NCBI RefSeq assembly: GCF_025273675.1
Contig: NZ_CP045809.1
Span: forward strand, 1,674,001 to 1,738,000
DNA from: Gordonia pseudamarae
GTDB taxonomy: Bacteria > Actinomycetota > Actinomycetes > Mycobacteriales > Mycobacteriaceae
Reading direction: 5' to 3'
Length of the DNA: 64,000 nucleotides
Below the pieces are notes generated by a model. That model searched no databases. It was not told where the DNA came from and saw nothing but the letters and a program-made list of their open reading frames with translations. Shown here in pieces: positions 1 through 64,000 of this stretch. The position numbers and the translations under genes are program-made. Each line of letters begins with the position of its first letter. The stretch's first letter is position 1.

Positions 1-2241
1 GATCTGGTAGCGGCCCTTCTCGCGGCGCTTCATCCGCCCACCCAGTGCACCGAACGCGTCGACGAAGAACTTCTCGATGTAGTGCGGCTGCAATCGGCGC
101 GCGGTCGCGTCGTCCATCCGCCGACGAAGCTCGTCGAGTTCCAGCGGTCCCAACGTTTCCCTCGCCAGCGCGCGGCTCTCGACCAGCTCGACGCAGCCGT
201 CGGCTACCTGCGCGTCGACGACCCGCTCGATTTCCGCGATCCGCGCCGGGTCGTCACCGTAGCGGATCGCCTCCATCAACAGGATGCGCAGCGGGGTTTC
301 GTTGAAGGCCTCGCCCAGGACATCGAATAGCTTGCCGCCATATGCTTTTCGTTGCTGCTCCATCTTGATCAGCAGCCGCTCGTAGACCTGTCCCTCGCGG
401 GTCTGGTCGGCCACCAGATTCCAGACTCTGCACACCTTCTCCTGACCGATCCGGTGGATGCGGCCGAACCGCTGTTCGAGCCGGTTCGGATTCCACGGCA
501 GGTCGTAGTTGATCATCAGGTGCGCGGCCTGCAGGTTCAGGCCCTCACCTGCGGCGTCGGTGGCGATCAGCACCTGCCGGTGTGGTTCCTGGGTGAACTG
601 TTCGCGGATCGCCACCCGGTCGGTGCGCCGCGTGCCGCCGTGAATGGTGAGCACCGCATCGTCGGCGCCGACCAGATTGCGGACCTGCCGGGCCAGATAG
701 TCGAGGGTGTCGCGGTGTTCGGAGAAGATGATCAACTTGCGAGGCCGGCCGTCCTCGTCGCGCAGTAGTGACCGATCGATCAGCAGGGAGCGCAATTCCG
801 CCCATTTGCGGTCGTTGCCGCTGTTGCGGACCTCGGTGGCCAGGGTCACCAGCTCATCGAGGATCGCGATTTCGGCGTCGAGTTCGGCGACAGTGCGGGC
901 CGCCGTTGCCGCGTCCACCACCTCTTCCTCGACCCGTTCGTACTCTTCTGCACTGAACTCGTCGGTATCGTCGAAATCCTCGGGCCGGGGAATCCTGCCC
1001 GGATCGCCGGGGGCCGTATATCGCCCCGCGGCCATATCGGCGCGCATTGCCGCCAGCCGGTCGCGGCGACGCACAAGGCTCCGCAAGATTGCGTGAGTGC
1101 TCGATGCCAGGCGTCGTTGCAATACCGTCAGCGCGAATCCCACAGTGCGGCGCTGCGGTGAATCAGATTGTTTATCAACCCGATTCATCTCGTCCCGAAC
1201 ATACCGGGTGACCGCCTCATATAGCTGGAGTTCGCCGCCGGACAACTTATAGGGCACGGTCTCGGCGATGCGTTCGGGGAACAGCGGCTTGCCGTCGAAA
1301 GTCAGCAGGTCCTCCTTCACCATTCGGCGCATCAGCCCGGTGGTATCGGTGGAGGTGGTCTCGCCGCGCGCCTGGCCCTCGAACCGGTCCGGGTCGATCA
1401 GTGCCAGGAATGCCTGAAAGTTCGTTTCGATGCCCGAATGTGGGGTGGCCGTCATCAGCAGCAGATGCCGGCTGATCGAACCCAGCAACTCGCCGAGCGC
1501 ATAGCGTGAGGTCTTGCGCAATTCACCACTCCACCACGTCGCCGACATCCGATGCGCCTCGTCGACGATCACCAGATCCCATTCGCTGCGCGCGAGAATC
1601 TCCCGCAGGTCCTCGTCGCGGGCGAGTTGGTCCATCCGCGCGATGAGCAGCGGATGAGTCATGAACGGATCGCCGCCCACGCTCGTGTTGACCAACTCCC
1701 GACCCAAGATCGTCGCCGAGATCCCGAATTTGCTGCCCAGCTCGTCCTGCCACTGCTCCACCAGACCGCCGGGGGCGACGATCAGCATCCGGGTCAGGTC
1801 GCCACGCAGCATCAGTTCTTTGGCGTACAGCCCCGCCATCACCGTTTTGCCCGCACCGGGATCGTCGGCGAGCAGAAACCGTAACGGGGTGCGGGGCAGC
1901 AACTCGCCGTACACCGCCCGGATCTGGTGCGGTAGCGGTGAGATGTCGCTGGTGCCGACGGCGAGCATCGGATCGTGCAGCCCCGCCATCCGGATGCGTA
2001 GTGCTTCGGCGGCGAGTTTGAATTCGGAAGCGTCGGCGGCGAAGGTCCAGTCCGCCGCGTCGGCGGGGACGATCTCGATACTGTCGAGGTCGTTCGCGTA
2101 AAACATCTCCTCGCTGATCGTCCCGTCGCCACGGCGCAGGATCACCGTCGACGCGTCGGGGCCCAGCGCAGTCACCGCGACGACGGTCACGGGCTCGGGC
2201 CATCGCCCCCGCAGCCGGGCCTGAGGTCTGAGATTGTCCAT
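1..2241 (-). CDS. SNF2/RapA-type helicase (C-terminus beyond the window)
   Basis: This is a superfamily 2 ATPase that probably remodels or translocates on nucleic acid. The reading frame is open from an ATG at 2241 to the window edge, giving 747 codons, so the C-terminus is missing. Visible motifs are a Walker A ending GAGKT in a context reading LADDPGAGKT, a DEAH box (VIVDEAHRM), motif III (LLMTATPHSG), and a SNF2-like helicase C region with GEGLNLQAA and RFGRIHRIGQ. The last motif is typical of HepA/RapA and of the large helicases found in defence loci such as DISARM drmD. It diverges from an XRE regulator, with a perfect palindrome 11 bp upstream of its start. The helicase identity is firm. 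A defence role is only a possibility, because the downstream partners lie outside the window. Confidence 0.9.
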   Translation of the reverse strand, partial: MDNLRPQARLRGRWPEPVTVVAVTALGPDASTVILRRGDGTISEEMFYANDLDSIEIVPADAADWTFAADASEFKLAAEALRIRMAGLHDPMLAVGTSDISPLPHQIRAVYGELLPRTPLRFLLADDPGAGKTVMAGLYAKELMLRGDLTRMLIVAPGGLVEQWQDELGSKFGISATILGRELVNTSVGGDPFMTHPLLIARMDQLARDEDLREILARSEWDLVIVDEAHRMSATWWSGELRKTSRYALGELLGSISRHLLLMTATPHSGIETNFQAFLALIDPDRFEGQARGETTSTDTTGLMRRMVKEDLLTFDGKPLFPERIAETVPYKLSGGELQLYEAVTRYVRDEMNRVDKQSDSPQRRTVGFALTVLQRRLASSTHAILRSLVRRRDRLAAMRADMAAGRYTAPGDPGRIPRPEDFDDTDEFSAEEYERVEEEVVDAATAARTVAELDAEIAILDELVTLATEVRNSGNDRKWAELRSLLIDRSLLRDEDGRPRKLIIFSEHRDTLDYLARQVRNLVGADDAVLTIHGGTRRTDRVAIREQFTQEPHRQVLIATDAAGEGLNLQAAHLMINYDLPWNPNRLEQRFGRIHRIGQEKVCRVWNLVADQTREGQVYERLLIKMEQQRKAYGGKLFDVLGEAFNETPLRILLMEAIRYGDDPARIAEIERVVDAQVADGCVELVESRALARETLGPLELDELRRRMDDATARRLQPHYIEKFFVDAFGALGGRMKRREKGRYQI

Positions 2242-2252
2242 CGTCAATGGTG

Positions 2253-2270
2253 TGCACATCATGATGTGCA
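2253..2270. promoter_or_regulatory. Perfect 18-bp palindrome between divergent helicase and XRE genes
   Basis: TGCACATCATGATGTGCA is its own reverse complement with no spacer. It sits 11 bp upstream of the helicase ATG and 33 bp upstream of the likely GTG start of the XRE gene, so a protein bound there would cover both promoters. The neighbouring XRE protein is the obvious candidate ligand, but this is inferred from position only. Confidence 0.6.
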
Positions 2271-2303
2271 GACAATACGTTGTGCGTCGGACAAATTGGT
2301 TGG

Positions 2304-2678
2304 GTGCCTGCCCGAGAACGTGGATCCCTCGATTGGGGGACCTACGGAGACTCCTTCGGGCATCGGCTTTCGTTCATCCGGGGTCAGCGCGGACTATCCC
2401 AGGAAGAAGTCGCCCACCGGTCGGGAATGCACCGCAATCAGGTCTCCAACCTCGAACGCAATCACAGCAACCGCGACCCGTACATCGCCGATCCACAGTT
2501 GTCGACGATCTACCGCCTCGCGCTCGCGCTGTCGGTGCCACCCGCATGGCTGCTGCCCGACATCGACCGACCCGTGCAGCGGCGTTCACCCGAGCAGGCA
2601 TCGAACAAGGCCGTATCGGTAGTTGAAGCCAAACTGGAGCGGCTGCTGGCGGACCAGGCCGACGACCCGACTGGGTGA
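2304..2678 (+). CDS. XRE-family helix-turn-helix regulator
   Basis: A small DNA-binding regulator of about 124 residues. The Cro/C1-type helix-turn-helix covers roughly residues 12-70, with the family core GLSQEEVAHRSGMHRNQVS followed by LERN, and a conserved LSTIYRLALALSVPP segment. The tail is short and charged. I chose GTG 2304, which gives an N-terminus (MPARERGSLDW) like related actinobacterial proteins; a TTG at 2280 in the same frame is an alternative, and no good ribosome site distinguishes them. It diverges from the truncated helicase over a perfect palindrome, so it probably regulates itself and that gene. It converges on glpK, with a shared hairpin at the two stop codons. Confidence 0.85.
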   Translation: MPARERGSLDWGTYGDSFGHRLSFIRGQRGLSQEEVAHRSGMHRNQVSNLERNHSNRDPYIADPQLSTIYRLALALSVPPAWLLPDIDRPVQRRSPEQASNKAVSVVEAKLERLLADQADDPTG

Positions 2679-2719
2679 GTTTGAGGCCAGACCCGGAATC
2701 CGGGTCTGGCAGCAAACTC
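2677..2719. terminator. Bidirectional hairpin between XRE gene and glpK
   Basis: An inner stem CCAGACCCGG / CCGGGTCTGG with a 3-base loop is enclosed by an outer pair GAGTTTG / CAAACTC. The structure overlaps the stop codon of the XRE gene (2676-2678) and that of glpK (2718-2720), so one hairpin can end transcription from both sides. Confidence 0.75.
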
Positions 2720-4229
2720 AGGCGAGGTTGAGGCTGTGCTCGACGGCGCGGTTCCAGCCGGCGTACAACTCCGCCCGCCGATCGGCGGGCATGTCGGGCT
2801 CCCAGCGACCACCCTCTGCCCAGTTGGCGCGGATGTCGTCCTGGCTGTCCCAATAGCCGACGGCCAGGCCGGCGGCGTAGGCGGCGCCCAGTGCGGTGGT
2901 CTCGTTGACGACGGGCCGTACGACCGGGACGTCGAGGATGTCGGCCTGGAACTGCATCAGCAGATTGTTGACCACCATGCCGCCGTCCACCTTCAGTGTC
3001 GACAGGGGTACACCGGAGTCGGCCTGCATTGCCTCGATCACCTCGCGGGTCTGGAAAGCGCTGGCCTCCAAGGCGGCCCGCGCCAGGTGGCCCTTGTTGA
3101 TGAAACGGGTCAGACCGACGATCACGCCGCGGGCGTCGGGCCGCCAGCGCGGCGCGAACAGACCGGAGAAGGCGGGGACGAAGTAGGCGCCGCCGTTGTC
3201 GTTGACGGTGGCGGCCAGCGTCTCCACGTCGGCCGCATCCGGGAAGAGACCGAGATTGTCGCGCAGCCACTGGACCAGCGAGCCGGTGACCGCGATGGAC
3301 CCCTCGAGGGCGTAGCGGGCCTCGTCGTCGCCGATCTGGTAGCAGACGGTGGTGAGCAGCCCATGCTGACTGAACACCGGCACCGTCCCGGTGTTCATCA
3401 ACAGGAAATTGCCTGTGCCGTAGGTATTTTTGGCCTCACCCGGCGACAGGCAGGCCTGCCCGAACATCGCGGCCTGCTGATCGCCGAGGATGCCCGCGAA
3501 CGGAACGCCGGGCAGTGGTCCTTTCTCCCGCATCGGGCCGTACACCTGTGACGAACTGCGGATCTGGGGCAGCAGTGACAACGGAATGCCCATGTCGGCG
3601 CAGATCTGCCGATCCCAGTCGAGTGTGTGGATGTCCATCAGCATCGTGCGGGAGGCATTGGTGACGTCGGTGATGTGCAGACCGCCGTCGGGGCCGCCGG
3701 TCAGATTCCAGGCCAGCCACGAATCCATCGTGCCGAAACACAGTTCGCCGGCGTCGGCGCGAGCCCGCAACTCGGGGTGCTCCTCGAGCAGCCAGGCGAT
3801 CTTGGGGCCGGAGAAATAGGTGGACAGCGGAAGTCCGGTGCGGTCGCGGTAGCGGTCCACCCCCTGATCGCCGGCCAGACGCTCGCACAGCGCTCCCGTG
3901 CGGGTGTCCTGCCATACGATCGCGTTGTGCACCGGTTCACCGGTGGCCCGATCCCATAGCAGGGTGGTCTCGCGCTGGTTGGTCAGCCCGCACGCGACGA
4001 TGTGGTCGGCCTTCAGATCGGCCGAGGCCAGCGCCGCCGCCGCCACCCGCCGGGCATTGCGCCAGATCTCGGCGGCATCGTGCTCGACCCGGCCGGCCTG
4101 CGGGAAAATCTGCCGGTGCTCGATCTGTTCGCGGCTGATCACCGTACCCGACCGGTCGAAGACCATCGCCCTGGTGGACGTGGTTCCCTGATCGATCGCC
4201 ATCACATAAGTATCTGTTTGGCTACCCAC
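2718..4229 (-). CDS. glpK: Glycerol kinase
   Basis: Phosphorylates glycerol to sn-glycerol 3-phosphate with ATP in the cytoplasm. An FGGY-family kinase of 503 residues, the normal family length, when read from GTG 4229. The longer frame back to 4340 adds 37 residues that look non-coding. Seen: the N-terminal phosphate loop DQGTTSTRA at about residues 13-21, the [10 protein letters not shown] and IVWQDTRTG segments, and the C-terminal FGGY signature region with [16 protein letters not shown]. It is transcribed away from glpD, which uses its product; the two starts are 113 bp apart, so the promoters lie back to back. Confidence 0.97.
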
Positions 4230-4342
4230 GACCGACAGTCTTGCACGCGGTATCAGGCATCGGGTGCGATTGGGTTCGGTGGCCGGCGGACGGTGGTGTC
4301 GCACGCGGTAGGAGGAGTCGGGTTGGATTACGCTTGGCAAAC

Positions 4343-6085
4343 ATGAGTGACGAGTTCAATCCCGACCGCCCCGCCGACATGGGGCCGCTCTACCACCAGG
4401 AGGCGTGGCGGCGGCTCGGCTCCGAGCAGTTCGACATCGTCGTGGTCGGTGGTGGTGTCGTGGGGGTCGGTGCCGCGCTCGACGCGGCCACCCGCGGTCT
4501 GCGGGTGGCGCTGGTGGAGGCCCGGGACATCGCTTCCGGAACCTCGAGCCGGTCGTCGAAGATGTTCCACGGCGGCCTGCGGTACCTGGAGCAGCTCGAA
4601 TTCGGTTTGGTCCGTGAGGCATTGCGCGAGCGTGAACTGTCACTGAGCACCCTGGCCCCGCATCTGGTCAAGCCGCTGCCATTCCTGTATCCGCTCACCA
4701 ACCGGGTGTGGGAACGTCCGTACGTTGCCTCGGGCATCTTCCTGTATGACCGCATGGGTGGGGCCAAATCGGTTCCCGGGCAAAAGCATGTCACCCGATC
4801 GGGCGCGCTGCGGGTGGCTCCGGCCCTCAAGCGCAGCTCGCTCATCGGCGGAATCCGCTACTACGACACCGTCGTCGACGATGCCCGGCACAGCCTCACC
4901 GTCGCCCGCACCGCCGCCCACTACGGCGCCGTCGTGCGCACCTCCACCCAGGTCGTCGGCTTTCTCACCGAATCGGACCGGGTGCTGGGTGTACGGGTGC
5001 GCGACACCGAGACCGGCGAGACCGCCGAGGTCCGCGGGCATTGCGTGATCAACGCCGCCGGGGTGTGGACCGACGAGGTGCAGGCGCTGAGTAAGCAGCG
5101 CGGGCATTTCAAGGTCCGGGCTTCCAAGGGCGTGCACATCGTGGTGCCCCGCGACCGCATCGTCAGCGAGACCGCGATCATCCTGCGCACCGTCAACTCG
5201 GTGCTGTTCGTGATCCCGTGGGAGACACACTGGATCATCGGCACCACCGACACCGACTGGAATCTCGACCTCGCGCATCCCGCGGCCACCCGCGCCGACA
5301 TCGACTACATCCTCGAACGGGTCAACGAGGTGCTGGTCACCCAGCTCACCCACGACGACATCGAGGGCGTGTACGCCGGACTGCGGCCACTGCTGGCCGG
5401 TGAGGACGACGAGACGTCCAAACTGTCGCGCGAGCACGCCGTCGCGGTGGTGACGCCCGGGCTGGTGTCGATCGCCGGCGGCAAATACACCACCTATCGG
5501 GTGATGGCGGCCGACGCCGTGGACGCCTGCAATGACTACATACCCACCCGGGTGGCGCATTCGATCACCGAACGCGTTCCGCTCCTCGGCGCCGACGGCT
5601 ACTTCGCACTGGTCAACCAGTGCGAACACCTCGGTCAGCGATTCAGTCTGCACCCGTACCGGATTCGTCGCCTGCTCAACCGTTACGGTTCACTCATCGA
5701 CGATGTGCTGGTGCACGCCGACGACGACCCGGGCCTGCTCGAACCGATCGCCGCCGCCCCCCAGTACCTGCGGGTGGAGGTGATCTACGCCGCGCTCAAC
5801 GAGGCCGCGCTGCATCTGGAGGACGTGCTGGCCAGGCGCACCCGGATCTCGATCGAATACCCGCATCGTGGTGTCGATTGCGCGCGGGAGGTCGCCGATC
5901 TGATGGCCGGCGTGCTCGGTTGGTCGGCCGAGAAGGTGGCCTTCGAGGTGGACACCTACCGGGCGCGGGTGGAGGCCGAGATCGCCTCGCAACGCGAACC
6001 CGACGACGCCTCCGCCGATGCCCTGCGTGCCTCGGCTCCCGAGGCGCGCAGCGAGATCCTCGAACCGGTGCCCGTCCCCGAGTAG
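4343..6085 (+). CDS. glpD: Glycerol-3-phosphate dehydrogenase, FAD-dependent (aerobic type)
   Basis: Oxidises glycerol 3-phosphate to dihydroxyacetone phosphate at the inner membrane surface and passes electrons to the quinone pool. 580 residues from ATG 4343; the frame upstream of this ATG is low-quality sequence. Seen: the FAD dinucleotide-binding motif [11 protein letters not shown] at about residues 33-43, the conserved [14 protein letters not shown] block, the DTDWN motif and the [13 protein letters not shown] motif of the GlpA/GlpD family, and the C-terminal DAO_C domain. It pairs functionally with the divergent glpK for glycerol use. Confidence 0.96.
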
Positions 6086-6246
6086 GCGCGCTCCCATGCG
6101 GCGGGGGATACGATGACGGTGTGAGTTGATCCGGCCCACCGGCGGGATCGGTCGTTATCGTCGCTCACGGCCACTGGCATCCGACCAGCGTTCTCGGGTG
6201 CTTGCTCTCACCGTTGACGAGCGGCACGACGAAGGAGGCCAAAGAC

Positions 6247-6669
6247 ATGACAGGTGACCCCATCACAGTGCTCAGCGACCAGGAATCCTGGGAGCTCCTG
6301 CGGTCACAGTCGCTCGGACGGATCGGGGTCAGCGTCGGTGACGACCCTGACATCTTTCCGCTGAACTATGTGGTCGACGGCGAGAAGATCGTGTTCCGCA
6401 CCGGTGAAGGCACCAAGCTCGCCGGACTCTCCGTCAACGGCAAGGTGGTCTTCGAGGTCGACAGTTACGACACCGAAGGCGGGTGGAGCGTCATCGCGAA
6501 GGGCACGGCCGAACGGATCGTGTCCACCGGGGACATCGCCGCCGCCGACGAACTGCCGCTGAAGCCGTGGGTCGCGACCATGAAATACAACTATGTCGCC
6601 ATCACCGTGAACGTGATCAGCGGTCGCCGGTTCGTGTTCGGGCCCGAACCCGAGCGCTACCCCGTCTAG
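6247..6669 (+). CDS. Pyridoxamine 5'-phosphate oxidase-fold protein
   Basis: A 140-residue split-barrel flavin- or F420-binding-fold protein. The start at ATG 6247 is chosen because a strong AGGAGG ribosome site lies at 6233-6238; an in-frame upstream extension to 6202 has none. Family features are LRSQSLGRIGVSVGDDPDIFPLNYVVD near the N-terminus (a substrate/flavin pocket strand) and the repeated beta-strands that follow; it ends FGPEPERYPV. Members of this group bind FMN, F420 or haem, and the substrate cannot be told from sequence. It stands alone downstream of glpD and converges on lhr. Confidence 0.8.
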   Translation: MTGDPITVLSDQESWELLRSQSLGRIGVSVGDDPDIFPLNYVVDGEKIVFRTGEGTKLAGLSVNGKVVFEVDSYDTEGGWSVIAKGTAERIVSTGDIAAADELPLKPWVATMKYNYVAITVNVISGRRFVFGPEPERYPV

Positions 6670-6759
6670 GGCCGTCTATGGTGTGTCTCCCGATTCTTCC
6701 GCCGACGGCGGCACAGGGAATGGGGAGACTCCGGCCATCAGCCGCTGATCGAATAGTGC

Positions 6760-6775
6760 CTCACCGATCGGTGAG
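6760..6775. promoter_or_regulatory. 16-bp perfect palindrome in a convergent intergenic gap
   Basis: CTCACCGATCGGTGAG is self-complementary with no loop, between the ends of the flavin-fold gene and lhr. The lack of a loop makes it more like a TetR-type operator than a terminator, but no gene starts nearby. The rest of the gap (6670-6880) shows nothing else that I can name. Confidence 0.35.
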
Positions 6776-6880
6776 TCCGGGTGCGCCGTGTTCCGGGCGC
6801 CGGAACCGGCTGTATCGCAACACGTCACCCTGCAACACCCGGCGCGCAGCACTCACGCGGTCCGATAGACGGTGTCGTCC

Positions 6881-9800
6881 TCAGGCATGGCGTCCGTACC
6901 GTAGGCGGATGCCGCGCGGGGTGGTGGCGAAACCGGCGTCCACCAGTATCCGCCCGAACGCCGTGCGCAACGACGGATCGCCGTCCACGTGGTCGATGGT
7001 CAGCCGTTCCACCCGCCCCGCGCGGACCGTGGTGACCAGCGCCTCGGCGGTCGCGTGGAGTGCCGAGGCGTCATCGGAGAAGGTGAGGACGGTCTTGCCG
7101 CCGCGCTCGACGAACACCACCGGCCGACCGTCGAACAACACCACGAGGGCGCCCGGTTTGCGGCCGGGCCGGTGTCCCTCGGACGGTGGCCAGTCCAGGG
7201 CCGCACCGTATGGATTCGCCGGATCGCAGGCCGCGAGAACCACGGCCTGCGAGTCGTTCTCGTGCCGGTCCTCGCCATGGGAACGAAGGTCGTCGACGGT
7301 GGCCGGATGGGCGAACTGCGCGCCGCCGAGACCGTCGACGTAATAGCCGCGCCGCACCTGGCCGTTGTCCTCGAAGACGTGCAACGCCTTGTAGATCCGG
7401 GAAAAGCCGCCGTCGATCCCCTCGGTGACGACGCTGCCCCTGGTGACCACCCCGTAGCGGGCGAGCAACAGCTCGCACACGGTGTGGGTGGTCGCGGTGC
7501 TGTCGGTGGGCGTGGTGGCGACGTGGCGTTCGGGGCGATACCAGCGACCGCCCGCGGTTGGGCCGAACTGCCTCGAAAGTGACTGTTCAGCAAGATATCT
7601 CGACGACAATCGGGTCGCGCGCAGTCGGGGCGCGCGGCCGTGGCCACGATGGGCGGGGGTTGCGGCCGGGCGAGCGGAGGTGCGGCGAGGGGACAGCAGC
7701 GCCCGCACCGGGGCGAACGAATCGTTGCTGATCTCACCGGACCACACCAGATCCCACAGCGCCGCCTCGATGTCGGTGTGGGCCACCTGCGGCGTCCCGG
7801 TTCCCGGCGGGGCGGGTGCGTCGAGGTGGTCGGCGATCTGTCCGAACCGCAGCGCGCCACCGGGTGCCAGGATCTCGCGGATCCGGTCGTGGACGGTGGT
7901 GGTGTCGATGTCGGTGGGCGCGGCCAGCGTCACCGGGGCCAGGTCGGCCGGATGCAGACCGATCAGGCCGTCGGCGCCGCCGATCCGGCCGTGTCCGGAC
8001 CACACCACCTCGCCGGCGGACAGCAATTCGTCGAGCATCGCGGGGGAGTAGTCGTGGACCCGCGCGGGCAGGATCAACGACTCCCACGCCGAGGCGGGCA
8101 GCGGATACCCGGCGAGCTGGTCGATCACCGCGGTCACACCGTCGATGCCGCGCAACCGGCCGGGTCCGGTGACGTGCTGCCACGCGGTGAGGAACCGCGC
8201 GAACGCTGCCGTGGGCACGGGTGCGACGTCGGCGCGGATCGCGGCGAGCGACTCCCGCCGGATCTGTGACAGCACGTCGGCATGGCACCACTGTGCCCCG
8301 GTGGTGCCGGGGATGAAGTCGCCTTTGATGACCTTGCGGTCGCGGGCCAGGCGTTCGAGCGTGCCGGCGACGACGGCGACGGCCATGCCGAGATGATCGG
8401 CGGCCTCGGGCGTGGTGAACGGGCCGTGGGTGCGGGCGTAACGATGCACCAGATCGCCCACCGGATCGGGCACCGGTTCGCCGAAAGCGGCCGGAACACC
8501 CTGCGGCGCGGGGATTCCCAGCCCATCGCGCAGCCGCGCGGTGTCCTCCACCGCGGCCAGCAGCGGTCGGCCGCGATCGGTGACGGCGATGACGGTGCCC
8601 GCACGCACCGCGGCGTCCAGGAGCACCCCGAGATCGGCCTCGCCGACGTAGCGTACGGTGATGTCGGTGGCCGGCAGCGGGCCCAGCCAACGCAACAGAT
8701 CCAGTACGTCGTCGGCGTCGCGGGCCGCCCGCTCGGGGGCGGTGCGCTGCAATCTGCCCACCACCGAGGCGATGACGGCCGGATCGAGCAACTCCCGCAG
8801 ATCGACCCGCCCGAGCAGCTGGGCGAGCAGGCTGGTGTCCAACGACAGTGCCGCGGCACGTCTTTCGGCGAGCGGGGCATCGTCGTTGTACATGAACGCA
8901 CCCACATAGCCGAACAGCATCGACGCCGCGAACGGTGACGGCGCCGGGGTCTCCACCTCGACGATCCGCACCTTGCGGGTGCTGATCCGGGTCAGCAGCT
9001 CGGTGAGCGCGGGCAGATCGTACACATCTTGCAGGCATTCGCGGACCGCCTCCAGGACGATCGGGAAGTCGGGGAATTGTGATGCGACCGAGAGCAGTTG
9101 GGCGCTGCGCTGGCGCTGCTGCCACAGTGGCGCCCGGCGGCCCGGATCGCGCCGGGGCAGCAGCAGTGCGCGTGCGGCGCATTCGCGGAAGCGGGAGGCG
9201 AACATCGATGAATCGGTCAGCGCATCGGTGACGAGTTGCTCGATGTCGTCGGGGGAGATCACGAAAACCGCCCCGCCCGGCGGCTCGTCGTCGGTGTCGG
9301 GCAGGCGGACGATGATGCCGTCGTCGGAGGCGGTGGTGGCGCCCTCCAGTCCGAGCGTGGTCTGCAGCCGCGCCGAGATGGCGCTCGCCCACGCGGCGTG
9401 CACCCGCAGGCCGTACGGGGAGTGCAGGATCACCCGCCAGTCGCCGAGTTCGTCGCGGAATCGTTCCACCACGAGGGTTCTGTCGGTGGGCAGGTGCCCG
9501 GTGGCGCCCTGTTGGTCGGCGACCAGGGCGGCGAGGTTGTCGCGGGCGAAATCGGTGAGACCGAGGGCATCGGCCCGCTTGGCCAGCTTGTCCGGGTCAG
9601 CGATTGCACCGGTGAATCGTCCTATCGCGGCACCCAACTCGGCAGGCCGGCCCACCGAGTCGCCGATCCAGAAGGGAAGTCGTCCGGGCTGGCCGAACGC
9701 CGGTGACACCAGCACCCTGTCGTGGGTGATGTCCTCGATCCGCCAACTCGACGCCCCGAGCGCGAACACGTCACCGACCCGTGACTCGTACACCATCTCC

Positions 9801-11533
9801 TCGTCGAGCTCGCCCACACGCGCGTTGCTCTCGCCGATCATGAACACCCCGAACAGCCCCCGGTCGGGGATGGTGCCGCCGGAGGTGACCGCCAGGCGTT
9901 GCGCACCTCGTCGCCCGGTCAGCGTGCCCCCGGATATCGTGCCGACCGTCCGGTCCCAGGTGACGCGCGGACGGAGTTCGGCGAACTCGTCGGACGGGTA
10001 CCGCCCCGAGATCAGGTCGAGTACCGCGTCGAACACCGAACGGTGCAGGTCCCGGTACGGTGCCGCGCGCCGCACCACATCGAACCAGTTGTCGACGTCG
10101 AGCGCGGTGACCGACGCCGCGGCGATCGTGTGCTGGGCCAGCACGTCGAGCGGGTTCTGCGGAACGCGCAGCGACTCGATGTCGCCGCCGAGCATCCGGG
10201 CGACGGTGACGGTGCAGTGCAGCAGATCGGTGCGGTGCTTGGGGTAGAGCACACCCTGGCTGATCTCACCCACCTGGTGGCCGGCCCGCCCGATCCGTTG
10301 CAGGCCGGAGGCCACCGACGGTGGTGCCTCCACCTGGATCACCAGATCGACCGCACCCATGTCGATGCCCAGTTCGAGGGAACTGGTGGCGACCACGCAC
10401 CGCAGCCGGCCCGCTTTCAGGTCGTCCTCGATCTGGGCGCGCTGATCCTTGCTCACCGAGCCGTGGTGGGCACGGGCGAGCACCGGTGCCGATCCGGCGG
10501 TGGTGCCCGACCCCGGCACGTGCGCCGCCGATCCGCCCGGTACGCCGGGATTGGGTGTGCGTGGGGCGAGGGCACCGTCGTTGCGGCGCCGTTCGTGGAT
10601 CTCGTTGAGCCGGGCGGTGAGCCGTTCGGCCAGACGCCGCGAATTGGCGAACACGATCGTCGAGTGGTTGCGTTCGACGGCGTCGACGATCGAGGTCTCG
10701 ATATGCGGCCACAGTGATCCGGCCGCGGGGGAGAACGGATCGTCGAGCTCATCGGCGTCCTCGGGCGGCGGGATGGCGGTCATGTCGGGCACCGGCACGT
10801 CGACGCGCAGATCGAACGTCTTGGCGGCGGGGGGGTTGACGATCCGGCACTCGCCGGTGCCGCCGAGGAACGCGGCCACCGCCTCGGCCGGGCGGACCGT
10901 GGCCGACAGCCCTATTCGTTGCGCCGGCCGCTCCAGCAGTTCGTCGAGCCGTTCGAGGGACAGTGCCAGATGTGTACCGCGTTTGGTGGTGGCCACCGCG
11001 TGCACCTCGTCGACGATGACGGTGTGCACGTGCCGCAGCGTCTCGCGTGCCGCGGAGGTGAGCATCAGGTACAGCGACTCCGGGGTGGTGATGAGGATGT
11101 CCGGGGGAGCCTTCACCAGCGATCGGCGGGTGGCCGGATCGGTGTCGCCGGAGCGGACCCCGACGGTGATACCGGGTTCGGGGGCGCCGAGCTCCTGCGC
11201 GGCGCGGGTGATTCCGGTCAGCGGCGCGCGCAGGTTGCGTTCGACGTCGACGCCGAGGGCCTTGAGCGGTGAGACATACAGAACGCGGGTACCCGAATCG
11301 CGCTCGGCGTTCGTCTCGGTGGTCAGCCGGTCGAGCGCCCAGAGGAATGCCGAGAGTGTCTTACCCGACCCGGTGGGCGCGATGACCAGGGTGTTGTGAC
11401 CGTCGGCGATGGCCGCCCAGGCGCCGGCCTGTGCGGCGGTGGGCGCGCTGAAGGCACCTGTGAACCACCGCCGGGTGGCGGTGGAAAAGCGATTGAGCAC
11501 GGAGGCGGCGGCCACAGAGCCATCATGTCGCAT
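6881..11533 (-). CDS. lhr: ATP-dependent DNA helicase Lhr
   Basis: Large superfamily 2 DNA translocase/helicase of actinobacterial DNA repair, known in mycobacteria as a 3'-to-5' ssDNA translocase. 1550 residues from ATG 11533, close to the mycobacterial protein of about 1500. Seen: Walker A APTGSGKT at about residue 50, the DEVH box (VIVDEVHAV), motif III (SATVRPAEA), and the helicase C motifs GIDMGAVDLVIQVEAPPSV and QRIGRAGH. A long Lhr-specific C-terminal half with winged-helix and DEAD-associated domains follows. A segment with PRTPNPGVPGGS is a proline/glycine-rich loop typical of insertions in this protein. It diverges from the cobalamin riboswitch of cbtB. Confidence 0.96.
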   Translation of the reverse strand: MRHDGSVAAASVLNRFSTATRRWFTGAFSAPTAAQAGAWAAIADGHNTLVIAPTGSGKTLSAFLWALDRLTTETNAERDSGTRVLYVSPLKALGVDVERNLRAPLTGITRAAQELGAPEPGITVGVRSGDTDPATRRSLVKAPPDILITTPESLYLMLTSAARETLRHVHTVIVDEVHAVATTKRGTHLALSLERLDELLERPAQRIGLSATVRPAEAVAAFLGGTGECRIVNPPAAKTFDLRVDVPVPDMTAIPPPEDADELDDPFSPAAGSLWPHIETSIVDAVERNHSTIVFANSRRLAERLTARLNEIHERRRNDGALAPRTPNPGVPGGSAAHVPGSGTTAGSAPVLARAHHGSVSKDQRAQIEDDLKAGRLRCVVATSSLELGIDMGAVDLVIQVEAPPSVASGLQRIGRAGHQVGEISQGVLYPKHRTDLLHCTVTVARMLGGDIESLRVPQNPLDVLAQHTIAAASVTALDVDNWFDVVRRAAPYRDLHRSVFDAVLDLISGRYPSDEFAELRPRVTWDRTVGTISGGTLTGRRGAQRLAVTSGGTIPDRGLFGVFMIGESNARVGELDEEMVYESRVGDVFALGASSWRIEDITHDRVLVSPAFGQPGRLPFWIGDSVGRPAELGAAIGRFTGAIADPDKLAKRADALGLTDFARDNLAALVADQQGATGHLPTDRTLVVERFRDELGDWRVILHSPYGLRVHAAWASAISARLQTTLGLEGATTASDDGIIVRLPDTDDEPPGGAVFVISPDDIEQLVTDALTDSSMFASRFRECAARALLLPRRDPGRRAPLWQQRQRSAQLLSVASQFPDFPIVLEAVRECLQDVYDLPALTELLTRISTRKVRIVEVETPAPSPFAASMLFGYVGAFMYNDDAPLAERRAAALSLDTSLLAQLLGRVDLRELLDPAVIASVVGRLQRTAPERAARDADDVLDLLRWLGPLPATDITVRYVGEADLGVLLDAAVRAGTVIAVTDRGRPLLAAVEDTARLRDGLGIPAPQGVPAAFGEPVPDPVGDLVHRYARTHGPFTTPEAADHLGMAVAVVAGTLERLARDRKVIKGDFIPGTTGAQWCHADVLSQIRRESLAAIRADVAPVPTAAFARFLTAWQHVTGPGRLRGIDGVTAVIDQLAGYPLPASAWESLILPARVHDYSPAMLDELLSAGEVVWSGHGRIGGADGLIGLHPADLAPVTLAAPTDIDTTTVHDRIREILAPGGALRFGQIADHLDAPAPPGTGTPQVAHTDIEAALWDLVWSGEISNDSFAPVRALLSPRRTSARPAATPAHRGHGRAPRLRATRLSSRYLAEQSLSRQFGPTAGGRWYRPERHVATTPTDSTATTHTVCELLLARYGVVTRGSVVTEGIDGGFSRIYKALHVFEDNGQVRRGYYVDGLGGAQFAHPATVDDLRSHGEDRHENDSQAVVLAACDPANPYGAALDWPPSEGHRPGRKPGALVVLFDGRPVVFVERGGKTVLTFSDDASALHATAEALVTTVRAGRVERLTIDHVDGDPSLRTAFGRILVDAGFATTPRGIRLRYGRHA

Positions 11534-11547
11534 GGATACGACACACG

Positions 11548-11725
11548 GGTATAGAGTCACTCCGAGGCCAGAACACGGGAAACCCGGTGAGAATCCGGGA
11601 CGGTCGCGCCACTGTGAACCGCACCATCGTCGAACCGCACGAACGGCGACGGAACGCGCGGGCAGTCAGAGCACCGTGTCCGGCCACAGAACGTGTGCTC
11701 ACTGGGACGCACGATCCCGGAAAGG
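11548..11725 (+). promoter_or_regulatory. Cobalamin riboswitch upstream of cbtB
   Basis: The leader carries the conserved GGTGAGAATCCGGGAC core (11586-11601), the GCCACTGTGA element (11608-11617) and a B12-box-like stretch around AGTCAGAGCACCG (11664-11676). These are in the standard order and spacing for an adenosylcobalamin-type aptamer. It ends shortly before the cbtB start, so bound cobalamin should shut down cobalt uptake. Boundaries are approximate. Confidence 0.88.
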
Positions 11726-11734
11726 ACCTTCATC

Positions 11735-11962
11735 GTGACCTCGACAACCGCAGCGGCCCCCGGCAAAGCCCGGGCGCTGGCCGTCCCCGACATCACCGCG
11801 GTCAACTCCGCGCTGTGGCTCACGCTCACCGTGCTGGCCGCGGCCCTGGCCTACTACTTCCTCGGCTACGACCAGGGGGCGGTGTCGGTATTCGGATCGG
11901 ACACCCACATCCACGAGTTCATCCACGACTCGCGCCACTTCCTCGGCTTCCCCTGCCACTGA
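11735..11962 (+). CDS. cbtB: Cobalt transporter subunit CbtB
   Basis: Small membrane subunit of the CbtAB cobalt uptake system, 75 residues from GTG 11735 with a GGAAAGG ribosome site about 12 bases upstream. One transmembrane segment (about residues 22-45, WLTLTVLAAALAYYFLGY) is followed by the family's histidine-rich tail HIHEFIHDSRHFLGFPCH, which probably binds cobalt. It lies under a cobalamin riboswitch and 26 bp ahead of cbtA, as is typical for this pair. Confidence 0.93.
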   Translation: MTSTTAAAPGKARALAVPDITAVNSALWLTLTVLAAALAYYFLGYDQGAVSVFGSDTHIHEFIHDSRHFLGFPCH

Positions 11963-11988
11963 TACCCGGTCCGAGGAGACAACCGAAC

Positions 11989-12813
11989 ATGGAAAAGAAG
12001 TTCATCGGCGCAGGCCTGCTGTCAGGCCTGGTCGCCGGAATCATCACGTACACTTTTGCCCGCATCTTCATCGAACCGCAGGTCGCCAAGGCGATCGATT
12101 ACGAGGACGGCCGGGGAGCGGCCGAGGAGGCGCTCGCCGGTGAGCACGGCGGGCACGAGCACGAGGTGTTCACCCGGTCGGTCCAGGAGAACATCGGTGC
12201 CGCGACCGGCACGCTCGTCTTCGCCCTCTGCATGGGCGCTTTCTTCGCCGTCGCGTTCACGGTGCTGTGGTCCTACCTCGGTCGCCGGTATCCGGCGACC
12301 GATCCGCGGGCGGTGGTGGCCGCGCTCGCCGCCATCGGTTTCGTCGCGGTCTTCGGTGTGCCGTTCTTCGTCTACCCGGCCAACCCCCCGGCCGTCGGAG
12401 ACGACAACACCATCGGCGATCGCAGCGGCGCGTACCTGACCATCACCCTGGTGTCGGTGATCGCGGCGGCGGCCGCGGTGGCCCTGGCACTGTGGTTGCG
12501 GCCCCGCATCGGCGGGCTGGTCGCGGGCGTCGCGGCGGCCGTGCCCTATCTGATCGTCATCGTGATCGCGGCCGCGCTCCTGCCCGAGTTCCACGAGGTG
12601 CCCGAGGCGCTGAGGAACGACCAGGGCGCGATCGTCTTCCCCGGATTCCCCGGCGATGTGATCGGTGATTTCCGGGTCTACGCGATCTCCGCCCAGGTGA
12701 TCCTGTGGACCGTGCTCGCGGTGGCCTTCGCACTGATCATCCGGTTGCTGGAGAAGCCGCGCACCGCGGTGACCGCCGCATCCGAGACCGCCGCATCCGA
12801 GACCGTCGGCTGA
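11989..12813 (+). CDS. cbtA: Cobalt transporter subunit CbtA
   Basis: Polytopic membrane component of the predicted CbtAB cobalt importer, supplying cobalt for cobalamin synthesis. 274 residues from ATG 11989 (GAGGAG ribosome site at 11973-11978). Seen: an N-terminal helix GAGLLSGLVAGIITYTFARIF, a charged loop with the histidine cluster GEHGGHEHEVF, then four or more further hydrophobic segments. The C-terminus contains a short in-frame duplication (TAASETAASETVG) encoded by a 15-bp direct repeat. Cotranscribed with cbtB and therefore under the same riboswitch. A strong hairpin follows the stop. Confidence 0.92.
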   Translation: MEKKFIGAGLLSGLVAGIITYTFARIFIEPQVAKAIDYEDGRGAAEEALAGEHGGHEHEVFTRSVQENIGAATGTLVFALCMGAFFAVAFTVLWSYLGRRYPATDPRAVVAALAAIGFVAVFGVPFFVYPANPPAVGDDNTIGDRSGAYLTITLVSVIAAAAAVALALWLRPRIGGLVAGVAAAVPYLIVIVIAAALLPEFHEVPEALRNDQGAIVFPGFPGDVIGDFRVYAISAQVILWTVLAVAFALIIRLLEKPRTAVTAASETAASETVG

Positions 12814-12837
12814 CATCGAGGGCAGGACGACATCGAC

Positions 12838-12878
12838 GCATCGGTGGCCCGGATCGTCATGATCGGGGCCACCGATGC
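12838..12878 (+). terminator. Hairpin terminator after cbtA
   Basis: An 18-bp stem with one mismatch (left arm GCATCGGTGGCCCGGATC, right arm its near complement ending CCACCGATGC) and a 5-base loop lies 25 bp after the cbtA stop. There is no T-run, as is usual in high-GC actinobacteria. Confidence 0.7.
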
Positions 12879-12955
12879 ATTCGGCGGGCGTGAGACCTGC
12901 GACATCCGCCGAACTCGGCTATGTCCGGCGCAGCTGGTGAGGCTATCGTTACCTG

Positions 12956-14947
12956 GTGTCTTTGGTGGTTGACGAGTCCACGAACGTGACGACGGCGGGA
13001 CACCCCGCGGAATCGGGACGATCCCGATGGTGGTTCGTCGCAGTCCTCGTGGCCTGCCTGCTGTGCGCGATGCCCGCGATGATCACCGCCGGTAGCGCCG
13101 CCGCGGCTCCCGCGGATGGTCCTGCGGGCACCGGAAGTCTCGGTGAACTGGCCGGTGGCATCACCATCGGCGACTTCACCATCGACCCCAACCCCGACGG
13201 GCAGACCGGCGTCGAGCTCAGTTCGGCCACGCCCGCCGTCGGCGAGAGCGTCACGATCACCGGTTCCGGATTCACCGCCGACCAGCGGCTGACCATCGCC
13301 CAGACCGTCGCCCGGCCGTTCACCGGATTTCCACTGGTCGCCGCGGGCGCACGGACATTGACCACCGACGCATCCGGGACATTCACCACCACCCTCACGG
13401 TGACCGGGCGGGTCGGTGACACCGACTGCACCGTCTCGGCCTGCTACATCGCCACCTTCGTGGCCCTGCCACAGGGTGCGGCCAACCGCACCCAGGACAA
13501 CTGGACCCGGATCGAGGTGGGTGGTCGTAGATCCGCGCGGCAGATCACCGATCATGACTCGACCACCGGCACGCCGACCACCGGCACGCCGAACACCGGC
13601 GCCAGGGACGGTGGAACGGCCGACTCGACCGGCCCCGGCACGGCATCGCCGAGGACGACGCCCCCCGCCGCGCCCGGGCAGACCGGGATCCGGGCCACCG
13701 GTACCCGCGCCGGTGGACCGGCGGTGACGCTGTCCAAGACCTCCGGACTCAACCCCGACGGCGAGGAGATCACCGTCTCGGGTACCGGATTCTCCGGCGG
13801 TGGCGCCGGTATCTACGTCGGAATCGCTCAGGACGACCAGTTCTCCACCACCGACGCGAGCGTATACGGGCCGGGGACCGTGTTCGTGCGGTCGTCACAG
13901 ATGTCGGGCGGCACCTGGTCGACGCGGCTGAAGGTGTCGGCCTTGTTCGCCGACGCCGACTGTCAGAAGGCCAGATGCTCGGTGTATACCTTTGCCGCAC
14001 ATGGCAGTACGGACCGGTCGCAGGACACCAGGACGCCGGTGGGCTTCACCGATGCGCGCGTCGCCAAGCCTTCGGCCGCGGCGGGCCGTGACCATGCTGA
14101 TGCCGGCGCGAAGGACGGCGTTCCTTCGGTGTCGATCTCACAGACCAGCGGCCTGGACCCGCGCGGGTCGACGGTGACGATCTCCGGTTCGGGATTCTCC
14201 GGAGCCGGAGCCGGCATCTACGTCGGCATGGTGCAGGACAGCCTGTTCTCGACGACCGACGCCGCCGGCTGGGGCGCCACCTCGTTTGTCACCCCGTACA
14301 TGATGAAGGGCGGTTCCTGGTCGACGACGCTGACCCTGAAAGCCGACTACGGCAAGGGCAACTGCCTGCGCGACACCTGCTCGATCTACACGATCGCCGC
14401 ACACGGCAGCCCGGACCGGTCCCAGGACACCAAGACCCGCGTCACCTTCGGTGACGCGGGTCAGGCCGAGGTCGCGCTCGGCGCCGACAAGATCCGGCCC
14501 GGTGGTGCGGGCACGATCAGCGTGACCGGAGCGACCCCCGGCGATCGGTTCACGACCGTGGTCACCGGACCACGCGAGGTCAAGGTCAAGAACGTCGCCG
14601 CCGATGAGAAGGGGGAGGCGACTATCGTCTTCGTTCTCGGTGACGACCAGCCGGCCGGAACGTACACCGCGACGGTGACCGATCGGCGCACGTCCTACAC
14701 CACAGAACTGAGGTTCACTGTGGCGGCTGCGAAGGACAACGCGGAGGAGGATGCATCGACCACGACATCGGCGCCGGGCGTTGACACCCGGGCGGCATCC
14801 GGTGGCGATTCGGGCAGCGGTGGCGATTCGGGTGACGGTTGGGTGCCCTGGGCGATCGCGGCGGGCGCGATCGCCGGTGTCGGAGTGCTCGGTGCGGGTG
14901 CGTACGCGGTTCGCCGTTCGGGCGGTACGCGACCCCCGGGCAGCTGA
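12956..14947 (+). CDS. Secreted, C-terminally anchored surface protein with three Cys-paired repeat domains
   Basis: 663 residues, function not recognised. A signal sequence occupies about residues 25-50 (hydrophobic core FVAVLVACLLCAMPAM, then AAAAPA). Three related domains of about 110 residues follow, near residues 68-180, 258-365 and 388-498. Each has a start like SGLDPRGSTVTISGSGFS, a mid-domain Cys-x5-Cys pair (CTVSAC without the spacer variant, CQKARC, CLRDTC) and an end resembling GSPDRSQDTKTRVTF. A fourth divergent beta-domain (about 510-590) precedes a Thr/Gly-rich linker and a C-terminal transmembrane helix with RR after it. The fold looks immunoglobulin- or neocarzinostatin-like. 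No HtaA haem domain is seen. It follows cbtA but lies after that gene's terminator, so a link to cobalt is unproven. Start GTG 12956. Confidence 0.75.
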   Translation: MSLVVDESTNVTTAGHPAESGRSRWWFVAVLVACLLCAMPAMITAGSAAAAPADGPAGTGSLGELAGGITIGDFTIDPNPDGQTGVELSSATPAVGESVTITGSGFTADQRLTIAQTVARPFTGFPLVAAGARTLTTDASGTFTTTLTVTGRVGDTDCTVSACYIATFVALPQGAANRTQDNWTRIEVGGRRSARQITDHDSTTGTPTTGTPNTGARDGGTADSTGPGTASPRTTPPAAPGQTGIRATGTRAGGPAVTLSKTSGLNPDGEEITVSGTGFSGGGAGIYVGIAQDDQFSTTDASVYGPGTVFVRSSQMSGGTWSTRLKVSALFADADCQKARCSVYTFAAHGSTDRSQDTRTPVGFTDARVAKPSAAAGRDHADAGAKDGVPSVSISQTSGLDPRGSTVTISGSGFSGAGAGIYVGMVQDSLFSTTDAAGWGATSFVTPYMMKGGSWSTTLTLKADYGKGNCLRDTCSIYTIAAHGSPDRSQDTKTRVTFGDAGQAEVALGADKIRPGGAGTISVTGATPGDRFTTVVTGPREVKVKNVAADEKGEATIVFVLGDDQPAGTYTATVTDRRTSYTTELRFTVAAAKDNAEEDASTTTSAPGVDTRAASGGDSGSGGDSGDGWVPWAIAAGAIAGVGVLGAGAYAVRRSGGTRPPGS

Positions 14948-15060
14948 CCGTTCGCGGCACCGGACGTCGGCACCGCCAGATCCGGAAGACGGCCAGGTCC
15001 GGAGGCCCGTGACCGGGATATCGCCACCCGATTGCCGATTCGTAGGAGCACCAGGCAGAA

Positions 15061-15074
15061 TAGAACATGTTCTA
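15061..15074. promoter_or_regulatory. KstR-type operator upstream of acyl-CoA dehydrogenase
   Basis: TAGAACATGTTCTA is a perfect 14-bp palindrome matching the TNNAACNNGTTNNA consensus known for KstR, the TetR-family repressor of sterol catabolism in mycobacteria and rhodococci. It ends 24 bp before the GTG start of the dehydrogenase, a position where binding would block the promoter. Confidence 0.75.
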
Positions 15075-15098
15075 GTTTCAGTCGGTAAGGGAGTGCTC

Positions 15099-16361
15099 GT
15101 GTACGAATGGTCGGCAGAGGATTTGATGGTCCGGGACGCGCTGCGCGCGTTCATCGATAAGGAGATCCGTCCGAACTCCGACGAGCTCGAATCGGGGCAG
15201 CTGCCGCCGTACGACATTCTGCGCAAACTGCTCGCCACGTTCGGCGTGGACCAGATGGCCGAGGATGCGCTCGTCGCCGAGCTCGCGGCCGAGGAGGCGC
15301 GTGCGTCCGGAGAGGAGCCGGCCGACTCCGGTTCGGGCAAGGCATCCTCCGGCTCCGGGGGGATGAGCCAGTCGACGTACATCATGCTCAACTGCGAACT
15401 GTCCTCGGTCAGTCTCGGACTGGTGACCTCGCTGGGCGTGTCGACGGGACTCACGGTGGGCACCATCCGTAGCCGCGGCACCCTCGCGCAGAAGAAGCGT
15501 TGGCTGCCCGGCCTGGTATCCCTGGCCAAGATCGGGGCCTGGGCGATCACCGAACCCGATTCGGGATCGGATGCACTCGGTGGCATGAAGACGACGGTCC
15601 GCCGCGACGGCGACGACTACATCCTCAACGGGCAGAAGACGTTCATCACCAACGGTCCGTACGCGGACACCGCGGTTGTCTTCGCCAAACTCGATGACGG
15701 CTCGGGTACCCCTCAGCGTGAGCGGAAAGTCCTGGCCTTCGTCGTGGAGAAGGGGATGCCCGGGTTCACCCAGGGAGCACCGTTCAAGAAGATGGGCATC
15801 ATGAGTTCGCCGACCGGGGAGTTCTTTTTCGATGGCGTCCGGCTCTCCCGCGATCACCTGCTCGGCGAGACCGAGAATCCGGGCGACGAGGGACAGGGTC
15901 GGCGAGGCTCGGGGGCCGTCAAGGCCGGTTTCACCGCGGAACGGATCGGGATCGCGTCGATGGCGCTCGGCGTCATCCAGGAGGCGCTGCGCCTGTCGGT
16001 CGACTACGCCAACTCCCGCACGCTGTGGGGCAAGGAGATCGGACAGTTCCAGCTCATTCAGCTCAAACTGGCCGAGATGGAGGTGGCGCGGATCAATGTG
16101 CAGAACATGCTGTTCAACGCCATGGAACGCACCAAGGCGGGCAAACCGCTGTCGTTGGCCGAGGCGTCGGCGATGAAGCTGTATTCCTCGCGCGCGGCCA
16201 CCGACGTGGCGATGGAAGCGGTGCAGTTGTTCGGCGGCAACGGCTACATGGCCGAATACCGCGTCGAGCAACTCGCCCGCGACGCGAAGTCGCTGATGAT
16301 CTACGCCGGCAGCAACGAGATTCAGGTCACACATGTGGCCAAAGGTCTGCTTGCTCGCTGA
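15099..16361 (+). CDS. Acyl-CoA dehydrogenase (FadE family)
   Basis: FAD-dependent alpha,beta-dehydrogenation of an acyl-CoA thioester in lipid or sterol side-chain breakdown. 420 residues from GTG 15099, with a GGTAAGGG ribosome site just upstream; GTG 15093 is an alternative. Seen: the acyl-CoA dehydrogenase signature AWAITEPDSGSDALGGMKTT, the FITNGPYAD region, the C-terminal four-helix domain with ERIGIASMALGV, and QLFGGNGYMAEYRVEQLARDAK near the end. An insertion rich in Ala, Glu, Ser and Gly at about residues 63-88 separates the first helices from MSQSTYIM. The KstR-type operator in front suggests sterol control. Exact substrate is unknown. Confidence 0.92.
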   Translation: MYEWSAEDLMVRDALRAFIDKEIRPNSDELESGQLPPYDILRKLLATFGVDQMAEDALVAELAAEEARASGEEPADSGSGKASSGSGGMSQSTYIMLNCELSSVSLGLVTSLGVSTGLTVGTIRSRGTLAQKKRWLPGLVSLAKIGAWAITEPDSGSDALGGMKTTVRRDGDDYILNGQKTFITNGPYADTAVVFAKLDDGSGTPQRERKVLAFVVEKGMPGFTQGAPFKKMGIMSSPTGEFFFDGVRLSRDHLLGETENPGDEGQGRRGSGAVKAGFTAERIGIASMALGVIQEALRLSVDYANSRTLWGKEIGQFQLIQLKLAEMEVARINVQNMLFNAMERTKAGKPLSLAEASAMKLYSSRAATDVAMEAVQLFGGNGYMAEYRVEQLARDAKSLMIYAGSNEIQVTHVAKGLLAR

Positions 16362-16423
16362 CCAGGCCGCTGGGGCCGTCCGGCCCTGAGCTGCCTGCCG
16401 GGCGCGTGGATAGACTGGCCAGC

Positions 16424-17116
16424 ATGACCGAAGTCGCCGACTCGTCCACGGTGGACGTGACTGATTCCGATTCGCACTCCACGGAAGGCGAGTCTCCGGG
16501 GTTCGATGTCGCCGCGCTGCGGGCCCAGGCCGAGGCGTCGTGGACGAGGATCGTGGCGTGGATGCTGACGATCGGCGGCGCGATCGGCCTGATCGCGGCA
16601 TTCGATCTGAGCATCGAGAAGGTCGAGATGCTCAAGGACCCCACCTATAGCCCCTCGTGCAACTTCAACTCGTTGTTCAGTTGCGGTTCGGTGATGGAGA
16701 CCAGCCAGGCGTCGGCGTTCGGGTTCCCCAACCCGTTCATCGGGGTCGCCGGGTTCGCGGTGTTCGTCACCGTCGGTGTGGGGCTGTTGTCGGGCGCGCG
16801 ATACAACAGATGGTTCTGGGCGGGATTGCAGCTCGGCGCCACCTTCGCCGTCGGTTTCGTGCTCTGGCTGATCGACCAGAGCCTCTACGACATCGGCAAG
16901 CTGTGCCCGTGGTGCATGGTGGTGTGGTCGGTGACCATCCCGACGTTCATCTTCGTGACCGTCCGCAACGCCCATGCCTTCGGCCTGGTCGAGCGCTCGC
17001 GCGTGGCAGGCTTCCTGGCCCGCAACCACGGCGTGATCCTCGCGGTGTGGGTACTGACCGTCGTCGCGCTGATCGTCATCCGCTTCTGGGACGAATACTT
17101 CTCCACCCTCTACTGA
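16424..17116 (+). CDS. Vitamin K epoxide reductase (VKOR) family protein
   Basis: Integral membrane thiol-disulfide oxidoreductase that in actinobacteria reoxidises a periplasmic DsbA-like partner and hands electrons to menaquinone. 230 residues from ATG 16424. Seen: an N-terminal cytosolic segment of about 45 mostly acidic residues, the first helix (WMLTIGGAIGLIAAF), the loop cysteine pair in SCNFNSLFSCGSV, the conserved GFPNPFIGVAGF segment, the active-site CPWC, and a last helix LAVWVLTVVALIVI. No DsbA partner gene lies next to it. The gene follows the dehydrogenase by 62 bp and may share its transcript. Confidence 0.9.
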   Translation: MTEVADSSTVDVTDSDSHSTEGESPGFDVAALRAQAEASWTRIVAWMLTIGGAIGLIAAFDLSIEKVEMLKDPTYSPSCNFNSLFSCGSVMETSQASAFGFPNPFIGVAGFAVFVTVGVGLLSGARYNRWFWAGLQLGATFAVGFVLWLIDQSLYDIGKLCPWCMVVWSVTIPTFIFVTVRNAHAFGLVERSRVAGFLARNHGVILAVWVLTVVALIVIRFWDEYFSTLY

Positions 17117-17121
17117 CGGTC

Positions 17122-17203
17122 TCAGCCGACCTTCCGGTACTTCTTGTGCATCGCCTGCTTTGATACACCAAGGAGTAGCCCGATCTCGGCCCACGACGGC
17201 AAT
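17122..17203 (-). pseudogene. C-terminal fragment of a helix-turn-helix protein
   Basis: The minus strand reads PSWAEIGLLLGVSKQAMHKKY then RKVG and a stop at 17122. This is the recognition-helix end of a small actinobacterial helix-turn-helix protein of the type with WxxIGxxLGVSxQAxHKR. Nothing upstream continues the frame, because the sequence switches to a toxin fragment on the other strand at about 17200. Confidence 0.55.
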
Positions 17204-17505
17204 CAGCGTGATCACCATCGGCGAACTGTACGCGGGAGTGTTGGCCGCGCAGGACACCACCACGCGCGCGGCGTCTGGGGACGCTCGACTTCGCCAATAC
17301 TGCGGAGCCTCTTCCCATCACGGCCGAAGTGACCAGGTGCTGGGCGGAACTCCGCGTCAAGCTGGCTGAGTACAAGCGCCGGGCCAAGGTCAACGATCTG
17401 TGGATCGCGGCAGTAGCCCAGGCGAACGGAATGGCTGTGGTCACCCAGGATGACGATTTCGATCCGATCGAAGCAGCGGGCGGGCCGACAGTCATTCGGG
17501 TATAG
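17202..17505 (+). pseudogene. VapC-like PIN toxin remnant, frameshifted and lacking its N-terminus
   Basis: The plus strand reads ISVITIGELYAGVLAAQ in one frame up to about 17273. After a one-base shift it continues LGTLDFANTAEPLPITAEV, then VNDLWIAAVAQANGMAVVTQ, DDDFDP, and ends at TAG 17503-17505. These are the central and C-terminal motifs of a PIN-domain ribonuclease toxin (VapC). The first catalytic Asp segment is missing and the frame is broken, so it is dead. Confidence 0.75.
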
Positions 17506-17580
17506 CTCGCAGATTGATGACGCCTTGCTGTCACTTCCGGATTCGGGATTCTGGAACCGACAACATGGTTCGGGTGCTGG

Positions 17581-20451
17581 CTAGTCGCGCACGGATACGC
17601 GGGCCAGGTGCCAGATACGGTCGCGGGACATCGGGGTTTCGCAGGGGCGGATGCCGATGGCGCGACGGATCGCGTTGGCCAGGGCCGGGGCGACCGGGTT
17701 GAAGGGGGACTCGCTCATCGACTTGGCGCCGTACGGGCCGAGGTCATCGGAGGTATCGGCGAAGTACACCTCGGTGTCGGGGATGTCGGCCATCTGTGGC
17801 AGCCGGTAGGTACGCAGCACCGGGGTGAGTACTCCGCCCGCGCCGTCGAGCATGATCTCCTCGTAGAGTGCGCTGCCGATGGCCTGGGCAACGCCGCCCT
17901 CGACCTGGCCGAGGCATTGCTGCGGGTTCATCACGGTGCCGGCGTCGGCGGCGTGCACCGACTGCAGGATGACCACCCGGCCGGTATCGACGTCGACCGC
18001 GACTCGGAACGCCTGCACATTGAAGGCGATCGACCGGAAGTCTCCCGCCTCATGCCCGGAGGCAACGAGCGTCCGACCGTCCCGGAACCCGTCGTCGGCG
18101 CCGGCGATCAGGTCGGCGAACGACAGTCTGCCCTCGCCGACCGCCGCTCCGTCGGCATCGAGCGTCACCGTCGTCGGATCGGCCCCGGTCAGTCGCACCG
18201 TGGTCTCGACGAGGATCTCGCGCAGCCGCAGACACGCGGAGTACAGGGCCTTGCCCGCCACGGTGGTGCCCGCCGAGGCGAACGCGCCGGTGTCATAGAC
18301 CGCGCCGTCGGTGTCGCCGTGGGTCAGGACGATACGGTCGAGGCCGGTGTTCAGGGTGGAGGCGGCGATCTGGGTGTGCACGGTGGTCGTGCCGTTGCCG
18401 AACTCGGCCGTGCCCACACCGATCCGGTACGTCCCGGAGGCGTCGACGGCGGCGGTGACCGTGGACAGGTGCCCGCGCGGTGCCATCGTGGCGATGGTGG
18501 CCACCGCCATCCCCTCGCCGACCCGCCACGACGGACCCTCGGGCGCGGTGACTCCGTTGCCGCGGGCCAGCGCCCGCTGCGCCAGGTCCAGGCACTGGTC
18601 GAGACCGTAACTGCCCCACACCAGGTCGTGTTCGGGTTCGGGCTCGGCGACCAGGAGCGGATCGCCGTCGGCGACCGCGTTGCGGCGGCGCAGCTCGAAC
18701 GGGTCGATACCCAGCGTCAGCGCCAGTTCGTCCAGGGCGCTCTCGATTCCGAAGATCACCTGCCCGAGCCCATAGCCACGGAACGCGCCCGACGGAGGAT
18801 TGTTGGTGTACACCACCTCGGCGTCGACCCGTTTGACCGGGCAGGTATACACCGACACCGACTCGGCGCACGAATGGAACATCACACCGATTGCGTGATT
18901 GCCGTAAGCGCCGGTATCGGAGAGTACATCCACCTTCATCGCGGTGAGCGTGCCGTCCGCGTCGGCACCCAGATCGACCGTGACCCGGAACGGATGCCGC
19001 CACGTGGTGCGGGTCATCTCGTCGGTGCGGGTCATCTCGTAGGCGCACGGCACTCCCGTGCGTAGAACAGCCAGCGCCACAAGATCTTCGGTGAGCAGTT
19101 CCTGCTTTCCGCCGAAACCGCCACCCACGCGGGCGCTGAACACCCGGATCTGCTCGGCCGGCATGTCGAACAGCAGGGCGAGTTCGTCGCGGACCAGGAA
19201 CGGCACCTGGGTGCTGGTCCGGATGATCAGCCGCCCGTCGTCGTCGAGTCGGCCGATGCTACCGTGGGTCTCCAACTGTCCGTGGCTGACCCGCGCGGTG
19301 CTCCAGGTGCCCGACACGGTGGTGTGCGAGGCGGCGAGCGCCGCATCGGGGTCACCACCGAAACCCTCGTGGAACGAGGCGATCACATTTCGGTGAGCCT
19401 CGGCCACCCGATCATCGGGGGTGCGGTCGGGATGGATGAGCGGGGCGCCGGGGGCGCGGGCCGCCTCCGGATCGAACACCGCCGGCAACTGCTCGTAGGT
19501 GACGTCGATGGCGCGGCAGGCGGCCTCGGCGATCGCGGCCGAGGTGGCGACGACCGCCGCCACCCGCTGCCCGATGAACCGGACCACCGGGTCGAAGATC
19601 AGGGTGTCGTCCGGGTCGTCGGTGCGGAACTCATGACGCCCGGTGGAAAACCTCCTCGTGGAAACATTCTCGTGTGTGAACACGGCTATCACGCCGGCCA
19701 TCGACCGGGCCGCGCGGGTGTCGATCGCGAGGATCCGGGCGTGTGCATGCGGTGAGGTGGCCACCCGGATGATGTGCACCGGTGCACCGAACGAATCCGG
19801 ATCGACGTCGAACGTGTACGGCTCGGTGCCGGTGACGACGCGCCGGGCCGCGGGCGGATTGACCGACACGCCGATGGATCCCGGAGTCGGCGCCCGATCC
19901 CGCGACACCGGGACCCCCACGGGCGGGCACGGACGGGCCGTATCCCCGCTCGGCGCACCGTCACCGGCGGTGGGGCAGACCACATTCGGGGCGCACGCAT
20001 AGCCGCACGAATCGGACTGTCCGGTGACGGCGGCGCTGATCGACGTCCGGATCGCCCGGTAGCCGGTACACCGGCAGAGATTGCCCTTCATCTTGCGGGG
20101 CAGGTTGTCGAGGTCGTTCGGGCCGAGGGTGGAGGCGGTGACGATCATTCCGGCGGTGCAGAACCCGCACTGGAAACCGAAGTTGTCGACGAATGCCCGC
20201 TGGACCGGATGCAGATCGTCGGGTGTGCCGAGACCGGAAACGGTTGTCACCGAACGTCCGTCGATACGTTGTGCGGGAAAGATGCACGAATGCACCGGGT
20301 TTCCGTCGACCAGTACCGAGCAGGCACCGCAGTCGCCGGCGTCGCAGCCCTTCTTCACCTCGTGGTGGCCGTTGTCGCGCAGGAACGTGCGCAGACACTG
20401 TCCGGGCGCAGGGTCGCCGTCGACGGGTTGATCGTTGACAGTGAATCTCAT
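17581..20451 (-). CDS. Molybdenum hydroxylase with fused [2Fe-2S] and Mo-pterin domains (XdhD-like)
   Basis: Probably hydroxylates a purine or related N-heterocycle. 956 residues from ATG 20451. The N-terminal ferredoxin domain has cysteines 36, 41, 44 and 56. The second [2Fe-2S] domain has C95/C98 (QCGFCTAGM) and C126/C128 (CRCTGYRA). A linker at about residues 145-185 carries four extra cysteines (149, 153, 159, 175). From about residue 195 it is a xanthine-dehydrogenase large subunit, with GGGFGGKQE and [13 protein letters not shown] at the cofactor. The FAD domain is a separate gene upstream. Amidohydrolase, FAD subunit and fused FeS/Mo subunit resemble the E. coli ssnA-ygfM-xdhD set, where XdhD is also fused. 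Substrate is not certain. Confidence 0.88.
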
Positions 20452-20481
20452 GGCAACGTGCACTTCGTGGTAGCTGATGTG

Positions 20482-20586
20482 CCGGTTGAGGTGCGAGCTT
20501 GCGAGCCTCGAAACCCCGTGGGATGACGTTGTCGTCTGACGAGGTTTCGAGGCTCATCGCCTGGCGGCTCTTCGCACCTCAACCGG
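20482..20586. repeat. Long imperfect inverted repeat between the hydroxylase genes
   Basis: Outer arms CCGGTTGAGGTGCGA (20482-20496) and TCGCACCTCAACCGG (20572-20586) and inner arms GAGCCTCGAAACC (20503-20515) and GGTTTCGAGGCTC (20543-20555) pair in nested fashion. It fills the 150-bp gap between the FAD-subunit stop and the hydroxylase start. A decayed half-copy occurs at 22998-23034, so this looks like a dispersed genomic repeat of the REP/MITE kind that is common in related genomes (inference). Confidence 0.75.
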
Positions 20587-20601
20587 CGAGGGGGGCCGCA
20601 C

Positions 20602-21537
20602 TCAGTGCTGTTCATCGGCCAGCTCCGATCGGATCTGTTCGGCCAGAACGACGCAGACACCACGGCGCCAATCCGCCGAACCCAGGGGGTCGGTGTAGTA
20701 GCCGCCGACCGACTCGATGTCGCGGCGCAGGGTTTCGGCATCGGGGACGGTGGGGTAGCGCAGGATGGTGGGTCTCAACGTGGCAGCGGTGATACCGATG
20801 ACACACTGTCCGGCCGCCACATTTCCCGTCGCTGCGCTCGCCCCGGTGACATCCCCCGTCGCTGCGCTCGCCCCGGTGACATCCCCCGTCGCTGCGCTCG
20901 CCCCGGTGACATCCCCCGTCGCTGCGCTCGCCCCGGTGCCGACGCGGCCGGTGACTACCGCGCCGGAGCGGCCGAGTTCGGCGAGCGCGATCTTGCGGAA
21001 GCCTGAACGCGCGCGGAGGGCATGGGCGGGAATGTCCATGGCACGCAACACCTCACCGGGGGCGAGGGTGTTGGTGCCCTGCCCGGTGACGAAGGTTTCC
21101 ACGGGTTCGCGGCGGTCGGTGCCGTCGGGACACCAGATGTGCGCGACCGCGTCGAGACCGGCCATCAGTGAGACCATCGACGCGGCGGCGAACGACCGGC
21201 AGACGTTGCCGCCGACGGTGGCGACGTGCTGGATCTTGAACGAGGCGAGCAGGGCGTCGGCGCATTGGGCGAACAACCGTTGCGCGGGCCAGTGCGGTCG
21301 CGGCGGGAGTGCCGCCAGCGACGCGATGGTGGCGGTGGCGGCCACCCGCAGTCCGCCGCCGGGCAGATCCTCGAAAGCGGGCCAATCGATTCCGGAGATG
21401 TCCACGATCCCGGTCGAATCGATCTGCGGCTCGCTGAAAAACCAGGTGCCACCGGCCACGATGGTCTCGCCCGGGGCCAGACGCAGGTCCTCGCGGGTGC
21501 GGGCGCGGCGGTAGCCGGTGACGGTGTTCAGGTCCAT
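20602..21537 (-). CDS. FAD-binding subunit of molybdenum hydroxylase
   Basis: CoxM/XdhB-type flavoprotein subunit that passes electrons from the iron-sulfur/molybdenum subunit. 311 residues from ATG 21537, whose first base overlaps the stop of the amidohydrolase (TGATG), indicating coupled translation. Seen: the FAD pyrophosphate loop IVAGGTWFFSEP near residue 27, and the second conserved region ATVGGNVCRSFAAASM. A C-terminal CO_deh_flav_C-like domain is interrupted by four copies of a ten-residue repeat (TGASAATGDV) encoded by a 30-bp tandem repeat. The gap to the next gene holds an inverted repeat. Confidence 0.87.
   Translation of the reverse strand: MDLNTVTGYRRARTREDLRLAPGETIVAGGTWFFSEPQIDSTGIVDISGIDWPAFEDLPGGGLRVAATATIASLAALPPRPHWPAQRLFAQCADALLASFKIQHVATVGGNVCRSFAAASMVSLMAGLDAVAHIWCPDGTDRREPVETFVTGQGTNTLAPGEVLRAMDIPAHALRARSGFRKIALAELGRSGAVVTGRVGTGASAATGDVTGASAATGDVTGASAATGDVTGASAATGNVAAGQCVIGITAATLRPTILRYPTVPDAETLRRDIESVGGYYTDPLGSADWRRGVCVVLAEQIRSELADEQH
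20821..20940. repeat. Four 30-bp tandem repeats inside the FAD-subunit gene
   Basis: Four consecutive 30-bp units, each containing CCCGTCGCTGCGCTCGCCCC, encode four in-frame decapeptides. The first unit differs slightly at its start (ATTT for ATCC) and the last at its end (GCC for GAC); the middle units are identical, so the expansion is recent. Being a multiple of three it keeps the frame. Confidence 0.95.
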
Positions 21538-22916
21538 CAGCGCCCCGCCTTCGTCAGGAGCCTGCGGTGTTCGGCTCGGGTCTGCTCGGCCACGGTCGGG
21601 GCGTCCACGGTCAGTATTCTCGCTCGGTCGATGACACGGCGCCCGTTGATCCATGAACCGCGGATCGGCGGCTGGGCGCCGAGGACCAGCGCGGCCACCG
21701 GATCGTCGATGTCGCTGTGCGCGATGGTTGTCAGGTCCCACAGCACCAGGTCGGCGAGTTTTCCGGGTTCGACCGAACCGATCTCGTCCTGCCTGCCGAG
21801 CACCCGCGCACCGCCGAGGGTGGCGAGTTCGATGGCGGTGCGGGTGGTCAGTGCCGTCGGTCCACCCATCGCCCGGGCCATCAACACGGCCTGGTGGGCC
21901 TCCTCCAGGAGCCGGCACGACTCGTTCGACGCGGCGCCGTCGACGCCGAGTCCCACCGGTACCCCGGCCGCCACCAGATCCCTGGTGCGGCAGATCCGGT
22001 TGCCCAGGCGGGCGTTGGAGGTGGGGCAGTGGGCGATGCCGGTGTCGGTGGCGGCGAGCCGGTCGATCTCGTTGTCGGAGAATTCGATTCCGTGGGCGAA
22101 CCAGACATCCTCGCCCACCCAGCCGACCGACTCCATGTACTCGAGCGGGGTGGCGTTGAAATGTTCGGCGCAGTACGTGTTCTCGTCGGGGGATTCGTCC
22201 AGATGAGTGTGCATCCGAACCTTGAGCTGCCTGGCGAGTATCGCGGATTCGCGTAACAGGTCGGTGGTGACCGAGAACGGGGAACAGGGTGCGAGTGCGA
22301 TGCGCAGCATCGACCCGGCCGCCGGATCGTGCCAGCGGGACACCGCGTCGGCGCCGGCGGCGAGGATCTCGTCGATCGTCTGCACCACCGAATCAGGTGG
22401 CAGACCACCATCTTTCGCCGACAGGTCCATCGACCCGCGCGTCGGGTGAAAGCGCATCCCGACCGTCCGCGCGGCGAGGATCTCCGCGGCCAGCAGGTCG
22501 CCGCCGTCCTTGGGAAAGACGTAGTGATGATCGGTCGTGGTGGTACATCCCGACAACGCGAGATGTGCGAGTCCGCCCATCGCCGCGACGTTGACGGCCT
22601 GCTCGTCGATCCCCGCCCACACCGGATACAGCGTGGTGAGCCACTCGAACAGCGTATGGTCGGCGGCCAGGCCGCGGGTGATCCACTGATACAGGTGGTG
22701 GTGGGTGTTCACCAGGCCCGGGGTGAGTACGCAGCCGGTGCCGTCGATGTGCGTCACGTCGTCGCCGAGCAGGGCGGGAATGTCCGCGCCGGTACCGACG
22801 GCGGCGATGGTGGTGCCGTCGATCAGTACCCAACCACTGCCCAGTTCTCGGCGCTCGGCGTCGACGGTGATGATCGCGCACCCGGCGATCAGGGTTCGGG
22901 TACTCACCCCACTCAC
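21537..22916 (-). CDS. Amidohydrolase, 8-oxoguanine deaminase / SsnA / AtzB-like
   Basis: Zinc-dependent deaminase of a purine-like ring. 459 residues from GTG 22916; GTG 22907 is equally possible. Seen: the metal-binding NTHHHLYQW (about residues 70-78), the substrate region GCTTTTDHHYVFP, MHTHLDES with the catalytic His/Glu-type pair, HCPTSNARLG, the LGVDGAASNES aspartate motif, and the terminal composite beta-domain (GKLADLVLWDL). These match 8-oxoguanine deaminase and hydroxydechloroatrazine aminohydrolase relatives. First gene of the operon, translationally coupled to the FAD subunit. Its product may feed the hydroxylase. Confidence 0.87.
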   Translation of the reverse strand: MSGVSTRTLIAGCAIITVDAERRELGSGWVLIDGTTIAAVGTGADIPALLGDDVTHIDGTGCVLTPGLVNTHHHLYQWITRGLAADHTLFEWLTTLYPVWAGIDEQAVNVAAMGGLAHLALSGCTTTTDHHYVFPKDGGDLLAAEILAARTVGMRFHPTRGSMDLSAKDGGLPPDSVVQTIDEILAAGADAVSRWHDPAAGSMLRIALAPCSPFSVTTDLLRESAILARQLKVRMHTHLDESPDENTYCAEHFNATPLEYMESVGWVGEDVWFAHGIEFSDNEIDRLAATDTGIAHCPTSNARLGNRICRTRDLVAAGVPVGLGVDGAASNESCRLLEEAHQAVLMARAMGGPTALTTRTAIELATLGGARVLGRQDEIGSVEPGKLADLVLWDLTTIAHSDIDDPVAALVLGAQPPIRGSWINGRRVIDRARILTVDAPTVAEQTRAEHRRLLTKAGR

Positions 22917-22997
22917 GCTACGACGGGTGGGTTACGGGGACATTTCCGACGTGCGTACGGTGATCGGCGACGAGATCTGCGCGGGGCGCCGGCCGTT

Positions 22998-23034
22998 GGT
23001 CGAGATGCGGGCGTGTGAGCCTCGGGACCCGGTG
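22998..23034. repeat. Degenerate half-copy of the intergenic inverted repeat
   Basis: GGTCGAGATGCGGGCGTGTG followed by AGCCTCGGGACCCGGTG parallels the left arm of the 20482-20586 repeat with substitutions at about one base in five. It lies in the 145-bp gap between the amidohydrolase start and the end of prpR. The right arm is absent. Confidence 0.5.
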
Positions 23035-23060
23035 CCGTAGAGGTGTCGGTGCCCGGGCTG

Positions 23061-24515
23061 TCACCCGATGTGTTCGGGGCGGTAGGGGATGGAATCGGAG
23101 ATCCCGGCATCGACGTGGATCGGGCGGCCGAGCTGGGGGAAGGCGCGCTGTGGGCAGGCGGGGCGGTCACAGACCTTGCAGCCGGCGCCGATGGGGATGG
23201 TGGTGCGGGCGTCGGCCAGGTCGACACCGGTGGAGTAGATCAGTTTATGGGCGTGGGCGATGTCGCAGCCCAGACCGATCGCGAAACTCTTCCGTGAGGT
23301 CAGGTAGCCGATGCCTTCATCGGTGGTGCGGGCCAACCAGAAATAGGACCTCCCGTCCGGCATCTGTGAGGTCTGGGTGACGATGCGCCCCGGCGTGGTG
23401 AACGCATCGTGCACCACCCACAGAGGACAGTTTCCGCCGACCCTGGAGAAGTGAAAAGCGGTGGCGCTCTGGCGTTTGGAAATGTTTCCGGCCCGGTCGG
23501 TGCGGACGAAGATGAACGGGATGCCGCGGTTGGACGGGCGCTGCAACGTCGACAGCCGGTGGCAAACGGTCTCGAAGCCGACCTGAAAGCCGAGGCTCAG
23601 CAGTTCGATGTCGTAGTTGTTGGCCTCGGCCGCGCGCAGAAAGCGCTCGTACGGCAACACCAGCGCCCCGGCGAAATAATGGGCCAAACCGATTCGGGCA
23701 ACAGGAACCGATGCGGGACTGAGATTTTCGGCATCGGCCAGAATGTCGTCGAAGACATCGGACTGGGTGAGGAAGGCCAGCTGGGTGGCCAGTTGGAACG
23801 CGCGCTGGCCCGCGGTGAGTCTGCCCGCGAGGTACACGGTGCCGGTGGTGGCGTCGAAGCGGCGTTTGGCGGTCGCACCGGCTGCCGCAGGATCGCCGGC
23901 GTGGGTGATCGAGACCCCGATGCCGAACTCGTCGGACAGGACTCGGGCGAGCTGCAGGTCCAGTCCGCCGATGGACAGTCCGTGGGTGTCGAAGATCTGC
24001 TCGGCGGCCACATCGAGGGTGTCGATGTAGTTCTTGTGGTCGTAGAAGAAGTCGCGTACCTCCTCGAACGGCATCGGGGTCCGCGGGCCGACCGAACCCT
24101 GGGCGGGGGTGTCCGACGGTGCGCCGGCGAATTCGGTGGAGAACGATTCCACCTCGGCGGTCAGTGCGGTGAACCGCCGGTGCAGCGCGACGAGGGTGCG
24201 GCCCACCGCGGGCATCCGCGACACCAACTCGGTGATCTCCGCGCGGGAGACATCACCGGATTCGGAGTGCGCGGCCAGCGCGTCCGACAGGTCGGCGACC
24301 AGGCGGGCGTCGGGGTCGGCGGCGAAGTAGTCGGGCCCCAGATCGAACTCGCGGGTGAGGGTGAGCAGTACCGGCACGGTGATGGGCCGCTGGTCGTTCT
24401 CCAACTGGTTGACATAGCTCGTGGACAGCTCGATCCGGCGGGCGAGGGCGGCCTGGGACAGCCCCCGTTCGTCACGAAGACGACGCAGACGCGCACCCAC
24501 ATACAGCTTGGCCAT
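23061..24515 (-). CDS. prpR: Short-chain acyl-CoA responsive regulator PrpR (RamB/Rv1129c family)
   Basis: Regulator of the methylcitrate cycle, diverging from prpD. 484 residues from ATG 24515. Seen: an XRE helix-turn-helix at about residues 5-60 (LSQAALARRIELSTSYVNQLE), a middle IrrE/M78-like region without a clear zinc motif, and a C-terminal short-chain acyl-CoA regulator domain ending in a cysteine cluster (C446, C449, C454, plus one in IGLGCDIA). The M. tuberculosis homologue binds a [4Fe-4S] cluster, and these four cysteines are consistent with that. A row of regularly spaced CGCAAA motifs sits between this gene and prpD. Confidence 0.92.
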   Translation of the reverse strand: MAKLYVGARLRRLRDERGLSQAALARRIELSTSYVNQLENDQRPITVPVLLTLTREFDLGPDYFAADPDARLVADLSDALAAHSESGDVSRAEITELVSRMPAVGRTLVALHRRFTALTAEVESFSTEFAGAPSDTPAQGSVGPRTPMPFEEVRDFFYDHKNYIDTLDVAAEQIFDTHGLSIGGLDLQLARVLSDEFGIGVSITHAGDPAAAGATAKRRFDATTGTVYLAGRLTAGQRAFQLATQLAFLTQSDVFDDILADAENLSPASVPVARIGLAHYFAGALVLPYERFLRAAEANNYDIELLSLGFQVGFETVCHRLSTLQRPSNRGIPFIFVRTDRAGNISKRQSATAFHFSRVGGNCPLWVVHDAFTTPGRIVTQTSQMPDGRSYFWLARTTDEGIGYLTSRKSFAIGLGCDIAHAHKLIYSTGVDLADARTTIPIGAGCKVCDRPACPQRAFPQLGRPIHVDAGISDSIPYRPEHIG

Positions 24516-24540
24516 GAGGGCCAGCATAACCGGATCTTAG

Positions 24541-24590
24541 TCCGCAACATTCGCAAACTGATAGGCAAATATCCGCAAAAATACGCATTA
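24541..24590. promoter_or_regulatory. Phased GCAAA repeats, probable PrpR operator
   Basis: The 119-bp prpR-prpD gap contains CCGCAAC, TCGCAAAC, AGGCAAAT, CCGCAAAA and ACGCAT starting near 24542, 24551, 24563, 24573 and 24583. The repeats fall about one helical turn apart on the same face. RamB/PrpR proteins recognise TTTGCAAA-like sites, so these are likely contact half-sites. An AT-rich stretch here is also the likely promoter region. Confidence 0.6.
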
Positions 24591-24634
24591 TCCAGGTCTT
24601 TCTATGGAACTTCGGTTGTGCGTACGGTGTGGAC

Positions 24635-26146
24635 ATGATCAATCACACCGTCACCTCGCATCGCAGTTCGGACGATTTTCCCAAGTCTGAACACCTCGCA
24701 AGCAAGATCGCGGCCATCGCCGTCGACCCCGTCGAGGTGCCCGCCGATACCGAGGCGATGATCATCAACCGCATCATCGACAACGCCGCGGTGAGCGCCG
24801 CGTCGGTGATCCGCCGGCCGGTCACCACCGCCCGTACGCAGGCCGTCGCGCACCCGGCCACGGCGGCCGGTGCGGGCGCGGGCGTGTTCGGTGTGGGTGG
24901 CACCTATTCACCGGAGTGGGCGGCCTACGCCAACGGCGTGGCCGTGCGTGAACTCGACTTCCACGACACCTTCCTGGCCGCGGAGTACTCCCACCCCGGG
25001 GACAACATCCCGGCGCTCGTCGCGGTCGGTCAGCACGTCGGCGCCTCGGGTGCCGACCTGATCCGCGGGCTGGCCACCGCCTACGAGGTGCAGATCGACC
25101 TGGTCAAGGGCATCTGCCTGCATGAGCACAAGATCGACCACGTCGCCCACCTCGGTCCGTCGGTCGCCGCCGGTCTGGGCACCATGCTGGGCCTGGATCA
25201 GGAGACGATCTACCAGGCCGTCGGCCAGGCACTGCACCTGACCACGGCCACCCGCCAGTCCCGCAAGGGCCTGATCTCCAGCTGGAAGGCCTACGCCCCG
25301 GCCTGGGCCGGCAAGGTCGCCGTCGAGGCCGTCGACCGTGCCATGCGCGGCGAAGGCGCCCCGTCGCCGATCTGGGAAGGCGAGGATGGTGTGATCGCGT
25401 GGCTGCTCAGCGGCCCCGACGCCCAGTACACGGTGCCGCTGCCGGGTCCGGGGGAGGCCAAGCGCGCCATCCTCGACAGCTACACCAAAGAGCACTCGGC
25501 CGAATACCAGAGCCAGGCCCCGATCGACCTCGCGCGCCGGATGCGGGAGAAGATCGCAGACTTCACCCAGATCGAGTCGATCGTGCTGCACACCAGTCAC
25601 CACACCCACGTGGTGATAGGCACCGGTTCGGGCGATCCGCAGAAGTTCGATCCCGACGCCAGCCGCGAAACCCTCGACCACTCGGTGCCCTATATCTTTG
25701 CCGTCGCGCTGGAGGACGGCACCTGGGACTCGGAGAAGTCCTACGCCCCCGAGCGTGCCCACCGGGCCGAGACCGTCGAACTGTGGCACAAGATCTCCAC
25801 CGTCGAAGACCCGGAGTGGACGCGCCGCTACCACTCGAACGACCCGGCCGAGAAGGCATTCGGCGCCAAGGCCGTGATCACCTTCAAGAACGGTGACGTG
25901 CTCACCGACGAACTGGCCGTCGCCGATGCACATCCGCTCGGTGCGCGCCCGTTCGCCCGCCCGCAGTACGTCGAGAAGTTCACAGGTCTTGCCGAAGGAG
26001 TCGTCGAATCCGACGAGCAGCGGCGTTTCCTGTCGTTCGTCACCGACCTGGCGGCCAAGCCGGCCGGCTCGCTCGGTGAGCTGAACATCGTTGTACCGCA
26101 GGCCTACCTGGACAAGGCACCCACGGTCGGCAAGGGGATCTTCTGA
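24635..26146 (+). CDS. prpD: 2-Methylcitrate dehydratase
   Basis: Dehydrates 2-methylcitrate to 2-methyl-cis-aconitate in propionate catabolism. 503 residues from ATG 24635; GTG 24629 is two codons upstream in the same frame. Seen: the MmgE/PrpD-family helical N-terminal half, with [20 protein letters not shown] and [20 protein letters not shown] active-site loops and the conserved [18 protein letters not shown] segment. The alpha/beta C-terminal half has [11 protein letters not shown]. First gene of prpDBC, overlapping prpB by one base (TGATG). Confidence 0.97.
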
Positions 26147-27057
26147 TGTCGCTGTTCTCCTCGGGCGTCACCGATGCCGACAAGCGCAAGGCGCTACGTG
26201 ACGGCCTGAACTCGGGTGAGCTGCAACGCTGGCCGGGAGCGTTCTCGCCGCTGGTGGCAAAGCTCATCGCCGATATCGGATTCGATGGCGTGTACGTGTC
26301 GGGAGCGGTGCTCGCCGCGGATCTGGGCCTGCCCGACATCGGGTTGACCACGCTCAGCGAGGTGACCGCTCGGGCCGGATCCATCGCCCGGGCAACCGAT
26401 CTGCCGACCCTCGTCGATGCCGACACCGGGTTCGGCGAGCCGATGAGTGCCGCGCGCACCGTCGCCGCACTCGAGGACGCGGGTCTTGCGGGTTTGCACC
26501 TGGAGGATCAGGTCAACCCCAAACGTTGCGGCCACCTCGACGGCAAGGATGTGGTTCCCGCCGATGTGATGCTCAAACGTCTGCGGGCGGCGGTATCGGC
26601 GAAACGGGACCCGAACTTCGTGATCTGCGCACGTACCGACGCGCGCGGCATCGAGGGATTCGACGCGGCCGTCGACCGGGCCAAGGCCTACGCCGATGCC
26701 GGGGCCGACCTGATCTTCACCGAGGCGTTGACCGACCTCGGTGAGTTCGAGAAGTTCCGCAAAGCCGTGGATACTCCACTGCTGGCGAACATGACCGAGT
26801 TCGGTAAATCGGATCTGATCACCGCCGACCAGCTACGGGACGTGGGCTACAACGCGGTCATCTACCCGGTGACCACACTGCGGATCGCGATGGGCGCGGT
26901 TGAGGCCGGACTTCGCGAAATCCTCAGCGAGGGAACGCAGGCCGGATTGCTTGACGGGATGCAGCATCGCAGCAGACTGTACGAACTGCTGCGGTACGCG
27001 GAGTACAACGACTTCGATTCCGAACTGTTCAATTTCACGCTCGCCGACGGGGCTTAG
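26146..27057 (+). CDS. prpB: 2-Methylisocitrate lyase
   Basis: Cleaves 2-methylisocitrate to pyruvate and succinate. 303 residues, normal for the family, with ATG 26146 sharing a base with the prpD stop. Seen: the (alpha/beta)8 barrel entry YVSGAVLAADLGLPD, the metal-binding DADTGFGEP, and the catalytic-cysteine signature KRCGHLDGK that marks methylisocitrate/isocitrate lyases. A later GADLIFTEAL motif completes the barrel. Middle gene of the prpDBC operon. Confidence 0.97.
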   Translation: MSLFSSGVTDADKRKALRDGLNSGELQRWPGAFSPLVAKLIADIGFDGVYVSGAVLAADLGLPDIGLTTLSEVTARAGSIARATDLPTLVDADTGFGEPMSAARTVAALEDAGLAGLHLEDQVNPKRCGHLDGKDVVPADVMLKRLRAAVSAKRDPNFVICARTDARGIEGFDAAVDRAKAYADAGADLIFTEALTDLGEFEKFRKAVDTPLLANMTEFGKSDLITADQLRDVGYNAVIYPVTTLRIAMGAVEAGLREILSEGTQAGLLDGMQHRSRLYELLRYAEYNDFDSELFNFTLADGA

Positions 27058-27089
27058 CCGTCCAGTTCGTCAACCCAAGGAAACATCTC

Positions 27090-28223
27090 ATGAGTGCACC
27101 TACCGCGGAACAACCCACCATCTACAAGGGCCTTGCCGGGGTGGTCGTCGACAAGACGGCCGTCTCCAAGGTTGTGCCCGAGACGAATTCGCTGACCTAC
27201 CGTGGTTACGCGGTGCAGGATCTGGCGCAGCACTGCTCGTTCGAGCAGGTGGCCTACCTGCTGTGGCACGGGGAACTGCCCACTGACGTTCAGCTCGCCG
27301 ACTTCAGCCAGAAGGAGCGGGCCAACCGTCGGCTCGACCGCACGGCTGCGTCGATCCTGTCGAAGATCCCCGACACCTGCCACCCGATGGACGTTGTGCG
27401 AACGGCGATCTCCTTCCTGGGTACTGAGGATTCCGCCGAGGACGACCCGAGCCCGTCGGCGAACCTGGCCAAGTCGCTGCGGATGCTGGCGGTGCTGCCG
27501 ACCATCGTGGCCGCCGACATGCGCCGGCGGCGCGGGCTGGAGCCGATCGCCCCGCATCACGGGCTCGGCTACTCGGAGAACTTCCTGAACATGGTGTTCG
27601 GCGAGGTTCCCGATCCGGTGATCGTCAAGGCCTTCGAGAAGTCGATGGTCCTGTACGCCGAGCACAGCTTCAATGCCTCCACCTTCGCCGCGCGAGTGGT
27701 CACCTCGACGCAGTCGGACATCTACAGTGCGGTCACCGCAGCTATCGGTGCGCTCAAGGGCAGTCTGCACGGCGGCGCGAATGAGGCCGTCATGCACGAC
27801 ATGATCGATATCGACCGGCCAGAACGTGCACGGGAATGGCTGAGCGCCAAACTCGACAACAAGGACAAGGTGATGGGCTTCGGTCACCGCGTGTACAAGA
27901 ACGGCGACTCGCGGGTGCCGACGATGCGCGCGGCGCTGGAGGACATTTCTGCTCACTTCGGTGAGGACAAGTGGCTGACGATCTATGCCGAGCTCGAGGA
28001 CGAGATGGGCAAGCGTACCGGGATCAAGCCGAACCTGGATTTCCCGACCGGCCCCGCCTATTTCCTGATGGGCTTCGACATCCCGGCGTTCACGCCGATA
28101 TTTGTGATGAGTCGGATCACGGGGTGGACCGCGCACATCATGGAGCAGGTGGCCTCCAACGCCCTGATCCGGCCGCTCAGTGCCTACGACGGTCAGGCGC
28201 AGCGGTCCCTCGCTGTGGGTTAG
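27090..28223 (+). CDS. prpC: 2-Methylcitrate synthase (citrate synthase family)
   Basis: Condenses propionyl-CoA with oxaloacetate to give 2-methylcitrate; many members also make citrate. 377 residues from ATG 27090. Seen: LTYRGYAVQDLA near the N-terminus, the AEHSFNASTFAARV active-site histidine segment, the substrate motif LKGSLHGGANEAV, and the GFGHRVYKNGDSR signature with the second catalytic His. It ends the operon 32 bp after prpB. The operon order prpD-prpB-prpC matches that in corynebacteria. Confidence 0.95.
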   Translation: MSAPTAEQPTIYKGLAGVVVDKTAVSKVVPETNSLTYRGYAVQDLAQHCSFEQVAYLLWHGELPTDVQLADFSQKERANRRLDRTAASILSKIPDTCHPMDVVRTAISFLGTEDSAEDDPSPSANLAKSLRMLAVLPTIVAADMRRRRGLEPIAPHHGLGYSENFLNMVFGEVPDPVIVKAFEKSMVLYAEHSFNASTFAARVVTSTQSDIYSAVTAAIGALKGSLHGGANEAVMHDMIDIDRPERAREWLSAKLDNKDKVMGFGHRVYKNGDSRVPTMRAALEDISAHFGEDKWLTIYAELEDEMGKRTGIKPNLDFPTGPAYFLMGFDIPAFTPIFVMSRITGWTAHIMEQVASNALIRPLSAYDGQAQRSLAVG

Positions 28224-28230
28224 CTCACGG

Positions 28231-28326
28231 TATACTGACGTGGCAATCGGTCGTGCGTACCGTAAGCCGCGCAACGTCGGCCCGGTGGGTCTCGGGTTCT
28301 CACAACTTGACGAAAGCGGTTGTGAG
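28231..28326 (+). promoter_or_regulatory. Promoter-like TATACT and inverted repeat ahead of pyc
   Basis: The 145-bp gap between prpC and pyc holds TATACT (28231-28236), a good -10-like hexamer. It also holds an inverted repeat CTCACAAC (28299-28306) / GTTGTGAG (28319-28326) with a 12-base spacer. The repeat could be the prpC terminator or an operator for pyc; the sequence does not decide. Confidence 0.4.
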
Positions 28327-28368
28327 GAATCGTTTCTCACGTCGTAATGACAATAAGAGAGTGTGCTC

Positions 28369-31300
28369 ATGTTCGATAAGGTTTTGGTGGCCAACCGCGG
28401 TGAGATCGCGATCCGCGCACTGCGCGCGGGGTACGAGTTGGGGGCGCGAACCGTCGCGGTGTTCCCGTACGAGGACCGCAATTCGCTGCACCGCTTCAAG
28501 GCTGACGAGGCCTATCAGATCGGGATACCGGGCCATCCGGTGCGGGCCTATCTGTCGGTCGAGGAGATTGTCGCGACGGCCGTACGATCCGGCGCCGATG
28601 CCGTCTATCCCGGATACGGGTTCCTCTCGGAGAACCCCGGGCTGGCCGCGGCGTGCGCGGCGGCCGGCATCACGTTCATCGGCCCGCCCACCGAGGTACT
28701 GGAGCTGACCGGCAACAAGGCGACCGCCGTGGCCGCGGCCAAGGCGGCCGGACTGCCGGTGCTGTCGAGTTCGGAGCCCAGTGCCGACATCGAGCAGTTG
28801 CTGGCGGCCGCGGCCGACATGCGGTTCCCGGTGTTCGTCAAGGCCGTGGCCGGTGGTGGCGGACGCGGTATGCGTCGTGTCGAGACGATCGACGAACTCG
28901 CCGATGCCATCGCCGCCGCCTCGCGTGAGGCCGACACCGCCTTCGGTGATCCGACCGTGTTCCTGGAGCAGGCCGTGGTCAACCCACGGCACATCGAGGT
29001 ACAGATCCTCGCCGACACCCACGGCAACGTCATCCACCTGTACGAGCGGGACTGCAGCATGCAGCGCCGCCATCAGAAGGTGGTCGAGCTGGCCCCGGCT
29101 CCTAACCTCGATCCCGAGATCCGGGACCGTATCTGCGCCGACGCCGTCGCGTTCGCCCGCCAGATCGGGTATTCGTGCGCCGGTACCGTCGAGTTCCTGC
29201 TCGATGAGCAGGGCCGGCACGTGTTCATCGAGATGAACCCGCGCATCCAGGTGGAGCACACGGTCACCGAGGAGATCACCGACGTCGACCTGGTGGGTGC
29301 ACAGCTGCGCATCGCGTCGGGGGAGACCCTCGCCGAGCTGGGGCTGTCCCAGGAATCGATCAAGATCCGTGGCGCGGCGCTGCAGTGCCGCATCACCACG
29401 GAGAACCCGGCCGAGGGTTTCCGGCCCGACGTCGGCCGGATCACCACCTATCGTTCGCCGGGCGGGGCCGGTATCCGGCTCGACGGCGGCACCAACCTCG
29501 GCGCCGAGGTGGCCGGGCACTTCGACTCGATGCTGGTCAAGCTCACCTGTCGCGGGCGCGATTTCCCGACGGCGGTCTCACGTGCCCGGCGCGCGGTCAC
29601 CGAGTTCCGCATCCGTGGCGTGGCCACCAACATCCCGTTCCTGCAGGCGGTGCTCGACGACGAGGACTTCCGGGCCGGCCGTGTCACCACGTCGTTCATC
29701 GACGATCGTCCGTGGCTGCAGATGTCGAAGGGATCGGCCGATCGCGGCACCAAGATCCTGTCGTACCTGGCCGACGTCACCGTGAACAAGCCCCACGGCG
29801 AACGTCCCACCAAGGTGTACCCGCGCGACAAGCTGCCCGCTGTCGACCACAATCTGCTGAGTTCACCGCCCGACGGCTCGCGGCAACGCCTCCTCGAGCT
29901 GGGGCCGGAAGGTTTCGCCGCGGACCTGTTGCGGAGCAAGCGGCTCGGGGTCACCGACACCACCTTCCGGGATGCCCACCAGTCGCTGCTGGCCACCCGC
30001 ATCCGCACCTCCGGGCTGATCGCGGTGGCTCCCCACATCGCCGCACTCACCCCCGAACTGCTGTCCATCGAATGCTGGGGCGGCGCGACATACGATGTGG
30101 CACTGCGCTTCCTGAAGGAAGACCCGTGGGATCGGTTGGCGCAGTTGCGTGCCGCAATCCCCAATATCTGCCTGCAGATGCTGCTGCGCGGAGCCAACAC
30201 CGTCGGCTACACCCCGTACCCCACCAAGGTGACGACCGCGTTCGTCGCCGAGGCCACCGGGGTGGGCATCGATATCTTCCGGATCTTCGACGCGCTCAAC
30301 AACATCGAGCAGATGCGTCCGGCGATCGACGCGGTCCGCGAAACCGGCACCGCGGTCGCCGAGGTGGCGATGAGCTACACCGGCGACCTGGCGAACCCGG
30401 CTGAAGATCTGTACACGCTCGACTACTATCTGCGCTTGGCCGAGCAGATCGTCGACGCCGGTGCGCACATCATCGCCATCAAGGACATGGCCGGACTGCT
30501 TCGCGCACCTGCCGCCACCACCCTGGTGTCGGCGTTGCGCAAGGAATTCGATCTGCCGGTGCACGTGCACACCCACGACACCGCCGGCGGTCAGCTCGCC
30601 ACCTACCTCGCCGCCTGGCAGGCCGGTGCCAGTGCCGTCGACGGTGCGAGCGCGGCCCTGGCCGGCACCACCAGCCAGCCCGCGTTGTCGGCGATCGTGG
30701 CGGCGGCCGCCCATACCGACCGCGATACCGGACTCGATCTGGGTGCGGTGTGCGACCTCGAACCGTACTGGGAGGCCGTGCGCAAGGTGTACGCGCCGTT
30801 CGAGTCGGGCCTGCCCGCGCCGACCGGCCGCGTCTACACCCACGAGATCCCTGGCGGCCAGCTGTCCAACCTGCGACAGCAGGCGATCGCACTCGGGCTG
30901 GGCAACCGGTTCGAGGCCGTCGAAGAGGCGTATGCGGCGGCCGACCGGATGCTGGGCCGCCTGATCAAGGTGACTCCGTCGTCCAAGGTGGTCGGTGACC
31001 TGGCGCTCGCGCTGGTGGGCCGGGGTATCACCGCCGGTGAGTTCGCCGCAGATCCGTCGGCCTACGACATCCCGGACTCGGTGATCGGCTTCCTGCGCGG
31101 GGAGCTCGGCGACCCGGCCGGTGGCTGGCCCGAGCCGCTGCGCACCGTCGCCCTCGAAGGCCGTGCCGACGCACCGTCGCCGCAAGAGTTGTCCGTCGAG
31201 GACTCGGCCGCGCTCGACGTGTCCGGCCGCGGCCGTCAGGAAACGCTCAACAGGCTGCTGTTCCCCGGCCCGACAAAGGAATTCGAGGACCACCAGGAAC

Positions 31301-31758
31301 AGTTCGGTGACACCTCGACGCTGTCGGCGAACCAGTTCTTCTATGGTCTGCGTTACGGCGAGGAGCACCGCGTCGAACTTGAACCCGGTCACGAACTGAT
31401 CATCGGTCTCGAAGCGGTCAGCGACGCGGACGAGAAGGGCATGCGCACTGTGATGTGTGTCCTCAACGGACAACTGCGGCCGGTCGCGGTCCGCGACAGG
31501 TCGGTCGATGCCGAGGTGACTTCGGCGGAGAAGGCCGACCGCTCAAACCCCAACCATATCGCGGCGCCATTTGCCGGCGTGGTGTCACTGTCAGTGGGTG
31601 TCGGTGATGTCGTGGCGGCAGGTGCCGCGATAGGCACCATCGAGGCGATGAAGATGGAGGCCACGATCACCTCTCCGGTTGAGGGGAAGGTGACCAGGGT
31701 GGCCATCGGTGAAGTCGCCCAGGTGGCGCCGGGGGACTTGCTGATCGTGCTCGGCTGA
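28369..31758 (+). CDS. pyc: Pyruvate carboxylase
   Basis: Biotin enzyme that carboxylates pyruvate to oxaloacetate and so replenishes the TCA and methylcitrate cycles. 1129 residues from ATG 28369 with an AAGAGAG ribosome site (28354-28360), the usual length for the single-chain form. Domains in order: biotin carboxylase (about 1-450, with VAGGGGRGMRRVE and the EMNPRIQVEHTVTEE signature), carboxyltransferase (about 520-800, TDTTFRDAHQSLLATR and metal-binding HVHTHDTAGG), and the C-terminal biotin domain with the biotinyl lysine in EAMKMEAT at about residue 1095. It needs the BirA ligase encoded at 53.2 kb. Confidence 0.98.
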   Translation: MFDKVLVANRGEIAIRALRAGYELGARTVAVFPYEDRNSLHRFKADEAYQIGIPGHPVRAYLSVEEIVATAVRSGADAVYPGYGFLSENPGLAAACAAAGITFIGPPTEVLELTGNKATAVAAAKAAGLPVLSSSEPSADIEQLLAAAADMRFPVFVKAVAGGGGRGMRRVETIDELADAIAAASREADTAFGDPTVFLEQAVVNPRHIEVQILADTHGNVIHLYERDCSMQRRHQKVVELAPAPNLDPEIRDRICADAVAFARQIGYSCAGTVEFLLDEQGRHVFIEMNPRIQVEHTVTEEITDVDLVGAQLRIASGETLAELGLSQESIKIRGAALQCRITTENPAEGFRPDVGRITTYRSPGGAGIRLDGGTNLGAEVAGHFDSMLVKLTCRGRDFPTAVSRARRAVTEFRIRGVATNIPFLQAVLDDEDFRAGRVTTSFIDDRPWLQMSKGSADRGTKILSYLADVTVNKPHGERPTKVYPRDKLPAVDHNLLSSPPDGSRQRLLELGPEGFAADLLRSKRLGVTDTTFRDAHQSLLATRIRTSGLIAVAPHIAALTPELLSIECWGGATYDVALRFLKEDPWDRLAQLRAAIPNICLQMLLRGANTVGYTPYPTKVTTAFVAEATGVGIDIFRIFDALNNIEQMRPAIDAVRETGTAVAEVAMSYTGDLANPAEDLYTLDYYLRLAEQIVDAGAHIIAIKDMAGLLRAPAATTLVSALRKEFDLPVHVHTHDTAGGQLATYLAAWQAGASAVDGASAALAGTTSQPALSAIVAAAAHTDRDTGLDLGAVCDLEPYWEAVRKVYAPFESGLPAPTGRVYTHEIPGGQLSNLRQQAIALGLGNRFEAVEEAYAAADRMLGRLIKVTPSSKVVGDLALALVGRGITAGEFAADPSAYDIPDSVIGFLRGELGDPAGGWPEPLRTVALEGRADAPSPQELSVEDSAALDVSGRGRQETLNRLLFPGPTKEFEDHQEQFGDTSTLSANQFFYGLRYGEEHRVELEPGHELIIGLEAVSDADEKGMRTVMCVLNGQLRPVAVRDRSVDAEVTSAEKADRSNPNHIAAPFAGVVSLSVGVGDVVAAGAAIGTIEAMKMEATITSPVEGKVTRVAIGEVAQVAPGDLLIVLG

Positions 31759-31794
31759 AACGCAGAGCGGCCGCGGCGCGGTCAGCATCAAAAG

Positions 31795-31850
31795 CGGACC
31801 GTCGGAGATCACATCAGGGTGTTGGGCCACCTGTGATCTCCGGCGGTCCG
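31795..31850 (+). terminator. Strong hairpin terminator after pyc
   Basis: Arms CGGACCGTCGGAGATCACA (31795-31813) and TGTGATCTCCGGCGGTCCG (31832-31850) pair over 19 positions, one of them G-U, around an 18-base loop, 36 bp after the pyc stop. It ends TTCT. Confidence 0.8.
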
Positions 31851-31875
31851 TTCTATCGTACGGTCCGTTCTATCG
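31844..31875. repeat. Direct repeat at the foot of the pyc terminator
   Basis: CGGTCCGTTCTATCG occurs at 31844-31858 and again at 31861-31875. The first copy includes the right arm of the hairpin. The remaining gap to metE (31876-32069) shows no gene or other feature that I can recognise. Confidence 0.8.
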
Positions 31876-32069
31876 AGTTCGGTCTGTCAGGTCCGGCGTG
31901 CTCCGTCGGTGGCAGACCGCCGGGCCACGGTCTGAGCCACAAGACAGCGGTTCAGCGCAGCGGATGCTCGATATGCCACATCTCCGGCGGCTTTGGGAAA
32001 TGACCACCCGCCACCACCCCGCTGACGCGATCGAGCGTCGGGGCGGTGGCGGGCGGTTCGTATCCGGCC

Positions 32070-34346
32070 TTACAAGGTGGCGCGGACCTGTTCGGTGGCC
32101 TCGACCAGGTTGGTCAGGGAGGCGACCACTTCGTCGGTGCCGCGGGTCTTGAGGCCGCAGTCGGGATTGACCCACAGACGGCGCGGATCAACGGCCTTCA
32201 AAGCGGCGGCGAGTGATTCGGCGATCTCGGCGGTGCCGGGAACACGCGGCGAGTGGATGTCGTAGACACCCGGACCGACGCCGTTGGCGAAGCCGACGGC
32301 GTTCAGATCGTCGAGCACCTCCATCTTCGACCGGGCCGCCTCGATCGAGGTGACGTCGGCGTCGAGGGCGGCGATCGCGCCGATGACCTCACCGAACTCG
32401 GAGTAGCACAGGTGGGTGTGAATCTGCGTCTGGTCGGCGACACCGGAGGTGGACAGCCGGAACGCTTTGACCGCCCAGGCCAGATAGGCCGGTTTGTCGG
32501 CGTCCCGCAGCGGGAGCAACTCACGCAGCGCCGGCTCGTCGACCTGGATGATGCCGACACCGGCCTTCTCCAGGTCGACGGTCTCGTCGCGGATGGCCAG
32601 CGCGATCTGGTTGGCCGAATCGGCCAGCGGCTGATCGTTGCGGACGAACGACCACGCCAGGATCGTCACCGGGCCGGTCAGCATGCCCTTGACGGGCTTT
32701 CCGGTCAGTGACTGTGCGTAGGTGATCCAGTCGACGGTCATCGCGTTCGGGCGGACGACATCGCCGAACAGGATCGGCGGGCGCACGCAGCGGGTGCCGT
32801 AGGACTGCACCCAGCCGTTCGCGGTGGCAAAGAATCCGTCGAGTTGCTCGGCGAAGTACTGCACCATGTCGTTGCGCTCGGGCTCCCCGTGCACCAGTAC
32901 GTCCAGACCGATCTTCTCCTGCAGCGCAATCACTTCGGCGATCTCGGCGCGCATCTTCTCCACGTACGCCGCGTCGTCGATATCGCCCTTGCGGAGCGCG
33001 GCACGGGCCACGCGGATCGCCGAGGTCTGCGGGTAGGAGCCGATCGTGGTGGTCGGCAGTGCCGGCAGCCCCAGCTTCTCCTGCTGGCGGTCCAGGCGTG
33101 CGGACGCCTCGCCGCGGGTCACGTCGGCGTCGGTGACGGCTGCCAGCCGCGTCCGTACGGTCTCCACGCGCAGACGTGGATCGGTGGCGCGGGTCGCCAG
33201 GGCGGCACTGCTCGCCTCGAACGCCGCAGCCTGCGATTCACGGCCGTCGCGCAGTGCGTGCGACAACGTCGCGACCTCGGTGTACTTCTCGGCGGCGAAC
33301 GCCAGCCAGCCGCGCAGATTGTCATCGAGTGCGGTCTCCGGCTCCAAGCTGTACGGCACGTGCAGCGTCGAGCAGGATGTGGACACCGCCAGCGAGCCGG
33401 TAGACCCGAGCAGGGTGCCCAGGGTGCCCAGTGCCTTGTCGAGATCGGTCCGCCAGATGTTGCGGCCGTCGACCACGCCCGCGACGACCAGCTTGTTCGC
33501 CAGCTCGGGCACGGCCGCCACGGCGGCGACGTCGCCCTCGACAAGGTCGACGGCGATGCCCTCGACGTCGGTGCGGGCCAGAGCGCCGAGCGCGGCACCG
33601 GGATCACCGAAGTAGGTGGCGACCAGCAGCGCGGGGCGGCGGGTGACCGCGGACAAGCGTCCGTACACGGCCTCGGCCAGCTCGGGCAGGCCGTTGACGG
33701 CATCGGTGACCAGCGACGGCTCGTCGAACTGCACCCAGTCCGCACCCGCGTCGACGAGACGGTCGAGCAGTTCGAAGTAGGCGGGCAGCACGTCGTCGAT
33801 GCGGGTGATCGGTGCGGCCGCACCGTCGACGGCCTTGGCCAGCGTCAGGAAGGTGATGGGACCGACGACGACGGGGCGTGCGGTGATGCCGAGGCCGTGG
33901 GCCTGGGCGACCTCGGCGAGGATCTTCTCCGGCTTGAGCGTGAACGTGGTGTCCGGGCCGATCTCGGGAACCAGGTAGTGGTAGTTGGTGTCGAACCACT
34001 TGGTCATCTCCAGAGGGGTGACCTCGGCGTTGCCGCGGGCGGCGGCGAAGTAGCGGTCCAGCGGATCGGCGATGCCGGAGACCCTGGCGGGCAGGGCGTC
34101 GAGCATGACCGCGGTGTCGAGGACCTGGTCGTAGTACGAGAAGGTGTTGACCGGGATGGAATCGAATCCGGCTGCCGCGAGCTGGGTCCAGGTGTCGCGG
34201 CGCAGGCTGGCAGCCGTCTCGGCCAGATCGGCTGCGGACACGCGGCCCGCCCAGTATCCTTCAATGGCACGCTTGAGTTCGCGGTTCGGCCCCACCCGCG
34301 GGGTGCCGAGCACTGTGGTGGTAAACGGCCGGTTGTTGATCGACAT
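32070..34346 (-). CDS. metE: Cobalamin-independent methionine synthase
   Basis: Transfers a methyl group from 5-methyltetrahydropteroyl-tri-L-glutamate to homocysteine using zinc and no B12. 758 residues from ATG 34346, preceded by a good AGGAGAAC ribosome site. Seen: the N-terminal barrel starting [19 protein letters not shown], the central [14 protein letters not shown] motif that opens the catalytic barrel, [25 protein letters not shown], and the zinc ligands in HTHLCYSEF and the terminal [10 protein letters not shown]. Its leader carries a cobalamin riboswitch, so it should be made only when B12 is short. Confidence 0.98.
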
Positions 34347-34504
34347 GAGTAATGTTCTCCTGCAATGCAAGTGGATGACCACCGCCCTTGCGGAGAGAAG
34401 TCGCGAGCCCCGTCGGCACGGCCCTGAGAGGGCACGCCGAAACGCCTGTCGACCACTCGCCCGAGTCCACGAGGCGGTGAGTCGCCGGACGCGGCGCGCC
34501 CGGC

Positions 34505-34685
34505 ACAACAGGCAGGTCTTCGGACTTACCGGCGTGCGCGCATCGCGCTCCTACTGGCCGTCGCTTCCCGGGCTCACCCAGTGCTCAAGACGGCGGTCGT
34601 TCCGGCATACCGCTGCGGGACAGTTCCGGACTCTCACCGGATTCCCTCTTGTCGTCGCCGATCAGAACACAGGGGCTCCATAGTT
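34505..34685 (-). promoter_or_regulatory. Cobalamin riboswitch upstream of metE
   Basis: On the minus strand the leader contains GGGAATCCGGTGAGAGTCC followed by GCAGCGG (aptamer core) and the B12 box AGTCCGAAGACCTGCC (34511-34526). About 160 bases, including GC-rich hairpins, lie between it and the metE start and are the likely expression platform. Boundaries are approximate. Confidence 0.92.
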
Positions 34686-34756
34686 GCTCCGGTCGGCGAA
34701 CCAGTTGCGTGATCCACCATAGCGATGTATGCGCTGGTAGCCAACTGTCCGGCTGG

Positions 34757-36167
34757 ACTCACGTAGTCTGCCCGCGAAACGCCCTCGGTGCCTCACATAG
34801 GTTTGCCCGCGAAATGATGATCGTCGGTGGATGGAAAGTGAGTTGTCGATGCGGTCGCGCGCTGAGGTGACCAGTAGGTTTGCTCGTGGGTATGTGCAGG
34901 CGTCGAAGAAGGAGCGGGGCCAGATCCTCGATCAGGGGATCGAGGTGACCGGTTGGTCGCGTGACAATGCGCGCCGGCGGTTGGTGGCTGCGGCGACGCG
35001 GCCGGGTAAGGGCCGTGCGGTTGCGGTGCGCGAGCGCAAGCCGCGGGCGCTGAAGTACTCCTACGATGCGCTCAAGGTGCTGCAGAAGGTGTGGGCGGCT
35101 TCGGGTGGCCAGTGTGGCAAGTACCTCGCGGTGTCGATGCCTGTGCAGCTTGCTGCGCTCGAGCGTCACGGTGAACTCGTTGTCGGAGAGGGCCGTTACA
35201 GCGAATCGGTGCGTGAGGAGTTGTTGTCGATGTCGGCGGCAACCATCGACCGCTACCTCAAACCAGCGAAAGCCAATGATCAGATCTCTGGTGTGTCTAC
35301 GACGAAACCGTCTGTGCTGCTCCGTAATTCTATCAAGGTTCGCAAGGCCGGTGATGAGGCCGAAGCCGAACCAGGATTCTTCGAAGGCGACACTGTCGCT
35401 CACTGCGGCCCGACACTCAAAGGCGAGTTCGCCCGGACATTGAACCTGACCGATGTGCACACCGGATGGGTGTTCACCCGCAGTATCCGCAACAACGCCC
35501 ACACCCACATCCTGTCCGGGTTGAAAACCGCGATTACTGAAATATCCTATGCAGTAACCAGTTTGGACTTCGACAACGGATCGGAGTTCCTCAATCAGCC
35601 GGTCATCACCTGGGCCGGAAACGAGGCATCTACTTCACCCGACCCCGGCCGTACAAGAAGAACGACCAGGCCACCATCGAATCGAAGAACAACCACCTCG
35701 TCCGCAAGTACGCGTTCTACTGGCGCTATGACACCGACACCGAACGGACCGTTCTCAACCGGCTGGGGCGGCTGGTCAACGATCGGATGAACTACCTGAC
35801 CCCGACCGTCAAGCCCACCGGATTCGCCTCCACAGCGAACGGACGCCGACGCCGGGTCTTACGACGCCCCGGCCACCCCGTTGGACCGGCTCCTGGCCGC
35901 TGATGTCCTCTCTGATGCCCAACGCGCCGAGCTGTGCGCCTACCGCGACAGCCTCAACCCCGCACAGATCGGCCGCGACATCGCGTCCCTCCAAGACCAG
36001 CTGTTGTTGCTGGCCAAGGACAAAACCGAGCAGCTCTACCTCGCCTCCCTGCCCACCGCACTACCCGACGTCCGCAAAGGCATTCGAATCCCCGCCAGCT
36101 GAACCCCGTTTCGCGGGCATTCCTATCTGAGGCATGGACCCGGTTTCGCGGGCAGTTTGACGTGAGG
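34757..36167 (+). mobile_element. Decayed integrase-type IS with doubled terminal sites
   Basis: Each end carries two direct copies of a site of about 23 bp with consensus CTCACRTAGNNTGCCCGCGAAA. The left end has them at 34758 and 34792. The right end, in inverse orientation, has them at 36166 and 36131. Copies are 34-35 bp apart on both sides. The element, about 1.4 kb, encloses one broken transposase gene. I cannot assign an IS family with certainty. Confidence 0.8.
34831..36102 (+). pseudogene. Integrase-core (rve/DDE) transposase, two frameshifts
   Basis: About 420 codons in total. The first segment (34831 to about 35620) has an N-terminal DNA-binding region, then the first catalytic Asp in FFEGDTVAHCGP and the second in LDFDNGSEFLNQP. 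A base is lost near 35622 in TGGGCCGGAAACG, and the frame moves to GIYFTRPRPYKKNDQ with the catalytic Glu in ATIESKNNH. Between about 35840 and 35857 it returns to the original frame (SYDAPATPLDRLLAADVLSDA) and ends at 36102. The catalytic triad is recognisable but cannot be made as one protein. A second, shorter copy of its central part lies at 36635-36820. Confidence 0.85.
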
Positions 36168-36565
36168 CATTACGGATCGCCTCATACGAGACGGTCCGGC
36201 CCTGAGCGCCGGGAGAATGATCCATGACCTCTACCGTGTCCTCGCCGGCTTCCAGCCGCAACCGGCCGGCGATCTGACGCGGGGTACGCGAGGCCTTCAG
36301 ATCCGCTCGCACCCGCGCCGAGAGCACCTCATCGGCGTCGATCTTGCGGTCCTGCGCCCGGGCTCGTCGAGCGGTGGCGAGCTTGTTGGCAGTGGCCGCC
36401 CGGTACTGCCCGGACGCACACCGGTTACGCCGAATCTCGCGGGAGATCACCGACTTGTCCCCGGCCGATCCTCTTCGCGATCGAGGTCACGGTTTCCTGC
36501 GCCCGCACCCCAACGGCGATCTCCACCCGATCCTCGATCGTCAACCACATCCGACCCCGACCCAC
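36168..36565 (-). pseudogene. IS30-family transposase N-terminal fragment
   Basis: The minus strand reads LTIEDRVEIAVGVRAQETV and TSIAKRIGR, then after an extra G near 36460 continues VISREIRRNRCASGQYRAA through RTPRQIAGRLRLEAG and VSYEAIRNASR. These are the helix-turn-helix and start of the catalytic region of IS30 transposases. The gene stops abruptly at the end of the neighbouring IS at about 36167. Its C-terminal half is not found on the far side of that element. Confidence 0.8.
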
Positions 36566-36634
36566 GACGGCCACCCCGTCCTCACCCCCGGCCGGTCCCG
36601 TTGACCTGCCCTATTGCTACGGCGGAATGACACT

Positions 36635-36820
36635 GCCCACCATCGAATCCAAGGACAATCACCTTGTGCGTAAGTACGCGTTCTACTGGCGCTATGACAC
36701 CGACACCGAACGCGCCGTTCTCAACCCGCTGTGGCCTCTGGTCAACGACCGCCTCAACTACCTGACACCCACCATCAAACCCGTCGGCTTCGCCTCCACC
36801 GCCGACGGGAGGCGCCGCCG
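36635..36820 (+). pseudogene. Second partial copy of the integrase-type transposase
   Basis: IESKDNHLVRKYAFYWRYDT followed by NDRLNYLTPTIKPVGFAST repeats residues found at about 35680-35840 with scattered substitutions. It starts after a junction with the IS30 debris and ends at about 36820, where sequence of an unrelated broken gene takes over. It is a related but not identical element, so two insertions have decayed here. Confidence 0.8.
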
Positions 36821-36893
36821 CCCTTCGACTTTGCGGACCGTTGGGACCAGCTCAACGAAGATGAGGACAAGAACGTGTCCGCGGCTATCCCGG

Positions 36894-38327
36894 GTCAAGT
36901 CCCGCGTAGTGGTGTAACTGGTTGTGGTCCTTCGTAGGTGGTCAGGCGGGTAGTTGGATCAGTGGGTCGGTGTTCACCTCCGGTGTGTGGTCGGTGTCGG
37001 TGACGGTCAGTCGGCAGCGGCTGAGCACTTCGAGGCCGAGGTAGCGGCGGCCTTCGGCCCATTCGTCGGTCTGCTCGGCGAGCACTGCTCCGATGAGCCG
37101 GACGATGGCATCGCGGTTCGGGAAGATGCCTACGACGTCGGTGCGGCGCCGGATCTCGCGGTTGAGTCGTTCTGTGGGGTTGTTGGACCAGATCTGGCGC
37201 CACACGTCATCAGGAAACGCGGCGAATGCCAGCAGGTCTTCACGGGCGTCGCCGAGGTGTTCGGCGACGTCGGGTAGGCGGTCTTCGGTGTATTCGATGA
37301 GTCGGTCGAACTGGGCATTGACCGCACCAGCAGTGGGTTGGTCATAGACGCTGTGCAGCATGGCCTTGACTGCTGGCCACATCGACTTCGGACACACCGC
37401 CATCAGATTCGCCGCGTAATGGGTGCGGCAGCGTTGCCAGGCCGCTCCCGGTAGGTTCGCTGCGATCGCCTCGATGAGCCCGGCATGGGCATCGGAAGTC
37501 ACCAGGCGAACTCCGCCCAGGCCGCGGGCCACGAGGTCGGCGAAGAAGGTGTTCCACGAGGCTGTGGTCTCACTGGTGGCGACCTGCATGCCGAGCACCT
37601 CACGATGACCGTCACCGTTGACTCCGGTAGCCAGCAGCACGACGGCTTTGACGACCTGCTTGTTCTCGCGGACCTTGATCGTCAACGCATCCGCGGTGAC
37701 GAACGTGAACGGGCCGGCCTCGTCCAGTCGGCGGTGACGAAACGCGGCAACCTGTTCGTCGAGGTCTTCGGCCATGCGGGAGACCTGCGACTTCGACAAC
37801 GAATCGATGCCCAGGGTCTTGACCAGCTTGTCCATCCGGCGGGTCGAGACCCCGGCGAGATAGCAGTCAGCGACCACGGTGATCAGCGCGGACTCGGCGC
37901 GTTTGCGGCGTTCGAGCAACCACTCGGGGAAGTAGGTGCCCGACCGGAGCTTGGGCACGGCGACGTCGATGGTGCCTACGCGGGTATCGAGGGGTCGGTG
38001 GCGGTAGCCGTTGCGGTAGTTGGTGCGCTCTTCGGACCGGCGGCCCCATTCGGCGCCGCACACGGCGTCGGCATCCGCAGACAGCAGGGCGTTAATCACT
38101 GTCTGCAGCAGCTCGCGCATCAGATCCGGTGACGCGTCGGTCAGAGCTTGGCTCAACAGGCCGGCCGGGTCGACAATGTGGGGTGCGGTCATCGTGATGA
38201 CTCCATTCGAGGATTCTGTGAGAGGTTGACTCGAAGGATCACACGGTGACCGCTTCCCTGCCCGACAGCCACACGCTGCCGGCCACGGTCCTGGTCACCG
38301 AGTTACACCACTCTATGGGGCACTACT
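36894..38327 (-). mobile_element. IS256-family insertion sequence with 9-bp target duplication
   Basis: The 1434-bp element is flanked by direct repeats CTATCCCGG at 36885-36893 and 38328-38336. Its imperfect terminal inverted repeats share GTGGTGTAACT about 15 bp in from each end. One intact transposase gene fills it. Target duplications of 8-9 bp are normal for the family. It interrupts the small gene listed here as copy A. Confidence 0.9.
36942..38192 (-). CDS. IS256-family transposase (mutator type)
   Basis: 416 residues, full length for the family, from ATG 38192. Seen: the N-terminal region ERTNYRNGYRHRPLDTRVG and IDVAVPKLRSGTYFPEWLL typical of IS256/IS1081-like transposases, the first Asp in FVTADALTIKV, the second in LVTSDAHAGL, the WQRCRTHYAANL motif, and the Glu in SNNPTERLNREIRRRT. 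No frameshift, so the element may still be mobile. Confidence 0.96.
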   Translation of the reverse strand: MTAPHIVDPAGLLSQALTDASPDLMRELLQTVINALLSADADAVCGAEWGRRSEERTNYRNGYRHRPLDTRVGTIDVAVPKLRSGTYFPEWLLERRKRAESALITVVADCYLAGVSTRRMDKLVKTLGIDSLSKSQVSRMAEDLDEQVAAFRHRRLDEAGPFTFVTADALTIKVRENKQVVKAVVLLATGVNGDGHREVLGMQVATSETTASWNTFFADLVARGLGGVRLVTSDAHAGLIEAIAANLPGAAWQRCRTHYAANLMAVCPKSMWPAVKAMLHSVYDQPTAGAVNAQFDRLIEYTEDRLPDVAEHLGDAREDLLAFAAFPDDVWRQIWSNNPTERLNREIRRRTDVVGIFPNRDAIVRLIGAVLAEQTDEWAEGRRYLGLEVLSRCRLTVTDTDHTPEVNTDPLIQLPA

Positions 38328-38461
38328 CTATCCCGGTGGATTTCGCACTATATGAGGTTGAGTTCGAGCTCATTCTGATGAGAGAGAACGAGGAGCCTTC
38401 AGCCTATTTGAATCCGATTATTGATCGGGCCATATCTAACCTGGGCCTTTCACGGTAATTC

Positions 38462-40100
38462 CGTGTCGTTAACAAAGAATGGTGCCCTGACCTGGGATGA
38501 TTGAACTTGCGAAGGTTCCAAACAGACCAGATCGAGGAGCACCATTCAGGTGAGTAAGTCTACGTCGCCGTACCCGTCAGTGTCGGTAGATGGTTCAGGA
38601 ACCGGTGTCGTGTCGCATGCGGGGGCTGTGGTGTTGCTGCGTACGGCGCACAAAACTGGTCTGACCAGCGCACTGTCACAGGCATTGGCGCCGTGGCGTG
38701 CGCCGATGGCAACCCATGATCCGGGCAAGATCATCGCTGATCTGGCCGTGGCGGTCGCGATCGGTGGGGACTGCCTGGCCGACATCAACCAGGTCCGCAC
38801 CGATCCGGGTGTGTTCGGGCCGGTGGCCTCCGATCCGACGGTGTCACGGCTGGTCTCGACGTTGGCCGCCGATGCCACCACAGCTTTGGCGGCGATCAAC
38901 ACCGCACGCGCAGCCGCGCGTGCGACGGCGTGGTCCGCTGCCGGTGAGGGTGCCCCTGATCATGGCCGTGATGCCCGTGCACCGCTGATCATCGATCTCG
39001 ATGCCACGTTGGTGACCGCCCATTCGGAGAAGCAGCAGGCCACCGCGACGTGGAAGAAAGGATTCGGGTTCCACCCGTTGTGCGCGTTCGTCGACCACCA
39101 GGGCGAGGGTACCGGTGAACCCCTGGCAATCGAGCTACGCCCGGGCAACGCTGGTTCCAACACCGCCGCCGACCACATCACCGTCGTCGAACAAGCGTTG
39201 ACACAGATCCGGGGCACCGGCGGGTATCGGGTGGGTAAAAGCGTGTTGATCCGCACCGATTCCGCTGGTGGCACACACGATTTCCTGGACTACCTGACCC
39301 GTCGGCGCCTGTCCTATTCGGTCGGGTTCGGGCTGACCGAGACCATCGCCACCGTCATCGACCGCCTCCAACCTGCGGCGTGGACACCGGCCTATGACAG
39401 CGACGGCACCGAACGCGACGGGGCGTGGGTGGCTGAGCTGACCGGCGTGCTCGACCTGTCGGGTTGGCCCGACGGTATACGCGTGATCGTACGCAAAGAA
39501 CACCCGCATCCAGGGGCGCAACTGCGCTACACCGACTCCGACGGAATGCGGTTGACCGCTTTCGCCACGAACACCACCACAGGTCAGCTCGCCGCACTGG
39601 AACTGCGCCACCGTCGTCGTGCCCGCTGCGAGGACCGCATCCGCAACGCGAAAGACTGTGGCCTGACAAACCTTCCATTGCACGGCTTCGACCAGAACCG
39701 CATCTGGTGCGCCATAGTCATGCTCGCCTGCGAACTGATCGCCTGGACCCAACTCCTCGGATTCGACGGCACCACCGCACGCCGTTGGGAACCGAAAAAA
39801 CTACGACTGCACCTGTTCTCCATCGCCGCCAAGATCACCCGACACGCCCGACGCACCCGACTCAAACTCGCCACACACGCACCCGGCCGACACCTACTAC
39901 TGGCCGCACTCACCCGGCTGGACACCCTACCCAACCCCCGCTGACCACCCAACCAACCCGACCAACCAACACCGAAAGGACCACATTTCGGGGCCGTGAA
40001 CCCCAACGCCCACCGACGCCTCGGCACACTCCTCACGGCCTCGGCCCGAAGTCAGGTCCCCAGACCACCCAATCGGGCCATCGGCAACCGACCGCCACCC
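38462..40100 (+). mobile_element. IS1380-family insertion sequence (ends approximate)
   Basis: The transposase gene at 38550-39944 is bracketed by non-coding sequence that differs on the two sides from the neighbouring broken genes. I could not see convincing terminal inverted repeats or a target duplication, so the ends are given only to within some tens of bases. A palindromic CAAAATTTTG near 40104 may mark the right end. Confidence 0.6.
38550..39944 (+). CDS. IS1380-family transposase
   Basis: 464 residues from GTG 38550. Seen: an N-terminal region with DPGKIIADLAVAVAIGGDCL and DPTVSRLVSTLA, the catalytic Asp in LIIDLDATLVTAHSEKQQA, the second Asp in VLIRTDSAGGTHDFLDYL, and a late region with RRRARCEDRIRNAKDCGL carrying the likely catalytic Glu. 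Length and motif order match IS1380 transposases. The frame is intact. Confidence 0.93.
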   Translation: MSKSTSPYPSVSVDGSGTGVVSHAGAVVLLRTAHKTGLTSALSQALAPWRAPMATHDPGKIIADLAVAVAIGGDCLADINQVRTDPGVFGPVASDPTVSRLVSTLAADATTALAAINTARAAARATAWSAAGEGAPDHGRDARAPLIIDLDATLVTAHSEKQQATATWKKGFGFHPLCAFVDHQGEGTGEPLAIELRPGNAGSNTAADHITVVEQALTQIRGTGGYRVGKSVLIRTDSAGGTHDFLDYLTRRRLSYSVGFGLTETIATVIDRLQPAAWTPAYDSDGTERDGAWVAELTGVLDLSGWPDGIRVIVRKEHPHPGAQLRYTDSDGMRLTAFATNTTTGQLAALELRHRRRARCEDRIRNAKDCGLTNLPLHGFDQNRIWCAIVMLACELIAWTQLLGFDGTTARRWEPKKLRLHLFSIAAKITRHARRTRLKLATHAPGRHLLLAALTRLDTLPNPR

Positions 40101-40107
40101 CACAAAA

Positions 40108-40396
40108 TTTTGAGGCTAGATGACCTTGCTGCTATCATCTGTCGCCTCAGCGTGCTCCTGGACCAGGCCGGTGGTGTTGAAGTGGTTTCCTGTGCTGCGC
40201 ACCTGGATTTGCATAGCCCCTTCGATCTTGTAGACCGTTGGGACCAACTCAACGAAGATGAGGACGAGAACGTGTCCGCGGCTATCCGGTGGATTTCGTA
40301 CTATATGAGGTTGAGTTCGAGCTCATTATGATGAGAGAGAATGAGGAGCCTTCAGAGTATTTGAATCCGATTATGATCGGGTCATATCTTATGCGG
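40108..40396 (+). pseudogene. Second, frameshifted copy of the unrecognised small gene (copy B)
   Basis: Reads LRLDDLAAIICRLSVLLDQA, GGVEVVSCAAHLDLHSPFDL and VDRWDQLNEDEDENVSAAI, then loses one C in GCTATCCGGTGG and continues in the next frame PVDFVLYEVEFELIMMRENE, EPSEYLNPI before a second one-base loss. Compared with copy A it keeps more of the N-terminal side. Its true start was probably removed by the IS1380 insertion just upstream. Confidence 0.6.
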
Positions 40397-40525
40397 TGAC
40401 GCCGGACCGGCGATCCCGTAGATCTCGTCGTTGTGTTCGGCACGGTGCGACCGTACCAAAATTGTGATCTCGTCGATCACAGCTTGCTTCAGACCGACCC
40501 AGTCGAAGTTCTCGGTTGTCACCAT
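40382..40525 (-). pseudogene. N-terminal fragment of a possible DUF4303-type protein
   Basis: A 47-codon frame from ATG 40525 begins MVTTENFDWVGLKQAVIDEI, then TILVRSHRAEHNDEIYGIAG. That pattern (FDW, a long amphipathic helix, then an acidic stretch before a YxIA strand) resembles the start of DUF4303-like proteins. It then runs into the 3' end of copy B and stops at 40382. Too short to be functional, and the family call is tentative. Confidence 0.35.
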
Positions 40526-40545
40526 GTGCAGTGTAGTTGCCCGGC

Positions 40546-40950
40546 TCAACCACTTCTCACGCGCTGGGATCGCATATCAGTTAGGTGCCTGGCTGCCGTA
40601 TCGAAGTCGCGGTCATCATGCAGCACGGTCAGGCCATGGTGGACAGAGGTTCCGCAGATCACCAGGTCGACGACACTGAACGCTCGCAACGCGCCGGCTC
40701 GAACCAGTGTGTGCTGGGCGGTGTCGATCCACCGCCACACGTTCTTGGGTACAGATGCATCGGGGTAGAAGAGCGTGAGATCGCGGCTCATCTGGTCGAA
40801 CTCGGTCGCATTGCGCGCTGATCGGAGAACTTCGACGCGTTGGGGTGCGCATGACCGTAATTCACCTGCTTCAATAGTAGCTCGCCAATGCTCCAAGACG
40901 GCGGGCTCGCGCTGCATCCGCCACAGAGCTGACAAGTCGAGGAGGTACAC
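40546..40950 (-). CDS. vapC: PIN-domain toxin of a VapBC pair
   Basis: Predicted Mg-dependent ribonuclease toxin, 134 residues from GTG 40950, which begins one base after the antitoxin stop. Seen: the first acidic residue in VYLLDLSALWRM, the middle region with EFDQMSRDLTLF, and the C-terminal catalytic set in FSVVDLVICGTSVHHGLTVL and DDRDFDTAA. Length and motif order are normal for VapC, and the frame is intact. Unlike the fragment at 17.2 kb it appears functional. Confidence 0.88.
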   Translation of the reverse strand: MYLLDLSALWRMQREPAVLEHWRATIEAGELRSCAPQRVEVLRSARNATEFDQMSRDLTLFYPDASVPKNVWRWIDTAQHTLVRAGALRAFSVVDLVICGTSVHHGLTVLHDDRDFDTAARHLTDMRSQRVRSG

Positions 40951-40951
40951 G

Positions 40952-41173
40952 TCAGTCGCGCTCCCCGCGATCTGCTGCGCGCTGCGCCTTCCATGCTTCG
41001 TAGTCCCACTCATGGGCACGACGAGCATAGTCATCGAACTCTGCTGCGCGACGTAGCTTTGCCGCGTAGTCGCGGAGAGCCTCGTTGACCGCATCCTTCT
41101 TGGTGCCGAGTCCGGACCTCTTCAGGACTTCGGCGAGGGCTTCATCATCAACGTCGATTTGGGTAATGGACAT
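40952..41173 (-). CDS. vapB: VapB antitoxin
   Basis: 73 residues from ATG 41173. The N-terminal ribbon-helix-helix DNA-binding part reads ITQIDVDDEALAEVLKRSGL then GTKKDAVNEALRDYA, the actinobacterial VapB pattern. The charged C-terminal part (FDDYARRAHEWDYEAWKAQR) should wrap the toxin. Spacing of one base to vapC implies coupled translation. An inverted repeat upstream is the likely autoregulatory operator. Confidence 0.9.
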   Translation of the reverse strand: MSITQIDVDDEALAEVLKRSGLGTKKDAVNEALRDYAAKLRRAAEFDDYARRAHEWDYEAWKAQRAADRGERD

Positions 41174-41208
41174 GGCAACTCCACCTGTCGGGCACCGCCA
41201 TCGTGGCG

Positions 41209-41238
41209 ATGTTGATGAACAATATAGTTTATCAACAT
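41209..41238. promoter_or_regulatory. Inverted-repeat operator of vapBC
   Basis: ATGTTGATGAAC (41209-41220) and GTTTATCAACAT (41227-41238) are complementary at 11 of 12 positions around AATATA, which reads TATATT on the coding strand and may be the -10 box. It lies 35-65 bp upstream of vapB, an expected place for repression by a ribbon-helix-helix antitoxin complex. Confidence 0.7.
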
Positions 41239-41305
41239 TAGCACCGCGCGCGGTCCTGGTGATGCTACTGACTGCACCGTGACGATTGACCGTGCCGTCG
41301 GTCCG

Positions 41306-41632
41306 TCAGCTGCCGCGGTAGGTCGAGTACGCGAACGGGCTCAACAACAGCGGGACGTGGTAGTGGCGGGTGGGGTCATCGACCTCGAAGCAGATGTCGA
41401 CCTCGGGATAGAAGGCTTTGATGTCGTTGTCGGAGAACCAGTTTCCGGTGTCGAAGACGAGGTGGTAGATGCCGGCGAGGAGGGGGAAGTCGTTGATCGA
41501 GGTGATGCGGCCGTCGGCGTCGGTGGTGCCGGTGCTCAGTTCGGTGCCGGAGGCGTCCTGTAGGGACACCAGCACACCTGTCGCGGGTGCACCGGTTACG
41601 GCGTCGAGGACGTGGGTGGACAGTCCGGTCAT
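41306..41632 (-). CDS. uraH: 5-Hydroxyisourate hydrolase (transthyretin-related)
   Basis: Hydrolyses 5-hydroxyisourate to OHCU, the second step of urate breakdown. 108 residues, normal length. Seen: the N-terminal signature LSTHVLDAVTGAPATGV with the catalytic His, the central arginine-type strand ADGRITSI, HYHVPLLLSPFAYSTY, and the terminal YRGS that defines the family. Its start overlaps the uraD stop by one base (TGATG), so the two are cotranslated. Confidence 0.97.
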   Translation of the reverse strand: MTGLSTHVLDAVTGAPATGVLVSLQDASGTELSTGTTDADGRITSINDFPLLAGIYHLVFDTGNWFSDNDIKAFYPEVDICFEVDDPTRHYHVPLLLSPFAYSTYRGS

Positions 41633-42162
41633 CAGGCGGCTCCTTCGTCGTCGAAGCTCCCGGCGGGTGCGAGCATGCGGATCAGTCTGCTGCGGTTGAT
41701 CTTTGCCAGCTCCAGCCGCATCACCCGGCGTTCGGTGGCCGGGTCGTTGCGCATGCGCTCCTTGAGGATCGCGAGTAGTTCGGCTGCGGGCCTGCCGTTG
41801 GCGAAGACCAGATACACATGTCCGAAACGTTCGTCGTAGGCGGCGTTGAGCGCTTTGAGTTCGGCCAGCACCGCCGCGTCGGCTCCGGCGACCCCCGATT
41901 GCTCACGAGCCGACGACGGGTTGTCGGCACGGTCACCGATCCGGGGATGACCCGCCAGTGCCTCATCGAGGTCTTTCTCGCTCAACTCGGCCAGAATCAG
42001 GTCGGCGTATTCCAGCAACGCCTCATCGTCGGCGAACGGGCGTGCCGCAGCCACCCGAATCGCCCAGATCGTCGAGCTGCAGCACTCGTAGAGAGCGCTG
42101 ATCGCCTGACGCTCCGTGAGTTCGTTGAAGCTGGACAAACCTTGCCAATCAACCCTGCGCAC
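41632..42162 (-). CDS. uraD: OHCU decarboxylase
   Basis: Decarboxylates 2-oxo-4-hydroxy-4-carboxy-5-ureidoimidazoline to (S)-allantoin. 176 residues. Both catalytic elements are present: the His in AGHPRIGDRA and the Glu in SAREQSGVAG. LNAAYDERFGHVYLVFANG and the C-terminal MRLELAKINRSRLIRM helices complete the fold. Upstream of and coupled to uraH. It serves as an in-window control for the degenerate OHCU domain fused to the neighbouring permease. Confidence 0.95.
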   Translation of the reverse strand: MRRVDWQGLSSFNELTERQAISALYECCSSTIWAIRVAAARPFADDEALLEYADLILAELSEKDLDEALAGHPRIGDRADNPSSAREQSGVAGADAAVLAELKALNAAYDERFGHVYLVFANGRPAAELLAILKERMRNDPATERRVMRLELAKINRSRLIRMLAPAGSFDDEGAA

Positions 42163-42231
42163 GGTCCCACCTTAGGAGCTAGTCGGCGCGTCGGCGCGCC
42201 GGGATTGTCGCTGATACCCGCGGGGCGATGT

Positions 42232-42270
42232 CCGGCGTTCCGGTGGCGGCACGACCACCGGAACGTCCGG
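42232..42270 (-). terminator. Hairpin between the permease fusion and uraD
   Basis: GTTCCGGTGG (42237-42246) pairs with CCACCGGAAC (42255-42264), extended by flanking CCGG pairs, around an 8-base loop. It lies downstream of the permease stop on the minus strand. It may end that transcript or lower read-through into uraD-uraH. Confidence 0.6.
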
Positions 42271-42277
42271 GCACGCC

Positions 42278-44275
42278 CTAGAGTTCTGGTTGCCTGCTGA
42301 ACCGCGCCGACGTGATCGGGTTGGCGTCGGAGACGAGATCATCGAAGCGGTAATTGGCGATCTTCGCGATCTCGATCAGCGCGAACGATTTTTCGCTCGT
42401 CTCCGAGTTGTCCATGCGGGCCCAACCGTTGCGCAGCACCCGGTCGTAGCGTTCGGTTTCGCGGGCGCAGATCACCAGCGGGAAGCCGAAGTGCTCCCGA
42501 TAGGCGGCCGACAGGTTGACCACATTCTCGTGTTCGGTCTCCTCCAGCTGTGACAGACCCTTGTGGTCGACGGCCACCATTTCGCCGGTCTCCTCATCCT
42601 CGGCGCCGAGGTCGGGGAATGCCTGGATGAGCTGCATCTGTTCCTCGTCGCTGCCGGTGAGCATGGCCTCCTGGAAGGCGCTGCGCAGATCGTGCACATC
42701 GTCGAACGGCCGCTGATCGTAGGCGCGGTCGACGACCCAGTCGACGTTCTGCACGAGGTCACCGAATGTTTCGCGGAAACGTTCGGGAGTCATCGTGTTC
42801 ACCTCGTCGAGGGTGATCGAGCCGGCCCCGGCCACCGCCGGACCACGCGACCCGATGTGGAAGAACAGCAGATTCAGCAGGATCGCGGTGATGGCACCCA
42901 TCGTGATGCCCGTCGAGAACGGGATTTGCAAAATGATGTTCGGCATCGCCTCGTCCACGCCCGGGATGGCATTGATATCGACGATCTCGCCGTCCTTGTT
43001 GATCACCTGCGACGGCGGCGAGGACTGCGAATGCTCGACGTACAGAGCCACGGCCAGCGAGGTGGCGGCGATGATCAGGTTACGGTGATCGGTGAAATCG
43101 ACCTTGGTGAGGGTCTGGATGCCGACGATCGCGACCGTCGCGAACATGATGAGCGCCGCACCGCCCAGGACCGGGGCCGGAATGGACTCGACCACCTTGG
43201 CCATCTTCGGGAACAGGCCCAGCAGCATCATGATGACACCGGCGCAGGCCACCACCCAGCGACTCTTGACGCCGGTCATCCGGACCAGGCCCACGTTCTC
43301 GGAGAACGCCGTGTAGGGGAACGAGTTGAACGAGCCGCCGATCACGGTGGCCAGGCCGTCGGCACGGATCGCGGCGGCGACGTCGTCCTTCTTGATGCGT
43401 TTGCCGACGATCTCGCCGGTGGCGAAAATCGACCCGGTCGACTCGACGGCCACCACCAGCAGAACCACGATCATCGACACGATCGCCACGATGTCCCAGC
43501 GCGGTGCGCCGAAGGCGAATGGCGGGGTGAAACCGAGCCAGTCGGCGTCGCCGACACTGTCGAACGACGCGTCACCGAGAAGCCACGCGACGAAGGTCGC
43601 CACGATCAGCCCCAGCAGGATCGAGATGGTGGACATGAAACCCCGGAAGAAGCGCTGCATCAGCACGATCAGGACGATGGTGCCCAGCGCGTAGGCCACC
43701 CATCGCGCGTTGGCCGAATCGTGCATGTGCGTGGCCGGATCGCTTACGGCGTCGCCCGCGCCAACCGGGATCAGGCATACACCGATGATCGTGATGAGTG
43801 TTCCGGTGACCACCGGCGGGAGGTACTTGATCAGCTTGGCGAAGAACGGTGCGATCAGGAAAGTGAAGATACCGGCCGCGATCACCGCGCCGTACACCGT
43901 CTGCAGGCCGACACGCGCGGCGTGCTCGCCTTCGCCGGCGTGGTCGTTGGCGATCTTGATGACCGGTGCGAGGGTGGCGAAGGTGATGCCCTGCAGCAGC
44001 GGCAGTCGCACGCCGATTTTCCAGAAACCGACGGCCTGCAGCAACGAGGCGATGCCGCAGGTGAACAGGTCGGCGGTGATCAGCATCGTCAGCGCCGCGT
44101 CGTCGAGATTGATGGCGCGGGCGATGAGTAGCGGGACGAGCACGGCGCCGGCGTAGAACGCGACGACATGCTGCACGCCAAGGGCCACGAGTTTTCCTGA
44201 TGGGGGCACCTGGTCCACTTCGTGGACCCGTTTACGTTGTGGCGCTGCCTTACCGGCAGCGAAGTCAGTCGCCAT
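42278..44275 (-). CDS. NCS2 purine permease fused to a degenerate OHCU-decarboxylase domain
   Basis: 665 residues from ATG 44275 (GCGAAAGGTGCG ribosome site); the frame upstream of this ATG is not coding. Residues about 25-475 are a nucleobase:cation symporter-2 transporter with QHVVAFYAGAVLVPLL, LPLLQGITFATLAPV, and the signature region ESTGSIFATGEIVGK plus FNSFPYTAFSENVGLV, which fits xanthine or urate uptake. Residues about 486-665 match OHCU decarboxylases (NLSAAYREHFGFPLVICARE; ALIEIAKIANYRFDDLV). The catalytic His-Pro is Phe-Pro (FPDLG, about residue 553), and the Glu-Gln element is replaced near VAVDHKGL. The tail is therefore probably non-catalytic. Upstream of uraD-uraH on the same strand. 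Confidence 0.9.
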   Translation of the reverse strand: MATDFAAGKAAPQRKRVHEVDQVPPSGKLVALGVQHVVAFYAGAVLVPLLIARAINLDDAALTMLITADLFTCGIASLLQAVGFWKIGVRLPLLQGITFATLAPVIKIANDHAGEGEHAARVGLQTVYGAVIAAGIFTFLIAPFFAKLIKYLPPVVTGTLITIIGVCLIPVGAGDAVSDPATHMHDSANARWVAYALGTIVLIVLMQRFFRGFMSTISILLGLIVATFVAWLLGDASFDSVGDADWLGFTPPFAFGAPRWDIVAIVSMIVVLLVVAVESTGSIFATGEIVGKRIKKDDVAAAIRADGLATVIGGSFNSFPYTAFSENVGLVRMTGVKSRWVVACAGVIMMLLGLFPKMAKVVESIPAPVLGGAALIMFATVAIVGIQTLTKVDFTDHRNLIIAATSLAVALYVEHSQSSPPSQVINKDGEIVDINAIPGVDEAMPNIILQIPFSTGITMGAITAILLNLLFFHIGSRGPAVAGAGSITLDEVNTMTPERFRETFGDLVQNVDWVVDRAYDQRPFDDVHDLRSAFQEAMLTGSDEEQMQLIQAFPDLGAEDEETGEMVAVDHKGLSQLEETEHENVVNLSAAYREHFGFPLVICARETERYDRVLRNGWARMDNSETSEKSFALIEIAKIANYRFDDLVSDANPITSARFSRQPEL

Positions 44276-44512
44276 GGTGGTGTTCGCACCTTTCGCTGGT
44301 GGAAATCGTCCCGACTCTCGGTGGAGGTGGGGTCCGCTGTGCCACAGTGGTTGTCCGAGGTGTGGCAGGTGTACATAGTGAACCGGCGACGCACTGTGCG
44401 CTCGGTGAGAGCGTCGTGTTTCCGGTCGGTAAATCGACACCGGAAGTCGACGATGACAGCTGGTGGTCGGACACCGGTCACGACGGATTGTGGTGCCGGA
44501 AGGGGAGCGGCG

Positions 44513-45070
44513 ATGGATCGGCCGATGGTGTTGGGAGCGGTACTGGCCGCCGGTGCCGGAAGGCGCTTCGGTAGCCCTAAAATACTTGCGCGCCAAGGTG
44601 AATGGCTGTCAATCGCGGTCGATGCCCTCGTCGGGGGAGGGTGCGACGAGGTGGTGGTGGCGATGGGTGCGGCGGTGGTGCCGTCCCCGCCGGGGGCGCG
44701 AAAACTCATTGTGGATGACTGGGCGTCGGGGCTGTCGGCGACGGTGCGAGCAGTGCTCGGTCACGCCCGGGCGACCCCCGGATGCGGCGGTGTTGTTTTA
44801 CATGTTGTTGACACACCCGATGTGGGCGGCGACGTGGTGCGGCGATTGCTCCTCGCCGGCGGCCGATCGTCGCCGGCACTCGCGCGGGTGGTGTATGACG
44901 GCAGACCAGGTCATCCGGTCTACCTTGGGCGTGCGCACTTCGACGGCGTGGCGGCCGTACTTCACGGCGACGCCGGTGCCGGCGCCTACCTGATGGCGCG
45001 CGCCGCAGAGGTGATCGCGGTCGAATGCGGCGACCTGGCGACCGGGCTGGACATCGATACCGAGCGCTGA
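44513..45070 (+). CDS. MocA-like molybdenum cofactor cytidylyltransferase
   Basis: Probably converts molybdopterin to its cytosine dinucleotide, the form needed by xanthine-dehydrogenase-type enzymes. 185 residues from ATG 44513 with a GAAGGGGAG site upstream. Seen: the nucleotidyltransferase loop VLAAGAGRRFGSPKIL, the DD-type region LIVDDWASGLSATVRAVL with the conserved Gly-Leu-Ser, the DTPDVG metal site, and GRPGHPVYLGRAHF. Divergent from the permease. Its presence near purine genes supports a link to the molybdenum hydroxylase at 17.6-20.5 kb. Confidence 0.86.
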   Translation: MDRPMVLGAVLAAGAGRRFGSPKILARQGEWLSIAVDALVGGGCDEVVVAMGAAVVPSPPGARKLIVDDWASGLSATVRAVLGHARATPGCGGVVLHVVDTPDVGGDVVRRLLLAGGRSSPALARVVYDGRPGHPVYLGRAHFDGVAAVLHGDAGAGAYLMARAAEVIAVECGDLATGLDIDTER

Positions 45071-45098
45071 GTACTGAACGGGCCGGCCGCCGACGCGC

Positions 45099-45440
45099 TC
45101 AGTCGGCGACGGTGAGGCCGAGCATGCCCTCGACGAACCGCCGGACCGGAGGCAACGCGTCGGCGAGGGCGTCGTCGTAGCCGACGCGGGCCCGGCCTTC
45201 CTGAACAGCCACCTCAGCGGACGGGGTGATGGTGACCAGCGCGACGAGTTCACCGGTGGTGGGTATGCACACGGCCCAGGTGAACAGTGCTTCGGTCGCC
45301 CAGCCCTCGGCGGCACGGGTCACATACCCGGCCGGGTCGTCGACCCCCAGATCGGCCAACGCCGGGACGTCGGACACCCGCGTGTCCGCACGAAGCGCAC
45401 GCAGATACCACGTCCCGGCGTTGATCTCGACAGCCTCCAA
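45099..45440 (-). CDS. Hypothetical protein downstream of accA3
   Basis: 113 codons from a TTG at 45440, five bases after the accA3 stop, so it is in the same transcription unit. The sequence (INAGTWYLRALRADTRVSDV; WATEALFTWAVCIPTTGELV) is soluble, acidic and alpha/beta-like, with no motif that I recognise. A GGAGG at 45434-45438 overlaps the TTG, so the true start could be slightly downstream. It reads like an intact gene because its frame is free of stops and its composition matches its neighbours. Confidence 0.65.
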   Translation of the reverse strand: MEAVEINAGTWYLRALRADTRVSDVPALADLGVDDPAGYVTRAAEGWATEALFTWAVCIPTTGELVALVTITPSAEVAVQEGRARVGYDDALADALPPVRRFVEGMLGLTVAD

Positions 45441-45445
45441 AGGGG

Positions 45446-47248
45446 CTACTTGATTTCCAGCAGTACGGTGCCCTGGGTCACGGCCGCGCCGGCCTCCACC
45501 GACAGACCCGTCACGACGCCCGCCTTGTGCGCGGTCACCGGATTCTCCATCTTCATGGCCTCCAGCACCACCACGAGCTCGCCCTCGGCGACCTCCTGGC
45601 CGTCCTCGACGGCCACCTTGACGACGGTGCCCTGCATCGGTGCGGTCACCGAGTCACCCGACGCCGCGGCGCCGCCGCCCTTCTTCTTGGTGCGTGCCTT
45701 CGGCTTCTTGCGGATGGCGCCGGCGGCCGCGCCGCCACCACCCGACAGCGCCAGATCGCCGGGCAGCGACACCTCGACGCGCCGGCCACCGATCTCGACG
45801 ACGACCTTCTGGCGGGGGGCCTCCTCGTCGTCCTCGATGGGCTGTCCGCCGGTGTACGGCTCGATCGGGTTGACCCAGTCGGTCTCGATCCACTTGGTGT
45901 ACACGTCGAACTTCTCGCCGTCACCGATGAATGCGGGGTTGGAGACGATGTGCCGGTGGAACGGCAGCACCGTGGCCAGACCTTCCACCTGGAACTCGTC
46001 GAGGGCGCGGCGGGCACGCTCGAGCGCCTGCTCGCGGGTCTCACCGGTGACGATCAGCTTGGCCAGCATCGAGTCGAATTGGCCGCCGATGACATCGCCC
46101 TGGACCACACCGGAGTCGACGCGCACGCCCGGACCCGACGGCTCGGAATAGACCGAGATCGGGCCGGGCGCGGGCAGGAAGCCGCGGCCGGCGTCCTCGC
46201 CGTTGATGCGGAACTCGAAGGAGTGGCCACGCGGGGTCGGATCCTCGGAGAACTCGAGTTTTTCGCCGTTGGCGATGCGGAACTGCTGGCGCACCAGGTC
46301 GATGCCCGCGGTCTCCTCGGTGACCGGATGCTCGACCTGCAGGCGGGTGTTGACCTCGAGGAAGGAGACCAGACCGTCGTTGCCCACCAGGAACTCGACG
46401 GTGCCGGCGCCGTAATACCCGGCCTCGCGGCAGATGGCCTTGGCCGACTCGTGGATCTTGGTGCGCTGCTCGTCGGTCAGGAACGGCGCGGGGGCCTCCT
46501 CGACGAGCTTCTGGAACCGGCGCTGGAGCGAGCAGTCGCGGGTGCCGGCGACCACCACGTTGCCATGCTGGTCGGCGATGACCTGTGCCTCCACGTGGCG
46601 GGCTTTGTCGAGGTAACGCTCGACGAAGCACTCGCCACGGCCGAAGGCCGCGATGGCCTCACGGGTCGCGGACTCGAACAGATGCGGAATCTCCTCGATG
46701 GTGTAGGCGACCTTCATGCCGCGGCCACCACCGCCGAAGGCGGCCTTGATGGCCACCGGAACGCCGTGTTCCTGGGCGAAGGCGACAACCTCGTCGGCAT
46801 TGGCCACCGGATCCTTGGTGCCCGGCGCCATCGGGGCGTCGGCCTTGAGCGCGATGTGACGGGCGGTGACCTTGTCGCCGAGATCGCGGATGGAGCTGGG
46901 TGACGGGCCGATCCAGATCAACCCGGCGTCGATCACGGCCTGCGCGAAATCGGCGTTCTCCGACAGGAAGCCGTATCCGGGGTGGATGGCGTTCGCGCCG
47001 GACTTGGCGGCGGCGTCGAGGATCTTGTCGAAGACGAGGTAGGACTCGGCTGAGGTCTGACCACCGAGGGCGAAGGCCTCGTCGGCAAGCTTCACGAAGA
47101 GTGCATCGGCATCCGGTTCGGCGTACACGGCAACGCTGGGAATGCCGGCGTCGCGGGCCGCACGGATCACCCGGACGGCGATCTCACCACGGTTGGCGAT
47201 GAGGACCTTGCTGATGCCTTGGGACGTGTTCGCAGAGGGAGTGGGCAC
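45446..47248 (-). CDS. accA3: Acyl-CoA carboxylase alpha subunit (biotin carboxylase and biotin carrier)
   Basis: Carboxylates its own biotin with ATP and bicarbonate for acetyl-/propionyl-CoA carboxylase complexes that make malonyl- and methylmalonyl-CoA for fatty and mycolic acids. 600 residues, the same length as M. tuberculosis AccA3, from GTG 47248 with AGGAGAACC upstream. Biotin carboxylase spans about 12-460 ([16 protein letters not shown] grasp loop; [15 protein letters not shown]). A Lys/Gly/Ala-rich linker (about 500-525) precedes the carrier domain, with the biotinyl lysine in EAMKMEN at about 566. Works with AccD5 and AccE encoded upstream. Confidence 0.97.
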
Positions 47249-47429
47249 TGGTTCTCCTGGGCTGCCTGCACCGTGGTCGGCGAGGCACTTCTCGTGGTAC
47301 TCGGACGGGTGGGTCGCGTCGTCCGTCTCATGGATGGCGAGGCGTGACCGACGACACTTGAGTGTAGGTGCCGTCGACTCCGCGACTCACCCTAGCGCAC
47401 CGAACGAATGCTCGGTAGCAGGGTTCCGG

Positions 47430-49013
47430 TTACTCGTCGGTAGCAAAAGTGCTGTGGTCGCCGGTCGCCGTCAGCAGATCCGCGAAGCGGTGTATATAGG
47501 TGCTCACCAGATCGCCGGTCGACGGATCGTGGGCGTCGGCCGCCGGAAAGCGCGTCGATACGCGCAGCCCGCCGGGCGTGCGGTTGATCCAGATGAACAC
47601 CTCCTCCGGTGCGTAGCAGTGGCTGCGCAGCACCCGCGCCCGGCCCGCGTCGGCGGCGGCGGCGCCGGGGGCGTACCGGGTGTCGATGAAGGAGACCGCG
47701 AACCGCGGCTCACCGGCCAGCACATCGGGGTGCGTACCCTCGATCAGCTCGGCGACCCGCAGATACGGCACCGTCGCGCCGACCCGGCCGTGTTTGAGTT
47801 CGGCGTTGGCGCGCACGATCAACTGCCCGAACGTCGGCGAATCAGACATGTCCAGACACACCGGGGCCAGTCCCACGAACCAGCCGAGCGAGGCCAGCCA
47901 TTCCGGATCGGTGCGGGTGTGCCGGGGCATCACGCACCGGAACTCGGTGTCGCCGGTCATCTCGCGGTACACGATCGCCAGCGCCGCCAGCACACCGGCG
48001 AACAGCGACCCGCCGGCCTCCGAGCAGACCGCGGTGAACCGGTTCGTCTGGTCGTCGTCGAGCAGTAGTTCGGTGATCGAGTCCTGCGGGGGCCCCGTCT
48101 CGTCCTGTTCGGTCCCGTCCTGTTCGGTCCCGCAGTCCCCGGTCCGGGCCCCTCCGGCCCCCGGAACCGGGTGCCCGGAGGGTTCCGGCGCACCCGGGAC
48201 GGCCGGACGCGCCACCGCGGGCAGTCTCCGTTCGGCGGCGGCGAAGCGTGGCATCTGCCCGTGGCCGGTGCGCAGGAACGTCGTCCACACCTCGATCGCG
48301 GGGTGATCCGGGCCGGTCTCGTCGGCGAGTCTGCGTTCCTGCGCACTGAAGTCGACGTAGCTGCCCACCTCCGACAACGAGGGAACGCCCGGATCGCCGT
48401 GGGTCCTGGCGCGGTCCCGGGCCGCGCGATAGAGCGCAACGAGCTCGTTCTGCGCGACGATCAGCGAGTAACCGTCCAGAAGCGAATGGTCGCCGGCGAA
48501 CAGCAGTGTGAACGAGTCCTCGCGGCCGACCGTGGAGAACATGTACGCGGGCCAGTGCAGGGGAGCGGTGGCCCGGTCGAACGCCCCCGCGATCTGATCG
48601 GTCATCGCCGCGGCGTCGGAATACCAGCCGACCCTGCCCATCCGCAGCCGTACCGTCCCCGGTCCGGTGGTCAGCCGGACCAGTCCCGGCGCGCCCTGTG
48701 GCCGTATCCCCTTGAGGATGACGTGGCTGCGCAGGACCTCGTGCCGGTCGATCCAGGCCAGCAGGGTGGCCCGGATCGCCGGGATCGACAGCGGCTCATC
48801 GAACTCGATCGCCAGGCCCAGCCACGACTCGCGGCCGCCCTCACGCCGGGTGCGCAGCCGGTAGTCGAAAGCCGAACGCAGGTGTTGTTCGTGATTGTGG
48901 GAGGTCGGGCGCGAGTCGGTGGTCCACTCCCCGAGCCCGCCGGGAACATACGGGGTCCACTCGACCAGGCCGCCCGGTGCGATGGGTTCCTCGAGGATCT
49001 GGACGAACTTCAT
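47430..49013 (-). CDS. Condensation-domain acyltransferase (PapA-like)
   Basis: 527 residues. A two-lobed CoA-dependent acyltransferase/condensation fold that in mycobacteria esterifies or transfers acyl groups in lipid and polyketide synthesis. The catalytic motif appears as GDHSLLDGYS (His176, Asp180); the usual first His of HHxxxDG is Asp. Other family segments are IDRHEVLRSHV and SLGWFVGLAPVCLDMS. A low-complexity bridge between lobes (GDCGTEQDGTEQDETGPP) is coded by a short tandem repeat. It sits between sufE and accA3, where M. tuberculosis has no such gene as far as I recall. Substrate unknown. Confidence 0.83.
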   Translation of the reverse strand: MKFVQILEEPIAPGGLVEWTPYVPGGLGEWTTDSRPTSHNHEQHLRSAFDYRLRTRREGGRESWLGLAIEFDEPLSIPAIRATLLAWIDRHEVLRSHVILKGIRPQGAPGLVRLTTGPGTVRLRMGRVGWYSDAAAMTDQIAGAFDRATAPLHWPAYMFSTVGREDSFTLLFAGDHSLLDGYSLIVAQNELVALYRAARDRARTHGDPGVPSLSEVGSYVDFSAQERRLADETGPDHPAIEVWTTFLRTGHGQMPRFAAAERRLPAVARPAVPGAPEPSGHPVPGAGGARTGDCGTEQDGTEQDETGPPQDSITELLLDDDQTNRFTAVCSEAGGSLFAGVLAALAIVYREMTGDTEFRCVMPRHTRTDPEWLASLGWFVGLAPVCLDMSDSPTFGQLIVRANAELKHGRVGATVPYLRVAELIEGTHPDVLAGEPRFAVSFIDTRYAPGAAAADAGRARVLRSHCYAPEEVFIWINRTPGGLRVSTRFPAADAHDPSTGDLVSTYIHRFADLLTATGDHSTFATDE

Positions 49014-49029
49014 GTGCCCGGCCGGCCCG

Positions 49030-49445
49030 TCAGATCTGCCGGCGCACGGCCGCTTTGATACGGCCGAGGATCCCGGCCATACCGCGCAGACGGAGCGGGC
49101 TCACCGACTTCTCCAGGCCCAGATCATGATAAAAATCACCGGGTACACCGAGGATCTCCTCGGCCGAGGCCCCGTCCAGGCCCTGATGCAGGATCGACGC
49201 GAACCCACGTGTCGTGGGTGCCTCGGGCGGCGCGCTGAAATACAGCCGCACATGCGTCGGTTCGGTGGCGTCCACCGACAGGAACACCGGCGACTGGCAT
49301 TCGGGTACCGGCTCCATCGCCTCGGTACGTAGATGTTCGGGCAGGTCGGGCAACTCCCCGGCGAACTCCAGCAGCAACCGCACCTTGTCGGGGTCCGACA
49401 GCGCGGCGAAGTCGTCGACGATCTCGGCGAGCGCCGGGGGCACGC

Positions 49446-49449
<4 letters not shown>
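49030..49449 (-). CDS. SufE-family cysteine desulfurase partner
   Basis: 139 residues from GTG 49449, overlapping the sseA stop by four bases (GTGA). Small sulfur-acceptor protein that takes persulfide sulfur from a desulfurase or sulfurtransferase. Seen: [20 protein letters not shown] helix, the acceptor Cys51 in [33 protein letters not shown] and the C-terminal [19 protein letters not shown] helix. Its pairing with SseA suggests that the two form a sulfur relay. Confidence 0.92.
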
Positions 49450-50336
<887 letters not shown>

Positions 50337-50551
50337 GTGCGGGTTCCCTTCTGAGGGTGGACGTCCTGCGTGTCCGCGGCACCTGGGGAACCGGGACCTG
50401 TGCAAACACTGGGTGCGGCCGCGCCGATCAGCTGTCCGGCGTCGAGGATCGTCGCTGCGATGATCCGACTGTCGAGACTACCTACTACCGGCTGTCGGTG
50501 TGCGGGTGACGGGTCACCCGACCGGTTCTGGACGTTGCCACGAGTCGGAGG

Positions 50552-51217
50552 TCACCACAGCGCGGTGACGTCCACCCCCACCGCGGCCAGCAGTTCACGG
50601 ACCGTCGGCAACCCGATGCCGACCACCGAGGACGGGTCACCGTCGATGCCGTCGACGAACCAGCCGCCGAGCCCGTCGAGGGTGAACGCGCCGGCCACCG
50701 ACAGCGGTTCGCCGGTGGCGACATAGGCGTCGATGGTGGCGTCGTCGACATCGGCGAACCGGATCGTCGTCGATACCGTGCGAGCGGCCTGCCCGGCGAT
50801 CGCGCCGTCGATGATGCGTGTGACGTGATGTCCGGTCAGCAGTCGGCCGGTGGTGCCGCGCATCCGCCGCCACTGGTCGCGCGCGATTGCGGTGGTGTGC
50901 GGCTTTCCGCTGAGCACGCCGTCCAGCAGCAGCATCGAATCACAGGTCAGTACCACCGTGTCGGTGCCGGTGGGCCGGTCGCAGGCAGCGGCTCTGCCGA
51001 CGACGTCCGCACACACCTCGGCGGCCTTCGCCGCGGCCAGCCGCACCACCACCTCGGCCGGTTCGACACCGGCGAGCTGTTCGACGATCGCATCCTCGTC
51101 CACGTAGGAGACCACGACCTCGGGATCGAGGCCGGCATCGCGCAGCACCTTCAGACGTGCCGGCGAGGCCGACCCCAGCACCACGTGCGTGCCGTGGACC
51201 GGAGACAGGGACGCCAC
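50552..51217 (-). CDS. maf: Maf/Ham1-like nucleotide pyrophosphatase
   Basis: Septum-site Maf protein, a house-cleaning nucleoside triphosphate pyrophosphatase. 221 residues from GTG 51217, one base after accE. Seen: the N-terminal loop VVLGSASPARLKVLRDAG, the metal region TCDSMLLLDGVLSGKP, the RMRGTTGRLLTGHH motif, and the C-terminal GGWFVDGIDGDPSSVVGIGL with the catalytic acidic residue. The central acidic YVDEDAI is typical of the family. The 215-bp gap below it to sseA holds the probable sseA promoter and no gene that I can see. Confidence 0.95.
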   Translation of the reverse strand: MASLSPVHGTHVVLGSASPARLKVLRDAGLDPEVVVSYVDEDAIVEQLAGVEPAEVVVRLAAAKAAEVCADVVGRAAACDRPTGTDTVVLTCDSMLLLDGVLSGKPHTTAIARDQWRRMRGTTGRLLTGHHVTRIIDGAIAGQAARTVSTTIRFADVDDATIDAYVATGEPLSVAGAFTLDGLGGWFVDGIDGDPSSVVGIGLPTVRELLAAVGVDVTALW

Positions 51218-51218
51218 C

Positions 51219-51485
51219 TCAGCGGTGCCGGTGGGTGAAGCTGGTCGGCATCCCCCACGGCTGCCGCAGCCGCTCCTCGTAGTTGCCCCAGTCGTTGCGC
51301 ACCTGCGGCTCGGGCGAGTCGCCGTTTCCGGCTGCCGCCGCCAGCACCACGGTCAGCGCCGCTGCTTCCTCATCGGTCGGATTGCCTTTGACTACCTGCA
51401 GGAACGGACGTTCGGGCGTGCGCTCGTCCGGGGTGCTCTGTTTGTCGTTGCTCACGCTGTCCTTGTTCACGATGTCCGGGCTCAC
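51219..51485 (-). CDS. accE: Acyl-CoA carboxylase epsilon subunit
   Basis: 88 residues from GTG 51485, overlapping the accD5 stop by four bases. Small basic/Pro-rich subunit that links the alpha and beta chains in actinobacterial acyl-CoA carboxylases. Seen: the conserved start of the functional part [20 protein letters not shown] followed by LAAA, and the C-terminal [18 protein letters not shown]. The N-terminal 25 residues are charged and variable, as in other members. Confidence 0.92.
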
Positions 51486-53104
51486 AGAGGTATGTTCCCA
51501 TGCTTCTTGGGCGGAAGGTTGACCACCTTGCGCTCGAGCAGGCGCAGCGCCGTAGCGATCTGGCCGCGGGTATGGCTCGGCGGGATCACGGCGTCGACGT
51601 AGCCGCGTTCGGCGGCCACGTACGGGTTGACGAGGGTGTCCTCGTACTCCTGCTGCAGCTCCAGACGCAGTTCGTCGACGTTCTCGCCATTGGCGGCGGC
51701 ATCCTTGAGTCGGTTGCGGTACACAAAACCGACCGCGCCCGAGGCGCCCATGACCGCGATCTGGGCGGTCGGCCAGGCCAGGTTGACGTCGGCGCCCATG
51801 TGCTTGGAGCCCATCACGTCGTACGCGCCGCCGTACGCCTTGCGGGTGATAACGGTGATCTTGCCGACGGTGGCCTCGCCATAGGCATAGAGCAGCTTGG
51901 CGCCGCGGCGGATGATGCCGTTGTACTCCTGGTCGGTGCCGGGCAGGAAGCCGGGGACGTCGACGAGGGTGAGGATCGGGATGTTGAAGGCGTCGCAGGT
52001 CCGCACGAACCGGGCGGCCTTCTCCGAGGCGTTGATGTCGAGGCAGCCGGCGAACTGGGTGGGCTGGTTGGCGACGATGCCGACGCTGCGCCCGTCGACA
52101 CGGCCGAAGCCGACGATGATGTTGGTCGCGTACTCGGCCTGCACCTCGAGGAACTCGTCGTCGTCGAGGATCCGCGCGATCACCTCGTGCATGTCGTACG
52201 GCTGGTTCGGCGAGTCGGGGATCAGGGTGTCGAGTTCGAGGTCCTCCTCGTTGACCGAGTCCTCGATGCCGCCGGTCGAGGGCTGCACCGGCAGACGGGG
52301 GGGCTCGCTGCGGTTGTTGCTCGGCAGGTACGACAGCAGCTCGCGGACGTAGTCGAGCGCGTCCTCCTCATCGGAGGCGACGTAGCTGGCGGTACCCGAC
52401 TTGGACATGTGCGTGTGCGCACCGCCGAGTTCCTCCATCGTCACCTCCTCGCCGGTGACCGTCTTGATCACGTCGGGGCCGGTGATGAACATCTGGCTGG
52501 TCTGGTCGACCATCACCACGAAGTCGGTGAGCGCGGGGGAGTAGACATGACCACCGGCGGCGGCGCCCATGATGAGCGAGATCTGCGGGATGACGCCCGA
52601 GGCGCGCACATTGCGGTGGAAGATCTCGCCGTACAGGCCGAGCGAGACCACGCCCTCCTGGATACGGGCGCCGGCGCCGTCGTTGATGCCGATCAGCGGC
52701 CGGCCGGTCTTGACCGCCAGATCCATGACCTTGACAATCTTCTCGCCGTACACCTCGCCGAGGCTGCCGCCCAGGACGGTGGAGTCCTGGCTGAAGATGC
52801 ACACCTCGCGGCCGTCGATGGTGCCGTAGCCGGTGACCACACCGTCGCCGACGGGGCGGCGATCGCCCAGGCCGAAGTTGGTGCTGCGGTGGCGGGCGAG
52901 CGCGTCGAGTTCGACGAACGAGCCCTCGTCGAGCAGGTGGGTGATGCGTTCGCGCGCGGTCAGCTTGCCCCGCTCGTGCACCTTGGCGACGGCGCCCTCG
53001 CCGACCGGGTGCAGCGTCTCGTCGAGCCGGTTACGCAGATCGGCGAGTTTTCCTGCTGTTGTGTGGATGTCAGGCGTGCCGCCTTGGGGTTGCGCAGAGG
53101 TCAT
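51482..53104 (-). CDS. accD5: Acyl-CoA carboxylase beta subunit (carboxyltransferase)
   Basis: Transfers the carboxyl group from AccA3-biotin to propionyl-/acetyl-CoA. 540 residues from ATG 53104; the extra 13 codons upstream are unlikely to be used. Seen: the N-terminal crotonase-type half with [39 protein letters not shown], and the oxyanion region [15 protein letters not shown]. The C-terminal half has [20 protein letters not shown] and [19 protein letters not shown], ending in [10 protein letters not shown]. It leads the minus-strand cluster accD5-accE-maf and diverges from birA. Confidence 0.97.
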
Positions 53105-53234
53105 GAACAACGATGCTAACGACAAGTCTGTGACCCACGTCAACTACTCCCAATGTGAGATTCTCCTCATGTTCCCGAGCGTTCGGTCGGGACCGCCCGT
53201 GAGGTGCGCTTTCGGGCCGGTAAGGTGATCGGTC

Positions 53235-54032
53235 ATGAGCTTCGCGCCGGATGCCGCCGTCCTTGCCGACCGACTGTCCGACACGCGATGGCACACCGTG
53301 GAGGTGGTCGGGTCCACCGCGTCGACCAACGCCGACCTGATGTCGCTGGCGGCGGCAGAGGACACCGACGTGGTGGCCGGCAGTGTGCGGATCACCACCG
53401 ACCAGACCGGCGGGCGGGGCCGCCACGGCCGCGCCTGGACCGCGCCCGCGGGCTCGTCGGTGGCGATATCGGCCGCGGTGGCGGTGGGCCGTTACGCCGA
53501 CCGGCTGGGCTGGATGTCGTTGCTCGCCGGTGTCGCGGTCGCCCGCGCCGTCGACGCCCTGGGTCTGCGGGCGGTGCTCAAGTGGCCCAACGACGTGCTG
53601 ATCGACGGCAAGAAGGTGTGCGGAATCCTCTCCGAATACGCGCCGGGTCCCGACGGCGGCGTCGCCGTCATCGGCATCGGCATCAACACCGACATGACCG
53701 AGGATCAATTGCCGGTGCCCACGGCCACCTCACTGGGAATCGCCACCGGCGCACCCGTCGACGTCCACACGGTCACGGGCAACGTCCTGGCCGAACTCGA
53801 CGCGCTGCTCTACGGCTGGCCCGACGACATCGTCGCCCTGGCCGCCGCCTACCGCGACCGATGCGACACCATCGGCCGCCGGGTCCGGCTGGTCGCTCCC
53901 GGCGACCGTGACGTCATCGGAACCGCCGTCGACGTCGACTCCGACGGCCGGGTGATCGTGGAGACCTCGGCCGGTGAACGAATCGTCGCCACCGCCGGGG
54001 ACGTCACCCACCTGCGCGTCGCCGAAGACTGA
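53235..54032 (+). CDS. birA: Biotin--protein ligase
   Basis: Activates biotin with ATP and attaches it to carrier lysines of AccA3 and pyruvate carboxylase. 265 residues from ATG 53235. Seen: VVGSTASTNADLM at the N-terminus, the biotin-binding loop GGRGRHGRAWTAP, the catalytic KWPNDVLIDGKKVCGIL, and a C-terminal SH3-like beta domain. There is no N-terminal helix-turn-helix, so it is the monofunctional type and should not act as a repressor. Divergent from accD5 with 130 bp between, next to the genes for its substrate complex. Confidence 0.96.
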   Translation: MSFAPDAAVLADRLSDTRWHTVEVVGSTASTNADLMSLAAAEDTDVVAGSVRITTDQTGGRGRHGRAWTAPAGSSVAISAAVAVGRYADRLGWMSLLAGVAVARAVDALGLRAVLKWPNDVLIDGKKVCGILSEYAPGPDGGVAVIGIGINTDMTEDQLPVPTATSLGIATGAPVDVHTVTGNVLAELDALLYGWPDDIVALAAAYRDRCDTIGRRVRLVAPGDRDVIGTAVDVDSDGRVIVETSAGERIVATAGDVTHLRVAED

Positions 54033-54154
54033 TCGGTGCCGGAGGAACCCGTGTGTCTGATGGGGCAGGACGGTCGATCCGGGGTCGCATGCTGACGGTG
54101 GGTGGATCAGGTGGCACAGTAAGAGGGTCCGACCCGCCACCGAGTGAGGTTTTC

Positions 54155-54406
54155 ATGAAGAACGTTCGCCGACGCCTGCGCATCGCCGCGATCTCGATCG
54201 CCATCGCCGTACCCGCACTGCTGGGTGCCGCACCCGCGCAGGCCGCGCCCTCCACCGTCTACTACCCGGTGGTTCCCCCGTGCGTTCCCACGGTTTCCGA
54301 AACGACCGGATCATCGGTGCACCCGTGCACCGCGTACTGGCTGATGTCCATCCTTCAGGTGATGTCCATGGGCAGCACGGAAGGCACCGGCAGCACCGGC
54401 AGCTGA
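54155..54406 (+). CDS. Small secreted protein
   Basis: 83 residues from ATG 54155 (GAGTGAGG upstream). A clear signal peptide (basic NVRRRLR, hydrophobic IAAISIAIAVPALLGAAP, cleavage after AQA) leaves about 53 residues. The mature part has two cysteines (PCVPT, HPCTA) that could form one disulfide, and a Gly/Ser/Thr tail. No known family. Located between birA and a membrane protein gene. Confidence 0.75.
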   Translation: MKNVRRRLRIAAISIAIAVPALLGAAPAQAAPSTVYYPVVPPCVPTVSETTGSSVHPCTAYWLMSILQVMSMGSTEGTGSTGS

Positions 54407-54540
54407 CAGCGGTATTGCGCAACCGGTATCGCGTACGCGGGTATCGCCTGGCGGGTCCGATGGTTCGTTCGAGTGATCCGAGGACCAGGTGAGCGCGGCT
54501 ACCGCAAACTGCGGATCAACAATGGGAGGGCCGGTCGGGT

Positions 54541-54574
54541 CAGCGACCCAGGATCTTCAGCGACCCAGGATCTT
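54541..54574. repeat. 17-bp tandem duplication at the end of a membrane protein gene
   Basis: CAGCGACCCAGGATCTT occurs twice in direct succession (54541-54557, 54558-54574). The second copy reaches into the stop codon of the minus-strand gene that ends at 54574. Confidence 0.9.
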
Positions 54575-55410
54575 CAGTCACGCAGACTCTTCTGGCCCAT
54601 CGCCGGTATCAGGGCAAGGATCGGCAGCCCGATGATCAGATGCAGGATCGCGGTGGCGATGCCGACGGAGATCTCGGCCGACAGCAGCAGCGGGATGAGG
54701 GCGGCCGCCGCGATGAGCAGGGACACGATCCAACGGAAGAACGCGTCCGGGGACGGCGTGATCAGCTGCAGTAGGTACCACAGCGCACCTGCGGCGATGG
54801 CGCACAGGAAGGCGACGACGGCGAACCAGTATTCGTCGCGGGCAATCGGATTCCATACCCCGAACCTGCCGGAGTCGTTGACCTTCTCAATGATGATCCG
54901 GGCCACCCAGGCGGCCAGCCAGGCGGCCAGACCGGTGACGATGCCGGTCATCACGACGCCGCCGACGAACAGGCCCGGATTGATATCGGGGCCGACATGC
55001 TTGCGGGGTTGCTGCGGGGCCTCGTACGCGCCACGAGGTGACCGGTCCTCGTTTGAACTCGGCTGCGGTTCACGGCGCGGCTGCTCGTACGGACGTGGTT
55101 GGTCGTACGGACGCGGCTGGTCGTACGGGGACTGCGCGCCATGCGGCGGCCCGTACTGCTGGGGTGCCCCGTACTGCTGACCGAGGTGGCGCGAGGTCTG
55201 ATAATCGCGCGGGTTCTCGTACTGCCCCGGTGCCGGGTACTCCTGGTCACGATAGATCGGACCACCGTGTGAACGATCGTCGTAGTATTGGCCGGAATCG
55301 CCGTGATTGTCGTAGCTTCCGGAACCGGGTGCCTGGGTATAGGCCCTGGTGGGAGGAACGGCGTCGGCCGGATTGCGCCGGTTGCGGTCTACCGGGTCGT
55401 GATAGCTCAT
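54574..55410 (-). CDS. Membrane protein with Tyr/Pro/Gln-rich N-terminal tail
   Basis: 278 residues from ATG 55410. The first 140 residues are disordered and rich in Tyr, Pro, Gln, Asp and Arg, with short repeats of the form PYDQPRPYDQPRPYEQPR. Four hydrophobic segments follow (GLFVGGVVMTGIVTGLAAWL; FAVVAFLCAIAAGALWYLL; WIVSLLIAAAALIPLLL; IATAILHLIIGLPILALI). The layout resembles actinobacterial envelope proteins whose cytosolic tails bind partners. No function can be named. It diverges from the PH-domain gene. Confidence 0.8.
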   Translation of the reverse strand: MSYHDPVDRNRRNPADAVPPTRAYTQAPGSGSYDNHGDSGQYYDDRSHGGPIYRDQEYPAPGQYENPRDYQTSRHLGQQYGAPQQYGPPHGAQSPYDQPRPYDQPRPYEQPRREPQPSSNEDRSPRGAYEAPQQPRKHVGPDINPGLFVGGVVMTGIVTGLAAWLAAWVARIIIEKVNDSGRFGVWNPIARDEYWFAVVAFLCAIAAGALWYLLQLITPSPDAFFRWIVSLLIAAAALIPLLLSAEISVGIATAILHLIIGLPILALIPAMGQKSLRD

Positions 55411-55547
55411 AGGTGTGCCTCCTGACCTGCGATTGGCACCAAGTCTACGCAGGCGCCGTCACGGTTGAGGTGTAGGCGAGGGTGTCGGCGTGGTCTGCCG
55501 GGCCGACTCGCGGCAAATGTTCTGGTGGGCGCATTAAGCTGCCAGGC

Positions 55548-56063
55548 ATGGGCATTCCCAAGGAGAATCTCGCACAGGGCGAGCGGATCATCTTGCAGCG
55601 GCACCCGCACTGGAAGTGCTTGGTGGCTCCGCTGCTGATCTTCATCATCGCCACGGGCGTGGCCGGGGTGCTCGGCGGGCTGGCGTCGGACAAGCTCGAC
55701 GGCACCGCGCGGACCTGGGTTCTCGGTATCTTGCTGGTGATCTGGCTGGGTATGGCCGGCTGGTATCTGGTGCGGCCGCTGGTGGCGTGGAAGACCACTC
55801 ATTTCGTCGTGACCAACCGGCGGGTGATCTTCCGTAACGGCATCATCACCAAATCCGGCAACGACATCCCGCTACAGCGCATCAACACGGTCGAGTTCCA
55901 GCATGGGCTGATCGATCGCCTGCTGCACACCGGGTCGCTGGTCATCGAATCGGCGTCCGACGAACCGCTGTCCTTCGACAACATTCCACAGGTGGAGCGG
56001 GTGCATGCGCTGCTGTACCAGGAAGTGCTCGACGATGAGCCCGCAGAGCGCGAGGGCCGCTGA
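55548..56063 (+). CDS. Bacterial PH-domain membrane protein
   Basis: 171 residues from ATG 55548. Two transmembrane helices (LLIFIIATGVAGVLGGLA; LGILLVIWLGMAGWYLV) are followed by a bacterial pleckstrin-homology (bPH_2, formerly DUF304) domain with THFVVTNRRVIFRNGIITKS and DIPLQRINTVEFQHGLIDRL. Matches the position and type of Rv3278c. Its stop shares a base with the response-regulator start (TGATG), so it is coupled to the two-component genes. Function of the family is unclear. Confidence 0.88.
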   Translation: MGIPKENLAQGERIILQRHPHWKCLVAPLLIFIIATGVAGVLGGLASDKLDGTARTWVLGILLVIWLGMAGWYLVRPLVAWKTTHFVVTNRRVIFRNGIITKSGNDIPLQRINTVEFQHGLIDRLLHTGSLVIESASDEPLSFDNIPQVERVHALLYQEVLDDEPAEREGR

Positions 56064-56746
56064 TGACCGACGTGCTGCTGGCCGAGGACGACACCGCCAT
56101 CGCCGAGCCCCTGGCCCGGGCATTGGGTCGCGAGGGCTACGGCTGCCAGGTGGTCACCGACGGCGCGCAGGCCCTCGAACACGCCCAGGACAGCCGTTAC
56201 GAATTGCTCATCCTGGACCTGGGACTGCCCGAGATCGACGGCCTGGAGGTGTGCAGGCGTATCCGGGCGACCCGGCCGGGTCTGGCCGTACTGATGCTCA
56301 CCGCCCGCACCGACGAGGTCGATTTCGTGGTCGGACTCGACGCCGGTGCCGACGACTACGTGGGCAAACCGTTCCGCCTGGCCGAATTGCTCGCCCGCGT
56401 GCGGGCCCTGCTGCGCCGGCGCAACGCCGAGGGAGAACCCGAACAGGTCCTCGACAGCGGCGACATCCGGCTGGACCCGCGAGGCCGGCGGGTCCTGGTC
56501 GACGGAAAGGACCTGGTGCTGGCGAACCGCGAGTTCGATCTGCTCCGGTTCCTGATGGAGCGTTCCGGGCAGGTCGTCAGCCGCGACGACATTCTCACCG
56601 ACGTGTGGGGATCGGCAGATCTGCGGTCGTCGAAGACTCTTGACATGCATATCTCCTGGTTGCGCCGCAAGATCGGCGACGACCGGCGCGACAGGCCCCG
56701 GCACATCGTCACCGTGCGCGGTGTCGGGTTCCGGTTCGATCCGTGA
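56063..56746 (+). CDS. OmpR-family response regulator
   Basis: 227 residues. The receiver domain (1-115) has the acidic pocket (AEDD at 7-10), phosphorylated Asp52 in LLILDLGLPEIDG, the switch Thr in MLTART and Lys in GKPF. The winged-helix output domain (about 130-225) has NREFDLLRFLMERSGQVVSR and the final RGVGFRF. Target genes are unknown. Partner kinase follows 66 bp later. Confidence 0.95.
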   Translation: MTDVLLAEDDTAIAEPLARALGREGYGCQVVTDGAQALEHAQDSRYELLILDLGLPEIDGLEVCRRIRATRPGLAVLMLTARTDEVDFVVGLDAGADDYVGKPFRLAELLARVRALLRRRNAEGEPEQVLDSGDIRLDPRGRRVLVDGKDLVLANREFDLLRFLMERSGQVVSRDDILTDVWGSADLRSSKTLDMHISWLRRKIGDDRRDRPRHIVTVRGVGFRFDP

Positions 56747-56812
56747 ATCACGACTGAACTCACCGGGTCCGGCCGAACTCACCGGTCCGACTGAAATGGG
56801 GTCCGCACCCAG

Positions 56813-58249
56813 ATGCGCCGACGCATCCTCTACTCGATGATCGCCATGGTGGTGGCGGTCGGGTTGCTGCTCGGGATTCCGCTGGCCGTGATCGCCTGGT
56901 GGTGGGTGGCCGACAACGCCCGCCAGGATCTCGACGGCCGGATCAAGGCGATCGCCGACCAGCTCATCCGGCAGGAGGGTGAGTCGGGGTCGATCGCCCC
57001 CGGCGAACTCGATGTCGACGCCTTCGGGGTGCTGCTGCCCGAAGGTGGCCGACTCACCATCCGCTATCCGGTGACCACCGGAGATGAGTCGGGGGCCCGG
57101 TCCGGCCCGATGGAGACCAGGGTGATCGGCGCCCGCATCGACGGGGACACGGTATCCGATTCGATCGCCCTCGGCGCCGCAGGCACTCTGCTGCTGGAGA
57201 TCCCCGCCTCCGACGTCCGCAACGATCAGCTGTTCGCCTTCGGTGTGGTGGTGATGGTGATGGCGGCGTCGGTGGCGGCGGGCACCGGTGTGGCGGCGGT
57301 GACGGCGGGGAGGCTGGCAGATCCGCTGACCGACCTCGCCGACCGGGCCGCGGCGATGGGCCGCGGCGAGTTCGGGGCGCACTGGCGCCGGTACGGGATC
57401 AGCGAACTCGATCGGGTGTCGTCGGCCCTGGGCGATGCCAACGCCGAGATCGCGTTGCGGCTCGAACGTGAACGGGAAACGGTGGGCGATGTTTCCCATC
57501 AGCTACGCAGCCGGCTGACTGCCATTCAGCTGCGGCTCGACGAGCTGACCCTGCACGAGGATCCGGCGGTCGTGGTCGAGGCCGAGGCCGGTTTGGAACA
57601 GATCGACCGGCTCGCCCGCGAGCTCGACGAGTTCGTCGCCCAGTCGCGCGAGGAGACGACCCGTTCACAGCCCGTCGACGTCGGGCACACCGTGGCGACC
57701 CTCGTCGCCGACTTCGCTCCCGCCTTCGCCTCGCGGGGGCGCTCGATCGTGGCCGGTGGCGGTGGCGGTGCTGGAGGAGGCGGGACGGTGGCGGCGAGCA
57801 CCCACCCCGGTCGCCTGCGCGAGGCGCTGAGCGTGCTCATCGACAACGCGCTCACCCACGGAGCGGGTCAGTGCCGCATCGAGGTCGGGGAACTGTCCAG
57901 CGGACTGGTCCGCATCACTGTCGCCGACGACGGGCCGGGTGTCGCGGACGAACTCGCCGTCCTGATCTTCCGGCGGGGGTTCTCGGCGGGACGCGGCAGC
58001 GGTGTCGGGCTGTCGTTGGCCCGTGCGCTCATCGAAGCCGAGGGCGGCAGACTCGAACTCGGTTCACGCCGGCCGCCGGTGTTCTCGATCGTCGTTCCGG
58101 CCTGGACCGAAGGCATCGAGTGGGCCGACGCGGCGCAGGCGCCCACCGACGGCGCGGCCGGCGATGGCACAGACTGCGGCGGGACACAGCGGGGCGACGG
58201 GCGGGCACCCGGCTCCGAGGTCACCCGTGGTCGAGTTCCTCATCGGTGA
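56813..58249 (+). CDS. Sensor histidine kinase
   Basis: 478 residues from ATG 56813. Two membrane helices (about 6-32 and 139-165) bracket an extracytoplasmic domain of about 105 residues, the likely sensor. HAMP-like linker, then the H box GDVSHQLRSRLTAI with His229, a dimerisation helix, and an ATPase domain with the N box LIDNALTHG, G1 DDGPGV and G2 GSGVGLSLARAL. A Gly-rich insert (GGGGGAGGGG) lies before the N box. The last 28 bp overlap the convergent gtrA-like gene, and the final 50 residues are low complexity. Cognate of the preceding regulator. Confidence 0.94.
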   Translation: MRRRILYSMIAMVVAVGLLLGIPLAVIAWWWVADNARQDLDGRIKAIADQLIRQEGESGSIAPGELDVDAFGVLLPEGGRLTIRYPVTTGDESGARSGPMETRVIGARIDGDTVSDSIALGAAGTLLLEIPASDVRNDQLFAFGVVVMVMAASVAAGTGVAAVTAGRLADPLTDLADRAAAMGRGEFGAHWRRYGISELDRVSSALGDANAEIALRLERERETVGDVSHQLRSRLTAIQLRLDELTLHEDPAVVVEAEAGLEQIDRLARELDEFVAQSREETTRSQPVDVGHTVATLVADFAPAFASRGRSIVAGGGGGAGGGGTVAASTHPGRLREALSVLIDNALTHGAGQCRIEVGELSSGLVRITVADDGPGVADELAVLIFRRGFSAGRGSGVGLSLARALIEAEGGRLELGSRRPPVFSIVVPAWTEGIEWADAAQAPTDGAAGDGTDCGGTQRGDGRAPGSEVTRGRVPHR

Positions 58250-58829
58250 GATCGGCGCGCGCCCCGTCGGGCCCCGTCTCGCCGTCCGGGCGGCTCCCAC
58301 CGCCGGGCTCGATCTCGCCATCGGCATGGATCTCACCGAGCAGTGCAACCGTGGCCTCGGGGAACGCGAATTTGCGCAACGCCCAGAATCGGAAGCCCAT
58401 CTGCAGCAGGTTGCCGATGATGAATCCGAGAACGAAGTCGACGACGGCCAGCTCCAGGGTTCCCAGATTGGCCCGGAGATTGAACACGTTGTTGGCGAAC
58501 CACAGGGGAGCGGCCTGCAAGCCCACTCCGACGCCGCTGATCGCGAAGAACAGCAAAGCCTCGTGGTGGCGTTCGCGGCCGCCACGGTTCTTGAACGCCC
58601 ATTCGCGGTTGAGGACGTAGCTCAGGACGGTCGCCAGGACCCCCGAGATGATCTTGGCGATCACCGGCTTGGCTTCCAGGACGGTCAGGCTCAGCGTGTA
58701 GTAGATGGCCATGTCGACAACGAAGGTGGTGCCGCCGACGAGCGCGAACTTGATCAGTTCGTGGTGGCGCATCGCGAGCTTGTGTAGGGGTCCGGGCAAC
58801 CGGTCGACCAGCTCATCGATAAAGGGCAC
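58221..58829 (-). CDS. GtrA-family membrane protein
   Basis: 202 residues from GTG 58829; no better start is visible upstream. Four transmembrane helices of the GtrA fold: FALVGGTTFVVDMAIYYTL, IAKIISGVLATVLSYVLN with the following REWAFKNRGG, ALLFFAISGVGVGLQAAPLW, and VDFVLGFIIGNLLQMGFRFW. Members move polyprenyl-phosphate-linked sugars for cell-wall glycans. The acidic tail of about 40 residues overlaps the kinase gene on the other strand. Equivalent in place to Rv3277. Confidence 0.9.
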   Translation of the reverse strand: MPFIDELVDRLPGPLHKLAMRHHELIKFALVGGTTFVVDMAIYYTLSLTVLEAKPVIAKIISGVLATVLSYVLNREWAFKNRGGRERHHEALLFFAISGVGVGLQAAPLWFANNVFNLRANLGTLELAVVDFVLGFIIGNLLQMGFRFWALRKFAFPEATVALLGEIHADGEIEPGGGSRPDGETGPDGARADLTDEELDHG

Positions 58830-58909
58830 AAGATCCGAGTGTACGAAACGATGGAGATGTGGTGTCCGTCTCGGGCACGATGTGCGATGGGTGAGGGCGA
58901 CGTGCCACC

Positions 58910-60190
58910 ATGTCAACCGTGAGTTCTGAGCCCGCCGCGCATGCCCGGCAAGCAGGTCCGATGCCTACGGTGACGATGATCGGCGGAGGCCAGTTGGCCC
59001 GCATGACGCATCAGGCGGCGATCCCCCTGGGCCAGTGTCTGCGGGTGCTGGCGGCCTCACCGGCCGATCCCGCCGCGATGGTCAGCGCCGATGTGGTGCT
59101 CGGATCGCACGAGAGCATCGACGACCTGCGGCGGGCGGCGCGGGGGGCCACCGCGCTGACCTTCGACCACGAGGGCGTGCCGCTCGAACTGCTGCGCACC
59201 CTCGAGGAGGAAGGGGTGCAGGTCCGTCCGCCGTCGCGGGCGCTGCACTACGCGCAGGACAAGCTGGCGATGCGGCAGCGGCTGGCCGAGCTGGGCCTGC
59301 CGGTGCCCGCCTTCGCCGACCTCGCCGGACCCGACCGGGAGACGGCGCGCACCCGGTTGGGTGACTTCGGTGACACGCATGGCTGGTCGGTGGTCCTCAA
59401 GGCGGTGCGCGGCGGCTACGACGGTCGAGGCGTCTGGTTGACCGACACGCGCGAGGAGGCGCTGGCGGTGTTCGACGAGTACTTCGGCGCCGGTGCGGAC
59501 CTGATGGTCGAACAGAAGGTGCCGATGCGTCGTGAGTTGTCGGCGCTGGTGGCCCGTTCGCCGTTCGGGCAGTGTGCCGCGTGGCCGGTCGTGGAGACGG
59601 TGCAGCGCAACGGCCAGTGTGCGGTGGTGCTCGCACCCGCACCCGGCCTGGCCGGGCCGTCGGCCCAGCAGGCGCAGGAGATGGCCCTGCGGCTGGCCGC
59701 AGAACTGGGCGTCGTCGGGGTGATGGCGATGGAACTGTTCGAGACCGCGGGTTCCGAAGGCGCCGATGGACGGCTGGTGGTCAACGAACTGGCGATGCGC
59801 CCTCACAACAGCGGTCACTGGACGATGGACGGTGCGGTCACCTCACAGTTCGAGCAGCATCTGCGGGCGGTGCTCGACTATCCGCTCGGCGACACCTCGC
59901 CACGCGCACCGGTGACGGTGATGGCGAACATCCTGGGCGCCGAGCAGGCCCCGCGGATGTCGATGGACGAGCGGCTGCACCACCTGTGCGCCCGCATGCC
60001 CGAGGCGAAGGTGCACCTGTACGGCAAGGGGGAGCGGCCCGACCGCAAGATCGGGCATGTCAATATCGTGGGCACAGCAGACAGCACCTCAGCAGATAAG
60101 GGCGTCGAGGACGTCCGTGAGCGGGCCGAACGGGCCGCGCACTGGATGTCGCGCGCAGAATGGACCGACGGATGGGATCCGCATTCATGA
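58910..60190 (+). CDS. purK: N5-carboxyaminoimidazole ribonucleotide synthase
   Basis: ATP-dependent carboxylation of AIR to N5-CAIR in purine synthesis. 426 residues from ATG 58910; an internal ATG at residue 18 is an alternative start. Seen: [18 protein letters not shown], the ATP-grasp [35 protein letters not shown], and [18 protein letters not shown] with [10 protein letters not shown]. The stop overlaps the purE start (ATGA), so both steps are made together. Confidence 0.97.
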
Positions 60191-60732
60191 CCGACAGCAA
60201 CGCCGAGGGCACCGGGCCCGGAACGGCCCCGGCAGGTCCGCGGGTGGGCCTGATCATGGGCAGCGATTCGGACTGGCCCACGATGGAGGCGGCCGCCGAG
60301 GCCCTGGCCGAGTTCGGAGTCCCGTTCGAGGTGGGTGTCGTCTCGGCGCACCGCACCCCTCAGCGGATGCTCGACTACGCCGCCGGTGCTGCCGGTCGCG
60401 GGATCTCGGTGATCATCGCCGGTGCCGGTGGCGCGGCGCATCTGCCGGGCATGGTGGCCTCGGCCACGCCGCTGCCGGTGATCGGCGTGCCGGTTCCACT
60501 CAAATATCTCGACGGCATGGACTCGTTGCTGTCGGTCGTGCAGATGCCCGCCGGGGTTCCGGTCGCCACCGTGTCGATCGGCGGCGCGCGCAATGCGGGC
60601 CTGCTCGCGGTGCGCATCCTGGCCGCGTCGGATCCGGCCCTGCTCGACCGGATGACCGACTTCCAGCGCGGCTTGGAGGCAATGGTGCTGGCGAAGGACG
60701 AGGCGTTGCGCGACAGGCTGCTCGGCGGATAG
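60187..60732 (+). CDS. purE: N5-CAIR mutase
   Basis: Converts N5-CAIR to CAIR, the step after PurK. 181 residues from ATG 60187, which overlaps the purK stop by four bases. Seen: [35 protein letters not shown] with the catalytic His, [16 protein letters not shown], and [20 protein letters not shown] followed by [20 protein letters not shown]. The first 20 residues are a variable Gly/Thr/Pro tail. Confidence 0.97.
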
Positions 60733-60758
60733 GCGTGTGCGTCGGTCGGCGCTGATCC

Positions 60759-61490
60759 TCAGCGCAGGATCAGCGTCGCGCGCTCGGTCTGAGCGCGGCG
60801 CTCGATGCCGTCGGGATCGGCGTTGGCCACCGATACCAGCGACGCGCCACGCGCCAACACCGACACCAATGCGGCGGTGACGGCATCCGCGTCGGCCCAT
60901 GTCCGCGTCGAGAGCACCCGTGCGCCGTCGGTCACGCCGTCGGAGTCGGCCCGCGCCAGCGCGGCCGCCAGTACCTCGGCGGTGGTGGCATCGTCGAGTG
61001 CCGCCTCGGCCCGGGCCCGCGCGGCATAGTTGTCGCCGTGTACCCGCACCGCCGTGGAGAAGTCGGTGACCCCGGGCGGCAGGTTTCGCACCGGCAGGGC
61101 GAACGGGTCGAGCGAGGTGGCGATCACCTCGTCGGCGTCATCGTGGTCGCCGATTCTGTCCACCGAGGTGAACACCGCGACCGCCTCGTCGTCGCCGGCC
61201 CCGCCGAACCGGACGTGCGCGCCCGCCCACCAGCAGCCGAGCAGGATCGCCGCGGTCTGCCAGTGGTGTGGCAGATCGACGACGATCACATCGCCCGGTA
61301 CGGCGCCCACCTCGTCGACGACGAAGTTGGCGGTCTTGGCCGCCCAGTTGCCCAGTGTCGCCGCAGACAGCTCGGTGCGCTCACCGGTCGCGTCGTCGTA
61401 GAAGGTCAGCATCGGCCGGGTCCAGTCGGTGACCGCGCCGAACACGGCGGCGGTGATCGTGGCGGAGCCGGTGGAGGATGGGGGAGACAT
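60759..61490 (-). CDS. TIGR03089 family protein
   Basis: 243 residues from ATG 61490. Resembles a shortened acyl-CoA-synthetase (AMP-binding) N-terminal region: LTFYDDATGERTELSAATLG, NWAAKTANFVVDEVGAVPGD, VVDLPHHWQTAAILLGCWWA. It lacks the adenylate-forming core motifs, so it is unlikely to be an active ligase. Conserved in actinobacteria beside the LCP gene (Rv3268 position). Function unknown. Confidence 0.85.
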   Translation of the reverse strand: MSPPSSTGSATITAAVFGAVTDWTRPMLTFYDDATGERTELSAATLGNWAAKTANFVVDEVGAVPGDVIVVDLPHHWQTAAILLGCWWAGAHVRFGGAGDDEAVAVFTSVDRIGDHDDADEVIATSLDPFALPVRNLPPGVTDFSTAVRVHGDNYAARARAEAALDDATTAEVLAAALARADSDGVTDGARVLSTRTWADADAVTAALVSVLARGASLVSVANADPDGIERRAQTERATLILR

Positions 61491-61575
61491 GCGATGCCTT
61501 TCGGTCGGCGGTGGGCACACGGTCATTCGGCGCGCGGGGTCAGGCGAGGCACACGGGCAGCCGGCAGATGCGGTG

Positions 61576-64000
61576 TCAGTTGACGCACATGGGACCGTCG
61601 GAATCGGCGGTGATCGGCGACCGGTTGCCGCCCGGTGCCGAGTTGACATCCTGCCCGCTCCGTTGGGGTTGTGCGATCTCGTTGGTCGGGTCGGCCGCCG
61701 ACCCCGGCCCGGCATACGAATTGGTGAGGACCACCCGCAGCTGCCTTTCCGGGACGGACCTGTCCTCGCGAACGGTCAGCCCGCCGAGATCCTTGGCCAG
61801 CTTCTTTGCGCCCGCGTCGTCCTTCGAATGCGTCAGGATCAGCGAATCGAGGTTGTCCGATCCCCGGGTCGCCGTCCGGCCCCGCTTGTAGCCCTTGCCG
61901 GCCAGGACGTTCGACACGTTGGATGCCAGGCCGTCGACGGTGCCCGCATTGGTGACATCGACCGTGTAGTCGCCGCGATCGGCATTCTTGGACTTGTCCC
62001 CGTCGCTCTTGAGCATGTTTGCCGTCGCCGTCTTGACCTGCGCCGGATCGACCTCGACGACGCTCTGCTGGCCGTCCTCGCTCCATCCGTGCTCGGTGAT
62101 CACCGGGATGGTGGAGAATCGGATGTTGCCGCCGCTGAGATCCTTGAGCTGCTGAACGAAACTCACCACATCCCAGCCGTCGTCGATCACGATCGACCTC
62201 GACGCCGCCTTCTGCAGCTCGGACACCTTGGACGGACTGGTCAACGTCTTGGCGGACAACACCTTCTGGGCCAGCGAGGCCATGAACACCTGCTGGCGGG
62301 TGATCCGATCGAGGTCGCCGCGCGGCAGGTCGTGGCGCTGCCGGACGAAGCTCAGTGCCTTCGGCCCGGTCAGCGTCTGTGTTCCGGCCCGGAATTGTGC
62401 CCCTGACAGCGGCTCGGACACAGCGCTCTTCAAGCACACATCGACGCCGCCGACGGCGTTGGTGAGCAGCACGAAACCGAGCAGACCAACCTCCGCGTAG
62501 TGATCGACACGCACCCCGGTCAGATTGGACACGGTGTCGATCAACGCTTTCCGGCCCGCCTTGGTGCCCTCGGACTCGGCTTCCTTCTCAGGCTTGCCTG
62601 CCTCGACCTGCTCCGCGCGCACGTGCTCGCGGGTGGCGCCGTAGGCGGCGTTGATCTTGCTCATGCCGATTCCCGGGACCTGGACGTACGAATCGCGCGG
62701 AATCGAGATCGCGGTCGCCGACGCCCCGTTGTTCGGAATCCGGATCAGCAAGATGGTGTCGGTGTTGGTGGCCACGTCGTCGCCGGATCGTAGCCAGCGG
62801 AGCTCCTTGGCGTTCAACGGATTTCCCTTGGCGTCGGTCCGCGAGTCGGTGCCTACCAGGAGCACGTCGGTCGCGCCGTCGCCGCCACCGCCACCGAGGC
62901 CGAGACCTGACAGTTGTGTGACGCTCTCGCGTAGGTCGGAGATACTGTGCCACGCATACCCGGTGCACACCAGCACCGTCACGCTCAGCAGCGCCACGAC
63001 CATGCGTGAGATGTTGTGGCGGTCGCGCAGGGCTGTCCGCACCTTCGCCGCCCCGGCGGGTGTGTCCGGCGGCGCGCCGGGCGCTGTGGTCGTCTTCGCC
63101 GTGGAACCGGCGCGTGGGGCCACTGCGGCCGTCTGTTCCGCGGCCGTCTGTTCCGCGTCCTTCCGGCCCGCGTCCTTCTGGTCGGGCGCCTCGTGGGCGG
63201 AATCCGTCCGGGTGGCACCCTCCCCGGTATCGGCCTTGTGGGCGGGGTTCTCCTTCTTGATCGACCTCTTCGGATGGGTATTCTGTTCCGCTGCAATGGC
63301 TTTCACTGGATCAGTGGTCGCCGCACGCTGGTCGTGGGTCGTTCCGGGTGTCGGCGCCGACTTCTTCCCCGGAATACGAACCCGCTCTCGCGGCGCGCCC
63401 GACTCCGCGGCGGGGCGCCGGACGCGCCGTCGGGGGCTCTCGCCCGGATCGGTGGCCGCACGCCGCGACGAGGTGTGGATCTCCTCGGACGCACGACGGA
63501 CGTCGAGCCCTTCTCCCCCGCGAGGATCCGCGGGCAGCCGGGTCGGTGCCGAACGTCCACCCGCCGGGCGGCCCCGCGCGGCCTCGTCACGGGGAGGGCG
63601 TCGGCGCGGTCCGTCTCGACGGATCTCCCCGCTCGCACGATCGGCGGATCGATCGACCCGGCGGGTCGGCGGTTCGAGGTCGCCGCGCGGATCGGCCCCG
63701 CGCCGATCGCCGGCACGGGAACGGTCCGGAGTGCGGGAACGGTCCGGGGTGCGGGAACCGTCTGCGCCCAACGGGCGATCTCCGCGGCCGCCGGCGGCGC
63801 GCCGATCCGGAGCATCGGGACGCGGACGAGCGGCCCGGCCTCTGTCGGCGGCCTCGGCCGGCCGCGGTGCGGCATCACGCTCGCGTCGGCGGCCGGATTC
63901 GGTTCGATCGTCGAGCTCCCGGAGCCGTGGGTTCCCGGTCCGCGCGCCCCGTTCGTGACGTGGCTGCGTCTGGACCCGACGTCGTTCGGCGTCGCCGCGT
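61576..64000 (-). CDS. LytR-CpsA-Psr (LCP) cell-wall ligase, N-terminus beyond the window
   Basis: The frame is open to the window edge, so the start is not seen; at least 808 codons are present. The N-terminal 400 or more residues are disordered, rich in Arg, Asp, Pro and Ala with short repeats (RTPDRSRTPDRSR). One transmembrane helix follows (RMVVALLSVTVLVCTGYAW). The LCP catalytic domain has DVLLVGTDSR, TDTILLIRIP, ISIPRDSYVQVPG, and LSFVRQRHDLPRGDLDRITR, and a LytR_C domain lies near the C-terminus. Such enzymes attach arabinogalactan to peptidoglycan; Rv3267 (Lcp1) is the positional homologue. Confidence 0.94.
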   Translation of the reverse strand, partial: RGDAERRRVQTQPRHERGARTGNPRLRELDDRTESGRRRERDAAPRPAEAADRGRAARPRPDAPDRRAAGGRGDRPLGADGSRTPDRSRTPDRSRAGDRRGADPRGDLEPPTRRVDRSADRASGEIRRDGPRRRPPRDEAARGRPAGGRSAPTRLPADPRGGEGLDVRRASEEIHTSSRRAATDPGESPRRRVRRPAAESGAPRERVRIPGKKSAPTPGTTHDQRAATTDPVKAIAAEQNTHPKRSIKKENPAHKADTGEGATRTDSAHEAPDQKDAGRKDAEQTAAEQTAAVAPRAGSTAKTTTAPGAPPDTPAGAAKVRTALRDRHNISRMVVALLSVTVLVCTGYAWHSISDLRESVTQLSGLGLGGGGGDGATDVLLVGTDSRTDAKGNPLNAKELRWLRSGDDVATNTDTILLIRIPNNGASATAISIPRDSYVQVPGIGMSKINAAYGATREHVRAEQVEAGKPEKEAESEGTKAGRKALIDTVSNLTGVRVDHYAEVGLLGFVLLTNAVGGVDVCLKSAVSEPLSGAQFRAGTQTLTGPKALSFVRQRHDLPRGDLDRITRQQVFMASLAQKVLSAKTLTSPSKVSELQKAASRSIVIDDGWDVVSFVQQLKDLSGGNIRFSTIPVITEHGWSEDGQQSVVEVDPAQVKTATANMLKSDGDKSKNADRGDYTVDVTNAGTVDGLASNVSNVLAGKGYKRGRTATRGSDNLDSLILTHSKDDAGAKKLAKDLGGLTVREDRSVPERQLRVVLTNSYAGPGSAADPTNEIAQPQRSGQDVNSAPGGNRSPITADSDGPMCVN

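Follow-up and report, generated by a model that had tools for sequence, protein, structure and literature searches.

Why does a purine permease of Gordonia pseudamarae end in a domain related to OHCU decarboxylase (UraD), an enzyme of the urate pathway, and does this domain still act as an enzyme? The question is raised by a single frame in the stretch of 64,000 nucleotides analysed here (the window), which reads on the minus strand from an ATG at 44275 to a last codon at 42281, with its stop at 42278-42280 (Table 1). A preliminary description of this DNA had taken the tail for a catalytically dead UraD relative serving as a cytosolic sensor or docking domain. Here we examine its residues, distribution, ancestry and conservation, and weigh the roles that it may have.

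Architecture and neighbourhood of the fused gene

The proposal that a complete NCS2 transporter runs in frame into some 180 residues resembling OHCU decarboxylases is borne out by profile searches of both Pfam and NCBIfam. PF00860 matches residues 28-413 of the fused protein (E 1.5e-99), and the protein exceeds the NCBIfam cut-offs of the TIGR03173 xanthine permease model (464.7 bits; cut-off 414.15) and of TIGR00801 (353.1 bits; cut-off 291.8), which places its permease part, over the whole length, in the NCS2/SLC23 family. Like the xanthine-urate permeases of the PbuX type, it is thus a complete permease encoded beside urate genes; it differs from them in a C-terminal extra domain of about 180 residues, present in 16/16 genomic places where the permease is at least 58% identical. 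The tail itself lies above the curated cut-offs of both UraD models, PF09349 (OHCU_decarbox; residues 493-644, E 1.2e-34, 120.5 bits against 24) and TIGR03164 (99.3 bits against 96.25), and by profile belongs to the same family as the OHCU decarboxylases of zebrafish (2o70), Agrobacterium (2o8i) and Klebsiella (3o7h), the zebrafish enzyme being its best solved relative (E 5.3e-28). Between the last membrane helix and the tail lies a short linker, in which H473, G475, G478, A482 and G483 are invariant in an alignment of 39 fused proteins.

Table 1. Positions in the window of the fused gene, its parts and the adjoining urate-pathway genes
Feature	Position	Strand	Basis
Fused gene, NCS2/SLC23 permease with C-terminal UraD-like domain, 665 aa	42281..44275	-	Open frame, translation, Pfam and NCBIfam
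Permease part, residues 21-471	42863..44215	-	PF00860, TIGR03173
Short linker, last membrane helix to tail, about residues 473-485	42821..42859	-	Alignment
UraD-like tail, residues 486-665	42281..42820	-	
Phe553, at the place of zebrafish UraD His67	42617..42619	-	Alignments
Asp570-His571, at the place of Glu87-Gln88	42563..42568	-	Alignments
Arg643, conserved as in intact UraD	42347..42349	-	Alignments
Separate uraD, PRK13798-type, GHPRIG and SAREQ intact	41635..42162	-	219.9 bits, cut-off 124
uraH, hydroxyisourate hydrolase	41309..41632	-	TIGR02962, 125.4 bits, cut-off 87.45

Directly downstream of the fused gene lies the intact uraD, which does keep both catalytic motifs, as had been described, and then uraH. 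To judge by its neighbours, which are uraD and uraH and in relatives also uricase, the permease most likely takes up urate or xanthine. Uricase (PF01014) has no match in the whole genome of the window strain, and no uricase-like ORF after uraH is listed in the three Gordonia loci scanned; an HpxO-type urate hydroxylase is encoded elsewhere in the same genome (C1:3464433-3465578; 601.5 bits, cut-off 500). In 6 of 10 related loci scanned (L102, L108, L113, L117, L128, L160) there follows an ORF that looks like uricase by its motif, and the locus of Rhodococcus qingshengii is annotated as permease, uraD, uraH and pucL. In Mycobacterium smegmatis, according to passages of PMC4617892, the permease MSMEG_1293 and adjoining OHCU decarboxylase, transthyretin and uricase genes rise together under nitrogen limitation, and MSMEG_1293, 1295 and 1296 also appear in passages of PMC4222082; from gene order we infer that MSMEG_1293 is of the fused type. 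Other genes nearby in the window include a divergent gene for a MobA-like NTP transferase (44513-45070, plus strand; PF12804, with a weak PucB match), perhaps with a role in xanthine dehydrogenase cofactor maturation, and, beyond uraH, a DDE transposase gene (38550-39944; PF13701) and a weakly VapC/PIN-like ORF (40549-41094).

Catalytic residues of the tail across its homologs

Catalysis by UraD depends on two essential residues, His67 and Glu87 in the zebrafish numbering, and both places are invariant in 25/25 intact enzymes of the lineage to which the tail belongs. The catalytic histidine is replaced by Phe553 in the tail, as the preliminary description had it, and Asp570-His571 appears to stand where the enzyme has Glu87-Gln88. 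The further claim that the Glu-Gln segment had been replaced holds in part: the pair is not simply absent, and nearly all homologous tails retain an acidic residue where Glu stood (Asp in 109 and Glu in 5 of 115), the remaining one, L058, having Leu there in the alignment used and Asp two columns on. Loss of the histidine is general. Across 115 distinct tails, 57 of them from named loci, the position holds Phe in 78, Tyr in 37 and His in none. The same position is His in 142 of 143 further distinct UraD domains, two of which are the third domains of triple fusions; the sole exception (L062) is a fragment of a tail copy with a frameshift in genome G222, and its partial frame was set aside from the count of 115.

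The tails do not share one motif. In family f60, L072 has YPDL with S-A-A-E-Q, and the Rubrobacter tails L204 and L244 have YPDL with S-R-R-E-Q; some f70 tails (L179, L181, L182) combine Tyr with E-R, while L050-L057, L070 and L071 combine Tyr with D-Q or D-R, and the family of the window has Phe or Tyr with D-H in a shortened loop. Since intermediates thus run from S-x-x-E-Q through S-x-x-D-Q and S-x-x-D-R to the shortened-loop D-H, the alignment suggests that Asp570-His571 stands at the former Glu-Gln site. Residue counts at the invariant positions, made on 113 of the 115 tails (L035 and L058 set aside), gave Asp570, His571 and Arg643 each in 93/93 tails of the family of the window, and Tyr at the His place in all 20 tails of other families, with Gln (12) or Arg (8) at the Gln place. 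The Arg643 place is Arg in 25/25 intact enzymes and in 113/113 tails.

Comparison over the wider set of enzyme-invariant positions indicates how far the tails have departed from the enzymes. In all 25 intact enzymes of the tail's lineage, 23 positions are invariant; the most frequent residue differs from that of the enzymes at 11 of these in the family of the window (509, 511, 553, 564, 566, 567, 570, 571, 589, 604 and 613 in its numbering) and at 5 in the tails of other families; the changed residues Asp570, His571, Gly564 and Ala604 are each found in 93/93 tails of the family of the window. Of the two checks suggested earlier, the alignment with UraD shows the loss of the histidine, and the structure model predicts a UraD fold, alike over almost the whole chain; a retained pocket is not plainly seen, with 11 of the 23 positions differing and the arginine kept. 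The full-length model is poor (mean pLDDT 68.4, pTM 0.58) and does not allow the tail to be positioned against the membrane part.

Distribution, ancestry and conservation of the fusion

Permease and tail share one frame in 80/80 named loci, which rules out chance or a frame artefact. These loci are the best 80 of 209 and all close relatives (in L097 and L098 the in-frame permease match is incomplete at the N-terminal end, and a contig end truncates L139); none has His in the tail. An intact uraD lies just downstream in 79 of these 80; in the exception, L127 (Mycobacterium sp. 852013-50091), no recognisable intact uraD follows the fusion, and the frame past the tail looks broken. The closest named relatives over the tail, among the matches listed, are a Gordonia sp. 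MAG (93%) and G. amarae (92%), and the fusion occurs in 32/151 genomes of the family. The order, class and family searches were queried with tails without the histidine and so favoured finding more of them, for which a phylum search with TIGR03164 and a permease-only search served as counterweights. The TIGR03164 search of 396 phylum genomes, in which the intact-enzyme model biases the result towards His-bearing domains, gave permease-fusion rows in 12 genomes, and the tail is without His in 11/11 of those examined (G924 left out). A permease with a directly attached His-bearing UraD domain was not found among the rows of that search with a frame of at least 600 aa (again leaving out G924), its long frames with His not being fused to a permease. 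In 249 genomes of the order, searched with the permease only, all 16 places with at least 58% identity carried tail sequence, with a frameshift inside the tail in one case; of the 5 places at 47-49% identity, none did. As far as sampled, the tail is by these comparisons a fixed part of a permease subfamily. The sole search beyond Actinomycetota was of a plasmid collection, where 159 records matched; the three examined among the 30 listed were two actinobacterial permease fusions and one Deinococcus UraD-uricase fusion.

Another OHCU domain is present in 58/59 genomes with the fusion, counted by presence of the domain irrespective of its catalytic residues, and in G210 lying in the same polypeptide; none was found in G149, an assembly of 1240 contigs. 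The most divergent fusion (L221 / L035, G149:C681) belongs to that genome. Several irregular arrangements were also seen: one-frame triple fusions of permease, tail without His and intact UraD (L053 in G222 and L054 in G210; KHPRIG/RHPRIG, SQREQ), a second copy of the fusion whose tail is frameshifted (L062 / L258, G222:C1:1532863-1534714), and a C-terminal tail remnant alone, with a stop, near an intact uraD (L036, G046:C14:225793-226017).

In a quick tree of 87 thinned domain rows, the fused tails form one clade (SH-aLRT 99), which spans several families; unfused HPDL-type UraDs of family f70 lie close to it, and the HPRIG-type uraD adjoining the fusion in the window is distant (branch 2.17). 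This difference of clade rules out that the tail was copied from the uraD beside it. A more careful tree, of 83 rows with catalytic columns removed and four long-branch rows omitted, kept the fused clade (98/80), its bootstrap being unsettled, and the permease parts of the fusions likewise form one clade (99; 44 fused and 10 unfused rows). Because the G863 tail (L204) and a Rubrobacter radiotolerans plasmid fusion (L244) do not differ in the last 200 residues, f70 is probably Rubrobacteraceae. One fusion and one loss of the histidine suffice to explain these data, which looks like one ancient fusion.

Conservation of the tail matches that of its partner. Median dN/dS (Nei-Gojobori) among 16 Gordonia sequences (L097, L098 and L110 not among them) was 0.132 for the tail, 0.164 for the permease and 0.146 for uraD, over 120 non-independent pairs (118 for uraD) with synonymous saturation handled by Jukes-Cantor only. 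Mean identities in the same sequences were 0.863, 0.855 and 0.808, respectively; in a wider set of 78 of 81 sequences (the 80 best loci and the window, with L097, L098 and L139 out) they were 0.708 for the tail, 0.751 for the permease and 0.668 for uraD (77 sequences). On this evidence the tail is under strong selection as part of the permease subfamily, and purifying selection, with the dN/dS given for Gordonia, together with loss of the histidine in 115/115 tails is the pattern of a conserved pseudoenzyme.

Candidate roles of the tail

With the histidine lost in all fused homologs examined and the domain kept by selection, the tail is best read as having a non-catalytic role, and we consider it very probable that it is not an OHCU decarboxylase and is functionally maintained. 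To this extent the role first proposed is upheld; its two forms, sensor and docking domain, are not separable by sequence. The relic reading, that the tail is decaying and without function, is rejected on dN/dS: its dN/dS and identity are like those of the permease, its sequence is present in every permease place at 58% identity or more, and the tails form one clade across several families. Decay does occur at times, as the frameshifted second copy in G222 and the remnant in G046 illustrate, but as a general account it is extremely improbable. Slightly more credit, though still little, is due to an enzyme with changed chemistry, for instance via the new Asp-His pair. Both residues are invariant in the family of the window; the 20 tails of other families have His at neither place, which would confine a His-based chemistry to one branch, and in the branch of the window the catalytic loop is shortened.

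What then might a non-catalytic tail do? As a whole, the best explanation, to which we give even chances, is a purine permease with an attached pseudo-UraD domain that senses a pathway compound and alters uptake. The C-terminus of NCS2 proteins is cytosolic, and the domain, presumably cytosolic too, would be permanently attached to the permease, held under the transporter dimer by the short conserved linker. Its altered pocket, with an aromatic residue for His, Asp for Glu and the conserved Arg, would bind a planar compound of the urate pathway such as OHCU or allantoin, the Tyr or Phe allowing it to bind without consuming its ligand, and uptake would change with the ligand. The step of ligand sensing, taken alone, is somewhat less likely than not. 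That the histidine was replaced by aromatic residues only, with acid and Arg kept, suggests a ligand site over random decay, and the apparent fixation of new residues at the changed positions in the family of the window would also speak for sensing. Against it, OHCU binding may have been lost altogether, given that 11 of the 23 enzyme-invariant positions differ, and shared descent from a single event, not function, may explain the conserved aromatic residue.

The tail might instead form a pair with the tail of the other subunit beneath the permease dimer and stabilise that dimer with no ligand involved, a structural role that we regard as rather unlikely. It would accord with the short, conserved linker and with the retention of 12 of the 23 enzyme-invariant positions while catalytic ones change; SLC23 proteins are dimeric, and their dimerisation bears on transport, according to passages of PMC11362169, and the related Arabidopsis domain dimerises in the crystal (passages of PMC2834698). 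The four changed residues present in 93/93 tails are, however, not obviously needed for a purely structural role. Docking, in which the tail would bring active UraD (or UraH) to the inner opening of the permease, is a little less likely again, despite the intact uraD found downstream in nearly all named loci. Mixed pairing is easily imagined where, as in four of the f70 regions examined (L203, L205, L206, L208), the neighbour is an intact UraD of the tail's own HPDL lineage, and in two genomes of one genus in family f4 (L053, L054) permease, tail without His and intact UraD are one polypeptide. Docking on UraD is weakened in the window, in whose family the adjacent UraD comes from a distant clade; the intact gene is not always adjacent, lying kilobases off or elsewhere in several genomes (e.g. 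G335, G028, G786), and G149 yielded no second OHCU domain. Moreover, the UraD step comes two steps after urate oxidation begins.

For the pseudo-UraD ligand sensor, a parallel is offered by the SLC26/SulP transporters, which have a related membrane fold and a C-terminal cytosolic STAS domain; the mode of action would be like that of STAS in these relatives of the transporter fold. Only the arrangement is alike, however: the domain added here is a former metabolic enzyme, and Pfam gives OHCU_decarbox and no STAS. By this analogy we tentatively propose that a single fusion, early in Actinomycetota, joined an enzyme of the urate pathway to a purine permease, and that this enzyme became a metabolite sensor acting as a feedback gauge for the transporter. 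Compared with OHCU decarboxylases, the tail has His67 changed to Phe or Tyr, Glu87 to Asp and Gln88 to His, a shortened catalytic loop and an attached permease. UraD domains are also joined to other urate-pathway proteins, in Deinococcus UraD-uricase and in plant TTL; the one Deinococcus fusion examined keeps HPDLAG and SEQ, a catalytic motif that the permease-attached tails do not keep. Arabidopsis TTL shows both activities (passages of PMC2834698).

Among the matches listed in a literature search we found no description of a permease-UraD fusion or of a general loss of its histidine. The combination of permease and OHCU_decarbox is presumably visible in domain databases. It offers a natural test of a metabolic enzyme turning into a transporter part, with apparently one origin, with living relatives whose motifs form a series (His gone but Glu-Gln present, then Asp-Gln or Asp-Arg, then Asp-His) and with another UraD-type domain still in 58 of the 59 fusion genomes. 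It also points to purine uptake and urate breakdown being directly connected in Gordonia, Rhodococcus, Williamsia, mycobacteria and Rubrobacter. Annotation is affected as well: RefSeq labels the R. radiotolerans plasmid fusion without His (L244:3612-5609) simply as uraD decarboxylase, and that of R. qingshengii simply as solute carrier family 23. A second purine permease of the window genome, 49% identical (G000:C1:3742803-3744107; L263), has a C-terminal LRV_2 domain in Pfam (52.8 bits), and L266 likewise has an LRV_2 add-on at its C-terminus (56 bits).
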